From Chloroflexus sp. Y-396-1 (lineage in GTDB: Bacteria > Chloroflexota > Chloroflexia > Chloroflexales > Chloroflexaceae), in NCBI RefSeq assembly GCF_000516515.1, contig NZ_KI911784.1, forward strand, positions 2,636,881 through 2,700,880: DNA of 64,000 nucleotides. Direction: 5' to 3'. A program made the translations under genes and the position numbers. The notes beneath the pieces were generated by a model. The model searched no databases, had not been told where the DNA came from, and was given only the letters and a program-made list of their open reading frames with translations. Positions 1 to 64,000 of the stretch are shown here, in pieces (position 1 is the stretch's first letter; each line of letters begins with the position of its first letter).

Positions 1-722
1 AAGATCGTGCGATCTGAGAGTTCAAGCAGCCAACTTGACAGCGAATGAGGAACGAGAGGTAATGAAAAGATCAGAGCCTGCTTTAGAACATTCGCTTTGA
101 AGGACAATGTTAGAGTACGCAGAGCCAAAGTTGTATATGGAACCACCATGATTAGTGCAGCGATCAAATATCCTGTCAATATTCCGGTAACCCCCCAACG
201 TAGATGGACTAAAAACCATAATGCCAATCCTATCTGCAAAAGTGAGCCGAAAAGAGAGAATATGACGTATAAGCTGCTACGCTCTTGAGTCTGCAGCAAT
301 CTAAGAGGAATTAGCCCCCATGAATTCAGGTATGTCGTCCAGATTGCAAGGCGGATATATGGATGAAATGGCACGTCACGAACTACCATAGGTAACAGCA
401 ATGAACCTAATTGATCTAACAAAAGAGCAATAACGCCACCTAAAAGAACAACGCTAACAAAAAGAGTTCCGATGTTTTTTCGTCGTTCCTTCTCGTCTGA
501 GCCATCAAAGTAAATGACTGGAATAAATCCGTGAATGCTAAGAGAAATAAAAATAGACACCACACTGGAAACAACATTGGCTAATGCCCATATTCCATAG
601 TCTGACGGATTCAATAAGCGAGTATATAATGGCAACAGGAGAAATGAAATCGCTCTGAGAAAGAGATCTCCTGCTCCATAAATGGCTGATTTTGTAGCCA
701 AGCTCTTAATCTCTGAAAACAT
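1..722 (-). CDS. Polysaccharide flippase (Wzx/MOP superfamily), partial at left edge
   Basis: The minus-strand frame stays open from an ATG at 722 to the window edge, giving the first 240 residues of a protein that begins MFSEIKSLATKSAIYGAGDL. Strongly hydrophobic stretches alternate with short basic loops. The early motif LLPLYTRLLNPSDYGIWA is typical of the N-terminus of O-antigen/teichoic-acid flippases, usually 400-500 residues long. Such proteins move lipid-linked glycan units across the membrane. It is the last visible gene of the pseudaminic acid operon, 27 bp beyond pseI, so it probably exports a glycan that carries this sugar. No clear Shine-Dalgarno precedes the start. The family call is firm; the substrate is inferred from context only. 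Confidence 0.8.
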   Translation of the reverse strand, partial: MFSEIKSLATKSAIYGAGDLFLRAISFLLLPLYTRLLNPSDYGIWALANVVSSVVSIFISLSIHGFIPVIYFDGSDEKERRKNIGTLFVSVVLLGGVIALLLDQLGSLLLPMVVRDVPFHPYIRLAIWTTYLNSWGLIPLRLLQTQERSSLYVIFSLFGSLLQIGLALWFLVHLRWGVTGILTGYLIAALIMVVPYTTLALRTLTLSFKANVLKQALIFSLPLVPHSLSSWLLELSDRTI

Positions 723-749
723 GGATGATTTGTAAGCAACACTTACAAC

Positions 750-1808
750 TTATTCCGTCATAACCAGGTTCCACCTCAACGGCGTTCCCTTCTCAACATC
801 CCTCACCGCCCGCCGACCCAAAATCTCTGGCAGATATTTCGGTGGTAGTCCATAGCCTGGCCGAATAGATCGCACATTTTCTTCCGTAAACACCTCCCCT
901 GCTTTCATATCCTTCACCACAAACAACGACCTTCGGAACACCCTACTTCGAGCCTCCCGTTCGCTCACCCCATAATGCACCTTTCCCAAAGTCTTCTCTA
1001 CAGTACGAATCGCTTCAACCATTGCCTTAAACTCATGCGGCTCTAGTGAGAATGCACTATCAGGGCCAGGAATGTCACGAGATAATGTGAAATGCTTCTC
1101 TACAATGCAAGCACCTAACACCACTGCTGCCACTGGCGCCGCAATACCTAGGGTATGGTCTGAAAGCCCTACTGGAACACTGAAGGCATCCGCTAGGTGC
1201 GGAATGGTCCTCAAATTCATCTCCTCGGGTGGAGCAGGGTAGGCGCTTGTGCATTTGAGTAGGGCGATTTGAGTTGCTCCGGCACGGCGAGCAGCGTGCA
1301 CTGCTTCTTCTATTTCACCTAATGTCGCCATCCCGGTGGAAATGATCAACGGCTTGCCCGTGCGTGCCATCTTCTCGATGAGAGGGATATCTACGATCTC
1401 AAAAGATGCCACCTTATGAATCGGAACCTCTATCTGTTCTAAGAAGTCAACGGCTGTAGGATCAAAGGCTGTGGAGAAGAGGTCTATGCCGATACTATCA
1501 GCGATCTCTTTGAGTTTAGTCTGCCATTCCCAGGGGGTGTAGGCTTCGCTGTAGAGATCGTAAAGGGTGTGACCGTCCCAAAGTGTTCCTCCACTGATAC
1601 GGAAATACTCCTTGTCTGATTGAATTGTGAGTGTATCGGCTGTGTATGTTTGCAGCTTGACGGCATCCGCACCTGCTTCTTTGGCAGTATGTAGGAGGCG
1701 CACTGCTTGATCAAAATCCTGACAGTGATTCGCAGACATCTCAGCGACAATGTAGGCTGGCTCACCTAGCCCGATTCGTCGATTCTTAATTTCTATGTGT
1801 GACATCAT
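750..1808 (-). CDS. pseI: Pseudaminic acid synthase
   Basis: Predicted to condense the 2,4-diacetamido-trideoxy hexose released by PseG with phosphoenolpyruvate, giving pseudaminic acid. The 352 residues match the NeuB/PseI family in length and order. A TIM-barrel NeuB domain (about 20-265) carries LLKCTSAYPAPPEEMNL at 183-199, GLSDHTLG at 214-221 and EKHFTL at 237-242. A SAF/antifreeze-like domain follows (about 290-350). The YPAPPEEMNL wording favours PseI over NeuB or LegI. The start is ATG-ATG preceded by GAGGT at suitable spacing. A 373-bp gap that holds a deacetylase remnant separates it from the upstream pseG-pseH gene. Confidence 0.9.
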   Translation of the reverse strand: MMSHIEIKNRRIGLGEPAYIVAEMSANHCQDFDQAVRLLHTAKEAGADAVKLQTYTADTLTIQSDKEYFRISGGTLWDGHTLYDLYSEAYTPWEWQTKLKEIADSIGIDLFSTAFDPTAVDFLEQIEVPIHKVASFEIVDIPLIEKMARTGKPLIISTGMATLGEIEEAVHAARRAGATQIALLKCTSAYPAPPEEMNLRTIPHLADAFSVPVGLSDHTLGIAAPVAAVVLGACIVEKHFTLSRDIPGPDSAFSLEPHEFKAMVEAIRTVEKTLGKVHYGVSEREARSRVFRRSLFVVKDMKAGEVFTEENVRSIRPGYGLPPKYLPEILGRRAVRDVEKGTPLRWNLVMTE

Positions 1809-1823
1809 TGCGTACCACCTCTA

Positions 1824-1961
1824 TCAGACAAAACGTATCAGCTCAAACGCCTCCGCAGCTTCTACCCCCACCACGCTCCTCCGGCGCTGCGCAATCGCAT
1901 GCAGCGCTTGGGGCGAGCGAGGATGAGAAAAAGATCGGGCTTCACTCTCATACAGCGCCAT
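1824..1961 (-). pseudogene. Remnant of a PIG-L family deacetylase C-terminus
   Basis: In the gap between pseI and the pseG-pseH gene the minus strand encodes about 45 residues beginning MALYESEARSFSHPRS and ending in AEAFELIRFV. The layout (a short basic helix, then an Arg-rich segment, then VGVEAAEAFELIR) resembles the C-terminal end of PIG-L/LmbE deacetylases, which often occur in sialic-acid-like sugar clusters. A TAG lies two codons before the ATG, exactly where the family reading would continue (TEV-stop-AMALYES). This suggests a decayed gene rather than a small real one. The similarity is judged by eye over a short stretch. A short unrelated peptide is possible. Confidence 0.4.
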
Positions 1962-2181
1962 AGCCTACACCTCGGTCTCTAGTTAGGAACCGATCACTGG
2001 TCGTATTGCCGTTGAAGAAAGAAGATATGCATACGCTTAACACTCGAACTGCCTCAAGAGTCAATTGCTTATAGGACACCACCAAGTACCATTGACTAGG
2101 ATGTTTCCTTATAATTTTGTCAAACTCTCGTCTGTTCCAAGAGTTCCTGCCAACAACTATGTAGATATGACTCAGGATTCA

Positions 2182-3699
2182 CTATTCACTGTTTCGCGTC
2201 CTGATATAGTGTATGGCTACATTGCCCCTTATATTTTCGATACTCAGTCTTTTAAAACCAGCTCTTTCAAAAGCTCTTATTGACGCCTCATTGTTCGGTT
2301 TAATAAACGCGTGGACAGAGCGTATGTGCGTTAAGCGAAATACTTCATTCACCGCCTTGCTTATCAGAAGTGTTCCGTATCCCAGTCCGCGCTTATCTTT
2401 ATCTATATTTATACTAATTTCTGCTTCGCCATCCGTATCAATGTCAAACCGTACCTGTCCTATTGGCGCGTTTTCCCGGTTTACTGCAATGAAGAAAAAG
2501 CAGTTAGGCTCAAGCAACTTTCGAGTAAACCACTGGACATGCTTGTCCCAAGGTATCGGATCTGATGAAAAAGATGACGCTCTTGTTTCCTTCTCATTTG
2601 CCCATTCCCAGAGCAATCTGCAATCGTCTTCTCGAACACGTCTTAGCCTCAGTTTATCGTCCCTTATATCCATCAAGACCCGCGCAGCTCCTTCACCATC
2701 CACTAACTGCCGTCCACATTGGCTCATTTTAGCACGTGTCTTCGGATCCCTCAGCAACTGCGTCAATATCTGAGCCATTTTCATAGAAGAAACATCAATA
2801 TACCATCCCAAATTTACAACCACCCCCATGGTATCAAGGTGTTCAGCAATTGAACGTTGATTGCTAGCGAGAATTAAGGTGAGGGTAGGTACCCCCATAA
2901 AAGCTAATTCCCAACTTGTACTTCCTCCACCTGATATGGCCACATCGGCCCAGGCCATCAGTTCGGGCATGTTCGTCACGTTGCTTTCCAGCCGGATGGA
3001 GGAGCGCGCATCCTGAACGGCGGATTGCAGTTCTTCATAATGGGGATTACTACCACCCACCACAACGATTGCCTCCAGTCCATCCAAATCAACCTGCTGC
3101 AATGCCTGAATCACCTTGAGGGTCACGTTATCGGGGTCGCTACCGCCCATTGTGACCAACACCTTACGCGCCACATCCGGTATTTCCCGCTTCCAGCCGC
3201 GCCACTTGAGAAACTCCCGTCGGAGAAGAGCATAACGTGTTCCAAGCAGTAGTTGGGTATAGGGCTCTCTGTTTCTGTACAGCTCTTCATGAGCATAGAC
3301 ATTTTGGTTGAGAATGAGGTCTGCGTAACAATACTCGAAACTTCCTAAATCGTCAATGAGTAGAAGCCGACACTTCTGGTTCTTAATAATCCGCTGGTAA
3401 TCAGTACCAAAGTGATAACCATCTACTACAATCCAGTCAGCCCCTACCTGATGTGCATAGTATGATGTCTGAATTGCATCATCTATGCTCCCAGATTGAA
3501 CCGACAAGTGAACGATTTCCATCCCTTCTGATTGCAGGCGGGACTCCAGCGCTGGTGCTTTGATAGCCATTAGAAAAACCGCTTGACCGCCAGCATCCTG
3601 CCAGGCTTGGGCCAGGGCCAGACAGCGCATTAGGTGACCTGTGCCAATTTGGACGCTAGCATCAGTGCGAATGAGTAAAGGATTTACCCAATTTCCCAT
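2182..3699 (-). CDS. pseG-pseH: Fused PseG nucleotide-sugar hydrolase / PseH-type N-acetyltransferase
   Basis: A 505-residue fusion of two consecutive pathway enzymes. Residues about 1-340 are PseG, the inverting GT-B-like hydrolase that removes UDP from the 2,4-diacetamido-altropyranose; GTGHLMRC holds the catalytic-type His22 near the N-terminus, and SGGGSTSWELAFMGVPTL is the nucleotide-binding half. Residues about 345-500 form a GNAT domain (LRRVREDDCRLLWEW, then RGLGYGTLL for acetyl-CoA binding and NNEASIRAFERAGFKRL). This domain would acetylate the 4-amino group, the PseH step, just before hydrolysis. Campylobacter encodes the two activities separately. The stop codon of pseF abuts this ATG (TGA-ATG), implying translational coupling. 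Confidence 0.87.
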   Translation of the reverse strand: MGNWVNPLLIRTDASVQIGTGHLMRCLALAQAWQDAGGQAVFLMAIKAPALESRLQSEGMEIVHLSVQSGSIDDAIQTSYYAHQVGADWIVVDGYHFGTDYQRIIKNQKCRLLLIDDLGSFEYCYADLILNQNVYAHEELYRNREPYTQLLLGTRYALLRREFLKWRGWKREIPDVARKVLVTMGGSDPDNVTLKVIQALQQVDLDGLEAIVVVGGSNPHYEELQSAVQDARSSIRLESNVTNMPELMAWADVAISGGGSTSWELAFMGVPTLTLILASNQRSIAEHLDTMGVVVNLGWYIDVSSMKMAQILTQLLRDPKTRAKMSQCGRQLVDGEGAARVLMDIRDDKLRLRRVREDDCRLLWEWANEKETRASSFSSDPIPWDKHVQWFTRKLLEPNCFFFIAVNRENAPIGQVRFDIDTDGEAEISINIDKDKRGLGYGTLLISKAVNEVFRLTHIRSVHAFIKPNNEASIRAFERAGFKRLSIENIRGNVAIHYIRTRNSE

Positions 3700-4428
3700 T
3701 CAAATCACCTTTTGCTGTATATGCCGGTTGATTTCCAACCACTCCGGGTGTTCTTCCAGCGCTTTGAGAACCTCGTGCCAAGAGAAACCATCGTGGTCAA
3801 AGTAGTCATATATCTGGCGTACAAAGGTGAGATCTTCGGTTGTATCCACTGTCCAGCGCATGGCAGAATAGTCCACCTGGCTGAGGACATTATGAATGCG
3901 AAATCGGTCAGGATTGCGATAGATATAGGGAGTGACGTGCTCACGCCAAGTTGGATTGCGATCTTCATGCCAAGCCCGATCTAACGCATCTCTGCTCATA
4001 ACTTCGGTATCCAGACCCTGTGGGAATGTGCGTTGGGGCCACGTATTAGTAGCATAATCTAACTCCGGCCAGCGTTCCAAGAACTCTTGCACCACTTGAT
4101 CTACAATCTCTGGTTCTATCAGTGGGCAATCCGAGGTAATGCGAACAATGAGATCGGCCTGATATTTCTTAGCCGCCTGATAATAGCGATCAAGAACATC
4201 CTCCTCACTCCCACGGAACCAGGACCAGTCACGGGCCTTACACAATTCGACAATTACATCATCTAATACATTTGTTGTCGTTGCTATTGCTACTTCTTGG
4301 ATGGTTTTTGCCCGACCGGTACGGTTAACAACTCGTGCTAACATTGGCTCGCCAGCCAGGTCTTGTAATACTTTTCCTGGCAGTCGGGTACTTCCCATTC
4401 GGGCTTGGATGATTGCAACCGTCTTCAT
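3700..4428 (-). CDS. pseF: CMP-pseudaminic acid cytidylyltransferase (SpsF/PseF type)
   Basis: Activates the nine-carbon sugar with CTP. The 242 residues start with IIQARMGSTRLPGKVL, the nucleotide-binding signature of the SpsF/NeuA-like cytidylyltransferases. DLIVRITSDCPLIEPEIVD is the metal/substrate-binding segment. The wording RMGSTRLPGKVL and the C-terminal RWTVDTTEDL are those of the SpsF subgroup, used as PseF in many Gram-positive-like Pse clusters, rather than of the Campylobacter PseF subgroup. It overlaps the upstream methylase by ATGA and abuts pseG-pseH, so it sits in a coupled block. The cluster makes CMP-Pse the likely product; the enzyme alone could not be told from other SpsF proteins. 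Confidence 0.82.
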   Translation of the reverse strand: MKTVAIIQARMGSTRLPGKVLQDLAGEPMLARVVNRTGRAKTIQEVAIATTTNVLDDVIVELCKARDWSWFRGSEEDVLDRYYQAAKKYQADLIVRITSDCPLIEPEIVDQVVQEFLERWPELDYATNTWPQRTFPQGLDTEVMSRDALDRAWHEDRNPTWREHVTPYIYRNPDRFRIHNVLSQVDYSAMRWTVDTTEDLTFVRQIYDYFDHDGFSWHEVLKALEEHPEWLEINRHIQQKVI

Positions 4429-5042
4429 CTCTCTTCTCTACTGAAAGTTTTCTCAAGCAACCACCAGTGTGTCCTATCAAAGCCATCTTCAGACCTTAAG
4501 TATCCACTCCGAATAAGCGTCAGGTCGGAGAATCGGCTTTGGTAGTGCTGGAGAAAATCTCGCTTCCATAAGAGGTTATCATGCCCTCGGTAATGCACGA
4601 CCGTCTCTTCTTGGGCAAAATATTCGATTGCCAGAATGTAGCGCTTGCTCACTCGATAGATCTCGCTTAGAGCCAATGGAAGATCTTTAAGCGGGATATG
4701 GATCAATACTCCGGCAGTAAACACAAGGTCGAAATACCCGTCCTTGAACGGCAAGTCAAAAGCCTGACCGTACAGCACGCCCACCTTTACACTGGATGCC
4801 CTGGCAATCTCCAGTGCGTAGCGGTTTGGTTCCACACCAACGACATCGCTCTCCTCCCCAAGAAGTTCGGCAAGACAAACAAGATTGTGCCCTCGGTTAC
4901 ATCCAACCTCAAGTACTCGCTTGATGGGTATGCTATCCAACATCTGTTGAAAAGCAGGTAACCGGGCTCGCCAATCAATCTCGTTACGATCTGTGTAGTC
5001 TTTACCGAAATCACCTTCCCAAATTTCCAGTGGATGTGTCAT
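4425..5042 (-). CDS. Pseudaminic acid biosynthesis-associated methyltransferase
   Basis: Class I SAM-dependent methyltransferase of 205 residues. Motif I is VLEVGCNRGHNL, and the downstream acidic and LVFTAGVLIHIP segments fit the fold. The N-terminus LEIWEGDFGKDYTDRN and the tail RTHWWLLEK match the small family of methylases that travel with Pse genes. The start at 5042 is preferred because GGAGG lies five bases upstream; a TTG 21 bases further upstream stays in frame but has no such site. It sits 17 bp after pseC and overlaps pseF by ATGA. The methylated position is unknown. N-methyl acetimidoyl groups are known in related sugars, so it may act on the amidino group made by the neighbouring cassette; that is inference. 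Confidence 0.82.
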   Translation of the reverse strand: MTHPLEIWEGDFGKDYTDRNEIDWRARLPAFQQMLDSIPIKRVLEVGCNRGHNLVCLAELLGEESDVVGVEPNRYALEIARASSVKVGVLYGQAFDLPFKDGYFDLVFTAGVLIHIPLKDLPLALSEIYRVSKRYILAIEYFAQEETVVHYRGHDNLLWKRDFLQHYQSRFSDLTLIRSGYLRSEDGFDRTHWWLLEKTFSREER

Positions 5043-5059
5043 TTTTTCCTCCAGTATCA

Positions 5060-6265
5060 TCAAACTGTGAATGCACGTACGACTTTATGCACGGCTTCGA
5101 TAACATCTTCCACATCGGCATCAGTCATCTGCGGAAAAATGGGGAGCGAGATGATCTGCTCGTAGGCCGCTTCTGCTACAGGGCACATACCCGGTTTCGT
5201 ACCAAGCTGCTTTCGATAAAAAGGGTGCAAATGCACCGGAATATAGTGGACATTAACCCCGATCCCTTCGGCCCGCAAAGCAGCAAAGATCTGTCCCCGA
5301 GTCGCCTGGAGTTTAGTCACATCGAGTCGGATCACGTAAAGGTGATAAGCATGAGAAACTTCTGCACGAACACCCAATGGCTGCACGGCTGGAATCTCGG
5401 CGAATGCAGAATTGTACTGCTGCGCGATTTCTTGTCTACGCTTGACCCAAGCAGCGAGCTTTCGCAACTGACTTAATCCAAGCGCACACTGAATGTCTGT
5501 GATACGGTAATTGTAGCCCAAATCCACCATTTCGTAGAACCAGGAACCCTGTTGCTCGCGCTGGCGGTGGTCGCTGGTTATACCGTGGTTGCGGAAGACA
5601 CGTATTCGACGAGCGAGTTCAGCATCATTGGTAGAAATCATTCCCCCTTCGCCAGTGGTAATATGTTTTACCGGATGAAAGCTAAAGGTACTTATATCGG
5701 CCAACTGACCGACCGGGCGTCCCTTGTAATTGCCACCCAACGAATGACAGGCATCAGCAATCAGCTTTATGTTGTATCGGTCAGCGAGTTCACGAAGGGT
5801 ATCATAATCGCACGGTTGGCCTGTATAGTCTACTGCAATGATAGCCTTTGTCTTTGTTGAAATATGCTTTATGACCTGTTCCGGATCAATAAGCAGTGTG
5901 TCAGGATGTACATCAACAAAAACTGGACGGCCACCCTGAAAGACAACACTATTAGCTGTAGCAGCGAATGTTATAGCCGGAACAATAACCTCATCCCTCG
6001 GTTTAATATCAATTGCATACATTGCTGCGTGCAGGGCCGCAGTACCGCTACTAACCGCCACCGCCTCCAGAGAACCTGTCAATGCTGCAAAAGCCTGCTC
6101 AAATTCCGGTATCTTCGGGCCGGTCGTGAGCCAGTCTGAACGAAGGACATCAACAACCGCTGCAATATCATCATCGTCAACCAACTGCCTACCATACGGC
6201 AGAAGTTTTTGTCGAATGGGAGTGCCGCCTTGTATAGCAAGTTTTCCAGGACCATGTCTACCCAT
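5060..6265 (-). CDS. pseC: UDP-4-amino-4,6-dideoxy-N-acetyl-altrosamine transaminase
   Basis: PLP-dependent DegT/DnrJ/EryC1-fold aminotransferase that adds the C4 amino group to the PseB product. The 401 residues contain SSGTAALHAA (72-81) for the phosphate pocket, the cofactor-binding Asp171 in DACHSLGG, and the Schiff-base Lys200 in FSFHPVKHITTGEGG. FHPVKHITTGEGG is the form seen in PseC, where WbpE-like relatives have FPSKNLG. The C-terminal IPVHLHPFYR is also PseC-like. The ATG at 6265 follows a GGGG run. Upstream is a 152-bp gap to the end of hisF2; downstream 17 bp lead into the methylase. The family call is secure. Confidence 0.9.
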   Translation of the reverse strand: MGRHGPGKLAIQGGTPIRQKLLPYGRQLVDDDDIAAVVDVLRSDWLTTGPKIPEFEQAFAALTGSLEAVAVSSGTAALHAAMYAIDIKPRDEVIVPAITFAATANSVVFQGGRPVFVDVHPDTLLIDPEQVIKHISTKTKAIIAVDYTGQPCDYDTLRELADRYNIKLIADACHSLGGNYKGRPVGQLADISTFSFHPVKHITTGEGGMISTNDAELARRIRVFRNHGITSDHRQREQQGSWFYEMVDLGYNYRITDIQCALGLSQLRKLAAWVKRRQEIAQQYNSAFAEIPAVQPLGVRAEVSHAYHLYVIRLDVTKLQATRGQIFAALRAEGIGVNVHYIPVHLHPFYRKQLGTKPGMCPVAEAAYEQIISLPIFPQMTDADVEDVIEAVHKVVRAFTV

Positions 6266-6417
6266 ACTACTACCCCTTCACCGTGGCTTGGGAAAAGATG
6301 AACAATACAGATCTTTATATTATCGAAGATCAAACCGAGTTACACATAACTGATTATCCTTATGTTTCATATCAAAGTGGAATGAAAGATTGCGAAACTT
6401 TCGCTCAATATTTATCC

Positions 6418-7179
6418 TTAGATGCGAACGTTAAACCCCTTTTTCTTAAGAAAATATTTCGCCTCTAAAGGCGTTTGATGAGTGAAGTAAAAAATGCTGG
6501 ATGCTGCTACTGCCGAAACACCACTTTCTGCTAATACCTGAGCCATATGTTCGTAGTTTCCCGCTCCACCAGATGCAATTACTGGTATAGATACTACCTC
6601 ACTTACTTGGCGCACCAAATCAATATCATACCCCATCATAGTACCATCACGATCTATAGACGTGATAATAATTTCACCTGCGCCTAACTTCTCTGCCTTA
6701 ATCGCAGCGGATACGGGGTCTATTCCTGTATTAACAGTTCCTGAATGTGTATAAACTTCATATAAACCGTTATACTTTCTCCGTGCATCTATTGAAACCA
6801 CCACACACTGAGATCCAAATTTCTGAGCCGCTTTATGAACTATGTCAGGATTTTCAATAAAAGCTGTGTTAATTACCACTTTGTCTGCCCCTACTGCAAG
6901 TAGATTTCTCACATCGTCTATGTCAGATATACCACCTCCTACTGTAAAAGGAACGAAACATTCATCAGCTAGTTCATCTACGATTTCGAAGTCAGGATGT
7001 CTTCTTTGTATCGTGGCTGTTATGTCTAAAAAGATTAGTTCATCGACTTCCCGTAAATTATATACCTTAATCGCCTGCATAGCAGAACCTACCCTTCGCC
7101 ACGAGTCAAACTGCACACCTTTAACCAGACCAAAATCTTTATATAACAGAATAGGAATTATCCTTATCTTTGTTGGCAT
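6418..7179 (-). CDS. hisF2: HisF-like cyclase-subunit paralogue for sugar amidination (AglZ/HisF2/WbuZ family)
   Basis: A 253-residue beta/alpha barrel of the HisF family. In true HisF the N-terminal strand carries the catalytic Asp11 (IIxCLDVKDG). Here the same place reads IIPILLYKDFG, so the Asp is Leu12. The second catalytic Asp is kept (Asp131 in SIDARR), as is Asp176 in TSIDRDGT, and so is the phosphate-binding glycine-rich frame. This pattern fits the paralogues that pass ammonia from a HisH partner to an N-acetyl-sugar amidotransferase rather than make imidazole-glycerol phosphate. It follows hisH2 by 62 bp. Function is inferred from the cassette and from the lost residue. Confidence 0.85.
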   Translation of the reverse strand: MPTKIRIIPILLYKDFGLVKGVQFDSWRRVGSAMQAIKVYNLREVDELIFLDITATIQRRHPDFEIVDELADECFVPFTVGGGISDIDDVRNLLAVGADKVVINTAFIENPDIVHKAAQKFGSQCVVVSIDARRKYNGLYEVYTHSGTVNTGIDPVSAAIKAEKLGAGEIIITSIDRDGTMMGYDIDLVRQVSEVVSIPVIASGGAGNYEHMAQVLAESGVSAVAASSIFYFTHQTPLEAKYFLKKKGFNVRI

Positions 7180-7241
7180 AAAACAACTCTCCCACTCAGG
7201 AAAATCTATCGCTGAACTGGCAGATCGTATGTTAAAGTAAT

Positions 7242-7871
7242 TTACTGATAATCTCGTGCATTGAGAAAATTCTTGATTAACTGAAACCCGAATCGCAGAC
7301 TTTTCTCTGGATGAAATTGTACGCCAAAAATTAAACCTTTCTGAACTGCAGACACAAAGCCATCTCCATAGATTGTTCTCGCAACAATAACATTATCCTC
7401 CATCACGCAGAAATGATAACTATGAACAAAATAAAAATCTTTTCCAGAGGGGATATTTCTGAATAGGCAAGATTCTCGAACTAAGTGTACTTCATTCCAT
7501 CCTACATGTGGTATTCTGCTATCAAAGCCACGTGGTTCCAATCGTTTTATCTCACCAGAAATCCATCCCAAACCTTCGGTTTCTGATATCTCCCAACCTT
7601 TTGTCGCCAACAACTGCATCCCTAGACATATGCCCAGGAAAGGAGTATTTTTCTCGATAACTTGCTCGTACAATATCTTGTCGAGCGACTTATTCTTGAT
7701 GTTTTCCATTGCTTTTGGAAAGGCACCTACACCAGGAAGAATAATCGCGTCTGCTTGCTCAATGTCTCGATATTTATCTGTGATGATTGGATTTCCCCCA
7801 CAGAGTGCTATTGCACGTGCTATTGAATCTAGGTTACACATTCCATAATCTATAACCGCAACGTTCTTCAT
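7242..7871 (-). CDS. hisH2: HisH-like glutamine amidotransferase subunit for sugar amidination (WbuY family)
   Basis: Class I glutamine amidotransferase of 209 residues that hydrolyses glutamine to supply ammonia. The nucleophile is Cys82 in GICLGMQLL, with His187 and Glu189 in VQFHPEKS, so the triad is complete. PGVGAF and the N-terminal IDYGMCNLDS are typical of HisH. It starts inside the stop of the upstream amidotransferase (ATGA overlap) and is followed by hisF2. The trio amidotransferase-HisH-HisF is the known arrangement for acetamidino sugars in Pseudomonas O-antigen and Campylobacter flagellin clusters. No other histidine-biosynthesis gene is nearby, which supports a dedicated role. 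Confidence 0.88.
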   Translation of the reverse strand: MKNVAVIDYGMCNLDSIARAIALCGGNPIITDKYRDIEQADAIILPGVGAFPKAMENIKNKSLDKILYEQVIEKNTPFLGICLGMQLLATKGWEISETEGLGWISGEIKRLEPRGFDSRIPHVGWNEVHLVRESCLFRNIPSGKDFYFVHSYHFCVMEDNVIVARTIYGDGFVSAVQKGLIFGVQFHPEKSLRFGFQLIKNFLNARDYQ

Positions 7872-9040
7872 AGTTCCTCCACATTATCATAATTTATCTT
7901 TGTTAAGTTTCCATCCTTATCTTTAACCAATCTGCCCCGTGAGTCGCAGACGAATAACCTCTTATTGGTAAACCGATCACATACACTTATAAACTCTTCG
8001 AGACTCATATCTATCTCCTTCAGAACATCCTCGATAGGGACACCCAAATAAGTCCAGGGAAATTTACCATCCCGTATTTTCACCATTCTCAAACCATCTT
8101 CTCTCGATATACGGCCCCTTCGAATGTGTAGGCAGGCTATATCTGTTGCTCTACCGAATCCGTACTTGAGAAACTTGAAGTAATCGTGTATACCGGTCTG
8201 CACGTTGTCAAGGTTTTCATAGTTAGCAATAGAACCTTCTACTGCCTGGTGATACGTTTCAAATCCATAGGATTGTGCAATCAAGGCGTTCTGATATCCA
8301 TCCCAAGGCAAGTAGTAGCCAAGAAACAAGCCAGTGACACCTACCTTCTGCAGTTCTTCATCGGACGGATACGTATATTGGATTAAGTGTCTTGCTTCTA
8401 TACCGTTTTGACCTATCAAATCAGACACTCTAAGTCCTAAAAGTCCCCCAAACTCTTCAAGCCATCTTCTTGTCAATGTGTTATTTTCGGCAGCCGAGGC
8501 TGGGCCGCCATACTCGTTTTGAGAGTTCTCACCCCAGATGATCAAAGGTATCTTCATTTGAACCGCAATGCGAACAGGTATTGTAAATATCGTCACGTGT
8601 TCAGGCCAAGATATATCCCCAACCTCAGTAAGAGCTATCCGATTGATCTTTCGACGAACAACAGGGTTAGTAGTCACTTCAATATAATCGACGCCTAATC
8701 GCTTGAGATTCTCAATATTCCTTCTCCCGATAGGGGACAACATATCTGTTGTAGCAGTAACGCAAAGAGGGTTTGCACCTAGTTCAAGCATTCTGATAAC
8801 CTGATAATGACTATCTTTTCCACCACTTACGGGAATGATACAGTCATAGTTGCTTCCACCACGTGATCGGTATCTATCGAGAATGTTCAATAGCTCTTGT
8901 TTCCTTTTTTCCCAATCAACCAGAGTTCTACGCTCAAAGCTTCTACATGCGCTACAGATACCCTCCCCATCTATGTAGAGATCGGGCTTTGTTTCCGGCA
9001 TAACACATCGCTTGCAATATTTTATCCAGCGAGTTTGCAT
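7868..9040 (-). CDS. N-acetyl sugar amidotransferase (PseA/WbpG/WbuX family)
   Basis: ATP-dependent enzyme of the PP-loop superfamily that converts an N-acetyl group on the sugar into an acetamidino group. The 390 residues begin with two CxxC pairs (Cys9/Cys12 and Cys29/Cys32), a likely zinc site. The pyrophosphatase loop SGGKDS at 72-77 follows, with LIIWGENSQNEYGG further on. The start at 9040 is chosen because AGGAGG lies nine bases upstream; an ATG at 9058 is in frame but would place that site inside the gene. It lies 46 bp after pseB and overlaps hisH2 by four bases. Whether it acts on the CMP sugar or on a precursor cannot be read from sequence. Confidence 0.88.
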   Translation of the reverse strand: MQTRWIKYCKRCVMPETKPDLYIDGEGICSACRSFERRTLVDWEKRKQELLNILDRYRSRGGSNYDCIIPVSGGKDSHYQVIRMLELGANPLCVTATTDMLSPIGRRNIENLKRLGVDYIEVTTNPVVRRKINRIALTEVGDISWPEHVTIFTIPVRIAVQMKIPLIIWGENSQNEYGGPASAAENNTLTRRWLEEFGGLLGLRVSDLIGQNGIEARHLIQYTYPSDEELQKVGVTGLFLGYYLPWDGYQNALIAQSYGFETYHQAVEGSIANYENLDNVQTGIHDYFKFLKYGFGRATDIACLHIRRGRISREDGLRMVKIRDGKFPWTYLGVPIEDVLKEIDMSLEEFISVCDRFTNKRLFVCDSRGRLVKDKDGNLTKINYDNVEEL

Positions 9041-9086
9041 AGCCCAATACCTCCTCATTGTAATAAAGTATAGCTACAGTAGCTAC

Positions 9087-10064
9087 TCACAAGAAGTTCA
9101 TAGCTAGTACTCTCAGCTCGTCTACTGAAAGCCAATGAGTATTTGTATCACTGGTGTATCGAAATCCTTCGGGAACAGGTTTACCTTCATACCAGTTCTT
9201 TGTTTCCCACCAGTTGTAGAGCGGACGAATAACGTACATGTCGTCTAACTCTAGAGCATGCCTTGACTCATCCTCTGAAAGTAATACCTCATGAAGTTTC
9301 TCTCCAGGTCGTATGCCAATGTAATCCACTTTACAATCAGGAGCGATTGCCTGCACCAAATCCATAATATTCATACTAGGAATCTTAGGAATGAACACCT
9401 CACCTCCGTGCATGTGCTCGATACAACGTATAACGAATCTCACACCCTGCTCCAACGTAAGCCAGAATCGAGTCATTCGTGGGTCGGTTACAGTGACTCG
9501 TCCAGTTCGACGCTGCTCTAGAAACAGTGGAATCACACTACCGCGACTTCCAACCACATTTCCATATCGTGCACAACTAAATCTACAACCTTGCATACCA
9601 CTATAAGAATTAGCCTGTACGAACAATTTTTCTGCGCATAGTTTTGTGGCTCCATACAGATTGATAGGATTGACAGCCTTATCAGTGCTTAGCGCAAATA
9701 CCTTCTCAACACCAGTATCAAGTGCGGCATCTATAACATTCCGTGCTCCTACGATATTGGTCATAATAGCCTCAATTGGATTATATTCACAGGCAGGCAC
9801 TTGTTTCAGAGCTGCTGCATGCACAACAATGTCAATACCATTCATGGCACGACGGAGACGGTCTACGTCGCGTACATCGCCGATAAAATAGCGCAAACTA
9901 TCGTGATCAAAACCGGAAATTCGCATCTCGTGTTGCTTCAGCTCATCACGACTGAAGATTACAACTCTCTTTGGATTATACTCGCGTAGTATGATTTCAA
10001 TGAATTTCTTGCCGAATGAGCCGGTACCACCTGTGATGAGTAATGAGCTTTCATGCCAATTCAT
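9087..10064 (-). CDS. pseB: UDP-GlcNAc 4,6-dehydratase (inverting)
   Basis: First enzyme of the pathway, an NADP-dependent extended SDR that dehydrates and C5-inverts UDP-GlcNAc. Rossmann motif TGGTGSFG is at 11-18. The catalytic set Thr127-Asp128-Lys129 (STDKAVNP) and Tyr137/Lys141 (YGATK) matches PseB rather than a retaining dehydratase. The C-terminal IRPGEKLHEVL is also diagnostic. The start at 10064 is favoured: GAGG stands eight bases upstream and the N-terminus then begins MNWHESSLLITGG, as in known PseB; an ATG at 10082 is also in frame. It is the first gene of the minus-strand Pse operon, so the operon promoter should lie between 10065 and about 10250. I could not assign a convincing one. 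Confidence 0.9.
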   Translation of the reverse strand: MNWHESSLLITGGTGSFGKKFIEIILREYNPKRVVIFSRDELKQHEMRISGFDHDSLRYFIGDVRDVDRLRRAMNGIDIVVHAAALKQVPACEYNPIEAIMTNIVGARNVIDAALDTGVEKVFALSTDKAVNPINLYGATKLCAEKLFVQANSYSGMQGCRFSCARYGNVVGSRGSVIPLFLEQRRTGRVTVTDPRMTRFWLTLEQGVRFVIRCIEHMHGGEVFIPKIPSMNIMDLVQAIAPDCKVDYIGIRPGEKLHEVLLSEDESRHALELDDMYVIRPLYNWWETKNWYEGKPVPEGFRYTSDTNTHWLSVDELRVLAMNFL

Positions 10065-10082
10065 AAACTCAACCTCGTTCAT

Positions 10083-11400
10083 GTTCGTCTACAAGCATAG
10101 GGTGCGATGTAATTCACTCTTGCTGGATACAAAATTCAGAAGTGAAGTCTTCAACTATACGGCAAGGTATCGGACGAAGAAGGAATATCCAAATTTAACT
10201 CTAGTACAGGCTATCATAGTCTTCGATCTATACTTGACATAATCGATTGATGTCATATCTCAAGCGACAGAGGAATCACGGATGCGAGGTTCAATGCCCT
10301 GCTATCCTCTTTCTTTATCCACTGCTCACGAATAGCAGGTGCGGCAGATAGTCTGTACGCACACCATCTCGCAGGCACACTGTATGCGTGTCCGAATCGC
10401 GCTGGCCGATGACCATACCGACAGGTGAAACCAACAACCTGCTCAGGCGGTTGACTTCTCCAATCATAGTGTGCACATATGGCGCAGACACTGGCCAGCA
10501 GTTTTCCCCTAAGATGCGGGTACAGGCTACAGCTGCGACCTGTCCATTTCCACGTCGGCAGAATTTGCTGTTGGCGCGCTGAAGTTGGGGCAAACTGGCA
10601 TGATGCGTTGCGGATGCGGACCCGAGTAGAGTAGTCTCGCAAAACACGATTGGGCACTAGGTGAGTGCTAAGTGCCTGCGCCTCTAACGCTATCGGATGT
10701 GGCAGCAGATCTATGACCCAACCCTGTGTTCGGCTCGTGCTCATCCGGTATTGGATGCATCTGCCCACATGCGCACGATGCTGACTCAAGTTACTCGGGT
10801 GGTGTGCGTCGACAGAACAACCGTGATCCAGGTACGAGAATCGGCCATGGTACCCAGCCTCCTCTGTCCACTCGGCAGAGTGCCGCTGTGCCAGTTGCCA
10901 TGCTTCCACTGATGTGGAGCACGACCATTGATGGCCGAGTGGCGTGTCACAGATAGGCAGATCACTGGATGATGCACGGTATGCACGCAACGGGTGAGCT
11001 ACCAAGTAACCACCGTGCTGCTGCCAGAGGCGATCCTTCGGTAAGTTCAGACAATCACGCAGAACCCGGATTATGGGCTGACGCATGCCCCTATGTAGAT
11101 GGCGCAACAGATTGAAACACAGCACTAACCAGTCGAGTTTCATGTTATGCGATTGCTTATCATTGTCTCGTGGCTCGATCAGATTAAAATCTAGTTCAGG
11201 GTAATGCAACACAAACTCCTAACGTCGAATCGCATTACCAGCGGTAGACGCCCTAGAACAGGCAGTTGCTAATTTTATCACTGCGCACAATGTGCATGCA
11301 CACCGCATTACATAGATGTAGATCAGTCTTGCAAGTAATCTCACTCATAATTAGGATGTCCTGAGCATGGGTAAATAGTACCTGGTGAAGATAAGTCCTC
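10083..11400. other. 1.3 kb without a recognisable gene; possibly decayed coding DNA
   Basis: No protein family can be supported here. A minus-strand frame of 319 codons is open from 11212 to 10253, but its residues are rich in Arg, His, Ser and Cys with no conserved motif. Competing open frames exist on both strands. One segment reads MKLDWLVLCFNLLRHLHR, which vaguely recalls the end of a DDE transposase, but nothing else supports that. It separates the Pse operon from the WbpB-WbpE gene group and may be a decayed mobile element or lost gene. Confidence 0.3.
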
Positions 11401-12606
11401 CTATAATCCCGATGCGATTACATCAACCACTACCATCTGCAAATCCTCTGTCATCTCAGGATATACCGGCAATGCCAGCGTCTCAGCAGCCGCACACTCA
11501 CTTGCCGGTAGATCGCCAACTCGTAAACCTAAGTAGGAAAAACACTCTTGCAAATGTAGAGGTATGGGATAGTAGACCTCATATCCAATTCGACGTGCCT
11601 TCAGTGATGTCATCACTCTATCTCGCTGCACTACACGAATAACGAACTGATTATACACATGTTTGCGATTTGGTGCCTCGACAGGTAGCACCACTTTCGC
11701 TGGTGATAATCCACATAAACCATTGATCCGCGCACGACACCCCGATTCCAAGCAGACTGGGAGATCGGTAGCAAGCCCAGCTTCAATAAACAAACGCCGA
11801 TACGTCGCCGCATTCCGCTGCCGACTCGCTGTCCAGTCATCCAGATACTTCAACTTGACCCGCAGCACAGCCGCCTGAAGGGCGTCAAGACGGAAGTTAC
11901 CGCCGATGAGCTTGTGATAATATTTCGGAGAAGCCCCGTGCGCACGTAGCAAACGCATTTTTTCTGCCAGCGTGGAGTCACTGGTGACAACCATCCCGCC
12001 GTCACCAAACCCACCCAAATTTTTCGAAGGAAAGAAACTGAAACATCCCATATGACCGATTGACCCTGCTCTCCGTCCTTTGTACTCCGCACCAATAGCC
12101 TGTGCTGCATCTTCAATTACAACGAGGTTATGACGTTGAGCAATTTCCATAATCGGATCCATGTCGGCCATTTGGCCGTATAGATGCACTGGCATAATAG
12201 CACGGGTGCGTGGAGTAATTTTTGCCTCGATAGCATTTGGGTCGATATTGAACGTGAGAGGATCGATATCTACAAACACCGGTACAGCACCAAGGCGCGC
12301 TATTGAGCCTGCTGTAGCGAAGAAGGTATATGGTGTTGTTATGACCTCATCACCTGGGCGAGTGTCTATTGCCATCAATGCTACTAGTAGTGCATCAGTG
12401 CCCGAAGATACCCCAATACCGTATTTACAGCCTGTATACGTAGCAATCTCATGCTCAAGCGCCTCAACTTCCGGCCCAAGGATGAACTGTTGCGCTTCTA
12501 TAACACGATCAATTGCAGCACGAATTTCCTCACGAATGGTTGCATACTGTGCTTTCAGGTCGAGTAATGGAATACTGTGAGTTGATTCAGAGGAGGTAGG
12601 TGACAT
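11401..12606 (-). CDS. wbpE: UDP-GlcNAc3NA-type aminotransferase (WbpE/WlbC family, DegT/DnrJ/EryC1)
   Basis: PLP-dependent sugar aminotransferase of 401 residues. It is predicted to transaminate UDP-2-acetamido-2-deoxy-3-oxo-glucuronate at C3. Features are [13 protein letters not shown] (67-79), Asp166 in [13 protein letters not shown], and the Schiff-base Lys195 in [17 protein letters not shown], the classic WbpE-type wording. The ATG at 12606 has GAGG ten to thirteen bases upstream; a GTG 15 bases earlier is in frame but less likely. It ends a minus-strand group with an acetyltransferase, an epimerase and an oxidoreductase that together fit UDP-2,3-diacetamido-mannuronic acid synthesis. 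The 6-dehydrogenase (WbpA) that should start the route is not in the window. Confidence 0.87.
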
Positions 12607-12662
12607 TACCTTTATCCTCACAACTATTTCTGGTACTTACCAGACTTAGCTTATGCGATTGC

Positions 12663-13283
12663 TTACGATAATGCAGGTAATTCCTTCTCTTCATCCCAGT
12701 CTTCACAGCGTACCGTGTCGGGTGCAACCAAACGGTATCGCCAGCCACTCACGCTACAGACCATAATACCATCAGTGTCGGGATCTGGCAAGCGGGCTCC
12801 ATGACGGCTCATCCATCCACAATGACGGGCTGGGACACCTAACATAAGCGCGTAATCCGGTACATTGCCGCGTACGACAGCTCCAGCCCCAATGAACGCA
12901 TATCGACCAATAGTGGCCCCGCAAACGACAGTTGCATTTGCACCGATAGTTGCACCACGACGAACCAGAGTACGCATAAATTCAGCACGACGATTGATTT
13001 CAGCTCGCGGGTTAATAACATTCGTGAACACACACGATGGGCCACAGAAGACGAAATCTTCTAACTCAACACCGGTGTAGAGCGATACATTATTCTGAAT
13101 CTTACACCCTTTGCCGATAACAACATTACTCGCAATGAGGACGTTCTGGCCTAGTACACATTGTTCTCCAATTCGTGCACCTGACATTACGTGAGAAAAA
13201 TGCCATATCTTCGTTCCTTCACCAATCTCGCACGGTTCATCAATGATAGCAGTTGGGTGAACGAAGAATGAATGATCAGCCAC
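12663..13283 (-). CDS. wbpD: UDP-2-acetamido-3-amino-glucuronate N-acetyltransferase (WbpD/WlbB)
   Basis: Left-handed beta-helix acetyltransferase of 206 residues that would acetylate the 3-amino group made by WbpE. Hexapeptide repeats run through about 5-150 (for example IGEGTKIWHFSHV, IGEQCVLGQNV and IGKGCKIQNNVSLYTGV). VELEDFVFCGPSCVFTNV with the catalytic-type His in IWHFSHV matches WbpD/WlbB. The start is GTG at 13283, supported by AGGAG seven bases upstream. It begins 3 bp past the end of the upstream epimerase gene, so the two are co-transcribed. It is slightly longer than typical because of a 40-residue tail rich in acidic residues. Confidence 0.88.
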   Translation of the reverse strand: MADHSFFVHPTAIIDEPCEIGEGTKIWHFSHVMSGARIGEQCVLGQNVLIASNVVIGKGCKIQNNVSLYTGVELEDFVFCGPSCVFTNVINPRAEINRRAEFMRTLVRRGATIGANATVVCGATIGRYAFIGAGAVVRGNVPDYALMLGVPARHCGWMSRHGARLPDPDTDGIMVCSVSGWRYRLVAPDTVRCEDWDEEKELPALS

Positions 13284-13286
13284 GGT

Positions 13287-14339
13287 CTAGCTCCTTTCCA
13301 AAGCAGCTACACACCGCTCAGCGGCAAAGCCATCTCCATATAGGGTTGGACGAGGTGTTGTGGGTAAGGGTCGATTCGCTGCTGCTACAATCCGTTCAGG
13401 TTCTGTACCAACAAGAACATTCCATCCAAACGTTACTGTTTCTATCCATTCCGTTTCATCACGCAGTGTAACGCATGGAATACCCAGCCAATACGCTTCC
13501 TTTTGCACGCCACCTGAGTCGGTCAGAATTACACGTGCGTTCCGCATGAGGGTAACCATATCAAGATAACCAACTGGTTCGATCAACTTTACATATCCGG
13601 TGGTTTCCATCCAACTGTTGTAATTGCTCGGGAAGTACGTGGATGAACAGGGAAAATGACCTGCATCCGCAGTGCTGAAAGACCTGTCAATATATATATT
13701 GAGCAATCGTGCTGAATTGTCGGTATTCTCGGCACGGTGAACAGTTGCCAGTGCATACGAACTAGGCTTCACCTGAAGTCTTCTCAAGATTTCGGGATCT
13801 GCTCGATCAACCGCTAATCGTAGCACGTCGGCCCTGACATCACCAACTAGGATCACTCCTTGCGTAATCCCTTCACGAGCCAGGTTGTCAACCGCTGTCT
13901 GGCTCGGGCAGAGTAGAAGGTTTGAAACGTGATCGGTCAAAACCCGATTGATCTCTTCCGGCATGGCGCGATTGAAGCTACGCAAACCCGCTTCTACATG
14001 AGCGACCGGAATATGCAACTTAGCCGCAGCCAACGCACCAGACAGCGTTGAATTTGTGTCTCCGTATACCAGTACCCAATCTGGACGTTCATCTAGTAAT
14101 ACCGCTTCTATTTTTGCCAGCATTGTACCGGTTTGCGCCCCGTGGCTGGCCGAGCCAACCTCCAGATTTATGTCTGGTAGCGGTATATTGAGTTCCTGGA
14201 AAAACACAGCTGACATCCTTACATCGTAGTGTTGTCCGGTGTGTACAAGCACTTCACGATGCCGTTGCCGAAGAACACGACTAATTGCAGCAGCTTTGAT
14301 AAATTGCGGTCGTGCGCCGACTATAGTGGCGATGTGCAT
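13287..14339 (-). CDS. UDP-GlcNAc(3NAcA) 2-epimerase, WecB/WbpI family, with an internal double frameshift
   Basis: Non-hydrolysing 2-epimerase fold, 350 residues. The start GARPQFIKAAAI and catalytic residues Asp94 (YGDTNST), Glu116 (HVEAGLRSF), Glu128-129 (PEEINR) and His201 (VHRAEN) are intact, as is the C-terminal LTDSGGVQKEA. Between residues about 215 and 250 the reading is nonsense-like. The missing family sequence (LRMQVIFPVHPRTSRAI) appears in another frame of the same DNA, 13590-13697. The shift enters at a TATATATATT tract (13691-13700) and is undone about 100 bp later. The gene remains open, but it has lost the conserved PVHPR segment, so activity is doubtful. In the group it should convert the gluco to the manno configuration. 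Confidence 0.82.
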   Translation of the reverse strand: MHIATIVGARPQFIKAAAISRVLRQRHREVLVHTGQHYDVRMSAVFFQELNIPLPDINLEVGSASHGAQTGTMLAKIEAVLLDERPDWVLVYGDTNSTLSGALAAAKLHIPVAHVEAGLRSFNRAMPEEINRVLTDHVSNLLLCPSQTAVDNLAREGITQGVILVGDVRADVLRLAVDRADPEILRRLQVKPSSYALATVHRAENTDNSARLLNIYIDRSFSTADAGHFPCSSTYFPSNYNSWMETTGYVKLIEPVGYLDMVTLMRNARVILTDSGGVQKEAYWLGIPCVTLRDETEWIETVTFGWNVLVGTEPERIVAAANRPLPTTPRPTLYGDGFAAERCVAALERS

Positions 14340-14366
14340 GGTTTTTCAATATGGAAGAAACTACAA

Positions 14367-15009
14367 CTATGGTATCAGAATACGCCAGCTATGTGACCAG
14401 TGGTATGCCATCCTAATATACTCTCGCATTCCAGAATGGAGAAACAATAACACACATAGCCGAATATGAGTTCTCTGATAGCGTCGGTTTACCATTCTTA
14501 CAGGACCTACTAACGCGTATCTTGAATAAAAAGTTCCCGGTATCGCGTATCGTTCGAGAATTGCTGCACCTGTTTTAGCACTTTGATAGGCAAGACTCTT
14601 TATGTGCTGATGTACGCTCGCAAGTTCATAGAGCGCGATAACTGAGTATAGAAATCCGTTTAGGACGTATGTACCTTTATGTGGAACAGGGTACTCTTCG
14701 AAGAACACCATATCGTCAATTGTACGCTGTAGACCGCCAGATTCCACAGGCTCAAACAACACAGCTACAGCTCTACAGGCAGCATCCAAGTAACGTTGAT
14801 CATGAAACAAATTGAATGCACGAATCAGCAAACTTATGGAACAACCTTGAGCAATGGCTGATTTCCATAAAAGTTACCCCTTTCCAACGAGAAGTATCTT
14901 CATAAGGCACCAATTCTGGTTTACTTATAATACCCTTTATCACAAGTGGAGCATACCAAGAGAAACACCATCTCTGCAATTTTGATCTCCAATCTAGTAA
15001 TGTATTCAT
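14367..15009 (-). pseudogene. Frameshifted D-glucuronyl C5-epimerase-like relic
   Basis: Two overlapping frames join into one recognisable protein. The N-terminal piece (ATG at 15009) runs to about 14870 and includes WYAPLVIKGIISKPELVPYED. The reading then jumps frame at a short T-run near 14868-14872 and continues as WKSAIAQGCSISLLIRAFNL. After that come FFEEYPVPHKGTYVLNGFLYS and an ending of the form HIxLxxLLFLHSGxxxYxxxAxxW. These are hallmarks of the D-glucuronyl C5-epimerase C-terminal domain, which inverts uronic acids in polysaccharides. At about 210 residues it is shorter than usual. The start overlaps the upstream oxidoreductase stop by ATGA, so it was once a coupled member of the uronic-acid gene group. 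Confidence 0.7.
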
Positions 15010-15998
15010 AGCTCACTTCCTAAAGCGACTGGCTCACCATTCATCATCAGCGAACGTTGAGCTGCTTGTAACACACGTAAAACCTGCAAGCCGCTTTCTC
15101 CATCAGCCAAAGGTGGTTCGCGAGTTACTATAGCACGCAAAAACGCTTCGCATTCAAGACGAAGAGGCTCAGTGTCGTCAAAAGCAATAAGATCACCGTT
15201 CCCACGGATTGGAATAGGTTCGCCCTCGCGAAGTTCAACACGCTGATCGTAGAGAATAAGCTCTTTCGCTATATCGTTGAAACTGGCCATCTTCCTTGAC
15301 CCAATGACAACAAGACGTTGCTCTTTGAACGGATGTAGCCACGAGACGTGGATATGAGCGCGTACACCATGGTCAAACAAGAGATTTGTCACTGTCACAT
15401 CAGTAATGTTTGGTTGGATATAGCTACCACCCGTTGCGGTGACCTGAATAGGCATTGCGCCAAGTAATCGAAGAATAACAGCAATATCGTGTGGCGCAAA
15501 ACTCCAGAGAATATTCTCTTCGCGACGCACTTTCCCTAAGCTCAGCCGATTAGAATAGATATAGTAAACCGTTCCGAGGTCACCACGATGCACCATCTCC
15601 ACCAGTCGCACTATTGCTGGGTGATACTCGAGGACGTGTCCAACCATAAGGATGCGATTGCGGTCACGGGCAATCTGCACCAACTGTCTTCCCTGTGCGT
15701 ATGTCAGAGCTAGCGGCTTCTCAACGAATACATCACGTCCTGTCTCCAGGGCATAGCGTGCGATTTGATAGTGTGTCGCGGCTGGTGTTGCAATCATCAC
15801 TGCACTGGCTGTAATTTCATCAATACTGCTAACAATAGGAACACCTGGTGCAATTTGCGCAGCAGTTGCACGCCCAACTTCAGTTGTATCACACACCATT
15901 TCAAGCGCGCCGAGGTTGTATAGATTGCGTACTAGATTTTTTCCCCAATAGCCACAGCCAATGACGGCAACACTGGGTTTGCGAGTAGAATAACGCAT
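15006..15998 (-). CDS. wbpB: UDP-GlcNAcA 3-dehydrogenase-like oxidoreductase (WbpB/WlbA, Gfo/Idh/MocA family)
   Basis: NAD-dependent oxidoreductase of 330 residues predicted to oxidise C3 of UDP-N-acetylglucosaminuronic acid, giving the ketone for WbpE. GCGYWG at 14-19 is the dinucleotide fold, and Glu93-Lys94-Pro95 (VFVEKPLAL) carries the catalytic Lys. The C-terminal domain includes WSFAPHDIAVIL, a WlbA-like feature. The ATG at 15998 is preferred because GAGGT stands seven bases upstream; an ATG 33 bases further upstream is in frame. It is the first gene of the minus-strand uronic-acid group. Other Gfo/Idh sugar dehydrogenases are an alternative, but the neighbours favour this role. Confidence 0.84.
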   Translation of the reverse strand: MRYSTRKPSVAVIGCGYWGKNLVRNLYNLGALEMVCDTTEVGRATAAQIAPGVPIVSSIDEITASAVMIATPAATHYQIARYALETGRDVFVEKPLALTYAQGRQLVQIARDRNRILMVGHVLEYHPAIVRLVEMVHRGDLGTVYYIYSNRLSLGKVRREENILWSFAPHDIAVILRLLGAMPIQVTATGGSYIQPNITDVTVTNLLFDHGVRAHIHVSWLHPFKEQRLVVIGSRKMASFNDIAKELILYDQRVELREGEPIPIRGNGDLIAFDDTEPLRLECEAFLRAIVTREPPLADGESGLQVLRVLQAAQRSLMMNGEPVALGSEL

Positions 15999-16779
15999 AG
16001 CGATGACCTCAGATGGTACAGGCATTCTCATTATAGTAATCAGTAAAGAAAGCGAATCTTGCCGGACGTATTATAGCAGAAGGAGCTGTGGCTGTAGTGA
16101 CATCGTTTAGTAACCTCACAAATGGTCTCATTGTGAACCTTAATTCATGTGATTAAGCACCTATCCAAATATCTTGTCGTCGCGTTCACGACGGACCCAA
16201 CCTGCCCGTGGCTTCTACACGATGGACTACTAGCCCGGCGCTAATGGTATCTCGGACAGAAGCACGGCAGTGCTAGGTTCCTTCTGGTAGAACAACCCAT
16301 AGCGTCAACAATACCCGCCCTGCCTCCTGCTTCGCGGCCATCAGGCGTATCCCGTGTTCATCGTACCGAAAGGGTGGTATGCACATCACCCCGCCGCTAT
16401 CGGCAGGTAGAAGTGCGATGGATGTCCCCTGACTGGTGTGGCCTGAATATTTATGCATCACGTTGTCGTAACTGCATGGAGACCGATGGACAACCCTAGA
16501 AGTCTGGGATGGTATATTTCGGAAAGGCTTTAAGAGCATCGTTCAAGATACCAATTGACACAGACGACACAGAACACTCTAAGTCAACTTGGCAACAGCC
16601 ACACTATCAGATGGCCTTCTACATAATATTGTATAAACCTATTCTTTGCAAGCCGGAGTATCAGCAGCAAGATTTTTTCAGAGTTACTGCACTATCTGGT
16701 AATAGTAATGGAGGAGGCACGTAGTGCTGTACCCCTTGCCAAATGGCCCGTACTCGCTGTTACCTGAAATCGCTAGATA
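15999..16779. other. 780 bp with no assignable gene
   Basis: Between the WbpB-like gene and the broken glycosyltransferase I see only short competing frames, the longest 88 codons on the minus strand at 16273-16539, with no motif. An AT-rich promoter for the wbpB group may lie just above 16000, but I cannot define boxes with confidence. The stretch is probably decayed DNA of the accessory island. Confidence 0.35.
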
Positions 16780-17973
16780 CTAACATTCCCTGATTTTCGA
16801 CTTTTGCTCTAATAGCTGATGACACAAGTTCACCACTTTTTCCATCTCAGTTGCAGCACTAAAACGTACTGCGACTGTACGTGCAGCTTGTCGCATCCTC
16901 TCAATCTCCTTGGTGTCTAACTGATTAAGAGTCGCTGCGACTATTTTTGGATCAAATGAAGGTGCAACTATACCAAACTGCCATTCCTTCACAAAGGCTG
17001 CCATTCCTGGTGTTGGTCCTATACATACAGCTAATCCGGCGTGGAGGAACTGAAATAGCTTATTCGGAAGAGCAATACTATGGTTGTAGCTTGTTGGCTT
17101 CAGCAAGTATAGTCCCATGTCAAATGAAGCTATTCTGTGCACAATCTGATCTGGCATTGTTGGTTCCAAAAATGAAATTCGTCCTTGTGCTACTTTCTGT
17201 GCATACAATTGTAAATAGTGAATGTACCTCGGGTCTCGATAGTATGGTAGAAGTACGAAGAAAAGATGATAACGCTGATCACAGTATCGAATAGTATCAA
17301 TCATTAATTCAATTTGTCGGTTTCGAAGTGCGGCTCCAACATGAACTAGACGTATCATTTAAGAATCTACGTTGTGATCAGGGGGTGGATTATCATAATG
17401 GGGTACATTAAAAACAACTGTTGGTCTGAAACCAAATTCCTCCTGATATCTTTGTGCGAGAGCAGGTGTAACGGTCATTGTCGCACTCACCTGCTTCGCA
17501 TAGCGTTCTAACAGGTATCGATTCTTCGGTGAGAATAGCATCTTTTTAAGCCATTGATCTTCCATGAGCGGTTCATATTCGTGTAGATCCAGGATCAGAG
17601 GTGCGTTCCATTCTGTCGCAAGGCGGTTTGCAAGCGGCAATGCCAAGCTCTCATTTGCGATTATCAGATCAGCACTGAGTTTGTGTAAAAATGTATATGC
17701 TTGACGCGGAGATGAGTGTAACCAATACCATTGCTCATAGAAGAACGGATGCAGTAATCCCAGTAACAGGAAAATGGCGAGAGATTTATCATGCAATCGC
17801 GGTGGTTTAACAGAAAACCATTTTACACCAGGAGCATTATGCCAACGAAGAGGTGGAGGTCCGTACCCGATTACTATCAGGTTATATTCTGGTGCCAGAG
17901 CTTCTATCTGACGCAACACTCGAGTGTCGTAAGCAATGGGTGAGAATGATATGATACAGATGGCTGGGTGTTT
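16780..17973 (-). pseudogene. Glycosyltransferase split by an in-frame stop and lacking a normal start
   Basis: Two adjacent frames (17359-17919 and 16780-17358) are in the same phase and meet at a single TAA (17359-17361) followed directly by ATG. The upstream half has the N-terminal GT-B pattern (TRVLRQIEALAPEYNLIVIGYG, then DLIIANESLALPLANRLA and LILDLHEYEP). The downstream half has the donor-binding half (IRLVHVGAALRNRQIELMI, then LPNKLFQFLHAGLAVCIGPTPGMA). Together they make one GT4-type enzyme of about 380 residues. Before the GTG at 17919 the family-like sequence AICIISFSPIAYDT continues upstream without any ATG, so the natural start has been lost. An alternative is two subunits made by reinitiation at the ATG. 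I favour a pseudogene. Confidence 0.72.
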
Positions 17974-18177
17974 AGAATAAGGACACGATCTACCCCCAAG
18001 AATAAATATGCTACTTTTAATATCGTAGTATAAATCTGAGAGTTTTTGGTAAGGTATGAAAAATAATGCAAATGGTATGTTTCCATTGCAAAAAGTCTGA
18101 ACTTTACCAATTGACTACTGGAATCTATCTCAAACAGTGGTAAACTTCATCTCGAGTCCAATAAGGAGACGAGCCAA

Positions 18178-18925
18178 TGGGGTTTCCTGATGAACGATAG
18201 GGGATCGTCAAGCCTCTTTCTACAGAAAATCCGAACCAAGCTGATATTCGTGGTTGACTCCGGCAGGACAACCGAGAAACTCTCCACGGGGTATTATGGA
18301 TCATGTGCGCAGGTACCCCATGGAAAGATATGCCTGAACAGTACCCAATATACTAGATGTGCTATCGATTTTTCCAGGAATGGATTCACTCAGTGACATT
18401 CGAGGGGATACTGAAAGCTTTGGTGCAAGCCATGAAAGCGTGTGGTGATACTGAACGTTTCATCGATGGCATTTTCGTTATCGCAAAAACGAAGGTCAAG
18501 AGTAGGGAAAAACCAAGTAGGGCAACGGTACACACTCATGTCAGTGGCAGACCGCTCTGGTCTCCCTATCGCTGTATCCATCAGCAGTGCTTCGTTGCAT
18601 AAAATCACCCTCGTAAAAGCAACCTTGGCACCTAGGTTCACAAAAAGACTGCCTGAACATTTGATCGGTGACGTATGGCCACGATCCACTTGACGAGAAA
18701 TTGGCTGAAAATGACGTGGAATTGATTGCTCCCTACTAATTGGAATAAGGAGAAGTCTCGGAATGCTCGTAAACTTCGTCGTGACAGAAGGCGATGGAAA
18801 ATTACGCACTGGTGTGCATGTCTTCAGAATGTTTGCCGTATCCTGGCTCGGTTCGATCTTCTCGTCGAGCATTACATTATATTCATTTAGGTTGCTTCAC
18901 AATCTTGCTCAGACACTATTTTGAG
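18178..18925 (+). pseudogene. Degraded IS5-family transposase
   Basis: The plus strand carries pieces of one IS5-type transposase spread over three frames with stops. In order these are: an N-terminal helix-turn-helix region ending in AGTPWKDMPEQYP; MCYRFFQEWIHSVTFEGILK; FIDGIFVIAKTK (the first catalytic Asp); VADRSGLPIAVSISSAS; PEHLIGD (the second Asp); then NARKLRRDRRRWKI and ARFDLLVEHYI for the Glu-containing C-terminus. At least three frameshifts and several stops make it inactive. I could not define terminal inverted repeats or a target duplication. It marks past insertion into the polysaccharide island. Confidence 0.72.
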
Positions 18926-21085
18926 ATGACTTCTGTGTATTGAACGGACTGGAGCGCCCTCCCTCACCGTATAACCTGCGAATTGCCCAAGCAACACTCG
19001 CTTTGCTAGCCGCTTCTACCTGTTTGCTTGATTCTTGCCTGCCTGTGGTGCTTGCACACTTCCTTACTAGCAGCAATGCAACCGCAGCATGCTTATGACC
19101 TCTGTTTAACCCAATCCTCAGCCTGCACCCGCCACACTACACGAAAGCGCCCACGCCGTTTCTATGGGTGAATGAAATGTTTTACCCTGTGGTTTGTGGC
19201 CTCTCTTGCTGATCGCAAGTGCTATCCTCTCTGGAGGTTAGTGCCAAGATACTGATGTTCCCTATTGCCTTTCAACGTGAAATGCAAAACTGATACACCT
19301 GACCTAACCCACTTGTACTACACTATTCTAAACCCCCTCAGCACGATTGGCACAGTCTGGACTGCGGACTACTCTACTCCCTTGCCCGAAGTGGCGTACA
19401 GATTAGCTGATTGCTCCTTCGAGTGAGATACATACAACGACCAATCCAATGAATCTACATCGATCTGAAAGTATTCCGAACGGCACCGCTTCGCATCATA
19501 CAGTCGACCTCGAATTACTGTTTTTGCTAGCGCGGTCTGACACTCTTGTAACCATTCGATTCTCAATAGCCCGTCAACACTATCACAAAGGTCGAGTCCA
19601 CTGTAGGACTTGTCCTTCAGCAAGCATAGTAATTGTCTCCTACAGTATTCGACATTACCTGGCCTTCTGCGCTCAGGGTATGAGTGGAACGGTATGCTCA
19701 GCGTCACAGGTCTCGTCCAAGGTGATCCTAGAGCCACGCCGAATCTGCCTCTGTGTTTATGGTAAGTAGCTTTTAGAACATCCAGTGACCGTAAACGGTT
19801 GGGGACGGTTTGCTTGCTTCCTTGAACCACATCTCTGCTAATTCCAAGCGGTACTGCTCAACAAACACTCGCAGCAGATGTGACATCTCTTTAATGCGCC
19901 GCTGATGAACGGGTGGGTTATTTCCGCCGATAGCTAGTCCGGCATCCCCTTTCTTTCAGGATACAAAGAGATTGACAGAGCGCTACAGCTCTTCTTTTGA
20001 GAGTATAATGAGCACTGAACGATTTCTTCACAACGTTGCTGTCATCAATATTTGTCTTCCCAAAACAGTACCAATGTATCATCGCTGCATGGACAGGCGC
20101 AAGTTCATTGACAACTAACAAGAGTGGAGTGAATACGCGGTCTCGTAGAGTACAGTCTGCGGACGGAGATTGGTGTTGGGACAGTTCTCGGTCTGGAAAC
20201 ATCCATGTAGAACGGTGTAGGTTGCAATAGTCAAGTGGGGGAGGGATGATGGGCTGGAACCAGGCAATGGTGTGTGAAGAACATTTCAAGGCAACGATCC
20301 AATGTAGCGTTTTCCAAACCTACCATCTGTACTAGTTCTGAACCTTGCGAAGGGTGTGGGTAAATACCTGTGTTGCAGTTGGGAAGGGTATAGTAATCGA
20401 GAACGTCGTTGTCGAACACCGGTTGCCGAAGCAGGAAACAGACTGTTTCATGCAGCAGTTACTCAGCTCCACAACTCAAATACGGTCTTGTAACGATTGG
20501 TATAAGATATCTTGCAGCTCGGTCTATTTCATTATATAATTGACTTAAAGATATCAAACTCTAAATTCTACGTGTATCGATTCTACGTGTATCGGTGTTT
20601 TACACTTCCGAAGACTGCACACTCTCCAGAACCAATGATAGTGCCCGATGTACTATAGATAGGTACTTGACACGGAGCACGAGACGAGTGAAGTGATAGA
20701 GAAGTGATAGATCTGACAACACTTCGGTTAGAGGGTTACTTGGCAATATCGCTCCGTGCAGAATAGACGTGATAGGGATTGTGTGCGTTGGTTGTTAGCT
20801 CAGTCTGTTGAAAAGGGGCGTTCTTTTGACGGCTCTTACAACAGTTTATATACTGATTGCATGGTAAATAGTGTAAAATAAGCGAATGAACTGTCCAGTG
20901 TTGGCAGATTATAGACTCTAAATTGACGTGGTTAAACTACTATATTTAATTATGGCGCAAAATAATCTACTTTGAGGTACAAGGTAAGATAGGTGAGAGC
21001 TTATTGTTCTCCTTCTGCTAGCTCTATAGTGGTAGTGCAGATAGTATAATATTGACCTTCACTGGGTGAACTTCAATCTTTTGGA
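18926..21085. other. 2.2 kb of unassigned, probably decayed DNA
   Basis: Apart from the IS5 relic to its left, nothing here can be named. Minus-strand frames at 19369-19830 and 19918-20289 are open but motif-free. A different minus frame at about 19840-19925 reads HQRRIKEMSHLLRVFVEQYR, which looks like genuine protein with regular amphipathic spacing, so a broken gene may be present. From about 20540 to 21085 the DNA is AT-rich with short repeats (for example a doubled TCTACGTGTATCG near 20567-20594) and may hold the promoter of the following plus-strand glycosyltransferase. Confidence 0.3.
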
Positions 21086-21112
21086 GTGCGTGTGAGGAAA
21101 GGGGTAATACTA

Positions 21113-22249
21113 ATGCGCATAGGGTTAATCCTGATTAACAACGATATAGGCGGAGCAGAGAAACGATACGCAAATTTTTTTTCATACGTATCTTCCATCT
21201 CTTCGCATGATTATACTCTTATTATTCCGAATGGATTATTCAATGATTTATGTGATCAAGGAATACTTTCGGAGCGTCATCAAAATATCGAAAGAATTTT
21301 CAGACAATTTCCATACCGTATATATAATGATTTAGCAAAAATTAGAATAAGAGGTCATAGATTGCCAGGAATAACTCTATCATTAATCCCAATTCTCAGG
21401 CGTCAGCTCCTCTCAAGGGAAATGACAATCTTAATTTCGAAATTTGATGTGGTTCACTTTTGTGTTACTGATCCCGTTCTCTTCATGCCAAAAGACAAAA
21501 TTGTTCTCTTGGATGAAGCAAATTCGCAATCTGTACACAAGTTGTCCTCTCAAGTGCTCAGTTGGTTGAAGAATGGTGCATATATAAATTGTATAAGCGA
21601 GACTATTGCTCAGTCATACAAACGAGCAGTATCTGATCCAAAAGTTTCAGAAAGGGTATTTACTGCTCCTTGCAGTTTCACGGACTACTCTAAGGTTTTC
21701 ATTGCTCGCAAAGAGCGACTAGTAGCATTTGTGGCGCGTATGGAGAAGGTAAAACATCCTGAAATCTTTGTTGCCGCGATTAGTATACTGGCAAAGTATC
21801 GTAATGATTTTCGTGCAGTTATGCTAGGTAGAGGAAGACTCGATCGTAAAATAGATGGTCTAATTGCTAAAAACAAACTAGACCATGTTCTTCAGAGATT
21901 CTACACCCCAAATCCACTGGAAATTTTAAGTCGTACAGCTATATTCGTGTCTATTCAAGAGTTCGATAACTATCCAAGTCAATCATTGATGGAGGCAATG
22001 GCATCTGGATGTGCGGTAGTTGCTTCTGATCGTGGTGAAACAAGGAAGTTAGTTACTGATGATACGGGATACTGTGTTCCTTTGTCTGCTGAAGCAGTTG
22101 CTGAACGCCTCGATTATATGCTTAATCATTTCGATGATACAATTGCAATGGGTTTACAGGCGCGCAAAAAAGTAATGCACGAGCATACGATTGAAAGATA
22201 TGTAAGCTATTTGGAAGGAGTCTACGAAAGAATTACTAAACCAGTGTAA
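21113..22249 (+). CDS. Glycosyltransferase family 4
   Basis: GT-B fold transferase of 378 residues that adds a sugar to a lipid-linked glycan, probably at the inner face of the membrane. The N-terminus MRIGLILINNDIGGAEKRYAN is a typical GT4 start with the acceptor-site glycines. The C-terminal half has VAFVARMEKVKHPEIFVAA (phosphate loop) and EFDNYPSQSLMEAMASGCAVV, where the Glu of the EX7E-like motif binds the donor. The ATG at 21113 is preferred over a GTG 27 bases earlier because AAGGGG lies ahead of it. It is the only plus-strand gene in the island and is AT-rich compared with the right half of the window, which suggests separate acquisition. Substrate unknown. Confidence 0.82.
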   Translation: MRIGLILINNDIGGAEKRYANFFSYVSSISSHDYTLIIPNGLFNDLCDQGILSERHQNIERIFRQFPYRIYNDLAKIRIRGHRLPGITLSLIPILRRQLLSREMTILISKFDVVHFCVTDPVLFMPKDKIVLLDEANSQSVHKLSSQVLSWLKNGAYINCISETIAQSYKRAVSDPKVSERVFTAPCSFTDYSKVFIARKERLVAFVARMEKVKHPEIFVAAISILAKYRNDFRAVMLGRGRLDRKIDGLIAKNKLDHVLQRFYTPNPLEILSRTAIFVSIQEFDNYPSQSLMEAMASGCAVVASDRGETRKLVTDDTGYCVPLSAEAVAERLDYMLNHFDDTIAMGLQARKKVMHEHTIERYVSYLEGVYERITKPV

Positions 22250-22689
22250 CATTTGTATTGTAAGCTACTTCAAGATCATGTTAATGGGGATAATTACTAA
22301 GTTGGTGTCGGTGAGCAATGTTCAGTTTGTGTGCATTAGCCAAACAACGTCGCAGGTGGAAGATAGTCAGTAAATAATAGAAGATGATAGCGCCCTAAGA
22401 TTTCACAGATCAAACAGACAAGTATCGATCGTCGAAGCACAGATGTTGGGTAAATCAGATCGCGAGTGAGCACCGTATCGACCGAACGGACGTAGGACAT
22501 TGAGCCACCATATTCGAAGCATCTGAGCAGTTTACCATTACATACTTACCTTAGACTGGTCATACCGCCGTACAAGAGACATCATAGCATTTGCTGATCT
22601 TTGAGCAACAATTTCCAAGTAGCCATATGTTGCTTAAGCTATCCATGCTCTGTAGTGCTGCACATTTCTCCAACTGCACTTAGAGCCTA

Positions 22690-23390
22690 TCCGAATAATC
22701 CGACGGCATGGATGGCGATCAAGTCACAGGTGAAGTTAAGGAAGGCAAGATACTGTTCGGGCCTCTTCCCCTAGCGTATCAGCAGGCGGCAAACCCGACT
22801 GCGCCAACGATGACCGCGTTCCACCATCTGGCGCCACGCACGCTTGCCCGCTTCACGCACGATCTCCTTCGCTTCCTCGCTACGATTGCTAATAAGCGCT
22901 GTGAAGTCACATCCGTGCAACATCATGCGCACTTCGTCATCATCATCGCCTTTGCTCAAGTATATCCCCTACGACCGCTCCTCCGTCGACTCCGTTCACG
23001 CCACGATGATGCACATGATGGTCGCACGCACTTCATATCGTAGCGATGAGCGCCATCAAAACGCCGCGCCGATGGGTACGCCATTCCCCTCGGTCAGCAC
23101 CGACCGCGTGCCCCCACTTTCCCACGGTCGGTTGGATTGCCCCTCCCTTGCCCCACCCAGCGGTACCTTGGTCATCGCCCCTTCCATCCTCAGCCAGTCC
23201 CAATCAATATCCTTCCGTACATCGAACGGTTCGACGCTGACCTTCCAGCGTTTCGGGAACACACCAGCAGCGATCCATGCGCGAGCGTGATCATCGTCCG
23301 TGGATGTGTCGCACCGGTCTGTCACATGCAATACCGCCTACTGACAACCGGTTTGGATGGTGGATTCAGTACTCATACGATTTAAGGATA
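22690..23390 (-). pseudogene. Second degraded IS5-family transposase
   Basis: Read on the minus strand, fragments of another IS5-group transposase follow in order. KDIDWDWLRMEGAMTKVPLGG lies near 23220 (catalytic-region DGA replaced by EGA). A weakly kept NRPWESGGTRSVLTEGNGVPIG comes next. Then LSKGDDDDEVRMMLHGCDFTALIS and EEAKEIVREAGKRAWRQMVERGHRW follow around 22780-22960, the usual C-terminal end with RLLIR. Frames change between fragments and stops interrupt. It belongs to a different IS5 subgroup from the relic at 18.2 kb. The region from 23391 to 23691 may hold its N-terminal part, but I see no convincing match. Confidence 0.68.
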
Positions 23391-23691
23391 CCAGTTTTTC
23401 GGATAGTTACTTAGAATGATGCGTAGCGTCTTAGACACGCACGTATACTGTTGCGCAACATAGGAGCAATGATGCGATTGACAATAATACCCGGCGTGTC
23501 CATAAGCTCCGCTGGATGCTCCTATTGACTGTAAAACTGCCAGAAATCGTTGGTGATTCGCTAGCCTTGCCACGAACCGGCACACACTTCTCTGCACTCT
23601 GAACGCCGCAAAGTTATTCTAATTGAGACTTCGTCATAGCGGACGGTTTTCGCCATGCCTTCATAGCCTTTGAAATATCCACATAATTCGG

Positions 23692-25703
23692 TCAATTTCC
23701 AGCTAATCGCTCAGAGAGGAGTTGTGATAAATCGATGAAGATCATATTGTCCATACAAAGCTTGCCGACTCCTTGTATTAGGGCCGGTCTCAAGTGAACC
23801 ATTGATTGATCGACAGAGACTAGTGTCCAGTATAGTCTATAGTCGTCTATTGAACCAACAAATTCCTCCCATCCCAACATGTAAGAACCGGTATTCTCCC
23901 AATACAATAGGCGTCCTTTGAAATCTCCGTAATCAACTGCTCTAAAATATCCGGCAAAGACATACAATCTGCCTGGTTCTACAGCTATGCTTGCTGAAGG
24001 ACCACCATGAGACCCTCTCTTAAAAGATTCTATACAAAGCGAACCGTTTTCCAACTGAGCGTTATAACTCGCATTATCAGGAGTCCAAAAATAACTTCCA
24101 TTTTCGAAGGATCCAAAATTTAGTAGGTTATACCTGCCTGAATATATTGAGTCAAATTCTGAATTAGACAACCAAGCATGAACTGCTGCTCGAAAATGGT
24201 CAGAGATTACTTCTGATTTTGGATCCTGAAGAGAGACACTGCTTAACCCATAGAGTTGCCAATCAAGATTTCCAGAAAGTTTCCCTGTTAAGAATAATCC
24301 AAAATTGTCTCCTTTTTGAAGATAGTATTTTTTGCCTCCTCCCAGTTACCATTCACCCGCAATGACTCCCCAATATCTCCTGCGGCAGATATGTAGCAAA
24401 CAAATGTCGATACTCTAAAAACGACGTGGCAACCATTCCTTTGCATCTCCTCGGCAGCGGGACGATTTGATAGCCTTGTAACGTAAAACACGCCCTTGTA
24501 AGATTTGGTTATTCTTTCAATATCTTCTCTATCAGAGGTACTAATAAAATAATTATTCAATGCAAACAGATCTGCATAATAAGAATCATATGTTCCTTTG
24601 TAATTCTCAACTCCCCTGTCATATAGAATGATATCACCTGGCCTCAGACGCTGCATAATTGCTTGAAAAGCAGCTTTATAATCTTGTTTATAGGTAGGTG
24701 TATGATAGTATTGAACAAGTGCCAATGCGTTTGTGAAAGTGATTGCTACCAGAATCCCCGGAACAATAAAAGCGAGGAACCTGTTTTTCTCTGCCACTAG
24801 TACTGAGATCACACCTGAGAAAGCAACATAGTATAAAACAACAGCAGGAGCAAAGTAGCCTGGGTTACCTATGACCCGATTCCCTATAAATAATACTGCC
24901 AGGTATAAGAAGATTGCAGAAACGAGAATGATACTAACTCTTAATACTTTTCGATCTGCTAGACATGTAGTTAGAACCAGTACAAGAGTGATGACAGGAC
25001 AGAGATAATCCTCGAAATGGTAGGCACCTAATGCTGTTGCCATGTTCGATAGAGAGATGAGAAATCTTTCTTGAACTGGTACTGTTCCAGTCCTCTCAAT
25101 CTCTCTCGTCAAAAAAATGGAAAAATTACCCCTCCACAGAGATAAGAAAGCAAGCCATACTGCTGCACTTGCGAGTGTGAACAATATTAGCCTATCCCGA
25201 TGATGTAGTAGTATAATTATCAAGATTGTGTGTATAAACCAGACAATAATGAAGAAATAATGTGAATAAAATCCTGCAATAGATGTAATAGCATAGAAAA
25301 TGTAATGCCTAGCTCGTCCATGAAAGATAATCCTATGTAAGAATATAGAAGACATAATTGTAGTGAGCATAAGGAAAGAATATGGCCGTGCCTCCTGAGA
25401 GAAATAAATATGGAATGGATTTACAGCTATCAGGAAAGCTGCAACAATACCGGCGCGCCTGTCGTACAGGATGGTCGTAAGCTCGTGAATCAAATAAACA
25501 GATATAACGCCAGCAATGATAGAAGGCAACCTCAAAGTGAACTCGGAATGTCCAAACAGCTCTATTGAGAGTTTAGCTGCAATAAAATACAGCGGGGGAT
25601 GGTCCCAACTCCACAAAGGAACTTCTTGGACTTGGGTTCTATCTATGAGAAGGTTGTGAAAATAGTATCTGACATCTACTGCAGTTAGTACTTCACTTCC
25701 CAA
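23692..25703 (-). pseudogene. Membrane glycosyltransferase (ArnT/GT39-like) with C-terminal extension, frameshifted at an A-run
   Basis: The frame 25703-24288 encodes a polytopic protein: about ten hydrophobic helices, then DYKAAFQAIMQRLRPGDIILYD, a dolichyl-phosphate-mannose-transferase-like arrangement. It ends soon after WEEAKNTIFKK. If one base is added to the run of six T at 24328-24333 (A-run on the coding strand), the reading becomes WEEAKKYYLQKGDNFGLFL. It then continues without a stop through HFRAAVHAWLSNSEFD into 24171-23692, a 160-residue domain of carbohydrate-binding character. The 5' end is also unusual: the frame starts at a TTG inside the upstream epimerase gene and lacks the expected first helix and DE motif. 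So it is both truncated and frameshifted. Confidence 0.72.
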
Positions 25704-26643
25704 ATACCTGCACGGTTGAACCAGATTCAGTTGTCATATTGTATTCTAGGAGTTCTTTCAATCCCTGAACAAGTGATGTCTTAGGCTGCCAACCAAGTTG
25801 ACGCAACTTACTACTATCTCCAAACGAGTGCAGAATGTCACCAGTTCGCGATGATGCAAATTGCCGTTCGACACGGTTGGGTAATATTGTATCGAGGATG
25901 GACAACACCTGTAACAGAGAGGTAGAAGTGCCAGTAGACACATTATAAGCATCACCCCAAGAAAATTGATCTGAAATAGTTGCTAGGACATTTGCTGTAG
26001 CAACGTCGCGAACAAAGATAAAATCACGCGTCTGTTCACCATTACCGAAAACAATACATGGTTTCCCCTGTCGTAGAGAAGCACACCATTTAGCAAGAAC
26101 GCCGCTGTATGGTGAAGCGGCAGACTGACGAGGACCGTAGACATTGAAATAGCGTAAAATAACAGTTTCCATACCATAGGCTCTCGCATACATTCCGACC
26201 CAATGCTCTGCCTGCAGTTTACTTGCTGCATATGGAACAAGAGGCTTTACATTAGAAGTTTCATCTTTGCAACCGAGTGTATCGCCGTATACAGCACATG
26301 TTGAAGCAAGAACAAAACGACGAACATTATTTCGACGTGCGGCTTCTATTACCTTTACCGTCCCCCCAGAGTTCACCATAAAAGTTTGCACTGGTTCCTC
26401 TAGTGACTGAGGAACACTGACGAGAGCAGCAAGGTGTATAACAGCATCCATTCCCTTCGTAACTCTTGCAACTACCTCTTCGTCTGTAACATCACCAATG
26501 ATGAGATCAACACCTTCAGGAAGATTTGACCGTCTGCCGGAGGAGAGATTGTCGAGCACTCTAACCTCATGTCCTGATCTAAGAAGAGCTTCAACCGTAT
26601 GTGAACCAATAAAGCCTGCCCCACCGGTAACTAGAACTTTCAT
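25693..26643 (-). CDS. NAD-dependent sugar epimerase/dehydratase (UDP-glucose 4-epimerase-like)
   Basis: Extended SDR of 316 residues. MKVLVTGGAGFIGSHTVEALL is the NAD-binding start, ASTCAVYGD carries the catalytic Ser/Thr position and PYAASKLQAEHW gives Tyr and Lys. LRYFNVYGPRQ and DFIFVRDVA complete the family pattern. It probably interconverts UDP-hexoses or UDP-HexNAc for the glycan. The ATG at 26643 is chosen because AGGAG stands seven bases upstream; the frame is open a further eight codons. Its 3' end overlaps the reading of the broken membrane transferase by about 11 bp. The exact substrate cannot be read; GalE-like or WbpP-like are both possible. Confidence 0.82.
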   Translation of the reverse strand: MKVLVTGGAGFIGSHTVEALLRSGHEVRVLDNLSSGRRSNLPEGVDLIIGDVTDEEVVARVTKGMDAVIHLAALVSVPQSLEEPVQTFMVNSGGTVKVIEAARRNNVRRFVLASTCAVYGDTLGCKDETSNVKPLVPYAASKLQAEHWVGMYARAYGMETVILRYFNVYGPRQSAASPYSGVLAKWCASLRQGKPCIVFGNGEQTRDFIFVRDVATANVLATISDQFSWGDAYNVSTGTSTSLLQVLSILDTILPNRVERQFASSRTGDILHSFGDSSKLRQLGWQPKTSLVQGLKELLEYNMTTESGSTVQVFGK

Positions 26644-26733
26644 TTCCTTACTCCTATTGCTTACCACGCCATAAAAGGCTTTGCCGTAAGTTTATGAGTA
26701 CTAGTTGTAACCGTAGCAGTAACATACACCTAG

Positions 26734-27930
26734 TTAGGAACAAGTATCATTTCCGATTTTGCCATTAATCGTCTTCTCGTAAATATCTAAGAGCATTTGG
26801 TAATTTTTTTCAGGAGAGTATTTTCTTTCGTACTCTTGCCGAGCTGCAAAACCTAAGTTAAGCATCTCTTTTTGATTGCACCAAGCCCAACGAATCTTGA
26901 GAGCGAGATCGGATGAGTTGGCAGGTTCGAATAATAAACCCGTCACGCCATCGCTGATAATTTCACCCATAGAACCTAATTTCGGTGCAACTACAGGTGT
27001 ACCGCAGGAGAAGGACTCCACTATTGCCATAGGAAAACTTTCATAACACTCGGAAGGGACTACCAGAAAACGCGCTGAACGAATCATCTCTATCACTTCA
27101 GAGTGTGGTCGCTGATGGACAATTTCTATACACTCCAACTCGTTTTTTCTTTTAAATTCCTGAACATGGTGTAGTAACGGACCGGAACCAACAATCTTTA
27201 AAGGAATGTTACTAAGGCTAAGCCAGGCATCAAGAAGGGTGTATATACCTTTCTCGCGTGATAACCTACCGACGTAGAGAACATAATCTTCCCTTTTTCT
27301 AATTTGATAACCTGGATCCCAAGTAAAGTTAGGTTTTACCACAACTTTTTCTTTCGGGATACCACCACTAATAAATTTTTGCTTACCAACCTCTGTCAGT
27401 GCTACATAGACATCTACCTGATTCTGCCAAGTCTGTAGGTAGCGGTGAACAGTAAGTAGCGTTACAGGCACCATTGTATGCAAGCGAGAATCATGCCAGC
27501 AACCGTGTATAAGTGCTGGCCATGGAAAGACTTTTCCGTGACACTCTTCGCAAATTCGGCCAGAACGATAAAACAATGCTGCCGGACAAAGTAGACGATA
27601 ATTATGTAATGTTTGAACAACTGGAACACGATGTTCTTTGCAGGCATAATATACTGATGGTGATATACGTAAAAATGTATTATGACAGTGTACAACGTCT
27701 GGTTTAAACTGACGCAACAATTTTGTCACATTTTTGTATGTCTCATTTGACCATATTGTATTGACAAAGATCTGCCAAGGGGATAATCCTAATAAATTCT
27801 TATTGTCTTCTATGTATTCAACAACCTCGATATCATTAGATTTAAGCAAAGCAGTTTCATTCATTACAACCGTATCCTCTCCTCCTGATTGTCTATACCT
27901 GTTATGCACGATCAGCACTTTCAAGCTCAT
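26734..27930 (-). CDS. Glycosyltransferase family 4
   Basis: A 398-residue GT-B enzyme. The start LKVLIVHNRYRQSGGEDTVV is typical of GT4 members that act on surface polysaccharides. VVQTLHNYRLLCPAALFY, followed by a CEEC pair near residue 135, recalls a zinc or structural site common in this subgroup. The donor half has YVLYVGRLSREKGIYTLL and ESFPMAIVESFSCGTPVVAP with the EX7E glutamates. Neighbours are an epimerase and a Wzy-like polymerase on the same strand, with gaps under 100 bp. Weak SD (GAGG) lies about 11 bases before the ATG. The sugar transferred is unknown. Confidence 0.85.
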   Translation of the reverse strand: MSLKVLIVHNRYRQSGGEDTVVMNETALLKSNDIEVVEYIEDNKNLLGLSPWQIFVNTIWSNETYKNVTKLLRQFKPDVVHCHNTFLRISPSVYYACKEHRVPVVQTLHNYRLLCPAALFYRSGRICEECHGKVFPWPALIHGCWHDSRLHTMVPVTLLTVHRYLQTWQNQVDVYVALTEVGKQKFISGGIPKEKVVVKPNFTWDPGYQIRKREDYVLYVGRLSREKGIYTLLDAWLSLSNIPLKIVGSGPLLHHVQEFKRKNELECIEIVHQRPHSEVIEMIRSARFLVVPSECYESFPMAIVESFSCGTPVVAPKLGSMGEIISDGVTGLLFEPANSSDLALKIRWAWCNQKEMLNLGFAARQEYERKYSPEKNYQMLLDIYEKTINGKIGNDTCS

Positions 27931-27954
27931 AATTCAAGCATCCTCTAGGAGATA

Positions 27955-29346
27955 TTACGATCTTGTATATCGCAAGACCGAATAACAAACCTGTAACATT
28001 ATCACTCCAACGAAGATAGCCTGTGATGCCTCCCAATAGTTCTCTTGTATACCCAACATAGCAATGAACATGATCCCACTAGCAAGAGCTATACTTCGTA
28101 GACGATGGGATGGTTGGTTAGCTGTAGCTCGGATCATCCAGATCAATCTCATTAATACCGATAAGACTATCAGCACTGCTAGTATTCCACCCTCAACAAA
28201 TATACTCAACCATGAGAAGAATGGCTTGTACGTAGAACTTGTATCGTTAGGATTGGAGGAAAAGGACATCTGTAACCAAATATCTATGACGTATCGCTCG
28301 AAGACTTCAGACATTCCCGTTGGGAGAAGAGGTATCTGAAGAGGATTCGCTGGTCCACCAAAGTACATACCTGTTCCTATTAATCCTGCTCTACTGCTGA
28401 ACTGACCTGGACCGACGCCAATAAACACGAGCCAAGGATAGCGATATACAGCGTCGTTCAGAATACTCTCCACGACTCGTGCTCGAGGTGTTTCCCTGTT
28501 GATAGTTTGTTCTACAAAAGCACCGAGAGTTGATAAATTTCTCGGAAGAAATACAAACGTCCAAAATGTTCCTATAACCAAAATAGTTATCAAGAAGATA
28601 CCATATCTATATTTAGGAAAAGAGGGATGAAAGATAAGGGTAGTGATAAGCAAAGAAATGGCAAGAAATATCAGGACATGAACGACTGAGGCAAGTATCA
28701 AAGCCACACACCCAAGCATAAATGGCAATCTACCCTTATTCTCTTGAATCAAAGACGGGAGGAGTAAGAGCAAAAGTATTGCGATGTTCACTGCGAACAT
28801 TGCATTAGAGAAATCGGGTGCAATTGTGAAAGGTCTAATAGTACCAGCGACAGAATCGCCATTAGCCAAGTCAAACGTTCCTGATCGCATAAAGCCAACA
28901 ACACCTTGCACAATTCCCCAGATCGACTCAAACAGCAACACCCAACGTGCCGTAACAAGTATCTTATCAAACAGTGATTTGTCTGCCAAGGGCTTTGTTG
29001 GTATTGTGAGAACGAAAATAAACGTTCCATAAGTAAACAAAGATAACAACGCACTATGCCAGACAAATCCCGGAGTAATAATCGCGTAGATAGGTAAGAT
29101 GATCATCCAGATTGTGAATATCAACAGCAGCCTTATCAGAATCTGTTTGCTACGAGTGAACAGTAGCATTACAAGAATGCATATCCAGGGTGCAAAGTAT
29201 GCCAACAGCTTAGAAGGCGACCAGCAAAGCACCAGCGCTACTAGAAATGCAATCCAGTACGCAGAGGGAAACTTACTCTTACTGGATGAAGATGTAACAG
29301 CGCGAGACACCTGTCGTTTCGACTGAGAGTGAGCTAAAGTAGCCAT
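27955..29346 (-). CDS. O-antigen ligase/polymerase-like membrane protein (Wzy/WaaL type)
   Basis: A 463-residue integral membrane protein with about eleven hydrophobic helices. After a basic Ser-rich N-terminus (1-28), helices alternate with short loops. One long outside loop (about 275-375) contains VGPGQFSSRAGLIGTG and a run ending WLSIFVEGGILA, the usual position of the ligase/polymerase active loop. Such proteins join undecaprenyl-linked glycan units or ligate the chain to a carrier. The family shares little sequence, so the call rests on topology and on the surrounding transferase genes. Only 24 bp separate it from the downstream GT4 gene, implying co-transcription. Confidence 0.75.
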   Translation of the reverse strand: MATLAHSQSKRQVSRAVTSSSSKSKFPSAYWIAFLVALVLCWSPSKLLAYFAPWICILVMLLFTRSKQILIRLLLIFTIWMIILPIYAIITPGFVWHSALLSLFTYGTFIFVLTIPTKPLADKSLFDKILVTARWVLLFESIWGIVQGVVGFMRSGTFDLANGDSVAGTIRPFTIAPDFSNAMFAVNIAILLLLLLPSLIQENKGRLPFMLGCVALILASVVHVLIFLAISLLITTLIFHPSFPKYRYGIFLITILVIGTFWTFVFLPRNLSTLGAFVEQTINRETPRARVVESILNDAVYRYPWLVFIGVGPGQFSSRAGLIGTGMYFGGPANPLQIPLLPTGMSEVFERYVIDIWLQMSFSSNPNDTSSTYKPFFSWLSIFVEGGILAVLIVLSVLMRLIWMIRATANQPSHRLRSIALASGIMFIAMLGIQENYWEASQAIFVGVIMLQVCYSVLRYTRS

Positions 29347-29357
29347 AATTAAACCTT

Positions 29358-29512
29358 ATCAACCGTACTGCTGCCGCTGCCGCAGTTGTCCCTCGATCCA
29401 GTAGTACGTTCACTCTAACCCTTCCTCGAGCGAAATCTGCGACTCCCATCCCAATACAGTTCGTAATCTCGTGTTATCCGAATTCCGCCCACGTACCCCT
29501 TGTGGGCTTGGG
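29358..29512 (-). pseudogene. 3' fragment of a nucleotide-sugar epimerase/dehydratase
   Basis: On the minus strand a short stretch reads GRNSDNTRLRTVLGWE, then ISLEEGLE, a TGA, and TYYWIEGQL. This is the C-terminal tail of extended-SDR nucleotide-sugar enzymes of the GDP-mannose 3,5-epimerase/dTDP-glucose dehydratase type (normally GRNSDNxxLRxxLGWEPxxxLxEGLxxTYxWI). The TGA sits where an Arg codon (CGA) is expected, so it is a point mutation in a fragment. No upstream part of the gene is visible between 29513 and 29965, a stretch in which I find nothing else. It shows that a gene was deleted here. Confidence 0.6.
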
Positions 29513-29965
29513 ATGTGCTTCTTCACGAAATACTAGTAAACCATATCACACACCAGCTCACTCGTTGATCGTGTCAGATATTGAGTGTTTGATGACAGCC
29601 GATCTGTATCAATCGATACACTTCTCCAAACTGATACTAACTATATCATTAACAAGACCATATTTGAGCTGTAGAGATAAGTAAGCACTACGTGAATTCA
29701 ACGTATACTAAGCACGATGGTTGATTGGCGCACATCCTGCCGTCCCTTGCAGCACCATGTGTGTACAGCTACGGGCATCACTACCCATGACTCGTCGGTT
29801 TTCCCCTCCATCCTGTGGGGCAGATGTATGCTCGCATACCCCATCTAGTGCTGGTGCAGATGGCAGTAATGCAATGTAACTTGCACTTGTTATACTTATA
29901 CCTCACTTGTCTTGAAGTAACCTGATTTCTATAGTCTTGTAAGTACAATCTATCTAACACGGGAA

Positions 29966-30766
29966 TTAACCATACCGTAACGGCTTTGGTACTAATCCGG
30001 AAGTATCGAAATGATATAACCCGAGATACTGGGAAAGCACGAGTATCAGATACAAGGGATTTAACAACATATACCGACGCCATAGCCTTCGTGGTTCTTT
30101 AGTCAGCCGAAAAGCCCACTCTAAACCATAGCTTTGGAGTAGATGTGGCGCTTGGGGTAATGTTCCAGCGTGGAAATCAAAGGCTGCACCAACTGCAAGT
30201 GTCGGTACGGACAGAATATCACGATGTTCGTATATCCATACTTCCTGACGAGGACAACCTAGTCCAACGAATACTATTGCTGCATCACTGCTTTTAATAT
30301 TTGCTGCCACCGATAATTGTTCTTCCTCTGTCAACTGACGAAAGAAGGAAGGTCTACTCCCAGCAATGATTAATTCAGGAAATTGCTGCTGTAAATTTTT
30401 GCAAAGTAAGTTCAGTACTTCGGCACGACTACCGTAGAAATATACAGGCAATCGTTCCCTAGCAGCACGTTCGCAAACTTTCAACATCAGTTTCGGACCA
30501 TAAACTCGATCCTTGAGACTCACTCGGTATAGTGCATTCAAGGCCCAACGTACAGGCTGGCCATCCGGAACCACCAAATCGAGTTTATTAAGACGGTATC
30601 GATGCTCCGGATTCATTACTCCCGTCATTACACCGTGCACAGCTAATGCAGAGACAGTGAGAGATTGTCGGCTCTTAGCTGCAACAATTACTCTTTCCTC
30701 AGCAGCTTCATAGTCAATTGCGTTGACTAGAACACCTAGTAGGTTGTATTTCCCTCGATCAATCAT
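29966..30766 (-). CDS. WecG/TagA/CpsF family glycosyltransferase (GT26)
   Basis: A 266-residue transferase that usually adds ManNAc or ManNAcA to an undecaprenyl-linked sugar at the cytoplasmic membrane. Family motifs are in order: LVVPDGQPVRWALNAL near the N-terminus with the catalytic-type Asp, RVYGPKLMLKVCE, YFYGSR, VFVGLGCPRQEVWI and VGAAFDFHAGTLPQAP. The C-terminal LEWAFRLTKEPRRLWRRY is the membrane-contact segment. Length is typical. It follows the CDP-sugar epimerase-like gene by 37 bp. Because a ManNAc-uronic acid gene set lies nearby, that could be its donor, though that pathway looks damaged here. Confidence 0.88.
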   Translation of the reverse strand: MIDRGKYNLLGVLVNAIDYEAAEERVIVAAKSRQSLTVSALAVHGVMTGVMNPEHRYRLNKLDLVVPDGQPVRWALNALYRVSLKDRVYGPKLMLKVCERAARERLPVYFYGSRAEVLNLLCKNLQQQFPELIIAGSRPSFFRQLTEEEQLSVAANIKSSDAAIVFVGLGCPRQEVWIYEHRDILSVPTLAVGAAFDFHAGTLPQAPHLLQSYGLEWAFRLTKEPRRLWRRYMLLNPLYLILVLSQYLGLYHFDTSGLVPKPLRYG

Positions 30767-30803
30767 ATCGGTTCAGGGAATTAAGATTTCTAACAACGTA
30801 GAT

Positions 30804-31865
30804 TTAGGTCCAACGTTCACGATTCATCTCAAAAATTTCTCGCAGAATCTGCGGCACATTGTACTGAATTTTCCACTCCGGATAGTGCGATTTAAAACGA
30901 CTTAAGTCACTAATCCACCAAATGTGATCGCCTATCCGATTCTTCTCTGAGTAACTCCACTTTAGAGGCCGACCGCTAATCTCTTCACAGAGATTAATTG
31001 CCTCCAGCAGAGAGCAATTGCTCTCACGCCCGCCTCCAATATTGTATACTTCAGCCACTCTTGGTCTACGAAAAAAGGCATCGAATGCTCGTATTAAATC
31101 AGCGCTATGAATATTATCACGAACCTGTTTCCCCTTATAACCAAAAACTGTGTAGTGAGTTCCTGTCATTACACAGCGCATGAGATAAGCAAGAAATCCG
31201 TGTAGTTGCGCTCCTGCGTGATTTGGTCCCGTCAGACACCCTCCTCGAAAGCAAGCAGTGTACATTCCAAAATAGCGACCGTACTCCTGCACCAGAATAT
31301 CAGCAGCGACTTTTGAAGCACCAAACAAGCTATGTAAGCACTGATCGATGGGCATGTCTTCGCTTATACCACTTGCGTACTTATGGGACGGATCAATCTC
31401 CCAACGCATTTCATGCTCGGCAAGTGGCAAGTAGTTTGGTCTGTCACCGTAAACCTTGTTGGTTGACGTAAATATAAATACAGCTTCTGGAGCGTAAATG
31501 CGAGTTGCTTCCAGTAGATAAAGAGTGCCCTCTGCGTTAACAGTAAAGTCAGTGATAGGTTCACGAGCGGCCCAATCATGGCTTGGTTGCGCAGCAGCAT
31601 GAATTACAAGGGCTATACTCTTGCCATAGCGAGCGAAAACTCGATTTATTGACTCTTTATCGCGAATATCAATGTCGTAATGCGTGTACCGAACAACACT
31701 TTTCTCGATTCGCTCTCTGTTACATCGAGTTGAGGCTTCTTCACCGAAAAAGTATCGACGCATGTCATTGTCAATCCCAACAACATCCATACCCTGATTT
31801 GCAAAATAAAGAACTGCCTCCGATCCAATAAGTCCAGCTGACCCAGTAATGATTGCAACACTCAT
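30804..31865 (-). CDS. NAD-dependent epimerase, CDP-paratose 2-epimerase-like
   Basis: Extended SDR of 353 residues. [19 protein letters not shown] is the NAD site; [17 protein letters not shown] and [20 protein letters not shown] match the CDP-tyvelose/paratose 2-epimerase group. The Tyr of the YxxxK pair is replaced: the segment reads [12 protein letters not shown], so Phe stands where the acid-base Tyr is expected, with the Lys kept. I recall close relatives with the same LFGASK wording, so this may be a subfamily trait with a changed mechanism rather than damage. The ATG at 31865 follows AGGA by seven bases. It begins the minus-strand run that continues into the WecG gene. Substrate uncertain. 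Confidence 0.75.
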
Positions 31866-31951
31866 AATCAATTCCTACTAGGTAGTCTCAAATACAGGAA
31901 GCACTTCCACCTGTTAACAATAATAGCATGCTATCATGAAAACTCTTCCGT

Positions 31952-33304
31952 TCACCCCACCCTCCTGACCTCCATCCATTGCCGTGGCCCTGGGCGCAGT
32001 GTGGCCTTGGCCATAGGGCGCACCGGGTAGCCTGGAATGGCGCTGACGTGGAAGCGTTGCAGGATCATCGGCAACACCATCTGCATTTCCATCAAGGCAA
32101 CGTTGTTCCCGATGCACTGGCGTGGCCCGCTGAGGAACGGTACGTAGGCGAATTTATGGCGACCTGCCGCCGCTTCGGGGCGGAAGCGTTCGGGATCGAA
32201 ACTTTCAGCATTGGGCCAGAACTCAGGATGGCGATGGGTCACATACGGACTGAGGGCAACAGTTGCACCTGCGGGAAGGTCGTAGTCACCCAATGTGTCT
32301 GGGCCGACGAGCGTGCGTGAGAGCAGCCAGGTCGGCGGGTAGAGACGCAGCGTTTCATCGATGACCATTCGACTGTATCTAAGCTGGGGGAGATCGGCAG
32401 GGGTCGGATTCCTTCCACCGAGCACGGCAGCATATTCGGCCCGTAATTTGCGTTCGCTATCACCGTGGTGAGCAAGCAGGTGTAAAATCCATGACAACGT
32501 GCCAGCCGTGGTTTCGTGACCGGCGAGGAAGATCGTCATCACTTCGTCGCGGATCTGCTTGGAAGACATCGGCTCGCCGGTATCGGCATCGCGTGCGCTG
32601 ACCAGCATTTCCAGCAGGTCGTCGTGTTCGCCCTGACGCTGTTGGCGTTCGTTGATCAGGCGATACACGGTTTGTTCAAGCAAGGCAAGATTGCGATAGT
32701 AGCGCCGATTGGCCGGTGTTGGCCAGCTTCGCGGTGGTTGCAGCAGGCGAAATTGTTGACCGGCAACCCAGTTGAGGGTGTCGTTAAATGCTTTTCCTAC
32801 CTGTGCCGCTTCCGTATCGCTCAGCGAGGTACTGAACATCGTGCGCACAATAATCGTTTCGGCCAACAGCATCATCTCGGTCTGAATGTCAACCGGCTGT
32901 TGATGGCGAGCGTAAGCGTCCCATCGCTCGAGCATGCGTTCAGCTTCCTCAACCATTACCGTTGCCATCCGGGTAATCCGTTGATGGTGGAACGCCGGTT
33001 GGATCAGACGCCGCTGGCGTAGCCAGTGGTCGCCGTTGCTGGTCACTAACCCCTGGCCGAGAATGTCTTCCATGGTCGTATATTGCTTGATGTAGTTTTT
33101 CCAGTTCTCTTGCGTGATCCGCTTGATCATATCGGGATGCACCGCAAGATACATCGTGTGCTTGCCGAGCGGGAGCTTGACCAGATCGCCGTAGTGTCGA
33201 TGGATGCGCAGCAGAAAATCGAGCGGATCATTAAGCAGCCGCGGCGCAACTCCAACCCCAGGGAGACCTTTTGGTCCGGGAATAGCACGTGTCGGTACTG
33301 TCAT
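31952..33304 (-). CDS. Cytochrome P450
   Basis: Haem monooxygenase of 450 residues. The I-helix has FLAGHETTAGTLSW, the K-helix ETLRLYPP with the ExxR pair, and the haem loop FLSGPRQCIG with axial Cys397. The pattern around the Cys and the length resemble the soluble bacterial relatives of the CYP4/CYP102 class. No membrane anchor or reductase domain is attached, so separate redox partners are needed. The ATG at 33304 is chosen since MTVPTRAIPGPKGLPGVG is the usual proline-rich start; 22 upstream codons are open but lack motifs. Its codon use and GC content mark the return from the accessory island to core-like sequence. Substrate unknown (fatty acid or carotenoid are guesses). Confidence 0.92.
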   Translation of the reverse strand: MTVPTRAIPGPKGLPGVGVAPRLLNDPLDFLLRIHRHYGDLVKLPLGKHTMYLAVHPDMIKRITQENWKNYIKQYTTMEDILGQGLVTSNGDHWLRQRRLIQPAFHHQRITRMATVMVEEAERMLERWDAYARHQQPVDIQTEMMLLAETIIVRTMFSTSLSDTEAAQVGKAFNDTLNWVAGQQFRLLQPPRSWPTPANRRYYRNLALLEQTVYRLINERQQRQGEHDDLLEMLVSARDADTGEPMSSKQIRDEVMTIFLAGHETTAGTLSWILHLLAHHGDSERKLRAEYAAVLGGRNPTPADLPQLRYSRMVIDETLRLYPPTWLLSRTLVGPDTLGDYDLPAGATVALSPYVTHRHPEFWPNAESFDPERFRPEAAAGRHKFAYVPFLSGPRQCIGNNVALMEMQMVLPMILQRFHVSAIPGYPVRPMAKATLRPGPRQWMEVRRVG

Positions 33305-34988
33305 GAAACTACATTCACAGTTAATATTTGTTGCCCGCAACAGCATACCACATATTGACGTATCCTGCAAGGGTGTCCACCATATCTTTCAAGCGTGGCA
33401 ACGTTTTCTTCATTGGGGAGCAAGACGGCTCGTTCCAGCGCACGCACGGCAGGAGACACCTGATGAGTGACACCTATACGCTCACAGCGATTCCTGTCTC
33501 TACGTGTACGGAACGGGGTGTCCCGTGAGACGGAATGTTCGGTGTGATGGTAGTACGATGTACGATGTGGTGAGCACCGTATGACCTGGAGAACGGTAGT
33601 GGCCGTTTCCCCCTCTGCCCATCGGCTCGTGCGATAGTTTTTGGGACCTAGCGGTGCTATCTACGTCGTGCTCCGGTTTGGGAGGCGGTCGGGCAGGAAT
33701 GGCCCTATAATGTGCGGCACTGACCGCCCCCTTTTCATTGCGGCGACATGAATGGTATGGTTTCTCCTGACGATGGGTGTGCAGGATGGCGCGGTCATTG
33801 GCGCCAGTGCGGGTCTGCTGCAATTAATACCTCGGCACACTGAGCGTTGTCGAGATGATTACTCCTCCTCAAATGCCATTTCCATCCGCCCATCGGGTGA
33901 GAGAATGGACGGTTCCCTACACAAGCGCCGGATGGTGTTTCGGTGGTCGGCGAGTACGAGCGGAGGAAGTAACCGTTGTGCGGTGAAGAGCCATGTGCTA
34001 CCCTTAATCATTTTTGACCGGAGCAGGTACCTCATTCAGCGGAGGGTGGGGGAGCGGAATTGTCTGCACAGGTCGATAGCCGCGCCGGTCGATTGTTCCC
34101 TGGCGTATGATCTCGACCGCAGTGCTCACGACGGTGGAATCTCATTGGAAGAGGGGGCATCGCCGCCTCGGTGGGGCTGTGGAGCTGGGGGGAACCCAAC
34201 GATCACGGCCCCTGGTAGGGACGGATGGTAGAGAGCGGCGTGCATCATCTTTAGACCGTTGCCGTGATCCTTGAGGATGGGCGTGCATGTTGGAACATGC
34301 CCAATACGTACCGGGCGACCGCTGCTTGGGAACGTACCGTGCCCGAGCAAACGCTGCGTTGGGGGATCAACGTTCTGTTCCGCCATCCGCCGCACATTCT
34401 CGCTGCCGGGCGGGCGGCCCTCACCCCCGGCCCCTCTCCCGCACTGCGGGAGAGGGGTGAACTAGTTAGTGGTCTCGGTATCGTTGCAAGACGCGGGCGC
34501 AGGATCGTCACGGCTACGCTCACATCCCTGCTCTTCCGCTTTCTTGGTGGGAACGGAAAGGGGCCGGGGGAAGGTGAGGGCGGCCCTCACCCCCAGCCCC
34601 TCTCCCGCAGCGCGGGAGAGGGGTGTGTTGGTTAGTGGACTCGGTATCGTCGAAAGATGCTGGCGCAGGATCGCTACGGCTACGCTCCCCCCCCACTTCT
34701 GCTCCCTGTGGAGGAGAGGTGGGGAGCTAGGAGAAAGGTGCGGGAGCATAATCCCCCCCTTCCTCTCCCGCAGCGCGGGAGAGGAAGGGGGTTGGGGGGA
34801 AGGTGAGGGCCACCAGGCGTGCTCGACCGGCCCTGTAACCGTTGCACCCCTGTTCCAGCGCGTCGCGGAGCCGCATACGGTACGTGCTACCGTTCTTCTG
34901 ACCATTATAGCGATGTTCATGGTCGAGCCTCATCAACAGCCTGGGTTTTTGATCATGCTCTCAGATTGCTTGAATTGCTCTCCAGACA
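33305..34988. other. 1.7-kb intergenic region with no gene, partly repeat DNA
   Basis: No open frame here has a recognisable motif, and frames on both strands overlap freely. From about 34419 to 34803 it consists of GC-rich hairpin repeats (listed separately). The remainder, 33305-34418, shows no repeat or RNA structure that I can name. The regulatory DNA for the P450 gene must lie at its left end, but I cannot mark promoter boxes. Confidence 0.4.
34419..34803. repeat. GC-rich hairpin repeat cluster (same family as 42.2-42.96 kb, opposite orientation)
   Basis: Three hairpins with arms of the form CCCCTCTCCCGC/GCGGGAGAGGGG (near 34432-34458 and 34600-34623) or CTTCCTCTCCCGC/GCGGGAGAGGAAG (34763-34789) are separated by stretches containing GGTATCGT, then GCGCAGGATCG and CGGCTACGCTC. 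The spacer text is the reverse complement of that found in the 42-kb array. They look like dispersed non-coding repeats that can form strong stem-loops on either strand. Open frames across them are by-products of the repeat. Confidence 0.75.
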
Positions 34989-35723
34989 TTAGCTCTGCTG
35001 CGCCAACGTCGCCGCATACTGTTGAAATGCACGTTGCGCCACTGGCCCTGAACATGCCGGGCCGTGACCAAAACAGAGGGTGGAAAACCGGTAGGTTGCG
35101 AGGCGAGCGAGGCTGGCTGCATTTGCCGTCTCATCTTCGAGCACCGGTGGCATACGCAGTCGTTTCCCTCGATGGACAGCAGCATCAGCGACGAAGAGTG
35201 TCTGCTGTGCCGGCCAGTACAATGCGATCTGACCAGCACTGTGACCGGGTATATGAACGGCAATCAAGCCACTGGCAAAGGGGATCATAGTACCATCAGT
35301 GACGTGCTGATCAACCTGAGCCGGTGTGATGGTTTGGGTGATGATCATTGCTGCCAATTTGGCAGCGAGCCAGTTGAACCAACCAGGAGCGTTGTGGATG
35401 GTTGGCCGTAGTGCTCTGCCACGCCTGACCTCTTCGGCGTCGAGGGGATGCATCCAGACAGTTGCATTGCTTAGAGTTTGGAGGGTTGCTAGGTTGCCGG
35501 CGTGATCAATGTGGTGGTGGGTCACAATGATGTGCCGTATATCGGCTGGTGTCCGGCCCAGCGCTGACAGGCCGGCTAATACACCAATACCTCTATCGGG
35601 GTAGCCGGTATCAATCAGGGTGACACCTTCGGCGGTGAGCAAGAAAAAAACATTCACCGAACTTAGGGGCATCGACAGGCGTAATTCGTACAGACCAGGT
35701 ACGATGAGGTGTGGCGCAGACAT
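34989..35723 (-). CDS. MBL-fold metallo-hydrolase
   Basis: Metallo-beta-lactamase-fold hydrolase of 244 residues. Metal ligands are visible: THHHIDHAG (HxHxDH), HIPGHSAGQIALYW with the third His, FVADAAV with the bridging Asp, and CFGHGP with the last His. VNVFFLLTAEGVTLIDTGYP is the usual first strand pair. Start ATG at 35723 is supported by AAGG six bases upstream. The family covers glyoxalase II-like thioesterases, lactonases and others; nothing here fixes the substrate. It stands alone on the minus strand between repeats and the lipoprotein gene. Confidence 0.87.
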   Translation of the reverse strand: MSAPHLIVPGLYELRLSMPLSSVNVFFLLTAEGVTLIDTGYPDRGIGVLAGLSALGRTPADIRHIIVTHHHIDHAGNLATLQTLSNATVWMHPLDAEEVRRGRALRPTIHNAPGWFNWLAAKLAAMIITQTITPAQVDQHVTDGTMIPFASGLIAVHIPGHSAGQIALYWPAQQTLFVADAAVHRGKRLRMPPVLEDETANAASLARLATYRFSTLCFGHGPACSGPVAQRAFQQYAATLAQQS

Positions 35724-36146
35724 AGGCCTTCCCTGTTGATAAAACTGCAATTTGAAAAATGCCTCTGTTCTCTAGGAGCTTGGGCTGTTGGCTCGTGCAT
35801 GATTGGCGCCCTCTTTGCTGATCCCAATACCGCATCGTTACTTCGATCAGGCACGATATACGACCTATGCCTTTCATGATTGCACCGCTGCGCCAGGAAT
35901 GCACTGACATCGGCGAATACGATCTGACGAGATACCTGTGTGATCGATTTCTGATAGTGGCGGTATTATATGTCAGGGAGCGACATCGACCGGGGCGCGG
36001 TGATACCGCACCCCTACAATTTTGCCTGTGATGCCCATCAGTGCCCGCACGTGGTCGCAGATGGTGGTGTTTTCGGATGGAAACAAATCACCGGCGGAGA
36101 CCATGCAACGACCTTCATCGCTCGCACAAGATGTCTCGGACGAGGG
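35724..36146. other. Intergenic gap of 423 bp
   Basis: Between the MBL hydrolase start and the end of the lipoprotein gene I find no gene, clear repeat or terminator. Short competing frames on the minus strand have no motif. The promoter of the MBL gene should be at its left end. Confidence 0.35.
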
Positions 36147-37400
36147 CTAATAATTCTCTTGTAGCCACTGCCGCCAACCGGCGTCAAACTCTTCGTAGCT
36201 GATGCCGAAGGCTTTCTGGAGCGCCTTATCGTAAAATTCGATCCCCGTTCCCGGTGTATCTCGTATCGCAGCCGCCAAGCGCCAGAAGCCATCAAGCCCA
36301 CCCTGCGTCTCGACGATATATGCTACCAGCGAGTAGGCGAATCCGTAGGCCAGGCCCCGATCCACTTCAAGCGTGGTCATATGATCCATATCTTGCGGAC
36401 GGACGCCGCCATTGGGATCAACGAGCGGAATGATGCGTCCCATCCGCACAGCGGCGCTTACCGCATTGCGGCGTGGATTATTCGAGACGTATTCGGCCAG
36501 ACCTTCGCTCATCCAGTCAGTAATACGGTATTCTTGTGCAAACGCCCGTGTGTAGGCCCAGTGAGTTAATTCGTGGACGATAGTGCTGTAAAGTTCTGCT
36601 TCCCAACCAACGCTAGGGTCGTAAAAGCCAAACGCATACGAGAAGGGGGCGAAGATGTCTACCCGGTCGTTGCGCGGACGTGAGCCAGCCGAGTACCAGG
36701 CCAGTGAATTCGGATTGACCGGTGGTGAAATTCCGAAGATCGGTCGTAGATAAACGTTGAATTTGTTTTCAGGGGTACGGCCTAACGTATCGATGACCTG
36801 CTGTCGGGCACGCACGACCATGTCTTCAATAATCGTATTAACCTCTGCGGCCCATTCGTAAGTGTTGAGCGTAAAATATTCGTTCTCGATCCTAATTTTC
36901 TGACCGAGTTGCTCTTCAGTCGGTTCACTCATCACCCATCGCCCATCGTCCATTTGCCGAAAGAGGATGTCACGGCGGTAGCCACCATCATCGATAGCCG
37001 CCTGCCAGAACCCGTGTTCACGGGGTTTGACTTCCAAGACGCGCATTCGCCCAAAGCGATTGCCGGCAAACGATGACTCCTGAAATGTTTTGAAGCGTTC
37101 TTCGACCAGGCGCCGGAAAGGAGCGTTTGTCTGATCAACAACCGAGCGTAAGAGTTCGATGTTATTCGTGTTGTACGCTTCAACGTACCCGTCGAGCACC
37201 TGCTGGATGCCAGCAGTAGCTATTTCCGGAGTAACGTCGGTGACCACCGATGGCTGGGTGGTGGGAACGGCTTCAGTCGCCGCCGGCGCCGGTGCCGTGG
37301 TGGGAACGACTTGAGTTGCAATCGGCGTCTGTACTGTCTGGTTGGTACATGCAGTCAGGACAAAGGCGAGTATGAATATGAGCCAGCCAATTCTACGCAT
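36147..37400 (-). CDS. Secreted lipoprotein with peptidase MA-like metalloprotease domain
   Basis: A 417-residue exported protein. The signal peptide ends in the lipobox LTAC with lipidated Cys18. A low-complexity Thr/Pro/Ala linker follows (20-60). Residues about 60-150 resemble a SnoaL/NTF2-like domain (VLDGYVEAYNTNNIELL). Residues about 180-415 carry the gluzincin site HELTH (276-280), with the third ligand Glu299 in WMSEGLAEYV about 19 residues on. This is the arrangement of peptidase MA-family proteins in Chloroflexi. The ATG has GAGGT five bases upstream. It probably acts on the outer face of the membrane. Substrate unknown. Confidence 0.83.
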   Translation of the reverse strand: MRRIGWLIFILAFVLTACTNQTVQTPIATQVVPTTAPAPAATEAVPTTQPSVVTDVTPEIATAGIQQVLDGYVEAYNTNNIELLRSVVDQTNAPFRRLVEERFKTFQESSFAGNRFGRMRVLEVKPREHGFWQAAIDDGGYRRDILFRQMDDGRWVMSEPTEEQLGQKIRIENEYFTLNTYEWAAEVNTIIEDMVVRARQQVIDTLGRTPENKFNVYLRPIFGISPPVNPNSLAWYSAGSRPRNDRVDIFAPFSYAFGFYDPSVGWEAELYSTIVHELTHWAYTRAFAQEYRITDWMSEGLAEYVSNNPRRNAVSAAVRMGRIIPLVDPNGGVRPQDMDHMTTLEVDRGLAYGFAYSLVAYIVETQGGLDGFWRLAAAIRDTPGTGIEFYDKALQKAFGISYEEFDAGWRQWLQENY

Positions 37401-37704
37401 GACAGACCTCGCTTGTCGATAGCTTATTGGTACTACGCTTATTGTACCGCGCTTTGTATCGTCTTTGGATGTATCAGAGTGGGGAATGCAGCACCGTTGC
37501 TCCTACGACGCCCCGACTAGTGTATTGGTGGGGAAACGAAGCACCGCTATACCCCTACTGGTGCGGTGACGGTTATAATTGCCAGGAAATGCAGCTATCT
37601 CATACCAATCCTGTCTGGGCATGCCGTGTATCATCCTGCTAGTGCTGCTGGTAACCCCCATCTCTCCGCTTACGGGGGATGGGGGGAGGAGTGAGGCAGC
37701 GGCC

Positions 37705-37777
37705 CGCGCACCAGGATACACAGTTTTCGCGAACAGGATTGGGGTTAGCGATACCTGTTCGCTGTGGTGTTTCATTG
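37705..37777. repeat. Dispersed repeat carrying GCGATACCTGTTCGCTGTGG
   Basis: The segment just before the methyltransferase gene, with TTTTCGCGAACAGGATTGG and GCGATACCTGTTCGCTGTGG, recurs as its reverse complement at 40978-41033 (ACCACAGCGGACAGGTATCG, then CCGATCCCGTTCGCGG). Both copies also lie beside a CCCCC-rich/GGGGG-rich stretch (37645-37690 and 41030-41075). It is a member of a two-copy or larger intergenic repeat family. Open frames running through it into the methyltransferase are extensions of that gene's frame, not coding evidence. Confidence 0.6.
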
Positions 37778-37795
37778 CCTGTACACGGAATGCCT

Positions 37796-38986
37796 ATGGA
37801 TCAGGCCCTTATGGATTGGCTTTGTTCATCAGAAGGAATGGCGGTGCTGGCCGATCTCGCCGAGCGCGATCTGGGTGAGGAGACGATTCTGGCCGAATTG
37901 AAGCGGCTGCGACGATTTTTACCTGCTGAACGGGCACGGGTGGCAGTTGAACAGGCCTTGTTGCGCCGGCGCGCCATGACCAAATTTCCGCAGGCCAACC
38001 GGATGTTGTTTACCCGTGACGCCCTTGAACAGGCTTCAGCGACCGTGGTTGCAACCCATCGTGCCGACCGCATGGTCAGTGTCGGTCACGTTGCCGATCT
38101 CGGTTGTGGGATCGGCGGCGATACTATTGCACTGGCTGCTGCTGGTGCACGGGTGACTGCGGTTGAACGTGATCCGATCCGTCTGGCGCTGGCGCGATTC
38201 AATGTCGAAGCCCTGGGATTAGGCTCACGAGTGCTCTTTGTTGAGCGCGATCTGATGCTTGAACCGCCGCCGTCGGCGGCCGCACTCTTTTGCGATCCGT
38301 CTCGGCGTAGCGAAGGAAGGCGGGTGTTTGATCCTGACGCCTTTCAACCGCCGTTATCGCATGTTTTGAGCTGGCAGCGTTATACATCAGCACTGGTGGT
38401 TAAGCTGGCGCCGGGGATCGATCCATCCGTGCTACCAACCAATGCTGAAATTGAGTTTGTTTCACTCGATGGTGAGTTGAGGGAGGCAGTCCTCTGGTTG
38501 GGGCCATTCGTGACCGCGACCCGACGAGCAACGGTGCTGCGGAGCGATGGATCATGTGCAACCATGGTTGCCTCACCATCACCATCTCCCACGCTCAGTC
38601 CGCCGCTGGCAGTTCTCTACGAACCTGATCCGGCAATTATCCGTGCCGGTCTGGTTACCACATTAGCTGCACAGCTCGGTGCTCATCAACTTTCGCCCGA
38701 TATTGCTTATCTCACGGCTGAAACGGCTATCCCAACCCCATTTGCCCGCTCATGGCCGATTATCACCTGGCTCCCCTTTCAACTAAAACGGTTACGGGCA
38801 CTGGTCCGTGAACTTGATGGTGGTCTGGTGACGGTGAAAAAGCGCGGTTCACCACTTGACACCGATGCACTGGCGCGTCAGCTTCGCGGTACCGGTCAAC
38901 GTTCGCTGGTGGTTGTGCTGAGCCACATGCCGACCGGCCCGATTGCAGTGATCTGTAGCGCAGATCGGGCAGATATGGTAACGTAG
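37796..38986 (+). CDS. Class I SAM-dependent methyltransferase with THUMP-like C-terminal domain
   Basis: A 396-residue enzyme. A helical N-terminal region (1-95, rich in Leu and Arg) precedes motif I HVADLGCGIGGDTIALAAAGA, then VTAVERDP and ALFCDPSRRSEGRRVF (motif IV-like DPSR). The C-terminal part (about 290-390), with LPFQLKRLRALVREL and GSPLDTDALARQLRG, fits the THUMP-like domain found in a widespread family of uncharacterised methyltransferases, probably acting on RNA. The start at 37796 is preferred because GGA lies six bases before it; an ATG two codons earlier is possible. The gene is transcribed divergently from the lipoprotein gene. Confidence 0.8.
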   Translation: MDQALMDWLCSSEGMAVLADLAERDLGEETILAELKRLRRFLPAERARVAVEQALLRRRAMTKFPQANRMLFTRDALEQASATVVATHRADRMVSVGHVADLGCGIGGDTIALAAAGARVTAVERDPIRLALARFNVEALGLGSRVLFVERDLMLEPPPSAAALFCDPSRRSEGRRVFDPDAFQPPLSHVLSWQRYTSALVVKLAPGIDPSVLPTNAEIEFVSLDGELREAVLWLGPFVTATRRATVLRSDGSCATMVASPSPSPTLSPPLAVLYEPDPAIIRAGLVTTLAAQLGAHQLSPDIAYLTAETAIPTPFARSWPIITWLPFQLKRLRALVRELDGGLVTVKKRGSPLDTDALARQLRGTGQRSLVVVLSHMPTGPIAVICSADRADMVT

Positions 38987-39365
38987 AGGGTATGTATGCA
39001 CGTGTGTCTGGACCGCACACTTCTATTCCCTCGCAACGTAGGTGGCTGGCCTGTGTCTCAGCAAAGTGGGTGAAGCTATCACACACCGTATCATCATACG
39101 GGGCGGAAGTGATCGTTGAGGCGAGTTGGGAGTCCGCACCTACCGGTGTAGGGCTGGGGATAATGAACGACAGGCGCTATTCCCTTGGGCAGCGCGAGTA
39201 ATCGGGAAGAAGACGAAGGGAAATGGCAGCAGGGAACCGCTAGCAGAGGTGACTTGTCAGCAGGTAAGAAACTGACAGGTTGTCTCTACCTGTAGGGAGG
39301 AAAAGGCAACATGTTCGTTCACCCTGATCGGACGTTGTCGGGAATCTTCCTAGAAATTTGTCGAA
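38987..39365. other. Intergenic gap of 379 bp
   Basis: I see no gene here. A GGGAGGAAAAGGCAACATG sequence near 39296 looks like a good ribosome site, but the frame that follows differs from the MFS gene and has no motif. The region may carry the MFS promoter. Confidence 0.35.
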
Positions 39366-40583
39366 ATGGACCTTCCACGTACTGTCAGGTATCGGGGATT
39401 GATCATTTTGATCGTCATCAATTTTATGATGTACGCTGGCTTTTTTATGGTCATTCCCCTAGTGTCGGTGCATTACGTACAGACGTTAGGGTTTGCGGCA
39501 GTGACGGTTGGGCTGGCGCTAGCATTGCGCCAGCTCGTGCAGCAGGGAGTGAGTGTCGGTGGCGGAGTACTCGCTGATCGTTTCGGTGGTCGTGGCCTGA
39601 TCACCGCTGGTGTTCTGATACGTGCGGTTGGTTTTGCCTGTCTGGCCTTTGCCGATACACCACTCTTACTCTTTGGGTCAATGCTGCTTTCAGCGCTTGG
39701 GGGTGCGCTCTTCGAGGCGCCGAGTCGGGCCGGTATCGCAGCGTTGACAACTGAAGATGAGCGGGCGCGTGCCTACTCAATCAATGGCGTCGGTGGTGGA
39801 TTGGGAATGGTTAGTGGTCCCTTCCTCGGTGCATTTCTGCTGGAATACGGCTTCAGTACGGTAGCACTAGCTGCTGCCGCTTGTTTTACGCTCATCGGAG
39901 GAATAACGCTGCTCTTACCACCGATAGAGACGGCAACTGACCGTTCGCGGCTAGGCTTTGGACTTAGTCTGGCACTCCGTGATCGACCCTTCCTCGCTTT
40001 TACCACGCTGCTTATGGGATTCTGGTTTATGTGGGTGCAATTGACCATCAGCCTGCCGCTGATCGGTGAACGGCTGGCGAACGCTGCTGAAGCCGTGCGC
40101 TGGATCTATGGGGTCAATGCTGGGATGACGGTTGTGTTGCAGTTGCCGGTCATTGGTATTGTAGAGCGCTGGCTTCGTCCGTTGCATATGCTAATCACCG
40201 GTATTGTGTTAATGGCATTAGGGCTGGGGATGGTTGCGCTTGCCGACTCGTTTCCCTTCTTGATAGGCTGTGTGGCTATCTTTACTGTTGGTACGCTGCT
40301 GGCAACACCAGCTCAGCAAAGCGTTACTGCCAGCCTGGCCGATAAACGTGCACTTGGCTCATACTTCGGGGTGAATGCGCTGGCGCTGGCAGTTGGCGGG
40401 GGGCTGGGCAACTTGAGCGGCGGCTTGTTGATCGATCTGGCAATCACTCTTCATGTACCGGTATTACCCTGGCTGTCGTTCGCGTTTGTTGGTCTCATCA
40501 GTGCTGTCGGGTTGACCATTCTTGGTACTTACTTGCAAGCACGGCCAGCAACCACCCATCTAGTTGGTGGTCACCAACAGTAG
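39366..40583 (+). CDS. MFS transporter (drug-efflux type)
   Basis: Major facilitator with 405 residues and twelve predicted membrane helices. The loop 2-3 motif appears as GVLADRFGGRGLITAG (residues about 65-80), the usual GxLaDRxGrr signature of proton-coupled MFS carriers. GGGLGMVSGPFLGAFLLEYG in helix 5 is the antiporter motif C, so export of a hydrophobic compound is more likely than uptake. The short N-terminus (12 residues before helix 1) fits the chosen ATG, though no strong ribosome site is visible. The substrate is unknown and no regulator is adjacent. Confidence 0.85.
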   Translation: MDLPRTVRYRGLIILIVINFMMYAGFFMVIPLVSVHYVQTLGFAAVTVGLALALRQLVQQGVSVGGGVLADRFGGRGLITAGVLIRAVGFACLAFADTPLLLFGSMLLSALGGALFEAPSRAGIAALTTEDERARAYSINGVGGGLGMVSGPFLGAFLLEYGFSTVALAAAACFTLIGGITLLLPPIETATDRSRLGFGLSLALRDRPFLAFTTLLMGFWFMWVQLTISLPLIGERLANAAEAVRWIYGVNAGMTVVLQLPVIGIVERWLRPLHMLITGIVLMALGLGMVALADSFPFLIGCVAIFTVGTLLATPAQQSVTASLADKRALGSYFGVNALALAVGGGLGNLSGGLLIDLAITLHVPVLPWLSFAFVGLISAVGLTILGTYLQARPATTHLVGGHQQ

Positions 40584-41194
40584 GGGTTTTTAGCGCTTTT
40601 TCGCTGCCGGGGTATTGCGATGGAGAAGTAAGGTAGAGGTGTGAGAGGTGAGAGGGATAGAAAGACCTCCAAAATGTTAGCTGTGCGTGCGGAGAAGCGT
40701 AGCTTCTTGCTCCCAATGGTAGTCTACTCTACGCCCTGCTGGTGCGCCGATCATGCGCATCACCGCTGCTATTTCCTGTTTTCTCTCTTGTGCCTGTCGG
40801 CGTGCAGTAGGGGCAGGTTCCAAACCTGCCCCCGATGGCGTTCATGCGCTTGCCGGTGCCTTCCAGAGGCATTCCATACAATGCGGGCCGGAGGCCCGCG
40901 CACCCAGGTGTGAGCGAGAGGGATGGCTTCCCAATCTTATCTCACCCACTACCTTCCTCTTCCACGGAGGGAGAATAATGAAACACCACAGCGGACAGGT
41001 ATCGCTGCGACCGATCCCGTTCGCGGATCATCCCCCCTCCCCTCCTTGCGGGGAGGGAGGTGAGAGGGCAGTCGCTCTCTGCGAGCGCGGGCACTGCGAA
41101 CGTTGAAAAGCCCTAAATAATAGTGGTACACTTGGCAGAAGAAACGCTCCACACTATGAAAGGCGTAGCATAATGATAAAGAAAGGAACCAACC
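40584..41194. repeat. Intergenic repeat-rich region before ilvE
   Basis: About 610 bp hold several repeat pieces. The palindrome GCGGGCCGGAGGCCCGCGC at 40882-40900 recurs in related form at 52.8, 52.97, 53.14 and 63.36 kb. The copy of the GACAGGTATCG repeat lies at 40978-41033. A CCCCTCC...GGAGGG stem is at 41034-41067. No coding motif appears. The ilvE promoter is probably within 41080-41180 (AT-richer), but I cannot assign boxes. Confidence 0.6.
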
Positions 41195-42112
41195 GTGCCT
41201 AACAACCGTTTTGCCTTCTTCAACGGTGAAATTGTCCCCATCGAGCAAGCACAGGTTAGCGTAATGACCAATGCGCTCAATTACGGTACCGGATGTTTTG
41301 AGGGTATTCGCGGGTATTGGAATGCCGACCATCAGCAGCTCTATGTCTTTTGTCTGCGCGAACATATGGAGCGACTACACCGCTCAGCCCGCATTTTGAT
41401 GATGAAGTTGCCCTACAGCGTCGATGAGCTGTGTCAGATTACTATTGAACTCCTGCGACGGGAGGAGTTCCGTGAAGATGTTTACATTCGACCCCTTCTC
41501 TACAAGAGTGATCCGGCGATTGCCGTGCAGTTACACGGTCTGACCGATAGTTTCACGATGTTTGCAGTTGGATTCGGGCAATACCTGGCTGGCTCGGCAA
41601 TTAAAGCTTGTGTCTCGTCGTGGCGACGGATCGACGATAACATTATTCCGTCGCGGGCCAAGGCTTGTGGTGCGTACCTCAATTCGGCGTTGGCGAAGAG
41701 TGAAGCGTTACTCAATGGCTATGATGAAGCGATTGTACTAAGTAATGATGGTCATGTGGCTGAAGCATCAGCAGCTAATCTGTTTATCGTGCGGAATGGC
41801 GTACTGATAACGCCGCCAACGAGCGGTGATATTCTGGAGGGGATTACCCGCCAGGTCGTTATGGAGCTGGCGCGTAATCAATTGGGTATTCCGATACGGG
41901 AGGCTCCTATCGACCGTACTGAACTTTACGTAGCCGATGAGGCTTTCTTCTGTGGTACTGGTGCTGAGATTAAACCAATTATCGAAATTGATCGGCGTCC
42001 AGTTGGCAGTGGGACGGTTGGCCCAATTGGTATGATGCTGGTCAACTTGTATGCCGATGTGGTGCGTGGGCGGGTGAAGAAGTATCATCATTGGTGTACG
42101 CCGGTGTATTAG
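41195..42112 (+). CDS. ilvE: Branched-chain amino acid aminotransferase
   Basis: Fold-type IV PLP enzyme of 305 residues that catalyses the last step of valine, leucine and isoleucine synthesis. Markers are ALNYGTGCFEGIRGYW, the Schiff-base Lys156 in IPSRAKACGAYLNS, DGHVAEASAANLFIV (phosphate-binding region) and ADEAFFCGTGAEIKPI. D-amino-acid transaminases and aminodeoxychorismate lyases share the fold, but GTGCFEGIRGY and GTGAEI are IlvE-like. The start is GTG with AAGGA seven bases upstream. It is a stand-alone gene flanked on both sides by repeats. Confidence 0.92.
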   Translation: MPNNRFAFFNGEIVPIEQAQVSVMTNALNYGTGCFEGIRGYWNADHQQLYVFCLREHMERLHRSARILMMKLPYSVDELCQITIELLRREEFREDVYIRPLLYKSDPAIAVQLHGLTDSFTMFAVGFGQYLAGSAIKACVSSWRRIDDNIIPSRAKACGAYLNSALAKSEALLNGYDEAIVLSNDGHVAEASAANLFIVRNGVLITPPTSGDILEGITRQVVMELARNQLGIPIREAPIDRTELYVADEAFFCGTGAEIKPIIEIDRRPVGSGTVGPIGMMLVNLYADVVRGRVKKYHHWCTPVY

Positions 42113-42186
42113 AGCACGATCAAAAACCTAGGCTTTTAATGAGGCGCGACCATGACATCGCCATATTCAGAGCCTGTGCTGTGGAG

Positions 42187-42962
42187 CGCGTCTGGCGGCC
42201 CTCACCTTCCCCCCCAACCCCCCTTCCTCTCCCACGCTGCGGGAGAGGAAGGGGGGCGGGCGGCCCTCACCTTCCCCCTAACCCCCCTTCCTCTCCCACG
42301 CTGCGGGAGAGGAAGGGGGAGGGATTATACCCCGCGCCTTCCCTCGGCCCCCTGCCGCTTCCACTAAGGGAGTGGAAGCGGGGGTTTGCGTAGCCGTAGC
42401 GATTCTGCGCCGGCGTCTGTCAACGATACCGAGGCCACGACCACCCCTCTCCCGCAGCGCGGGAGAGGGGCTGGGGGTGAGGGCCGTCCGCACCTTCCCC
42501 CGGCCCCCTGCCACCTCCACTAAGGGAGCGGAAGCGGGGGGTTAGCGTAGCCGTAGCAATTCTGCGCCAGCGTCTGTCAACGATACCAAGACCACGACCA
42601 CCCCGCTCCCGCAGCGCGGGAGCGGGGCCGGGGGTGAGGGCGGCCCGCACCTTCCCCTGGCCCCCTGCCGCTCCTCCACGGGAAGCGGAAGAGGGGGGAG
42701 GTTCGCGTCGCAGTGGCGATTCTGCGCCGGCGTCTGTCAACGATACCGAGGCCACGACCACCCCTCTCCCGCAGCGCGGGAGAGGGGCCGGGGGTGAGGG
42801 CCGTCCACACCTTCCCCTGGCCCCCTGCCGCTCCTCCACGGGAAGCGGAAGAGGGGGGAGGTTCGCGTCGCAGTGGCGATTCTGCACCGGCGTCTGTCAA
42901 CGATACCGAGGCCACGACCACCCCTCTCCCGCAGCGCGGGAGAGGGGCTGGGGGTGAGGACC
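42187..42962. repeat. Array of about 159-bp tandem repeats with hairpins
   Basis: The motif TTCTGCGCCGGCGTCTGTC followed by AACGATACC recurs at about 42402, 42560, 42719 and 42879, giving a 158-160 bp period. Each unit holds one perfect hairpin with arms CCCCTCTCCCGC and GCGGGAGAGGGG (for example 42444-42470) and a CCACTAAGGGAG- or CTCCACGGGAAG-type stem. Two further hairpins (CTTCCTCTCCC/GGGAGAGGAAG) precede the array at 42229-42320. The array fills the space between the convergent ilvE and hydrolase genes and could stop transcription from both sides. Open frames through it are artefacts of the repeat. Confidence 0.85.
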
Positions 42963-42971
42963 GTTTCCTCT

Positions 42972-43724
42972 CTACTCAATCAACCCATGTTCAGCCAGAA
43001 ATCGGCCAACCCGAGCACGGAAGGCATCGGGATTACGCCAGGCAACTAGATGCCCAGCCTCTGGCTCGTAAACGATGCGTGCGCCGCGAATGCCGACCGC
43101 AACCGCACGAGCCTGCTGATCGGGAACGAAGGGGTCTTTTCCACCGTGAAAGATGATTGTTGGCACCCGAATCTGATCAAGACACGGCGTGACCAGAGCT
43201 TCTTGCGCCGCGAGTTGTTCGATCACCGACTCAACACCGGCGTTAAGTATTGGCCACCAGTCGGCGCCGTGCTGGGTAGCCATGTAGCGGTGCCAGCTTG
43301 GCGACATACTGGCAGTTGCTTGCCGATGCGCTTCGTATGTTGCCCGCGTAACTCGGGCAAACACGCCATCTAAGATCAGGGCAGCGATAACCTCTGGCCG
43401 AATACAGACAGCATTTAGCGCGCTAATCCCACCGGCGCTCATCCCGAAGACCGGCACCGGCGCCTGAAATAGGCCGGCTAACGCATCGGCCACTGCCTCA
43501 CCTTGCATAAGAAAGTAGCGTGGCGTAAACAAATCTGGCGGTCGTGCCGATCCGCCGTGCCCCAACAAATCGAATGAGTAGACAGTAAACTGGTCGGCGA
43601 AGCGTTGGGCCAGCCGTACCTGTGTGGCGGCACTATAGGTGTTTCCGTGCAGTAGCACGAATGGTGGACCATTACCAACGGTTAGATAGTGTACAAGACC
43701 ATGACGAGTAGGGATACTGCTCAT
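42972..43724 (-). CDS. Alpha/beta hydrolase
   Basis: A 250-residue serine hydrolase. VLLHGNTYSAA supplies the oxyanion hole, FGMSAGGISAL the nucleophile Ser, FHGGKDPFVP the acid Asp and EAGHLVAW the His, so the triad is complete. FDLLGHGGSARP is the typical second loop. No signal peptide is present, so it is cytoplasmic. The ATG at 43724 is preferred; six upstream codons beginning with TTG are open. It faces ilvE across the hairpin array and runs away from the DUF11 locus. The substrate (ester, lactone or epoxide) cannot be told. Confidence 0.85.
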   Translation of the reverse strand: MSSIPTRHGLVHYLTVGNGPPFVLLHGNTYSAATQVRLAQRFADQFTVYSFDLLGHGGSARPPDLFTPRYFLMQGEAVADALAGLFQAPVPVFGMSAGGISALNAVCIRPEVIAALILDGVFARVTRATYEAHRQATASMSPSWHRYMATQHGADWWPILNAGVESVIEQLAAQEALVTPCLDQIRVPTIIFHGGKDPFVPDQQARAVAVGIRGARIVYEPEAGHLVAWRNPDAFRARVGRFLAEHGLIE

Positions 43725-43851
43725 ATATTTATTTGTAATCAATTTGTAATCTTCTACTATTTGTGGTACCTCCTATTTATCATACGATACTCCCAGCTTA
43801 TAGTTACCGAAATCCAGCCGAAAAGATTGTACCAGCTTGGGAGAATTAACA

Positions 43852-46575
43852 ATGCAGCATCGTCATGTAGCAGTTACCTTTTTAGTGATACTAACCTTGA
43901 TGATTGCTACGATAGGTCGTGGTAGTATTGTGGAAGCAGTGGTAGTTCCGCCGATAAGCACGCCATTTTACATTCAAACATCCAGTCCCAGTCGTGCACT
44001 TAATATTGGTGACTGGTACACCAATTCAAGTTTAGGTGCAGGCAATGGGTACCACTATTTTACCCTGCATGTTCCCTGTGGTTGGCCTTCAAGTACACCG
44101 ATACATATTGATCTCTTCCACCCCGATCTGAATTCAACAAGTGGCAGTGGTGTAAGCGACGAGATTACTACGGTCGGAACGACTGTCTTCGAAGTGTACC
44201 AACCAGGAACGACTCTGAATCCGCCAATTCAACCTGCTCCAGCGGCATCAGGTTCACTGTCCCAGGTGACATACAATCCGAACACCGTTGGTCCGTATTG
44301 GACACGATTTTTCACAATTACGGCACCGGTAACGTGCGGCACCTACATCCTACGTGCTCAAACCAACGGTAATGCCGATAATAGCTGGCAACTACGCTTT
44401 GGGAGCGATAACGATAACGATCCTAATACCTTACCCCCTCTCAATTATGATAACCCGGATGCCTTACCGGGAACTGGTGATGAGCTGACGATTGGCCTTT
44501 CTGCAACAACCTTTCAGCACGATGCTGCTGGTACTCCTTGTCTAACCCTGCATGAATACGTTGCACCGGGCCAAAGCAGTGTTACGTTTCACAATTTTGA
44601 TATGGATCTTCAGACCAGGGTCAGATACTATTCACCAATTGATACGTACGATCCACTAGGATTGAGCGGTGGTACTGCCGGTACGTTATCAGGAAATGCA
44701 GTTTGGAATAATAGTAATTCTTCCTCTCGTGTTGGTGATACGATAGCTAATCCCGAACCCGGCTGGTGGCGAATCGTGTCGTGTATTAATAATAACAACC
44801 AATTCATCCAGGAAGGTCAAACGAGTGTTCTCTCATACATGGACCCGCCGCCAGCTCCGCATCTCACGTTGAGCAAAACCGATGGCGTAACAGTTGCTGC
44901 GCCAGGTGATATTATCACCTACACCTTGACTTTCACCAATACAGGTAATCCGATTACGTCGCCGGGTGCGGCGTACAATGTAGTACTGACCGATACGTTG
45001 CCTGCGCAGGTCATTTACATCAACCATGATGCCCCAAACGGCATCTTAACCCATAGTTCAGGAACGGTGGTATACACTCGTACTAATCAGCTCAATTACA
45101 ATGAGACGGATACCATCACCATCACGGTGCAAGTTGATCCATCGCTTACCAGTACAGTTACTTTTACCAACACTGCCGTACTCGATTATCAAGATGGGTT
45201 TGGTAATCAATATCCTCAGGTACAGGCCAGCGATAGCGTTACAATTAATCAACCAAACATTGAGCTGAGCAAGACCGACGGGGTGACGACGGCGGCGCCG
45301 GGGCAGACGTTGACCTACACGCTGACGTTTACCAATACGGGGGCCGGCGCGGCGCACAATATCACGATCAGCGATCCGCTGCCGACGGGGGTGAGTTATC
45401 AGAGCTGTGACGCCGGTGCGTTGGGCGGGACGTGTAGTGCGAGCGGCGGCACGGTGACGTTTACGCTGACCAACCCGTTGGCGGCCGGAGGGAGCGCCAG
45501 CGTGACGATTACCGGTGTGGTCACCGCTGGTGGTCCGGCAACGCTCACCAACACGGCGACGCTGAATTACACCGATAGCGCAAACAATCCCCGTCCGTCG
45601 GTGACGGCCAGTGATACCACAACGGTGCCGGCGCAGCCGAATATCGTGCTGAGCAAGACCGACGGAGTGACCACCGCTGCGCCAGGACAGTCGTTGACCT
45701 ACACGCTCACCTTTACCAATACGGGGGCAGGCGCGGCGCACAACATCATGATCAGCGATGTGCTTCCCAGTGAACTCATGTTGCCCATCTGTACGCCTGG
45801 TAGTCTGGGTGGTACCTGTAGTGTAAGTGGGAGTAGCGTCACGTACACTGCGCCAACGACGGCCACATTAGGCGTGGGACAAAGCAGCACGATTACGATC
45901 ACGGCGCAGGTACCCATCACGTTGACCAGCGGCGCGACGCTGACCAACACGGCGACGCTGAATTACACCGATAGCGGGGGGAATGCGCGGACGCCGGTGA
46001 CGGCAAGTGATACCACGACGGTGCCGGCGCAGCCGACCATTGAGCTGAGCAAGACCGACGGGGTGACGACGGCGGCGCCGGGGCAGACGTTGACCTACAC
46101 GCTGACGTTTACCAATACGGGGGCCGGCGCGGCGCACAATATCACGATCAGCGATCCGCTGCCGACGGGGGTAAGTTATCAGAGCTGTGATGCCGGTGCG
46201 TTGGGCGGGACGTGTAGTGTGAGCGGCGGCACGGTGACGTTTACCCTGACCAACCCGTTGGCGGCCGGAGGGAGCGCCAGCGTGACGATTACCGGTGTGG
46301 TCACCGCTGGTGGTCCGGCAACGCTCACCAACACGGCGACGCTGAATTACACCGATAGCGGGGGGAATGCGCGGACGCCGGTGACGGCAAGTGATACCAC
46401 GACGGTGCCGGCGCAGCCGACCATTGAGCTGAGCAAGACCGACGGGGGTGACGACGGCGGCGCCGGGGCAGACGTTGACCTACACGCTGACGTTTACCAA
46501 TACGGGGGCCGGCGCGGCGCACAATATCACGATCAGCGATCCGCTGCCGACGGGGGTAAGTTATCAGAGCTGTGA
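43852..46575 (+). CDS. Secreted DUF11-repeat surface protein, 5' part up to a one-base frameshift
   Basis: A signal peptide (residues 1-30, hydrophobic core VTFLVILTLMIATI) leads an exported protein. Residues about 35-335 form a unique domain rich in Asn, Thr and Pro. From 44863 onward come DUF11 (conserved repeat domain) units, each starting LSKTDGVTxAAPGQ and containing TLTFTNTGAGAAHNI. The frame is broken where a run of four G becomes five (46444-46448): the last 40 codons, after SKTDG, are out of frame and end at 46575. Without the extra base the gene would run to 48397, about 1,515 residues. The ATG at 43852 follows GGGAG by eight bases. It probably makes a long rod at the cell surface. 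Confidence 0.8.
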   Translation: MQHRHVAVTFLVILTLMIATIGRGSIVEAVVVPPISTPFYIQTSSPSRALNIGDWYTNSSLGAGNGYHYFTLHVPCGWPSSTPIHIDLFHPDLNSTSGSGVSDEITTVGTTVFEVYQPGTTLNPPIQPAPAASGSLSQVTYNPNTVGPYWTRFFTITAPVTCGTYILRAQTNGNADNSWQLRFGSDNDNDPNTLPPLNYDNPDALPGTGDELTIGLSATTFQHDAAGTPCLTLHEYVAPGQSSVTFHNFDMDLQTRVRYYSPIDTYDPLGLSGGTAGTLSGNAVWNNSNSSSRVGDTIANPEPGWWRIVSCINNNNQFIQEGQTSVLSYMDPPPAPHLTLSKTDGVTVAAPGDIITYTLTFTNTGNPITSPGAAYNVVLTDTLPAQVIYINHDAPNGILTHSSGTVVYTRTNQLNYNETDTITITVQVDPSLTSTVTFTNTAVLDYQDGFGNQYPQVQASDSVTINQPNIELSKTDGVTTAAPGQTLTYTLTFTNTGAGAAHNITISDPLPTGVSYQSCDAGALGGTCSASGGTVTFTLTNPLAAGGSASVTITGVVTAGGPATLTNTATLNYTDSANNPRPSVTASDTTTVPAQPNIVLSKTDGVTTAAPGQSLTYTLTFTNTGAGAAHNIMISDVLPSELMLPICTPGSLGGTCSVSGSSVTYTAPTTATLGVGQSSTITITAQVPITLTSGATLTNTATLNYTDSGGNARTPVTASDTTTVPAQPTIELSKTDGVTTAAPGQTLTYTLTFTNTGAGAAHNITISDPLPTGVSYQSCDAGALGGTCSVSGGTVTFTLTNPLAAGGSASVTITGVVTAGGPATLTNTATLNYTDSGGNARTPVTASDTTTVPAQPTIELSKTDGGDDGGAGADVDLHADVYQYGGRRGAQYHDQRSAADGGKLSEL

Positions 46576-47599
46576 TGCCGGTGCGTTGGGCGGGACGTGT
46601 AGTGTGAGCGGCGGCACGGTGACGTTTACCCTGACCAACCCGTTGGCGGCCGGAGGGAGCGCCAGCGTGACGATTACCGGTGTGGTCACCGCTGGTGGTC
46701 CGGCAACGCTCACCAACACGGCGACGCTGAATTACACCGATAGCGGGGGGAATGTACGGACGCCGGTGACGGCAAGTGATACCACGACGGTGCCGGCGCA
46801 GCCGACCATTGAGCTGAGCAAGACCGACGGGGTGACGACGGCGGCGCCGGGGCAGACGTTGACCTACACGCTGACGTTTACCAATACGGGGGCCGGCGCG
46901 GCGCACAATATCACGATCAGCGATGTGCTTCCTAGTGCACTTATTTCTGCCACCTGTACGCCTGGTAGTTTGGGTGGCACCTGTACGGTGAGTGGGAGTA
47001 GCGTCACGTACACTGCGCCAACGACGGCCACATTGGGTGCGGGACAAAGCAGCACGATTACGATCACGGCGCAGGTACCCATTACGTTGACCAGCGGCGC
47101 GACGCTGACCAACACGGCGACGCTGAATTACACCGATAGCGGGGGGAATGTACGGACGCCGGTGACGGCAAGTGATACCACGACGGTGCCGGCGCAGCCG
47201 ACCATTGAGCTGAGCAAGACCGACGGGGTGACGACGGCGGCGCCGGGGCAGACGTTGACCTACACGCTGACGTTTACCAATACGGGGGCCGGTGCGGCGC
47301 ACAACATCACGATCAGCGATGTGCTTCCCAGTGAACTCATGTTGCCCATCTGTACGCCTGGTAGTCTGGGTGGTACCTGTAGTGTAAGTGGGAATAGCGT
47401 CACGTACACTGCGCCAACGACGGCCACATTAGGCGTGGGACAAAGCAGCACGATTACGATCACGGCGCAGGTACCCATCACGTTGACCAGCGGCGCGACG
47501 CTGACCAACACGGCGACGCTGAATTACACCGATAGCGGGGGGAATGCGCAGACGCCGGTGACTTCGAGCGATACAACGCGCATACCTGGGCCGACGGCG
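45259..47599 (+). repeat. Six near-identical DUF11-coding tandem repeats of 384/396 bp
   Basis: Repeat starts (ATTGAGCTGAGCAAG or a variant) fall at 45259, 45643, 46039, 46423, 46808 and 47204, ending at 47599. Two unit types occur. The 384-bp type A (with DPLPTGVSYQSCDAGALG) is at 45259, 46039 and 46423. The 396-bp type B (with DVLPSxLMLPICTPGSLG or close) is at 45643, 46808 and 47204. The order is A-B-A-A-B-B. Copies of the same type differ at few bases over hundreds of positions, including silent sites, so they were copied recently. The spacing 46423 to 46808 is 385, one too many, which locates the inserted G. Confidence 0.88.
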
Positions 47600-48397
47600 G
47601 TTGATCTGATCAAGCGAGCTACCCTGGTTGTTGATAGTAACAATGACGATCGAGCTGGCTCAGGTGATGTTATTGAATATACTATCGTCATGACGAATAC
47701 CGGCTCAGAGCCAGCCCTCCTGCTCACGGTTGAGGATACTCCTGATGTGAATACTACGCTGATCGTGGGGAGCGTATTGGTCACCCCTACAACCGCAGTA
47801 GTGGTGAGTGGTAACAGTCTCGGCGATACTGCTGTTGAAGTTACCCTCAACGAGCTAGCGATCAATGATAGCCTCACGATTACGTTCCGCGTGCAAGTAA
47901 ATGCACCTCTCCCTGACAACGTGAGTGAAATTGCTAATCAGGCGACGGCCAGCGGCATGAACATCTCATCAACACCGAGTGACGATCCAACAACAACTAT
48001 TACTGACGATCCAACCCGCCTACGAACACCTCCGCCCGGAGGCCCACCAACGGCCATTATCCTGACCGAGTTCCGCCTGGTCGCAACGAGCACCGGCTGG
48101 GACATCCTCTGGTCGACTGGTGCTGAAGTAAATACTCGCGGGTTTCTGATCTATCGTTCGACCGCTAGCCGTGATAAAGCACAACTACTGACCCCGCTTC
48201 CCATCCCGGCCCGTGGCAGTAGTACAAGTGGTGCGAGCTATCGCTTCAGCGACCAGACGGCGCTAGTAGGAATTGACTACTCGTACTGGTTGGTAGAGAT
48301 CGAGCTAGATGGTACATTTACCGAATATGGTCCGTTACAGTCTCGTGGTACGATAAACCAGCAATATCGCTACTTCATACCGCTGATCGGGCGTTAA
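46448..48397 (+). CDS. DUF11-repeat surface protein, 3' part after the frameshift
   Basis: The downstream frame continues the same protein: three more complete DUF11 units and a more diverged last one (from 47600, VDLIKRATLVVDSNNDDRAG). A C-terminal domain of about 105 residues with ILTEFRLVATSTGWDILWST and GFLIYRSTASRDKAQLL follows; it is fibronectin-III-like and common at the end of Chloroflexi surface proteins. The very end is YRYFIPLIGR. No start site belongs to this half, so if the inserted base is real this part would not be made except by frameshifting or slippage. Read together with 43852-46575 as one gene. Confidence 0.8.
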   Translation: MTTAAPGQTLTYTLTFTNTGAGAAHNITISDPLPTGVSYQSCDAGALGGTCSVSGGTVTFTLTNPLAAGGSASVTITGVVTAGGPATLTNTATLNYTDSGGNVRTPVTASDTTTVPAQPTIELSKTDGVTTAAPGQTLTYTLTFTNTGAGAAHNITISDVLPSALISATCTPGSLGGTCTVSGSSVTYTAPTTATLGAGQSSTITITAQVPITLTSGATLTNTATLNYTDSGGNVRTPVTASDTTTVPAQPTIELSKTDGVTTAAPGQTLTYTLTFTNTGAGAAHNITISDVLPSELMLPICTPGSLGGTCSVSGNSVTYTAPTTATLGVGQSSTITITAQVPITLTSGATLTNTATLNYTDSGGNAQTPVTSSDTTRIPGPTAVDLIKRATLVVDSNNDDRAGSGDVIEYTIVMTNTGSEPALLLTVEDTPDVNTTLIVGSVLVTPTTAVVVSGNSLGDTAVEVTLNELAINDSLTITFRVQVNAPLPDNVSEIANQATASGMNISSTPSDDPTTTITDDPTRLRTPPPGGPPTAIILTEFRLVATSTGWDILWSTGAEVNTRGFLIYRSTASRDKAQLLTPLPIPARGSSTSGASYRFSDQTALVGIDYSYWLVEIELDGTFTEYGPLQSRGTINQQYRYFIPLIGR

Positions 48398-48411
48398 GGG
48401 GTTATACAACC

Positions 48412-49863
48412 ATGAGACAGACCATCTGGCACATCCTACCAATCATCGCAGGGGGTATGTTACTTATCGTGGTATCCCTCTCGGTTTTACCAACAGGGTC
48501 AGTGCGTGCTGAACGACCAATGAGTATTACCGAAACATCAACGGCAGAGCCGCCAACTCGGACACCGACGGAGAGTGGGGGCGGGGGCACGCCAACGCCT
48601 ACTAACACGTCGACGGGGAGTGGAAGCACGCCGACACCCACCAACACACCGACGGGGAGTGGGGGCGGGAGCACGCCGACACCCACCAACACACCGACGG
48701 GGAGTGGGGGCGGAAGCACGCCGACACCCACCAACACACCGACGGGGAGTGGGGGCGGAAGCACGCCGACACCCACCAACACACCGACGGGGAGTGGGGG
48801 CGGGGGCACGCCGACACCCACCAACACACCGACGGGGAGTGGGGGCGGGAGCACGCCGACACCCACCAACACACCGACGGGGAGTGGGGGCGGGAGCACG
48901 CCGACACCCACCAACACACCGACGGGGAGTGGGGGCGGGAGCGACGGCACGCCCACGCCGACTTCCACCATTCCCATTCCTGATTTGTCACTGACCAAAT
49001 CGGTTGCGCCATCGGTGGCTCAGGTCGGCGATGAGGTGGTCTACACGCTTACACTCAGGAATGTCGGTAGCGCACCGGCAAATGATGTCACGATTGATGA
49101 CCCACTCCCAGCGTTCCTACGCTTGCTGGAAGCCAATACGTCACGTGGTACGGTACAACTAGACGGGAATCGGGTACAGGTGGCGATCTCGGTCGTTGCG
49201 CCAGGCGAGCAGGTTATTGTGACCATTCGGGCACAACTGCTGGCAGAACCTATTCCGCCAGCCAATCAGAATGTTGCCACCGCACGCACCAGTAGTACCG
49301 AAATCACGACCGACAACAACACGAGCAGCGCGACGATCCTGCCAGTGTTACCCGACCTGGCGCTGACCAAATCGGTTGCGCCATCGGTGGCTCAGGTCGG
49401 TGATGAGGTCGTCTATACCCTCACGCTCAGGAATGTTGGGGGTGCACCGGCAAATGATGTCACGCTGCTCGATAATCTGCCATCGTTCCTACGTCTGATT
49501 AGGGTCACGACAACGGCTGGTAATGCGCAATCAGATGGCAACCAGGTGACAGTAACGGTGCCTGTTGTTAATCCTGGAGAGACGGTGGTGGTACAGATTA
49601 CCGCGCAAGTTCTTATCCCACCAATTGCCCCTGATAATGTGAATGTGGCAACTGTGCGAACCAGTGATAGCGAGATAACAACAGCGAATAACAGTGATAG
49701 TGCGAGAATCGGTCAAAACGGTATCCACGTTGATACTGACATCTCACCAGCAATCTTGCCACGAACCGGTGGTCATCTAGGCCGTTCACTATTGTCTTTG
49801 ATCGGCTTTGCGCTGATCGCTATCGGGCTTGGTGCACTGGTACAGCGTCGGTCGTCGGGTTAG
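48412..49863 (+). CDS. Secreted DUF11 protein with Pro/Thr/Gly repeat stalk and LPxTG sorting signal
   Basis: A 483-residue exported protein. A signal peptide (1-33, core [16 protein letters not shown]) is followed by a stalk of 15-residue repeats, [15 protein letters not shown] (56-173). Two DUF11 units each begin [20 protein letters not shown]. The tail is a complete sortase signal: LPRTG at 449-453, a hydrophobic segment [18 protein letters not shown], and the basic end QRRSSG. The protein is therefore likely to be cut by a sortase and fixed to the cell surface. It starts 14 bp after the giant DUF11 gene, so the two share an operon. No sortase gene is in the window. Confidence 0.85.
48577..48930 (+). 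repeat. 45-bp tandem repeats encoding [15 protein letters not shown]
   Basis: Eight in-frame units lie head to tail, seven of 45 bp and one of 39 bp (lacking two Gly codons), followed by a partial unit. Copies are nearly identical; they differ mainly in GGGS against GGGG and one TST variant. The stretch gives the protein an extended, possibly glycosylated stalk, and copy number may vary between strains. Long open frames on the opposite strand are by-products. Confidence 0.85.
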
Positions 49864-49972
49864 CACGTACACAACCGGTAGTGTTGCCCCCTTCTCGTTC
49901 TGACCGGGCTTCCAAACAGTTAAGACGCAGAAGGGGGAGGATATTTTACCCACTCATCTGGAGATGATGACG

Positions 49973-52621
49973 ATGCGGCATTTTTTGCTTCTCTTCGTTG
50001 CCTTTGCCGTGGGAATTACGGTGGCTGCGCCAATGACCCTGGCACAGCCGACTAACGGTCTGGTACTGCGCTCGCGGGCCGATGGGGTTGAGGTCGCATG
50101 GCAGTGGAATGGTTCAACTGAACCGCAACGTTTTGTGCTGTATCTGCGTCCAGACGCTTCACCGCTACCGGTGCTGCATGAACTCCACGATCAGGCGATT
50201 GACGAACCGGTACCGGCGCCAGGCTTGCCAGTTGTTACCATCAATGGCGATCAATATGAGCCGCTGCCTGTATTTATCTCTGAGATGCCAACCGCACCGC
50301 TCCGGCTCATCGGTGAAGGGTATCAGCGTGGAAGATGGATGGCGCTTTACGAACTTGCCCCACACTATCAATCTGACACCGGGCCACGTCTGACGACACA
50401 GATACGGGCATTTATCGTTGGAGCAACGCTGCAACCGCCAACTGGCCTAACGTCTGTGCAATTGACTAGTGTTCCCGCGCCCGATCCGATAGCAGCACGT
50501 AACGCTTGGGTTATTGACGTTCAGGCTGAAGGCATCCAGGAAATCTCTGCCGATACCCTCCGTGCGCTTGGCCTTGACCTTACCCAGGTCGCGGTTCATC
50601 GCTTGCGCTTGCAGCGCGCCGGGATAAATCTACCGTTAGAGCCGATTTTTAGCGGTGATACAATGACCGCATTGCGGTTCTACGCCCCACCACCCGGTGA
50701 CCGTTGGTCGGCAAGCGATCGTTACTGGCTGACGGTTGAGGAGAGTGGTGGTACTGCCTTGATGGGTAGCCGAACTGCTCAACCACAGGCCGGTGATCAA
50801 CCGACCCTGGTGACAGTCAGCGGTGTCTGGCCAACCGATCCACCGACGCTGTACGAGTCAACGTTGGCCGGTCTCGATGGCGATCACTTTTTTAGTCGGC
50901 AGCTTGACGCTAGTGCTGGTGCACCGGTGAGTACAACCATCACGTTGACGCCAATGCTTCCTCTTACCAGTAGCGGCCCGATGAGTATCACGCTCGAACT
51001 GGCGACGCTGGTCAAACACAGTGGGACGCACCGCCTCCGCATTGCTGCTGGTACCTGGGAGACAACAGTTGCGTGGAGCGGTTCTGGCAGCCACCAGGTA
51101 ACAGTTGCCCTACCGTTTCCCACAACGACTATCACGCTGACACTTGATCCGGTCAGTGGGATTGATCGTGTTTATCTGGATCGGATGACCTTTGTTGCGC
51201 CAGTTCAGCTTGCGTTTACGACCGCTGGCGCCATCTTTACAGGTCAGAACGGACGTTTCGTCTACCCGTTAAGTGGTGCTCCAGCAGACGTTGCGGTATA
51301 TGACATTACCAATCCCTTGCAACCGGTACGGTTGCAGTTTAACGGCGCCGCCTTTGCCGATGATTCTCTTACACCGCATCGTTACTTGGTAACCGGTTCG
51401 GCAACGCTGCACACGCCGACGGTGGCGCGTCATCAACCGGTTGATCTGACCGTACCGGTCAATACCCGTGCCATTTACATCGCTCCCCGCGCATTTCTGG
51501 ATGATATAGCACCGTTGTTGGGTCATCGGCAGATGCAGGGCTGGTCGCCGGTTGCAGTTGCAGTTGAAGACATTTACGCTGGTTGGAGTGGCGGCGAGCC
51601 AGACCCACGCGCAATTCGGAATTTCTTGCGCTACGTAGTAACGACCTGGTCTCCTAATCTGATGGCGGCTATTCTGGTCGGTGATGGCAGTTCCGATCCA
51701 CGTGATTATCTCCAACGCGGCTGGCCAACCCTCATTCCGCCATACCTGGCCATGGTTGACCCATGGTTAGGTGAAACTGCATGTGAGACCTGTTTTGCGC
51801 AACTGGATGGTGATGATCCGATCAGCGAAACGTTCTTTCAGGCTGACATCTGGCTCGGTCGGCTGCCGGTGAAGACGAGCGCGGAATTGCGTCGTCTGGT
51901 GAGCAAGCTGCTGAGCTACGAGCAGAGTCGCGGAGTGTGGCAACGGCACGCTGTTTATCTGGCTGACAACCCTGATAGCAGTGGCGATTTTGCCGCTCTG
52001 CTTGAGGAAGCAATCGTGTTTCAACCACCGCAAACCAGTATTACCCGCGTATACTACCATCCTGACGGGGGTACAGGTCGGATTGCCGATGCTAACGTTG
52101 CCCGTGAGCAATCCTTTGCTGCGTTCAACCAGGGCGCAGGGTTGCTTGTCTATGCGGGTCATGGGTTACAGTTTCAGTGGGCATTTACTGCTATGGGCAT
52201 TTCAGAACCATTTCTCCTGAATGTTGATGCGGCAACCGATCTTCGCAACGCACCGGCACTGCCGGTCGTGTTGAGTATGACCTGTCTGACCGGTGCGTTT
52301 CAACATCCGTCGTTTCGTGGTACGACCATTGATGAGGCACTAGTGTTGAATCCGGAGGGTGGGGCGATTGCCACCTGGAGTTCAAGCGGCTTTGGCGTCG
52401 CTTATGGTCATCGCCAACTGCTGTTGGGCTTTGTTGAAGCCCTCTGGAGTACGCCTTCACCAACGCCACTCGGCCAGCTCGTTGCTGCCGGATATGCCCG
52501 TCTGGCTGCCAGTGGTGAAGCACCCGCTTCCCTTCGCACATTTCTGCTGCTTGGCGATCCACTCACCCCGGTAGCAGCACGCCCACTCTACCGATTGGAC
52601 GTACCGCTAGTGCAGCGATGA
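49973..52621 (+). CDS. Peptidase C25 (gingipain-like) secreted protein
   Basis: An 882-residue exported protein. The signal peptide ends near TLAQ (about 25). Residues 30-500 are beta-rich propeptide/adhesion-like domains. The C-terminal third is the C25 caspase-like fold: NTRAIYIAPRAFLDDIAPLL, AILVGDGSSDPRDYL, ADIWLGRLPVKTSAEL, catalytic His730 in VYAGHGLQFQWAF and Cys771 in LSMTCLTGAF. Both catalytic residues are kept. The end YRLDVPLVQR resembles the end of the giant DUF11 protein (YRYFIPLIGR). The ATG at 49973 fits GGAG nine bases before; two more ATGs lie just upstream. It may process or help place the neighbouring surface proteins; that role is inferred. Confidence 0.85.
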   Translation: MRHFLLLFVAFAVGITVAAPMTLAQPTNGLVLRSRADGVEVAWQWNGSTEPQRFVLYLRPDASPLPVLHELHDQAIDEPVPAPGLPVVTINGDQYEPLPVFISEMPTAPLRLIGEGYQRGRWMALYELAPHYQSDTGPRLTTQIRAFIVGATLQPPTGLTSVQLTSVPAPDPIAARNAWVIDVQAEGIQEISADTLRALGLDLTQVAVHRLRLQRAGINLPLEPIFSGDTMTALRFYAPPPGDRWSASDRYWLTVEESGGTALMGSRTAQPQAGDQPTLVTVSGVWPTDPPTLYESTLAGLDGDHFFSRQLDASAGAPVSTTITLTPMLPLTSSGPMSITLELATLVKHSGTHRLRIAAGTWETTVAWSGSGSHQVTVALPFPTTTITLTLDPVSGIDRVYLDRMTFVAPVQLAFTTAGAIFTGQNGRFVYPLSGAPADVAVYDITNPLQPVRLQFNGAAFADDSLTPHRYLVTGSATLHTPTVARHQPVDLTVPVNTRAIYIAPRAFLDDIAPLLGHRQMQGWSPVAVAVEDIYAGWSGGEPDPRAIRNFLRYVVTTWSPNLMAAILVGDGSSDPRDYLQRGWPTLIPPYLAMVDPWLGETACETCFAQLDGDDPISETFFQADIWLGRLPVKTSAELRRLVSKLLSYEQSRGVWQRHAVYLADNPDSSGDFAALLEEAIVFQPPQTSITRVYYHPDGGTGRIADANVAREQSFAAFNQGAGLLVYAGHGLQFQWAFTAMGISEPFLLNVDAATDLRNAPALPVVLSMTCLTGAFQHPSFRGTTIDEALVLNPEGGAIATWSSSGFGVAYGHRQLLLGFVEALWSTPSPTPLGQLVAAGYARLAASGEAPASLRTFLLLGDPLTPVAARPLYRLDVPLVQR

Positions 52622-52659
52622 TCTTATCCCTGTGTTCCTACGCAGGTCATCTGCACCAC

Positions 52660-53160
52660 TACCCCCTTCTTCTGCCATTTGGGAGAGGAAGGGGGGAGAG
52701 GGAAGGGGCGGTTGTCAGGTGTGCGGTGCGGTCGGGTGGGGCGGAGCACGGTCAGGGCACAACACCGCTAGGCATACACCCGCTCACCGATATGCGGGCC
52801 AGAGGCCCGCGCTCCCAGGAAAGAGCCATTTCTCCCTTCCTCTGCCATTTGGGAGAGGAAGGGGGGAGAGGGAAGGGGCGGTTGTCAGGTGTGCGGTGCG
52901 GTCGGGTGGGGCGGAGCACGGTCAGGGCACAACACCGCCAGGCTGCACCCGCTCACCGATATGCGGGCCAGAGGCCCGCGCTCCCAGGAAAGAGCCATTT
53001 CTCCCTTCCTCTGCCATTTGGGAGAGGAAGGGGGAGAGGGAAGGGGCGGTTGTCAGGTGTGCGGTGCGGTCGGGTGGGGCGGAGCACGGTCAGGGCACAA
53101 CACCGCCAGGCTGCACCCGCTCACCGATATGCGGGCCAGAGGCCCGCGCTCCCAGGCACT
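52660..53160. repeat. Three tandem copies of a 169-170 bp intergenic repeat
   Basis: The marker TCTGCCATTTGGGAGAGGAA occurs at 52671, 52841 and 53010. Each unit contains a TTCCTCT...AGAGGAAG stem, a long conserved GC-rich middle (with GTTGTCAGGTGTGCGGTGCG) and the palindrome GCGGGCCAGAGGCCCGCGC. The copies are almost identical. The block exactly fills the space between the convergent C25 peptidase and murA genes, as the 42-kb array does between ilvE and a hydrolase. Open frames of up to 240 codons through it repeat the same peptide and are not genes. Confidence 0.88.
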
Positions 53161-53172
53161 CGCTTTGAACTG

Positions 53173-54465
53173 CTACGACGATCGTACCCGTTCGATTCGT
53201 GCCCCAAGTGCTGCCAGCCGTTCATCAATCCGTTCGTAACCACGGTCAATCTGACCGATATTGTAAATCACGCTCCGCCCTTTCGCACAGAGCGCTGCCG
53301 TCACCATAGCCATACCGGCGCGAATGTCTGGGCTGGGTAGGCCATCGGGTTCTCCGTACAATTGCGAAGGCCCAACGACTACTGCACGATGGGGATCACA
53401 GAGTACAATCCGTGCCCCCATACCGATCAGACGGTCAACAAAGAACAAGCGGCTCTCAAACATCTTTTCATGAATGAGCACAGTGCCGCGGGCCTGGGTC
53501 GCAATCACAATGGCTGTACTGATCAGATCAGGATTAAAGCCAGGCCACGGCGCCGAGTCAATCTTTGGAATAGCACCGTGAAGATCGTGGCGTACCACCA
53601 ACTCCTGATCAGCCGGCACAATAATGTCTTCACCCTCTTCGCGCCACGTCACACCCAGTCGTCCGAACATAATCTTCGTCATCCGATGCTCACGTGGTCG
53701 TGCGCCGACAATCCGTAATTCGCTGCGCGTTACCGCCGCTAACCCGATTAGCGAACCTACTTCCATAAAGTCGGGGCCAATGGTGTAATCGGTGCCATGC
53801 AACCGACTGACCCCCTCGATTTCGAGCAGGTTTGTGCCGATACCGCTGATCCGTGCGCCCATACTGTTGAGAAAATGACATAAATCCTGTACGTGTGGTT
53901 CAGAAGCAGCGTTGGCGATGGTTGTATGACCTTCGGCAATACTCGCAGCAATGATCGCTTGTTCAGTGCCGGTGACACTCATCTCATCAAGAAAGATGTC
54001 GGCGCCCCGTAAGCCATCGGTCGTAAGAATGTAACTGCTGGGTGTGACCTCGACCTGCACGCCCAGCGCTGCCAGTGCCAACAAATGCGTATCGAGCCGA
54101 CGGCGTCCAATTGCATCGCCACCAGGACGGGGTAGCGTCACGTATCCTCGTCGGGCTAACAGCGGGCCGGCGAGCAACGGTGAGGTACGGATACGGCGCG
54201 CCAGTGTAGTGTCCGGTTCAACGGCTGCCAACTGATTGGCGCGCAAATGGACAACGTGGGCTTCTGGTCGGTCGATGTGCACACCGAGGTGGGCGAGCAA
54301 TGCTAATTTCGTGCGCACATCCCCAATGTCGGGAAGATTACGTATCGTTACCGGTTCATCGGTCAGCAGACTGGCGGCTAGCAAAGGCAGAGCCGCATTC
54401 TTGTTACCAGCGGGCCGAATAGCACCTGATAGGCGATGGCCGCCTTCGATCACAAAATAATCCAT
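53173..54465 (-). CDS. murA: UDP-N-acetylglucosamine 1-carboxyvinyltransferase
   Basis: First committed step of peptidoglycan synthesis: transfers enolpyruvate from PEP to UDP-GlcNAc. The 430 residues have Lys22-Asn23 in [14 protein letters not shown], the loop [15 protein letters not shown], and [13 protein letters not shown] with the catalytic Asp. In the loop PGGDAIGRR the residue that is Cys115 in E. coli is Asp117. This change is known in other bacteria to give natural resistance to fosfomycin while keeping activity. The ATG at 54465 has AGGA eight bases upstream; an ATG two codons earlier is also possible. The gene stands alone, facing the C25 gene across the triple repeat. Confidence 0.92.
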
Positions 54466-55123
54466 ACTCATATTCCTTTGCAACCTTCAACAATGTGTAC
54501 CCACGTACACGCTAACCTATGCTCACACCTTCCCCTCATTCTTGCCTACGTCGCAGAGGCGAACGGCAAAGAATTTCTCTCTTCTGCTGCTTCCATTCTG
54601 CTGGTGACAGCAAGTGAGAAAGGGAAGGGAAACCATCGCCTTGCAGAACGACTGTCGTTCAGCGAGTGTCTGGCAATTCCCTCCCTGCGAGGTCTTGCTT
54701 CTACGTTTCCCTTTCGCTCCTTGTTAGAAAGAGACACCATGGTCTTATGAGCTGGCTTTCAGGAGACCTTAAGATGCTATCGTTTGGCGATAGCCAGATA
54801 CAGATGGCGTGAGCGATATAGTGGTTACCAAACAACTAAACGAAATTGAGCTATGGATTTCGAGGAACAGCGGCGTGATCGAGATAATATGTCATCAACA
54901 AAATGCTGTAGATCGTATCGAGACGTACCATGTCACAACAAACCCTGCATCTTGAGGTGAGTGAATGGAACTTATCGCCAGCCGCACAAGTACGAGCAGG
55001 GAAAGATTTAGAACCCCTCTCTACCACTCCCTCTTCACTCCTCCATCACCACTGCCGGTCAGGAAAGATACAGACCCACTTCAGGCAAAGAGTTATGACC
55101 TGGCAACGATTACACAATTGTCC
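54466..55123. other. Intergenic gap of about 660 bp
   Basis: Short frames on both strands lack motifs. I see no repeat shared with the other intergenic arrays and no clear terminator. The murA promoter should lie in the left part (54490-54600). Confidence 0.4.
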
Positions 55124-56188
55124 TTAACGCGCTTTCGTGCGTTTCCACCTCTGGTGTAGACTCTTCTGGAGTTGCTGCCAACGTCCAAACTGTTGACGGC
55201 CAGTTTCGCGAACTTTCGCAATCAAGGCAGCAGCCTGGGCCTGCCCCAGTGCCAGTGCTTCACGCCCGATCTCTTGCAAACGCTCTCGATCAACAATTTC
55301 ACCTTCGGCAAACCAACGCCATGCCGCTACACCGGTCGTATAAGTTCCGGCGTATGCAATCGCTACTCTCGGCACAACTCCCCACACCGGAATAAGGCCA
55401 ACTAAAGTGCGGGCTAATTGCCGCCAGATGAAGGCGCCACCGATTACCGGGAGCACTTCAAACAATCGCTCCCGAATATCAGGCGGAGCACCATACGCCA
55501 GTGCCAGGCGATACACGAGCATCGCCTGATTTTTGGTCAGCACCAGCGTATCGGCAGCGGCAAAGGGAATATTAAGGATCGGAATCTGCTGCGGTAATGC
55601 TGTTGCTAGTACATACGAGGCATTGGTAAACGAAACACTGCTAATGAGTTGTTGCGCCACGACCGACCGCAAACCAGGTAACCGGCGAGCTGCCGATAGA
55701 TGCAATGAGGCTGGTAAACGATCAAGGATCGCCTCGGCTAATTGCCGGTTAGTATCAGGCGAATCTGGATCAGGAATAACCAGTAAACGTGCATGAGCAA
55801 CGCGCGGGTGCAATGGCCAGGCGTCGGTGGGTAATACTGTTCCCCACACCACGACAACGGTTGGCAGGTTTAGTGTAGCCAGATGTTCGATAACCGTTAG
55901 CTCACGAGCCGACAGCCGGACGTTGCGATCCAGACCAATAATAACGAGATCGGCGTGCCGTAGCTCATCTGGAATGATCGTCGCCAGACTGACCAGATGA
56001 ATAGGGGATGGCCCAGCCTGACCGTACCGTTGTGTACCATGCTCTAACCGACGAGCAATACTCTGACATACCCCCGCTGTGCCAGTGCACACGATGGTGA
56101 GCGGTAACTCGGCTTCTTTGCGAATATCTTCAACGTTGATCTCGCGCAGCGTATTCCACGCGATATTCAAGTCATTCCAACTTGGCAT
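55124..56188 (-). CDS. DUF697-domain protein with GTPase-like but P-loop-less N-terminus
   Basis: A 354-residue protein. Residues 25-160 have the alternating strands of a small GTPase-like fold (LTIVCTGTAGVCQSIARRL, VIIGLDRN, LPTVVVVWGT), but the glycine loop lacks the Lys-Ser/Thr of a true P-loop. Residues about 200-300 match DUF697, the domain that follows many stress-related GTPases (LTKNQAMLVYRLALAYG, PVIGGAFIWRQLARTLVGLIP). Two hydrophobic stretches there suggest membrane attachment. The C-terminus is Gln/Arg-rich and helical. It is divergent from the STAS operon; the 135-bp gap holds a promoter. The function is unknown. Confidence 0.68.
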   Translation of the reverse strand: MPSWNDLNIAWNTLREINVEDIRKEAELPLTIVCTGTAGVCQSIARRLEHGTQRYGQAGPSPIHLVSLATIIPDELRHADLVIIGLDRNVRLSARELTVIEHLATLNLPTVVVVWGTVLPTDAWPLHPRVAHARLLVIPDPDSPDTNRQLAEAILDRLPASLHLSAARRLPGLRSVVAQQLISSVSFTNASYVLATALPQQIPILNIPFAAADTLVLTKNQAMLVYRLALAYGAPPDIRERLFEVLPVIGGAFIWRQLARTLVGLIPVWGVVPRVAIAYAGTYTTGVAAWRWFAEGEIVDRERLQEIGREALALGQAQAAALIAKVRETGRQQFGRWQQLQKSLHQRWKRTKAR

Positions 56189-56246
56189 GTCCTTGACCTT
56201 CGTAGTGTACGATTGCGTACATCGGAGGTCATTATAGCACGTCCGA

Positions 56247-56273
56247 TTGGTACCTTTCGTTCTGTGTTATAAT
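56247..56273 (+). promoter_or_regulatory. Likely housekeeping-type promoter for the partner-switching operon
   Basis: A perfect TATAAT at 56268-56273 is preceded by TG one base upstream (extended -10). TTGGTA at 56247-56252 could be a -35 box, but the spacing of 15 is short, so the extended -10 probably carries most of the contact. The STAS gene starts 51 bp downstream of the -10 box with a strong GGAGG site at 56313-56317. Confidence 0.5.
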
Positions 56274-56323
56274 AGCAGATAGTATGCACAACGCGCCGTG
56301 CGCGCTGGAAGAGGAGGTTGACA

Positions 56324-56674
56324 GTGGAACTCAATCATCGCCGGCTCAACCGAGTAGACCTTATTGAGGTAATCGGGCGCGTTGATGCGGCTTCTGCACC
56401 ACAACTCAAGCAACTGATTGATTCATTGTTCGCCGACGGTCGTTATCGCATTGTGTTGGATCTCAGCCGGCTCGAATATATTAGTAGTCCCGGTTTACGT
56501 GTTCTCATTGAAGCTCGCAAAAAAGCGCGAGATTGGAAAATTACCGACCTTGAGGGGGGTGATATTCGGATCGCCAATTTACCACCCCGCATCAAAGAGG
56601 TATTCGATCTGACCGGCTTCAGTTCGCTCTTCGAGATCTATGGCGATACCGTCGAAGCAGTAGGTTCCTTTTAG
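56324..56674 (+). CDS. STAS-domain anti-sigma factor antagonist
   Basis: A 116-residue single-domain protein of the SpoIIAA/RsbV type. It would bind and sequester an anti-sigma kinase when unphosphorylated. IVLDLSRLEYISSPGLRVL carries the conserved region; the phosphorylated Ser should be Ser54 or Ser55, with Pro next to it instead of the more usual Ser or Ala. LTGFSSLFEIYGD is the typical C-terminal segment. GTG at 56324 is chosen as start because GGAGG ends six bases before it; a TTG six bases upstream is less likely. It is the first gene of an operon with a HATPase-STAS fusion and a PP2C phosphatase. Confidence 0.87.
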   Translation: MELNHRRLNRVDLIEVIGRVDAASAPQLKQLIDSLFADGRYRIVLDLSRLEYISSPGLRVLIEARKKARDWKITDLEGGDIRIANLPPRIKEVFDLTGFSSLFEIYGDTVEAVGSF

Positions 56675-56718
56675 CACTGCCATATTACCGGATACAAGTA
56701 TCCGGCCTTACGATCGCC

Positions 56719-57468
56719 ATGGAGAGTATTACCCTTACCGCCGATCTAGATGCACTGGCTAAGATCAGTGCTTTCATTACTGCTGCTGCCGAACGTTGTG
56801 GCCTCGATGAACGGGCCACCTGGCAGGTACAGCTTGCCGTCGATGAAGCTGTGACCAATGTGATCCAGCATGCGTATGATCCCGATCAACCTGGCGATCT
56901 CACTCTGAGCTGGCAGTGTCATGACCATCGCTTCATTGTGACGGTACGTGACCATGGCCGACAGTTTGATCCATCGACGGTACCAGTGCCTGATATAACG
57001 TCGCCGCTGGAAGAACGGCAGGTAGGCGGATTGGGGATCTATCTGATTACCCGTTTGATGGACGAAGTTCATTTCGAGTTTTCTCCTCAAGGCGGTAATT
57101 TGCTAACGATGGTCAAATATTTGCCTCACGACCAGCCTGCAGAAGCCAACGAAGTTGTTGTTATCCCGATTAACGATCGCATCGATGCTCTGACTGCTCC
57201 CCGCGTGAGTAAGCTGGTGAATGAGCGGATCGGTAACGGTGCACGCCAGGTTGTGCTTGACTTGAGCAATGTGTCATTTCTGTCAAGTAGTGGATTGCGT
57301 GCATTGCTGCTCATTCGTAAAGAGTTGATGACACTGGGGGGAGAATTACGGCTGGCAGCGCCCCAACCGCAGGTCTACGAGGTTTTTACCATTACTGGCT
57401 TCACGCAAGTGTTCAATATTCATCCTTCAGTTTCTGAAGCCCGCGCTGCTTTTTCTCAGAGGCGTTGA
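56719..57468 (+). CDS. Fused anti-sigma serine kinase (RsbW-like HATPase) and STAS antagonist
   Basis: A 249-residue fusion. Residues 1-140 are a GHKL ATPase of the RsbW/SpoIIAB class: N-box VDEAVTNVIQHAY (41-53), G1 box VRDHGRQFD, G2 box GGLGIYLITRLMDEV. Residues about 145-249 are a STAS domain with LDLSNVSFLSSSGLRALL, the Ser-Ser-Gly phosphorylation site. Kinase and target are thus in one chain, so the protein may phosphorylate its own STAS part or that of the preceding gene. Its stop TGA is directly followed by the GTG of the phosphatase gene. The start ATG is 44 bp after the STAS gene. No sigma factor is adjacent. Confidence 0.87.
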   Translation: MESITLTADLDALAKISAFITAAAERCGLDERATWQVQLAVDEAVTNVIQHAYDPDQPGDLTLSWQCHDHRFIVTVRDHGRQFDPSTVPVPDITSPLEERQVGGLGIYLITRLMDEVHFEFSPQGGNLLTMVKYLPHDQPAEANEVVVIPINDRIDALTAPRVSKLVNERIGNGARQVVLDLSNVSFLSSSGLRALLLIRKELMTLGGELRLAAPQPQVYEVFTITGFTQVFNIHPSVSEARAAFSQRR

Positions 57469-60456
57469 GTGTCGCGCGAACAGATTCTGACATGGTACGG
57501 ATTGATCGTTGGTGTTGTGGCGTGGTTGTGGTTGTTGACGCTACCTACTTCACCTGTAGATCCACTCTACGTTTTGCTGTTTGCCGTCCTTGCGCTCGCC
57601 GTTGATCTGCTGGCATTTCGCACTCCACCCGCTGATGTCCATAGTCTTGCCCCACTGGTATTGATCACTGCCAGTCTTGCCCTAGGGCCGGTCAACGCTG
57701 CATGGTTGGCAGCGATTGAAGGTCTGCTCTCCGGCATTGTCATTCTGTTGCTCACCAATCGACCACGCACATCGTTTTCGCTACTGGGTCGACCACTCTT
57801 GCGCAGCGGGTTGCGCGCGCTGGGTCTACTGGTAAGCGGTTGGGTGGCAGGCACGCTGAGCGACCAACCACTGAAGGATAGCCAGATCGGTGTGTTATGG
57901 ATTGCAACGTTGATCGGTTTTCCCCTGATTACCCAAACCGGACGTTTACTCCGCGAGCTGTTGCAGGGAGGGCGAAGCGGTCTGGCGACATGGTGGCGTT
58001 CGGCATGGCCGGCGATTGTTGGGGCGGAAATTGCCCCCTTGCCGCTAGCCTGGTTGGGCGCGGCAATTGCTCGTGAGTTGGGTCTGCTCCATCTTGGGCT
58101 TGCCGGGCTTGCTCTGATCGCATCGGCAGCGATGCTACGCCGATTATCACTCAACCTCCAGCGTCAACGCCGTTCGGTACGCGAATTAGCTCGTTTGAAT
58201 GAGGTGAGTCGCGCCATCATTCGTAGCGAACTCGATGTTGACTCGCTCTGCGAGTTGATCTACCGCGAAGCGAGTCGGATTGTCGATACCTCGTCGTTTC
58301 ATCTGGGTTTGTTTCATGGTAACTACTACACGCTGATGGTGCGAATCCAGGATCGGGTGCGTCTCCCGCGTCTGACTGTTGATCTCTCGGAAAACAGTGG
58401 GCTGATTGGCTGGATTCGTGAAACCGGACGCGCCATTCTGGTTGAGGATTTTGCCCGTGAGATGGATCGCCTGCCTGCACGTCCGCGCTATCAAAGCGAA
58501 CGGCCACCTCGGTCAGGAATCTATGTGCCATTAATCGCCGGCGAAACGGTGATCGGTTCTATTTCAGTTCAGAGCTATGAGCCAAGCGCTTTTGACGCCA
58601 ATGATCTGCGGCTTATCTCGCTGATCGCCGATCAGGCTGCGGTCGCCATTGCCCGCGCTCGCGCCTTTAATGAAGCTCGCCAGCGCGCCAACCAGTTGCA
58701 AGCGATCCGCGAAGTAAGCCAGCAGATTACTGCAATCCTCGATCTTGACCAATTACTGCCATCCATTGTGCGTCTGATTCGTGAACGTTTCGGCTATCAT
58801 CCCGTCCATATCTTTACCATTTCACCCGATGATGAGCGAATCTATTTTCGGGCTTCTACTGCCGATGGCGCCGATTTGGAACGGATCCGGGCACTGCCGC
58901 TCCGTATCGGGCAGGGGCTGGTTGGCGAGGCTGCCCAACGTGGTGAACCGGTTTTGGTCGGTGATGTGCTTAGCGATAGTCGTGTGATACGCGACACCCA
59001 ACATACGCGCTCTGAGCTGGCAGTTCCATTGCGTGTTGGCGCAACGGTGATCGGTGTGCTGGATGTGCAGAGCGACGAACCACACGATTTTGATGAAGAT
59101 GACCTATTCGTTATTCGTACACTGGCCGATCAGATTGCGATTGCGATTGAGAGTGCGAACGCTTATACAGCACAACAGGAAGAAGCCTGGACCCTCAACG
59201 CTTTGCTACAGATTGCTGAAAATATCGGTCGGGCAACCACACTCCCAGACCTGCTGGCAACGGTGGTGCGCTTGCCGCCGCTCCTGTTAGGCTGCCCACG
59301 TTGCTATATGGCTCTCTGGAATCGTGAACACGATGACTTTGTGTTGCACGCAGCCTACGGCTTACCACGCAGCGTTCGTGCGGCGCTGATCGACCAGCCA
59401 ACCCGCTCACCGTTTTTGGCGCGTTTACGCGAACATTCGAAGGAAACAGAGCAACTCCGCATCGAGACCCTCTGGCAGGCCCGGGATAACGTTGATCAGT
59501 GGCCGACCCTGATTCCTGTAGCCGAAAGTGGAACGCTGATTGGCTTACCAATAAAAGTGCGGACAACCCTGCTTGGGGTGCTGGTGCTCGATTATCATGA
59601 TCCGTTCCTCTCACTTAGTTCACGTCAGCAGAATCTGTGTATCGGAGCTGCCTCTCAAATTGCCAGTGCTCTTGAAAGTCTGCTACTGGCGGCTGAAGCG
59701 GCAGAAGCAGCACGTCTTGAACAGGAATTGCGTGTTGCCCGTGAGATTCAGCGTACCCTCCTCCCGACACGTCTGCCCACAGCCAGAGGATGGCAGATCG
59801 ATGCCGCATGGCAATCGGCACGCCTAGTCGGTGGCGATTTCTACGACTTCTGGACGTTTTCTTCGGGCGCAGGTGGTTCTCAGGAATTGGGTTTCGTGAT
59901 TGCCGATGTAAGCGACAAGGGTATTCCGGCGGCCATGTTTATGGCAATGGCCCGTTCGCTGGTGCGTGCTGCCGCTCTCGATGGTTCGGCCCCGGCACGG
60001 GCACTGGAACGCGCAAACCGTTGGTTATACCGCGACTCCGAATCGGGTATGTTTGTCACGCTCTTTTACGGCCGCCTCGATCTTGCCTCTGGACGCCTGG
60101 ATTTTACTAGTGCCGGTCATAATCCGCCGCTGGTCTATCGGGCAGCTTCCGGTACAATTGAAGAGCTACGTGTACCCGGTATTGCATTAGGGGTGATTGC
60201 CGAAATAACCTTACCTGAAGCGACAACAATACTTACACCAGGGGATGTGTTGGTCTGTTATACCGATGGGGTGACTGAGACGATTAATGAACTGCTGATA
60301 CCCTTCGATCTCGAAGGGTTACGATCTGTGCTCAAGGTTTATCACACAGCACCGGCAAGCACTATCGTACAGGCCATTCTGGCTGCGATTGCCCGCCACA
60401 GTCACGGTCAACCGCCGTTCGATGATATTACGCTCGTCGTGATTAAACGGGAGTGA
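57469..60456 (+). CDS. Membrane sensor with GAF domains and SpoIIE-type PP2C phosphatase
   Basis: A 995-residue regulator, probably the phosphatase that reactivates the STAS proteins. Residues 1-235 have about seven hydrophobic helices forming a membrane sensor. Three GAF-like domains follow: about 242-400 (LNEVSRAIIRSELDVDSL), 411-560 (IREVSQQITAILDLDQLL) and 576-740 (LLQIAENIGRATTLPDLL). A short coiled coil (AARLEQELRVAREIQRTLLP, from about 747) leads into the PP2C domain with metal Asp residues in GGDFYDFW, IADVSDKGIPAAMFM, CYTDGVTE and FDDITLVVIK. It starts with GTG right after the TGA of the kinase-STAS gene. The GAF ligands are unknown. Confidence 0.9.
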   Translation: MSREQILTWYGLIVGVVAWLWLLTLPTSPVDPLYVLLFAVLALAVDLLAFRTPPADVHSLAPLVLITASLALGPVNAAWLAAIEGLLSGIVILLLTNRPRTSFSLLGRPLLRSGLRALGLLVSGWVAGTLSDQPLKDSQIGVLWIATLIGFPLITQTGRLLRELLQGGRSGLATWWRSAWPAIVGAEIAPLPLAWLGAAIARELGLLHLGLAGLALIASAAMLRRLSLNLQRQRRSVRELARLNEVSRAIIRSELDVDSLCELIYREASRIVDTSSFHLGLFHGNYYTLMVRIQDRVRLPRLTVDLSENSGLIGWIRETGRAILVEDFAREMDRLPARPRYQSERPPRSGIYVPLIAGETVIGSISVQSYEPSAFDANDLRLISLIADQAAVAIARARAFNEARQRANQLQAIREVSQQITAILDLDQLLPSIVRLIRERFGYHPVHIFTISPDDERIYFRASTADGADLERIRALPLRIGQGLVGEAAQRGEPVLVGDVLSDSRVIRDTQHTRSELAVPLRVGATVIGVLDVQSDEPHDFDEDDLFVIRTLADQIAIAIESANAYTAQQEEAWTLNALLQIAENIGRATTLPDLLATVVRLPPLLLGCPRCYMALWNREHDDFVLHAAYGLPRSVRAALIDQPTRSPFLARLREHSKETEQLRIETLWQARDNVDQWPTLIPVAESGTLIGLPIKVRTTLLGVLVLDYHDPFLSLSSRQQNLCIGAASQIASALESLLLAAEAAEAARLEQELRVAREIQRTLLPTRLPTARGWQIDAAWQSARLVGGDFYDFWTFSSGAGGSQELGFVIADVSDKGIPAAMFMAMARSLVRAAALDGSAPARALERANRWLYRDSESGMFVTLFYGRLDLASGRLDFTSAGHNPPLVYRAASGTIEELRVPGIALGVIAEITLPEATTILTPGDVLVCYTDGVTETINELLIPFDLEGLRSVLKVYHTAPASTIVQAILAAIARHSHGQPPFDDITLVVIKRE

Positions 60457-60495
60457 CGAGATACAGTCTTGCTGAGGGATCGGATTCTACACCTG

Positions 60496-61281
60496 CTATC
60501 GTCTCAGAAAACGTTCAATCCGCCGAAAGATGGCAGTCCGGTAAGGCCCGGTAAGCAGGAGTTGATGACCCGTCGCCGGCCAGTAGCGTAGTTCACAACG
60601 CGAACTGCCAAGCCGTGATGCAATGGCAGCCGCACTCTCCGGATCGGCAGTGTTATCATCGCGACCGTGCATAACCAGGGTTGGTACACGCACCTGTGGT
60701 AAAGCACGACGGGCTGCGGCCAGCGCCAGACGCAATTCATCGGCAGCAGCGACCGATACCTTGACCGAGCGGCGTAACATCTGCTGTACTGCCGGGTCAT
60801 CAAGATCGAGATTGGGTTGACGACGCCAGATCGATGCTCGCAGCTCATCGCTACTGAAATCAGCCCGTTCCAGCAAATAAAACCAGGGTGTGACGTAGCG
60901 TGCGATGCTCAACAGATCGACCCGCCAGTCGCCACCCAAACGGTACGGCGTTGCCAACATGACCAACCGTTGCACCGGACGCTGAGTGGCCAAAAGTGCT
61001 GACAGGGCGCCTCCGAGTGAAAAGCCTACTACCGAAACAGTGGCTGCGCACCTGGTAAGCGCATCAAAGGCAAGGCGTACTGCCGCCAGCCAGTCTGTCC
61101 AGCGCACATCCATAAGGTCTTCAGGTCGTCCGGTATGGCCGGGGAGACGAATGCCAAACACAGTATAACCAGCCCCGGCGAGATATTCACCAAGATCACG
61201 CATTTCGCCGGGGTCGCCAACAAAACCGTGTACTAGGAGACAAGCGTGATCGCCACCCTGAAACAGGAACGGTTCAACCAT
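60496..61281 (-). CDS. Alpha/beta hydrolase (carboxylesterase Est30-like)
   Basis: A 261-residue serine hydrolase of the small carboxylesterase/monoacylglycerol-lipase group. LLVHGFVGDPGEMRDLGEYL provides the oxyanion hole, VVGFSLGGALSALLA the nucleophile, MHGRDDNTADPES the Asp and PATGHQLLL the His. The cap region includes WFYLLERADFSSDELRASIW. The ATG at 61281 lies inside the end of the ComEA-like gene (8-bp overlap), so the two are translated together. It faces the PP2C gene tail to tail; the short space between shows no clear hairpin. Confidence 0.85.
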   Translation of the reverse strand: MVEPFLFQGGDHACLLVHGFVGDPGEMRDLGEYLAGAGYTVFGIRLPGHTGRPEDLMDVRWTDWLAAVRLAFDALTRCAATVSVVGFSLGGALSALLATQRPVQRLVMLATPYRLGGDWRVDLLSIARYVTPWFYLLERADFSSDELRASIWRRQPNLDLDDPAVQQMLRRSVKVSVAAADELRLALAAARRALPQVRVPTLVMHGRDDNTADPESAAAIASRLGSSRCELRYWPATGHQLLLTGPYRTAIFRRIERFLRR

Positions 61282-62080
61282 TGGGATCAACGTACACTAG
61301 TTTGCGGAAGATGTTAATATTACGCTCGCCAATGCCCGAGATCGCTGTCAGATCATCAACGCTCTTAAAGGGGCCATGAGCTTCGCGATAGGCGATGATA
61401 CGTTCAGCCAGTACTGGCCCGATACCCGGTAGTGCGAGCAGTGCCTCACGATCTGCCCGATTAATGTCAATCGGCGTGAAGTCGCTCGGCGTGAGTTCAG
61501 ACATAGCTTCAGGTTGAGGTGCTTCTTGCTCAGAGGTGGTTTCAGTCATTGTGGTGGCCGAAATCGTTACCTCATCGGTAGCAACTTGCTCTGGATGGGG
61601 TTCGGTAATAGTTGCTACTGAGACATTTGCTTCCACAGGAGTTGTTTCGGCAGGTGTTGTACCCTGATCATGCGCCGTCTCTGGTAACGACGAGGCTAGA
61701 CCTGCCGTCTCCGATGGTCTGGGTGTTACCGCAGACGAAGACTGCGCCGACGTTTCTGGTGCTGGCGTTCCCGGCGTGTTATCAACGCCGTTACGCCTAA
61801 CCGAAGCAGCATCACCAGAAGGAGTCGTGCTTCGACGAGTTGACGGCGGTGCGCCACGATGAATGCGCGTGACAACCGGTCGTGGTGTACTGCCGGTCGC
61901 TGACGGTGTTGATGCTGGCGGTGAGGACAAAGGAGATGGTGATAGCGCCGACGGTACTGGCGTCGGTGGCTTTGCCGATAGATCGGCGACCGGTGCTGAT
62001 ACACCAGCCTTCTGCATTCGTCGCCAAATTACATATCCAATTCCCAGCAGTAAAACGACCAACAGCAATTTACGCCACAT
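61274..62080 (-). CDS. ComEA-like helix-hairpin-helix DNA-binding protein
   Basis: A 268-residue protein with a single N-terminal membrane helix (LLLVVLLLGIGYVIW) and a long Ser/Thr/Pro-rich linker (about 25-200). The C-terminal double helix-hairpin-helix domain has INRADREALLALPGIGPVLA and VDDLTAISGIGERNINIF. ComEA proteins bind incoming DNA during natural transformation; the long linker is unusual, since most are nearer 100-200 residues. The ATG at 62080 is preferred because GGGGAG stands nine bases before it; the frame is open from 62101. It overlaps the esterase gene downstream and follows endonuclease IV by about 50 bp. Confidence 0.85.
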   Translation of the reverse strand: MWRKLLLVVLLLGIGYVIWRRMQKAGVSAPVADLSAKPPTPVPSALSPSPLSSPPASTPSATGSTPRPVVTRIHRGAPPSTRRSTTPSGDAASVRRNGVDNTPGTPAPETSAQSSSAVTPRPSETAGLASSLPETAHDQGTTPAETTPVEANVSVATITEPHPEQVATDEVTISATTMTETTSEQEAPQPEAMSELTPSDFTPIDINRADREALLALPGIGPVLAERIIAYREAHGPFKSVDDLTAISGIGERNINIFRKLVYVDPNG

Positions 62081-62131
62081 AGCAGTCTGCTCCCCGCTCA
62101 TTTACAATGATCGTTCCCGGCGCCTACCCTG

Positions 62132-62992
62132 TTATGATTCAGAAGCATTCACGAGCGAGCGTAACACGGCCAGGTTCATGCGATCTTCGGCCATGTCCTC
62201 GCCTTTCGGTGTCTCAATAATCATCGGCAAACTGGCAAAACGTGGATCATTAACCAGCAACCGAAACGCTTCAAGACCAATACATCCTTGACCAATATGC
62301 GCGTGACGATCAACCCGACTTCCCAACTCCTTCTGTGAGTCGTTCAGGTGAAAACATTTGATCCACGAAAGGCCAATCAGTCGATCAAGTTCGGCAAACG
62401 TTGCCTCATAAGACTCGCGATCACGAAAATCATAACCGGCAGCGAAAATATGGCAGGTATCGACACAAATTCCTAGCCGGTTATGGTATGGAATCAACTC
62501 GAATAGACGAGCCAGATGTTCAAAACGATACCCCAACGCTGTTCCCTGTCCGGCGGTCGTCTCAAGCAAAATCACTGTGTTACCGCCTATGCCATCAGCT
62601 AGTAACCGACAAATTGCCTCAGCGACTCGCGCCAGGCCTGCCTCTTCTCCGCTACCGGTGTGGGCGCCGGGATGGGTCACTAGATATGGAATATCGAGTT
62701 GGGCGCAGCGTTCGAGTTCATCTGCGAATGCGACAATCGACTTTTCACGCAGCTCGTCGGCAGGAGCAGCCAGATTGATAAGATACGAGTCGTGAACGAT
62801 GACCGGATGAATACCGGTACGCTGTTGCTCCGCTCGAAACAGCACAGTTTCTTCGGGAGAAATGGGCTTCGCCGTCCACTGCCGTTCGTTCTTGGCGAAA
62901 ATTTGCATTGCCTCTAAGCCAACCGATTCACCACGGGCAAATGACCTTGAAATACCACCTGCAATCGACATGTGTGCGCCAAATCGCGGCAT
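62132..62992 (-). CDS. nfo: Endonuclease IV
   Basis: AP endonuclease of 286 residues for base-excision repair, a zinc TIM-barrel enzyme. Metal-ligand segments are all present: VIVHDSYLINLA, LVTHPGAHTG, VILLETTAGQG, GICVDTCHIFAAGYD, KCFHLNDSQKELGSRVDRHAHIGQG and PMIIETPKG. The N-terminus FGAHMSIAGGISRSFARG is the standard start, so the ATG at 62992 is secure. It is the first gene of a minus-strand run with the ComEA-like and esterase genes. Confidence 0.94.
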   Translation of the reverse strand: MPRFGAHMSIAGGISRSFARGESVGLEAMQIFAKNERQWTAKPISPEETVLFRAEQQRTGIHPVIVHDSYLINLAAPADELREKSIVAFADELERCAQLDIPYLVTHPGAHTGSGEEAGLARVAEAICRLLADGIGGNTVILLETTAGQGTALGYRFEHLARLFELIPYHNRLGICVDTCHIFAAGYDFRDRESYEATFAELDRLIGLSWIKCFHLNDSQKELGSRVDRHAHIGQGCIGLEAFRLLVNDPRFASLPMIIETPKGEDMAEDRMNLAVLRSLVNASES

Positions 62993-63467
62993 GCGACCAC
63001 CCTACCTACCCTTATGCCGGCGAGTACCGGATATTGCAATTATATCACTATTCCCTCAACTTCATTAGCGTTCACCTCGTGGAACCAGAGGTTTTACCCG
63101 CCGCTGATGACGCTCAACCGACGCGATTACTTGGGAACGCGGGCTATCGGCCCAGGTGTGCGATGTGCGGCTGGTATCTGTCACCCCATCCCCCCCTTGC
63201 GGGGTGTCCTGGGGCCCGCTCCTCCCGATGCAGTGACGGGGATAGGTTAATCGGTGAGCCGGTGGGAGCCAGCTATGGTTACGTCCACAGATGGCGGGAT
63301 ACGGGCGCGAGCGTGAGCAACGAGCGACGGTCATTCGAGGGTATTGCATGATGCGGGCCGGAGGCCGGCGCATCTAGGAAAGTGGTATGGAGCGAAATGC
63401 GTTCATTGGTGCATGTGATCAAAAACCGAGAACGTTGAAAAGACCTCTCCTCCTATGTGGGTAGTGC
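62993..63467. repeat. Intergenic region with hairpin repeats
   Basis: About 475 bp between divergent genes. It holds a CCCCTTGCGGGG stem (63207-63218 region, flanked by CCATCCCCC) and a variant of the dispersed palindrome, GCGGGCCGGAGGCCGGCGC (63353-63371). The left part should carry the nfo promoter; I see no convincing boxes. No coding motif appears in the short frames. Confidence 0.55.
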
Positions 63468-63496
63468 TTGACACGTGTACGACATAACGGTAGACT
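63468..63496 (+). promoter_or_regulatory. Sigma-70-type promoter for the VanW-like gene
   Basis: TTGACA at 63468-63473 is a perfect -35 box. Seventeen bases later TAGACT at 63491-63496 is a fair -10 box, and the gene begins 47 bp downstream at 63544. This is the best-looking promoter in the window. Confidence 0.65.
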
Positions 63497-63543
63497 AAAA
63501 ATACAACCGCACTCCTCCCCATTAAGACGCCGTGCATGACTAT

Positions 63544-64000
63544 ATGGAACATCGACGACCGGCCAACGTTCATCATCACCGCCGGAAGTTCTTCTGGCGG
63601 GTTATGGAATGGTTGCTGGTAATGTTTGCGCTTGTCAACCTGGCAGGTTTGCTGGGCTATGGTGCGATACTGATCTTCGAGCGTATTCTGGCTGAACGCA
63701 TTTACCCCAACATCAGCGTGCGAGGTCTACCAATCGGTGGCATGACACGAGCCGAAGCACGAGCTGCTCTACAGCGTCGTTACGCGGATTTCCTTGCGAC
63801 GCCGATAACGCTCTCGTTCAACGATCAGATTTGGCGACCGGCTGCCGAAGACCTTGGTCTGAGTCTAGCTATTGATGAGGCTCTTGATACTGCATTTGCC
63901 ATTAGTCATCAGGCGGATCGGTCAGCGAACCTGCGTCTAGCAGCCGCAACCTGGCAGTATGGCGTTGATTTGCCGATCCATCTTACCTTCGATCAGCGGG
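63544..64000 (+). CDS. VanW/peptidoglycan-binding-type membrane protein, cut by right edge
   Basis: The first 152 residues are visible. A basic cytoplasmic start (MEHRRPANVHHHRRKFFWR) is followed by one membrane helix (VMEWLLVMFALVNLAGLLGY). An extracytoplasmic region begins ISVRGLPIGGMTRAEARAAL, the hallmark of the putative peptidoglycan-binding domain found before VanW or L,D-transpeptidase domains. The next part (ITLSFNDQIWRPAAEDLGLSL) continues that domain. The ATG at 63544 is chosen because the frame of the ATG at 63536 soon meets a stop. Which C-terminal domain it has lies outside the window. Confidence 0.78.
   Translation, partial: MEHRRPANVHHHRRKFFWRVMEWLLVMFALVNLAGLLGYGAILIFERILAERIYPNISVRGLPIGGMTRAEARAALQRRYADFLATPITLSFNDQIWRPAAEDLGLSLAIDEALDTAFAISHQADRSANLRLAAATWQYGVDLPIHLTFDQR

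Follow-up and report, generated by a model that had tools for sequence, protein, structure and literature searches.

A short C-terminal tail on exported proteins of Chloroflexota, its co-distribution with C25 peptidases, and a locus of rod, stalk and peptidase

Several described systems sort exported proteins by what stands at their C-termini. In T9SS, gingipains are cargo, and PorU carries a CTD, i.e., the C25 peptidase of the system itself bears a sorting signal. The tripartite tags (LPXTG/sortase, PEP-CTERM/exosortase, GlyGly-CTERM/rhombosortase and MYXO-CTERM/myxosortase), as presented in the accessible parts of PMC11980579 and PMC3237569, join a C-terminal suffix to a peptidase. NCBIfam holds two models, NF050076 (sort_motif_YLP) and NF053834 (ultrashort_CTERM, 'YLP-box putative sorting motif-containing protein'), which describe the same kind of C-terminal tail as the one analysed here; their names give the motif and no partner enzyme. 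In the Chloroflexota, the available text of PMC13319060 describes GhlA of Litorilinea aerophila, which has 49 DUF11 domains in 6,596 aa, and reports grappling-hook filaments of Litorilinea that are formed by a DUF11 giant. The same portion of that source reports a diderm-like envelope in tomograms of Chloroflexus aggregans and Viridilinea, though diderm signature genes are missing. Such an envelope would be a setting in which a surface-sorting tag is useful.

Here, we analyse a locus in which a DUF11 rod and a C25 peptidase end in similar short tails. We think it probable that the tail is a short, helix-free C-terminal sorting tag on exported proteins, that the rod, the stalk encoded next to it and the C25 form a surface module, and that the C25 is the leading candidate for the partner of the tag. 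The window, i.e., the whole stretch of DNA that was analysed (64,000 nucleotides), is C1:2636881-2700880 of the genome called G000, a single contig of 4.89 Mb. Other G numbers denote the genomes compared, and L numbers individual stretches or loci within genomes.

A rod, a stalk and a C25 peptidase

Of three neighbouring genes on the plus strand, the first encodes a DUF11 rod, the second an LPxTG-anchored DUF11 stalk and the third a C25 peptidase (Table 1). All of them have signal-peptide-like starts, according to a simple hydropathy rule of our own that also counts some membrane proteins. The sequence-only reading had described three consecutive exported proteins, an LPxTG-DUF11 stalk between rod and peptidase, and similar tails on the first and last protein (FIPLIGR and DVPLVQR), and we found all of these as it gave them. 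The module is flanked on both sides by repetitive sequence (window 42400-43150 and 52618-53240), which appears as repeated residues in spurious frames. A search of PHROGs gave no matches.

Table 1. Features of the rod, stalk and C25 locus, in positions of the window.
Feature	Position	Strand	Remarks
Rod, N-terminal piece	43852..46575	+	signal-peptide-like start MQHRHVAVTFLVILTLMIATIGRG, 4 DUF11 stretches; out of frame after ~46448
Run of five G, frame-breaking extra base	46444..46448	+	four G in sister repeat copies
Rod, C-terminal piece	46448..48397	+	4 DUF11 stretches, then segment YSYWLVEIE..G...EYGP, then tail
Rod C-terminal tail FIPLIGR	48374..48394	+	
Stalk	48412..49863	+	signal-peptide-like start, repeats (14 protein letters not shown), 2 DUF11 stretches, LPxTG-type cell-wall anchor
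Stalk LPRTG sortase motif	49756..49770	+	then hydrophobic helix and RR
C25 peptidase (gingipain/PorU family)	49964..52621	+	885 aa, signal-peptide-like start, C25 domain residues 504-869, tailed end
C25 catalytic His733 (YAGHG)	52160..52162	+	kept in 33/33 aligned rows
C25 catalytic Cys774 (SMTC)	52283..52285	+	kept in 33/33 aligned rows
C25 C-terminal tail DVPLVQR	52598..52618	+	

Both pieces of the rod match DUF11 (PF01345, 3.3e-56 and 7.2e-47), and their open reading frames overlap in different frames because of one extra G: the repeat copy at 46432 (window 46432-46458) has five G where its four sister copies have four. Since the rod is a single frame in two relatives of the same genus (G118 and G198; 1384 and 995 aa), the split in G000 is either a sequencing error or a recent frameshift. 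The 'giant DUF11 rod' of the earlier reading is thus right as to its domains but not as to one open frame, this sequence having two that overlap. The rod ends in RYFIPLIGR, and the tail is kept in both same-genus relatives whose fetched stretch included the rod (G118, G198). The segment that precedes it is common to the large tailed proteins of relatives. In G061 (C1:97102, L038), a frame of 6426 aa also has this segment before its tail, and may possibly be a grappling-hook-like giant.

At its C-terminus, the stalk has LPRTGG followed by a hydrophobic helix and by RR, and the genome has four matches to sortase (PF04203). The LPxTG motif, the helix and the basic end, together with a sortase encoded by the same genome, mark an LPXTG sortase substrate, which the stalk is predicted to be. 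In nine other stalks, the position of LPRTG is taken by LPQTA, LPNTS, LPATS, LPGTS, LPNTG or LPGAG.

The third gene matches Peptidase_C25 (PF01364, 1.5e-83), and its H733/C774 dyad aligns with the His and Cys of PorU. With the domain and both residues in place it belongs to family C25, as had been proposed from the sequence. (An AlphaFold model made from a three-sequence alignment had a pLDDT of 33 and was not used.) The protein ends in RLDVPLVQR, and this tail is kept in all four relatives of the same genus (G118, G198, G086 and G052). In an alignment of 33 rows, two of which are duplicates of the same genome, the near relatives carry an R/K tail, except L295 and L300; own-genus ends and L061 were here counted as tailed, though a narrower scripted rule scored them 'none'. 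Six distinct C25s, including L300, have modified ends (YLPLTIADY, FLPLVAGD and others), and the tail is absent from eight. It behaves as a suffix: some C25s end at the catalytic domain without it.

Two further arrangements of C25 genes were observed. C25s of a second class, with lengths of about 1020-1110 aa, adjoin a sortase gene in the Herpetosiphonaceae (f2), at G110:C1:5931505-5933870 and in equivalents in G034, G043, G070, G078 and G102, and end in YLPLTIADY in G110 and YLPMLRLDH in G070. Close pairs of C25 genes, mostly a shorter and a longer one, occur in G088 (L063) and at places in G206, G212, G214, G231, G240, G242, G243 and G246; in the G088 pair, the long one is tailed and the short one is not.

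The stalk and the C25 are a conserved pair. An LPxT-type stalk lies directly 5' of a tailed C25 in 5/5 genomes of the own genus (g1), in two of the three seen in g2 (G012 and G024), in 2/2 in g3 and in G158, from another family; the stalk of G061 could not be resolved. The C25 of G118, G198, G061, G034, G110 and the distant G192 has as its neighbour a large tailed protein, whose C-terminal segment (YWLVE or YWLAD) is of the rod type. The f2 proteins have 2533 aa (G034) and 2585 aa (G110), in frames that reach the end of the stretch; the domains of rod-type large proteins were scanned within the window. Conservation of the gene neighbourhood beyond this strain had been set in advance as a refutation test, and we found it conserved in other genera and families too.

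The tail and its carriers

We searched for the tail with a strict DNA pattern, [YF]-x-P-[LF]-[IVM]-x-[RS]-stop in degenerate codons. It ends in TRR, which admits TGG (Trp), so that some matches are not at a stop. In G000, the pattern has 10 matches, versus one in the reversed control, and all 10 end frames of at least 313 aa with the expected residues. It replaced a first pattern (L/F before P) that missed both window tails and gave 16 matches versus 13 in the control.

To these counts we can add a sample of G000 made of 40 regularly spaced 20-kb stretches (800 kb, 16%), with 542 genes. A wide form of the tail ends 5 of the 159 signal-peptide/TM-like genes in the sample and none of the 383 others. 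Four of the five are convincing and one (L101) is doubtful. By chance, one expects a mean of 0.07 when the last seven residues are shuffled, and 0.10 over the 542 genes from the rate of internal matches. Three more genes of the sample (L081, L093 and L095) have a tail-like core with one to five extra residues after the Arg/Lys. The samples of G142 and G088 include previously matched stretches (G142 C1:400001-420000; G088 C3:980001-1000000 and C9:60001-80000), and only the regularly spaced G000 sample is therefore counted as unbiased. No tails were found in the sample of G126 (0/298 genes). Enrichment among exported proteins, the other refutation test set in advance, is thus what the G000 sample gives. 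The tail is real, not a product of chance, and extrapolation from the 16% sample suggests that roughly 25-30 exported proteins carry it in G000.

The tail makes up the last 7-10 residues of the protein, and neither a membrane helix nor a basic cluster follows its motif. The consensus of 43 collected tails is Y-[RQ]-[VIL]-[YF]-[LIV]-P-[LIM]-[VIT]-x-[RK], in which positions -7 to -1 were selected for and those further upstream were not, and in which several rows are orthologues. A Pfam scan of the tail ends gave nothing relevant. The carriers are otherwise unrelated: three S8 subtilases, two C11 clostripains, a CAP protein, kelch and beta-helix proteins, rods and the C25. Some tails are preceded by PT-rich linkers, others, in G142 and G015, by a choice-of-anchor Q domain. 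Two tailed peptidases are adjacent in G000 (L163:3124-11303), where a C11 clostripain with an M23 domain is followed by a kelch and S8 subtilase protein.

This variety bears on two alternative readings. That the tails resemble each other by chance, or by shared ancestry of the last domain, is extremely improbable: the relatives' rods do have a C-terminal segment in common, but the carriers are unrelated, some tails come after linkers, and the samples (5/159 vs 0/383 in G000, 0/298 in G126) argue against it. Alternatively, the tail could act by itself, e.g., as a donor beta strand for rod polymerisation or docking, and the C25 would cut precursors at Arg, by analogy with Rgp, which cuts type V pilin precursors at Arg. 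The alternating hydrophobic, strand-like consensus and the position of the rod next to the C25 are consistent with this. Since many enzymes are tailed as well as rods, a purely structural role in the rod is nevertheless insufficient, and we regard a self-acting tail as clearly unlikely.

Among the matches listed, the tail is mostly in Chloroflexota. We scanned a genome collection with one codon form of the pattern, which returned at least 120 stretches and is not a census. Chloroflexota labels are on 103 of 120 stretches among the matches listed (66/80 and 37 of the other 40), and frames of at least about 150 aa are ended by 81/103 Chloroflexota stretches and 7/17 others. These seven non-Chloroflexota ends, again among the matches listed, are in two bins labelled Gracilibacteria, one Scytonema and four cases judged by eye. 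The two bins labelled Candidatus Gracilibacteria (L215 and L218) have tailed proteins of the Chloroflexota type, and their label is probably wrong. The Scytonema scaffold (L188) has a frame of 1187 aa with the tail-like end QKLYLPLVSR, which is there by either transfer or contamination.

Tails and C25 peptidases across genomes

The C25 is present in 30 of 201 Chloroflexota genomes. Those with C25 have 182 strict tail matches versus 27 in the reversed control (143.9 Mb), whereas those without it have 44 versus 75 (560 Mb). All 17 genomes with at least four tail matches have a C25, compared with 13 of the 184 others; p-values of this association ignore the relatedness of the genomes. With a threshold of at least three matches, 20 of 22 genomes have a C25, and the two without are G142 and G080, the latter with three strict matches, one of which, when read, is only a 56-aa frame. 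The C11 is in 14/17 of the tail-rich genomes (at least four matches) versus 8/184 of the others, and sortase in 16/17 versus 122/184. Outside the class of the own genome, the C25 is in 4/4 tail-rich genomes versus 9/173 others, and the C11 is in 3/4 of the tail-rich.

Other searches gave similar contrasts. With the NCBI YLP model (E up to 10), all 18 genomes with at least eight matches have a C25, and 12 of the 30 genomes with C25 have fewer than eight, some only two or three. The genome search with NF053834 was not confined to protein ends and gave matches in 11 of 14 control genomes as well, which is why we use it only to contrast genomes with one another. Among the matches listed, 43 of 46 assemblies chosen by their tails have a C25 match, 42 of them over the cut-off. 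The 46, each taken once from 80 listed rows, comprise one Gracilibacteria bin and 45 assemblies with a Chloroflexota label; in some, the match ends no long frame, and at least three are identical to members of the 201. The sequence-only reading had proposed to test whether the tail is linked to C25 genes, and the link is statistically strong, in the 201 genomes and among the matches listed for the assemblies.

The association has counter-cases. In G142 (99% complete, four contigs), tailed proteins number at least four (one in L110, one in L155 and two in L154), and no C25 was found in it by profile or by a protein search that did find G158, its positive control. G037 (97%) has a tailed protein and no C25 by either search. 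Tails without C25 also occur in G015, G153, G225 and G226, which are weaker counter-cases because these bins may be incomplete. G217 has no C25, and its tail match is in a doubtful 101-aa frame; G211, G238 and G244 have only weak C25 profile matches, which the protein search did not find. Where tails occur without C25, either these lines have lost it or the tail has another reader. The earlier proposal that the C25 could cut the tail did not gain support, and G142 and G037 are tailed without detectable C25. G142, and the fact that the C25 is itself tailed, speak against the C25 as an obligatory processor; as a candidate processing enzyme it may still act on the tail, a suggestion that we make tentatively.

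It may well be that the C25 is only one of many tailed cargoes, as the gingipains are in T9SS, that an unrelated component reads the tail, and that the C25 tracks the tail because rich secretomes hold both. The C25 looks like cargo because it is tailed itself, other peptidases (C11 and S8) are tailed and the C11 also co-occurs with tails, and G142 and G037 keep tails without C25. However, the C25 fits the profile better than the C11 (17/17 vs 14/17, and 4/4 vs 3/4 outside the own class), and it forms a conserved pair with the stalk. The C11 was rejected as a reader on this poorer fit; two C11 peptidases carry the tail and therefore look like cargo.

A sortase was also considered as the reader, and was rejected as unspecific, G168 having no match. 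The corresponding reading is that the tail is a non-canonical sortase site, as [LIV]P[LM][VIT] resembles LPxT, and it can point to the variants LPITRR and LPMTTR, to the four sortases of G142 as well as of G000, and to the sortase gene next to the second C25 class in f2. Yet the motif is not followed by a membrane helix or basic cluster, sortases are in 122 of the 184 tail-poor genomes, and G168 lacks a sortase match despite a tailed 439-aa frame, which makes this reading highly unlikely.

We thus return to the tail as a sorting tag, whose function we infer. Once exported through Sec, a tailed protein would meet, outside the membrane, a surface machinery that would recognise the tail as a strand-like peptide and would retain or couple the protein in the outer layers of the envelope, which is atypical in Chloroflexota. 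As the enzyme that would cut or transfer tailed proteins, the leading candidate is the C25, a PorU relative with its active-site residues in place. The surface module would be composed of the tailed DUF11 rod, the sortase-anchored (LPxTG) DUF11 stalk and the tailed surface C25. A bolder and rather doubtful version is that a surface-sorting system of their own exists in the Chloroflexota, where some envelopes look diderm although BAM and LPS genes are missing. In this system, a PorU-like C25 would cut YLP-tailed proteins or transfer them onto the outer layer without a T9SS translocon, and the core would be the pair of stalk and C25. With the C25 profile and the conserved gene pair, the idea can be tested directly, and the tail would give a handle on the outer envelope layers of Chloroflexota and on how proteins are held there.

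Comparison with described sorting systems

The locus resembles T9SS in having a C25 peptidase whose His and Cys align with those of PorU and, if the tail is a sorting tag, in the recognition of cargo by its C-terminus and in a C25 that bears the signal itself. The T9SS signal is a folded domain, whereas the tail has about 10 residues. The SprA translocon (PF14349) was found in 0/201 Chloroflexota genomes and in 3/3 Bacteroidota used as a positive control, which rules out T9SS itself. The window C25 scores 158.7 bits with the PorU equivalog NF033707 (cut-off 420) and 84.8 with NF052324 (cut-off 450), i.e., below both cut-offs, and no T9SS CTD sorting-domain model was among the NCBIfam matches of the window proteins or of ten tail ends (E up to 10). 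Because SprA is absent, the gingipain-type analogy drawn in the sequence-only reading is limited to the C25 fold, which stands, and does not extend to the translocon.

The same reading knew of no described system with this combination, and here the NCBIfam YLP-box models, which match such tails, correct it. Three of the ten tail ends scanned are over a model cut-off, with weak E-values (0.007-0.12): L163 (15.6 vs 10) and L165 (12.5 vs 10), both in G000, and L171 in G088 (16 vs 15). The other seven, including the tails of the window rod and C25, match neither model. The motif has a name in NCBIfam, so that curators know of the tag, which is in use across much of the Chloroflexota and is registered as a putative sorting motif only. 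Literature searches (open-licence PMC only, no preprints) found no paper on the tail, and a description elsewhere is possible. The link to the C25 and the gene module seem to be new.

The window rod and the GhlA filament, as far as the latter is described in the available text of PMC13319060, are both from Chloroflexota and have serial DUF11 domains, of which the rod has about eight stretches; they are compared here by their DUF11 content. In the accessible parts of PMC11980579 and PMC3237569, the tripartite tags are likewise C-terminal suffixes on many unrelated exported proteins, and the phylogenetic profile of the tail similarly suggests a many-to-one pairing with a peptidase. Unlike them, the tail has no TM helix or basic cluster, and its pairing with the C25 is imperfect. 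Each of the prokaryotic sorting tags compared here has a membrane helix or consists of a folded domain, and a tag of about 10 residues that tracks a PorU-like peptidase would be a different solution.
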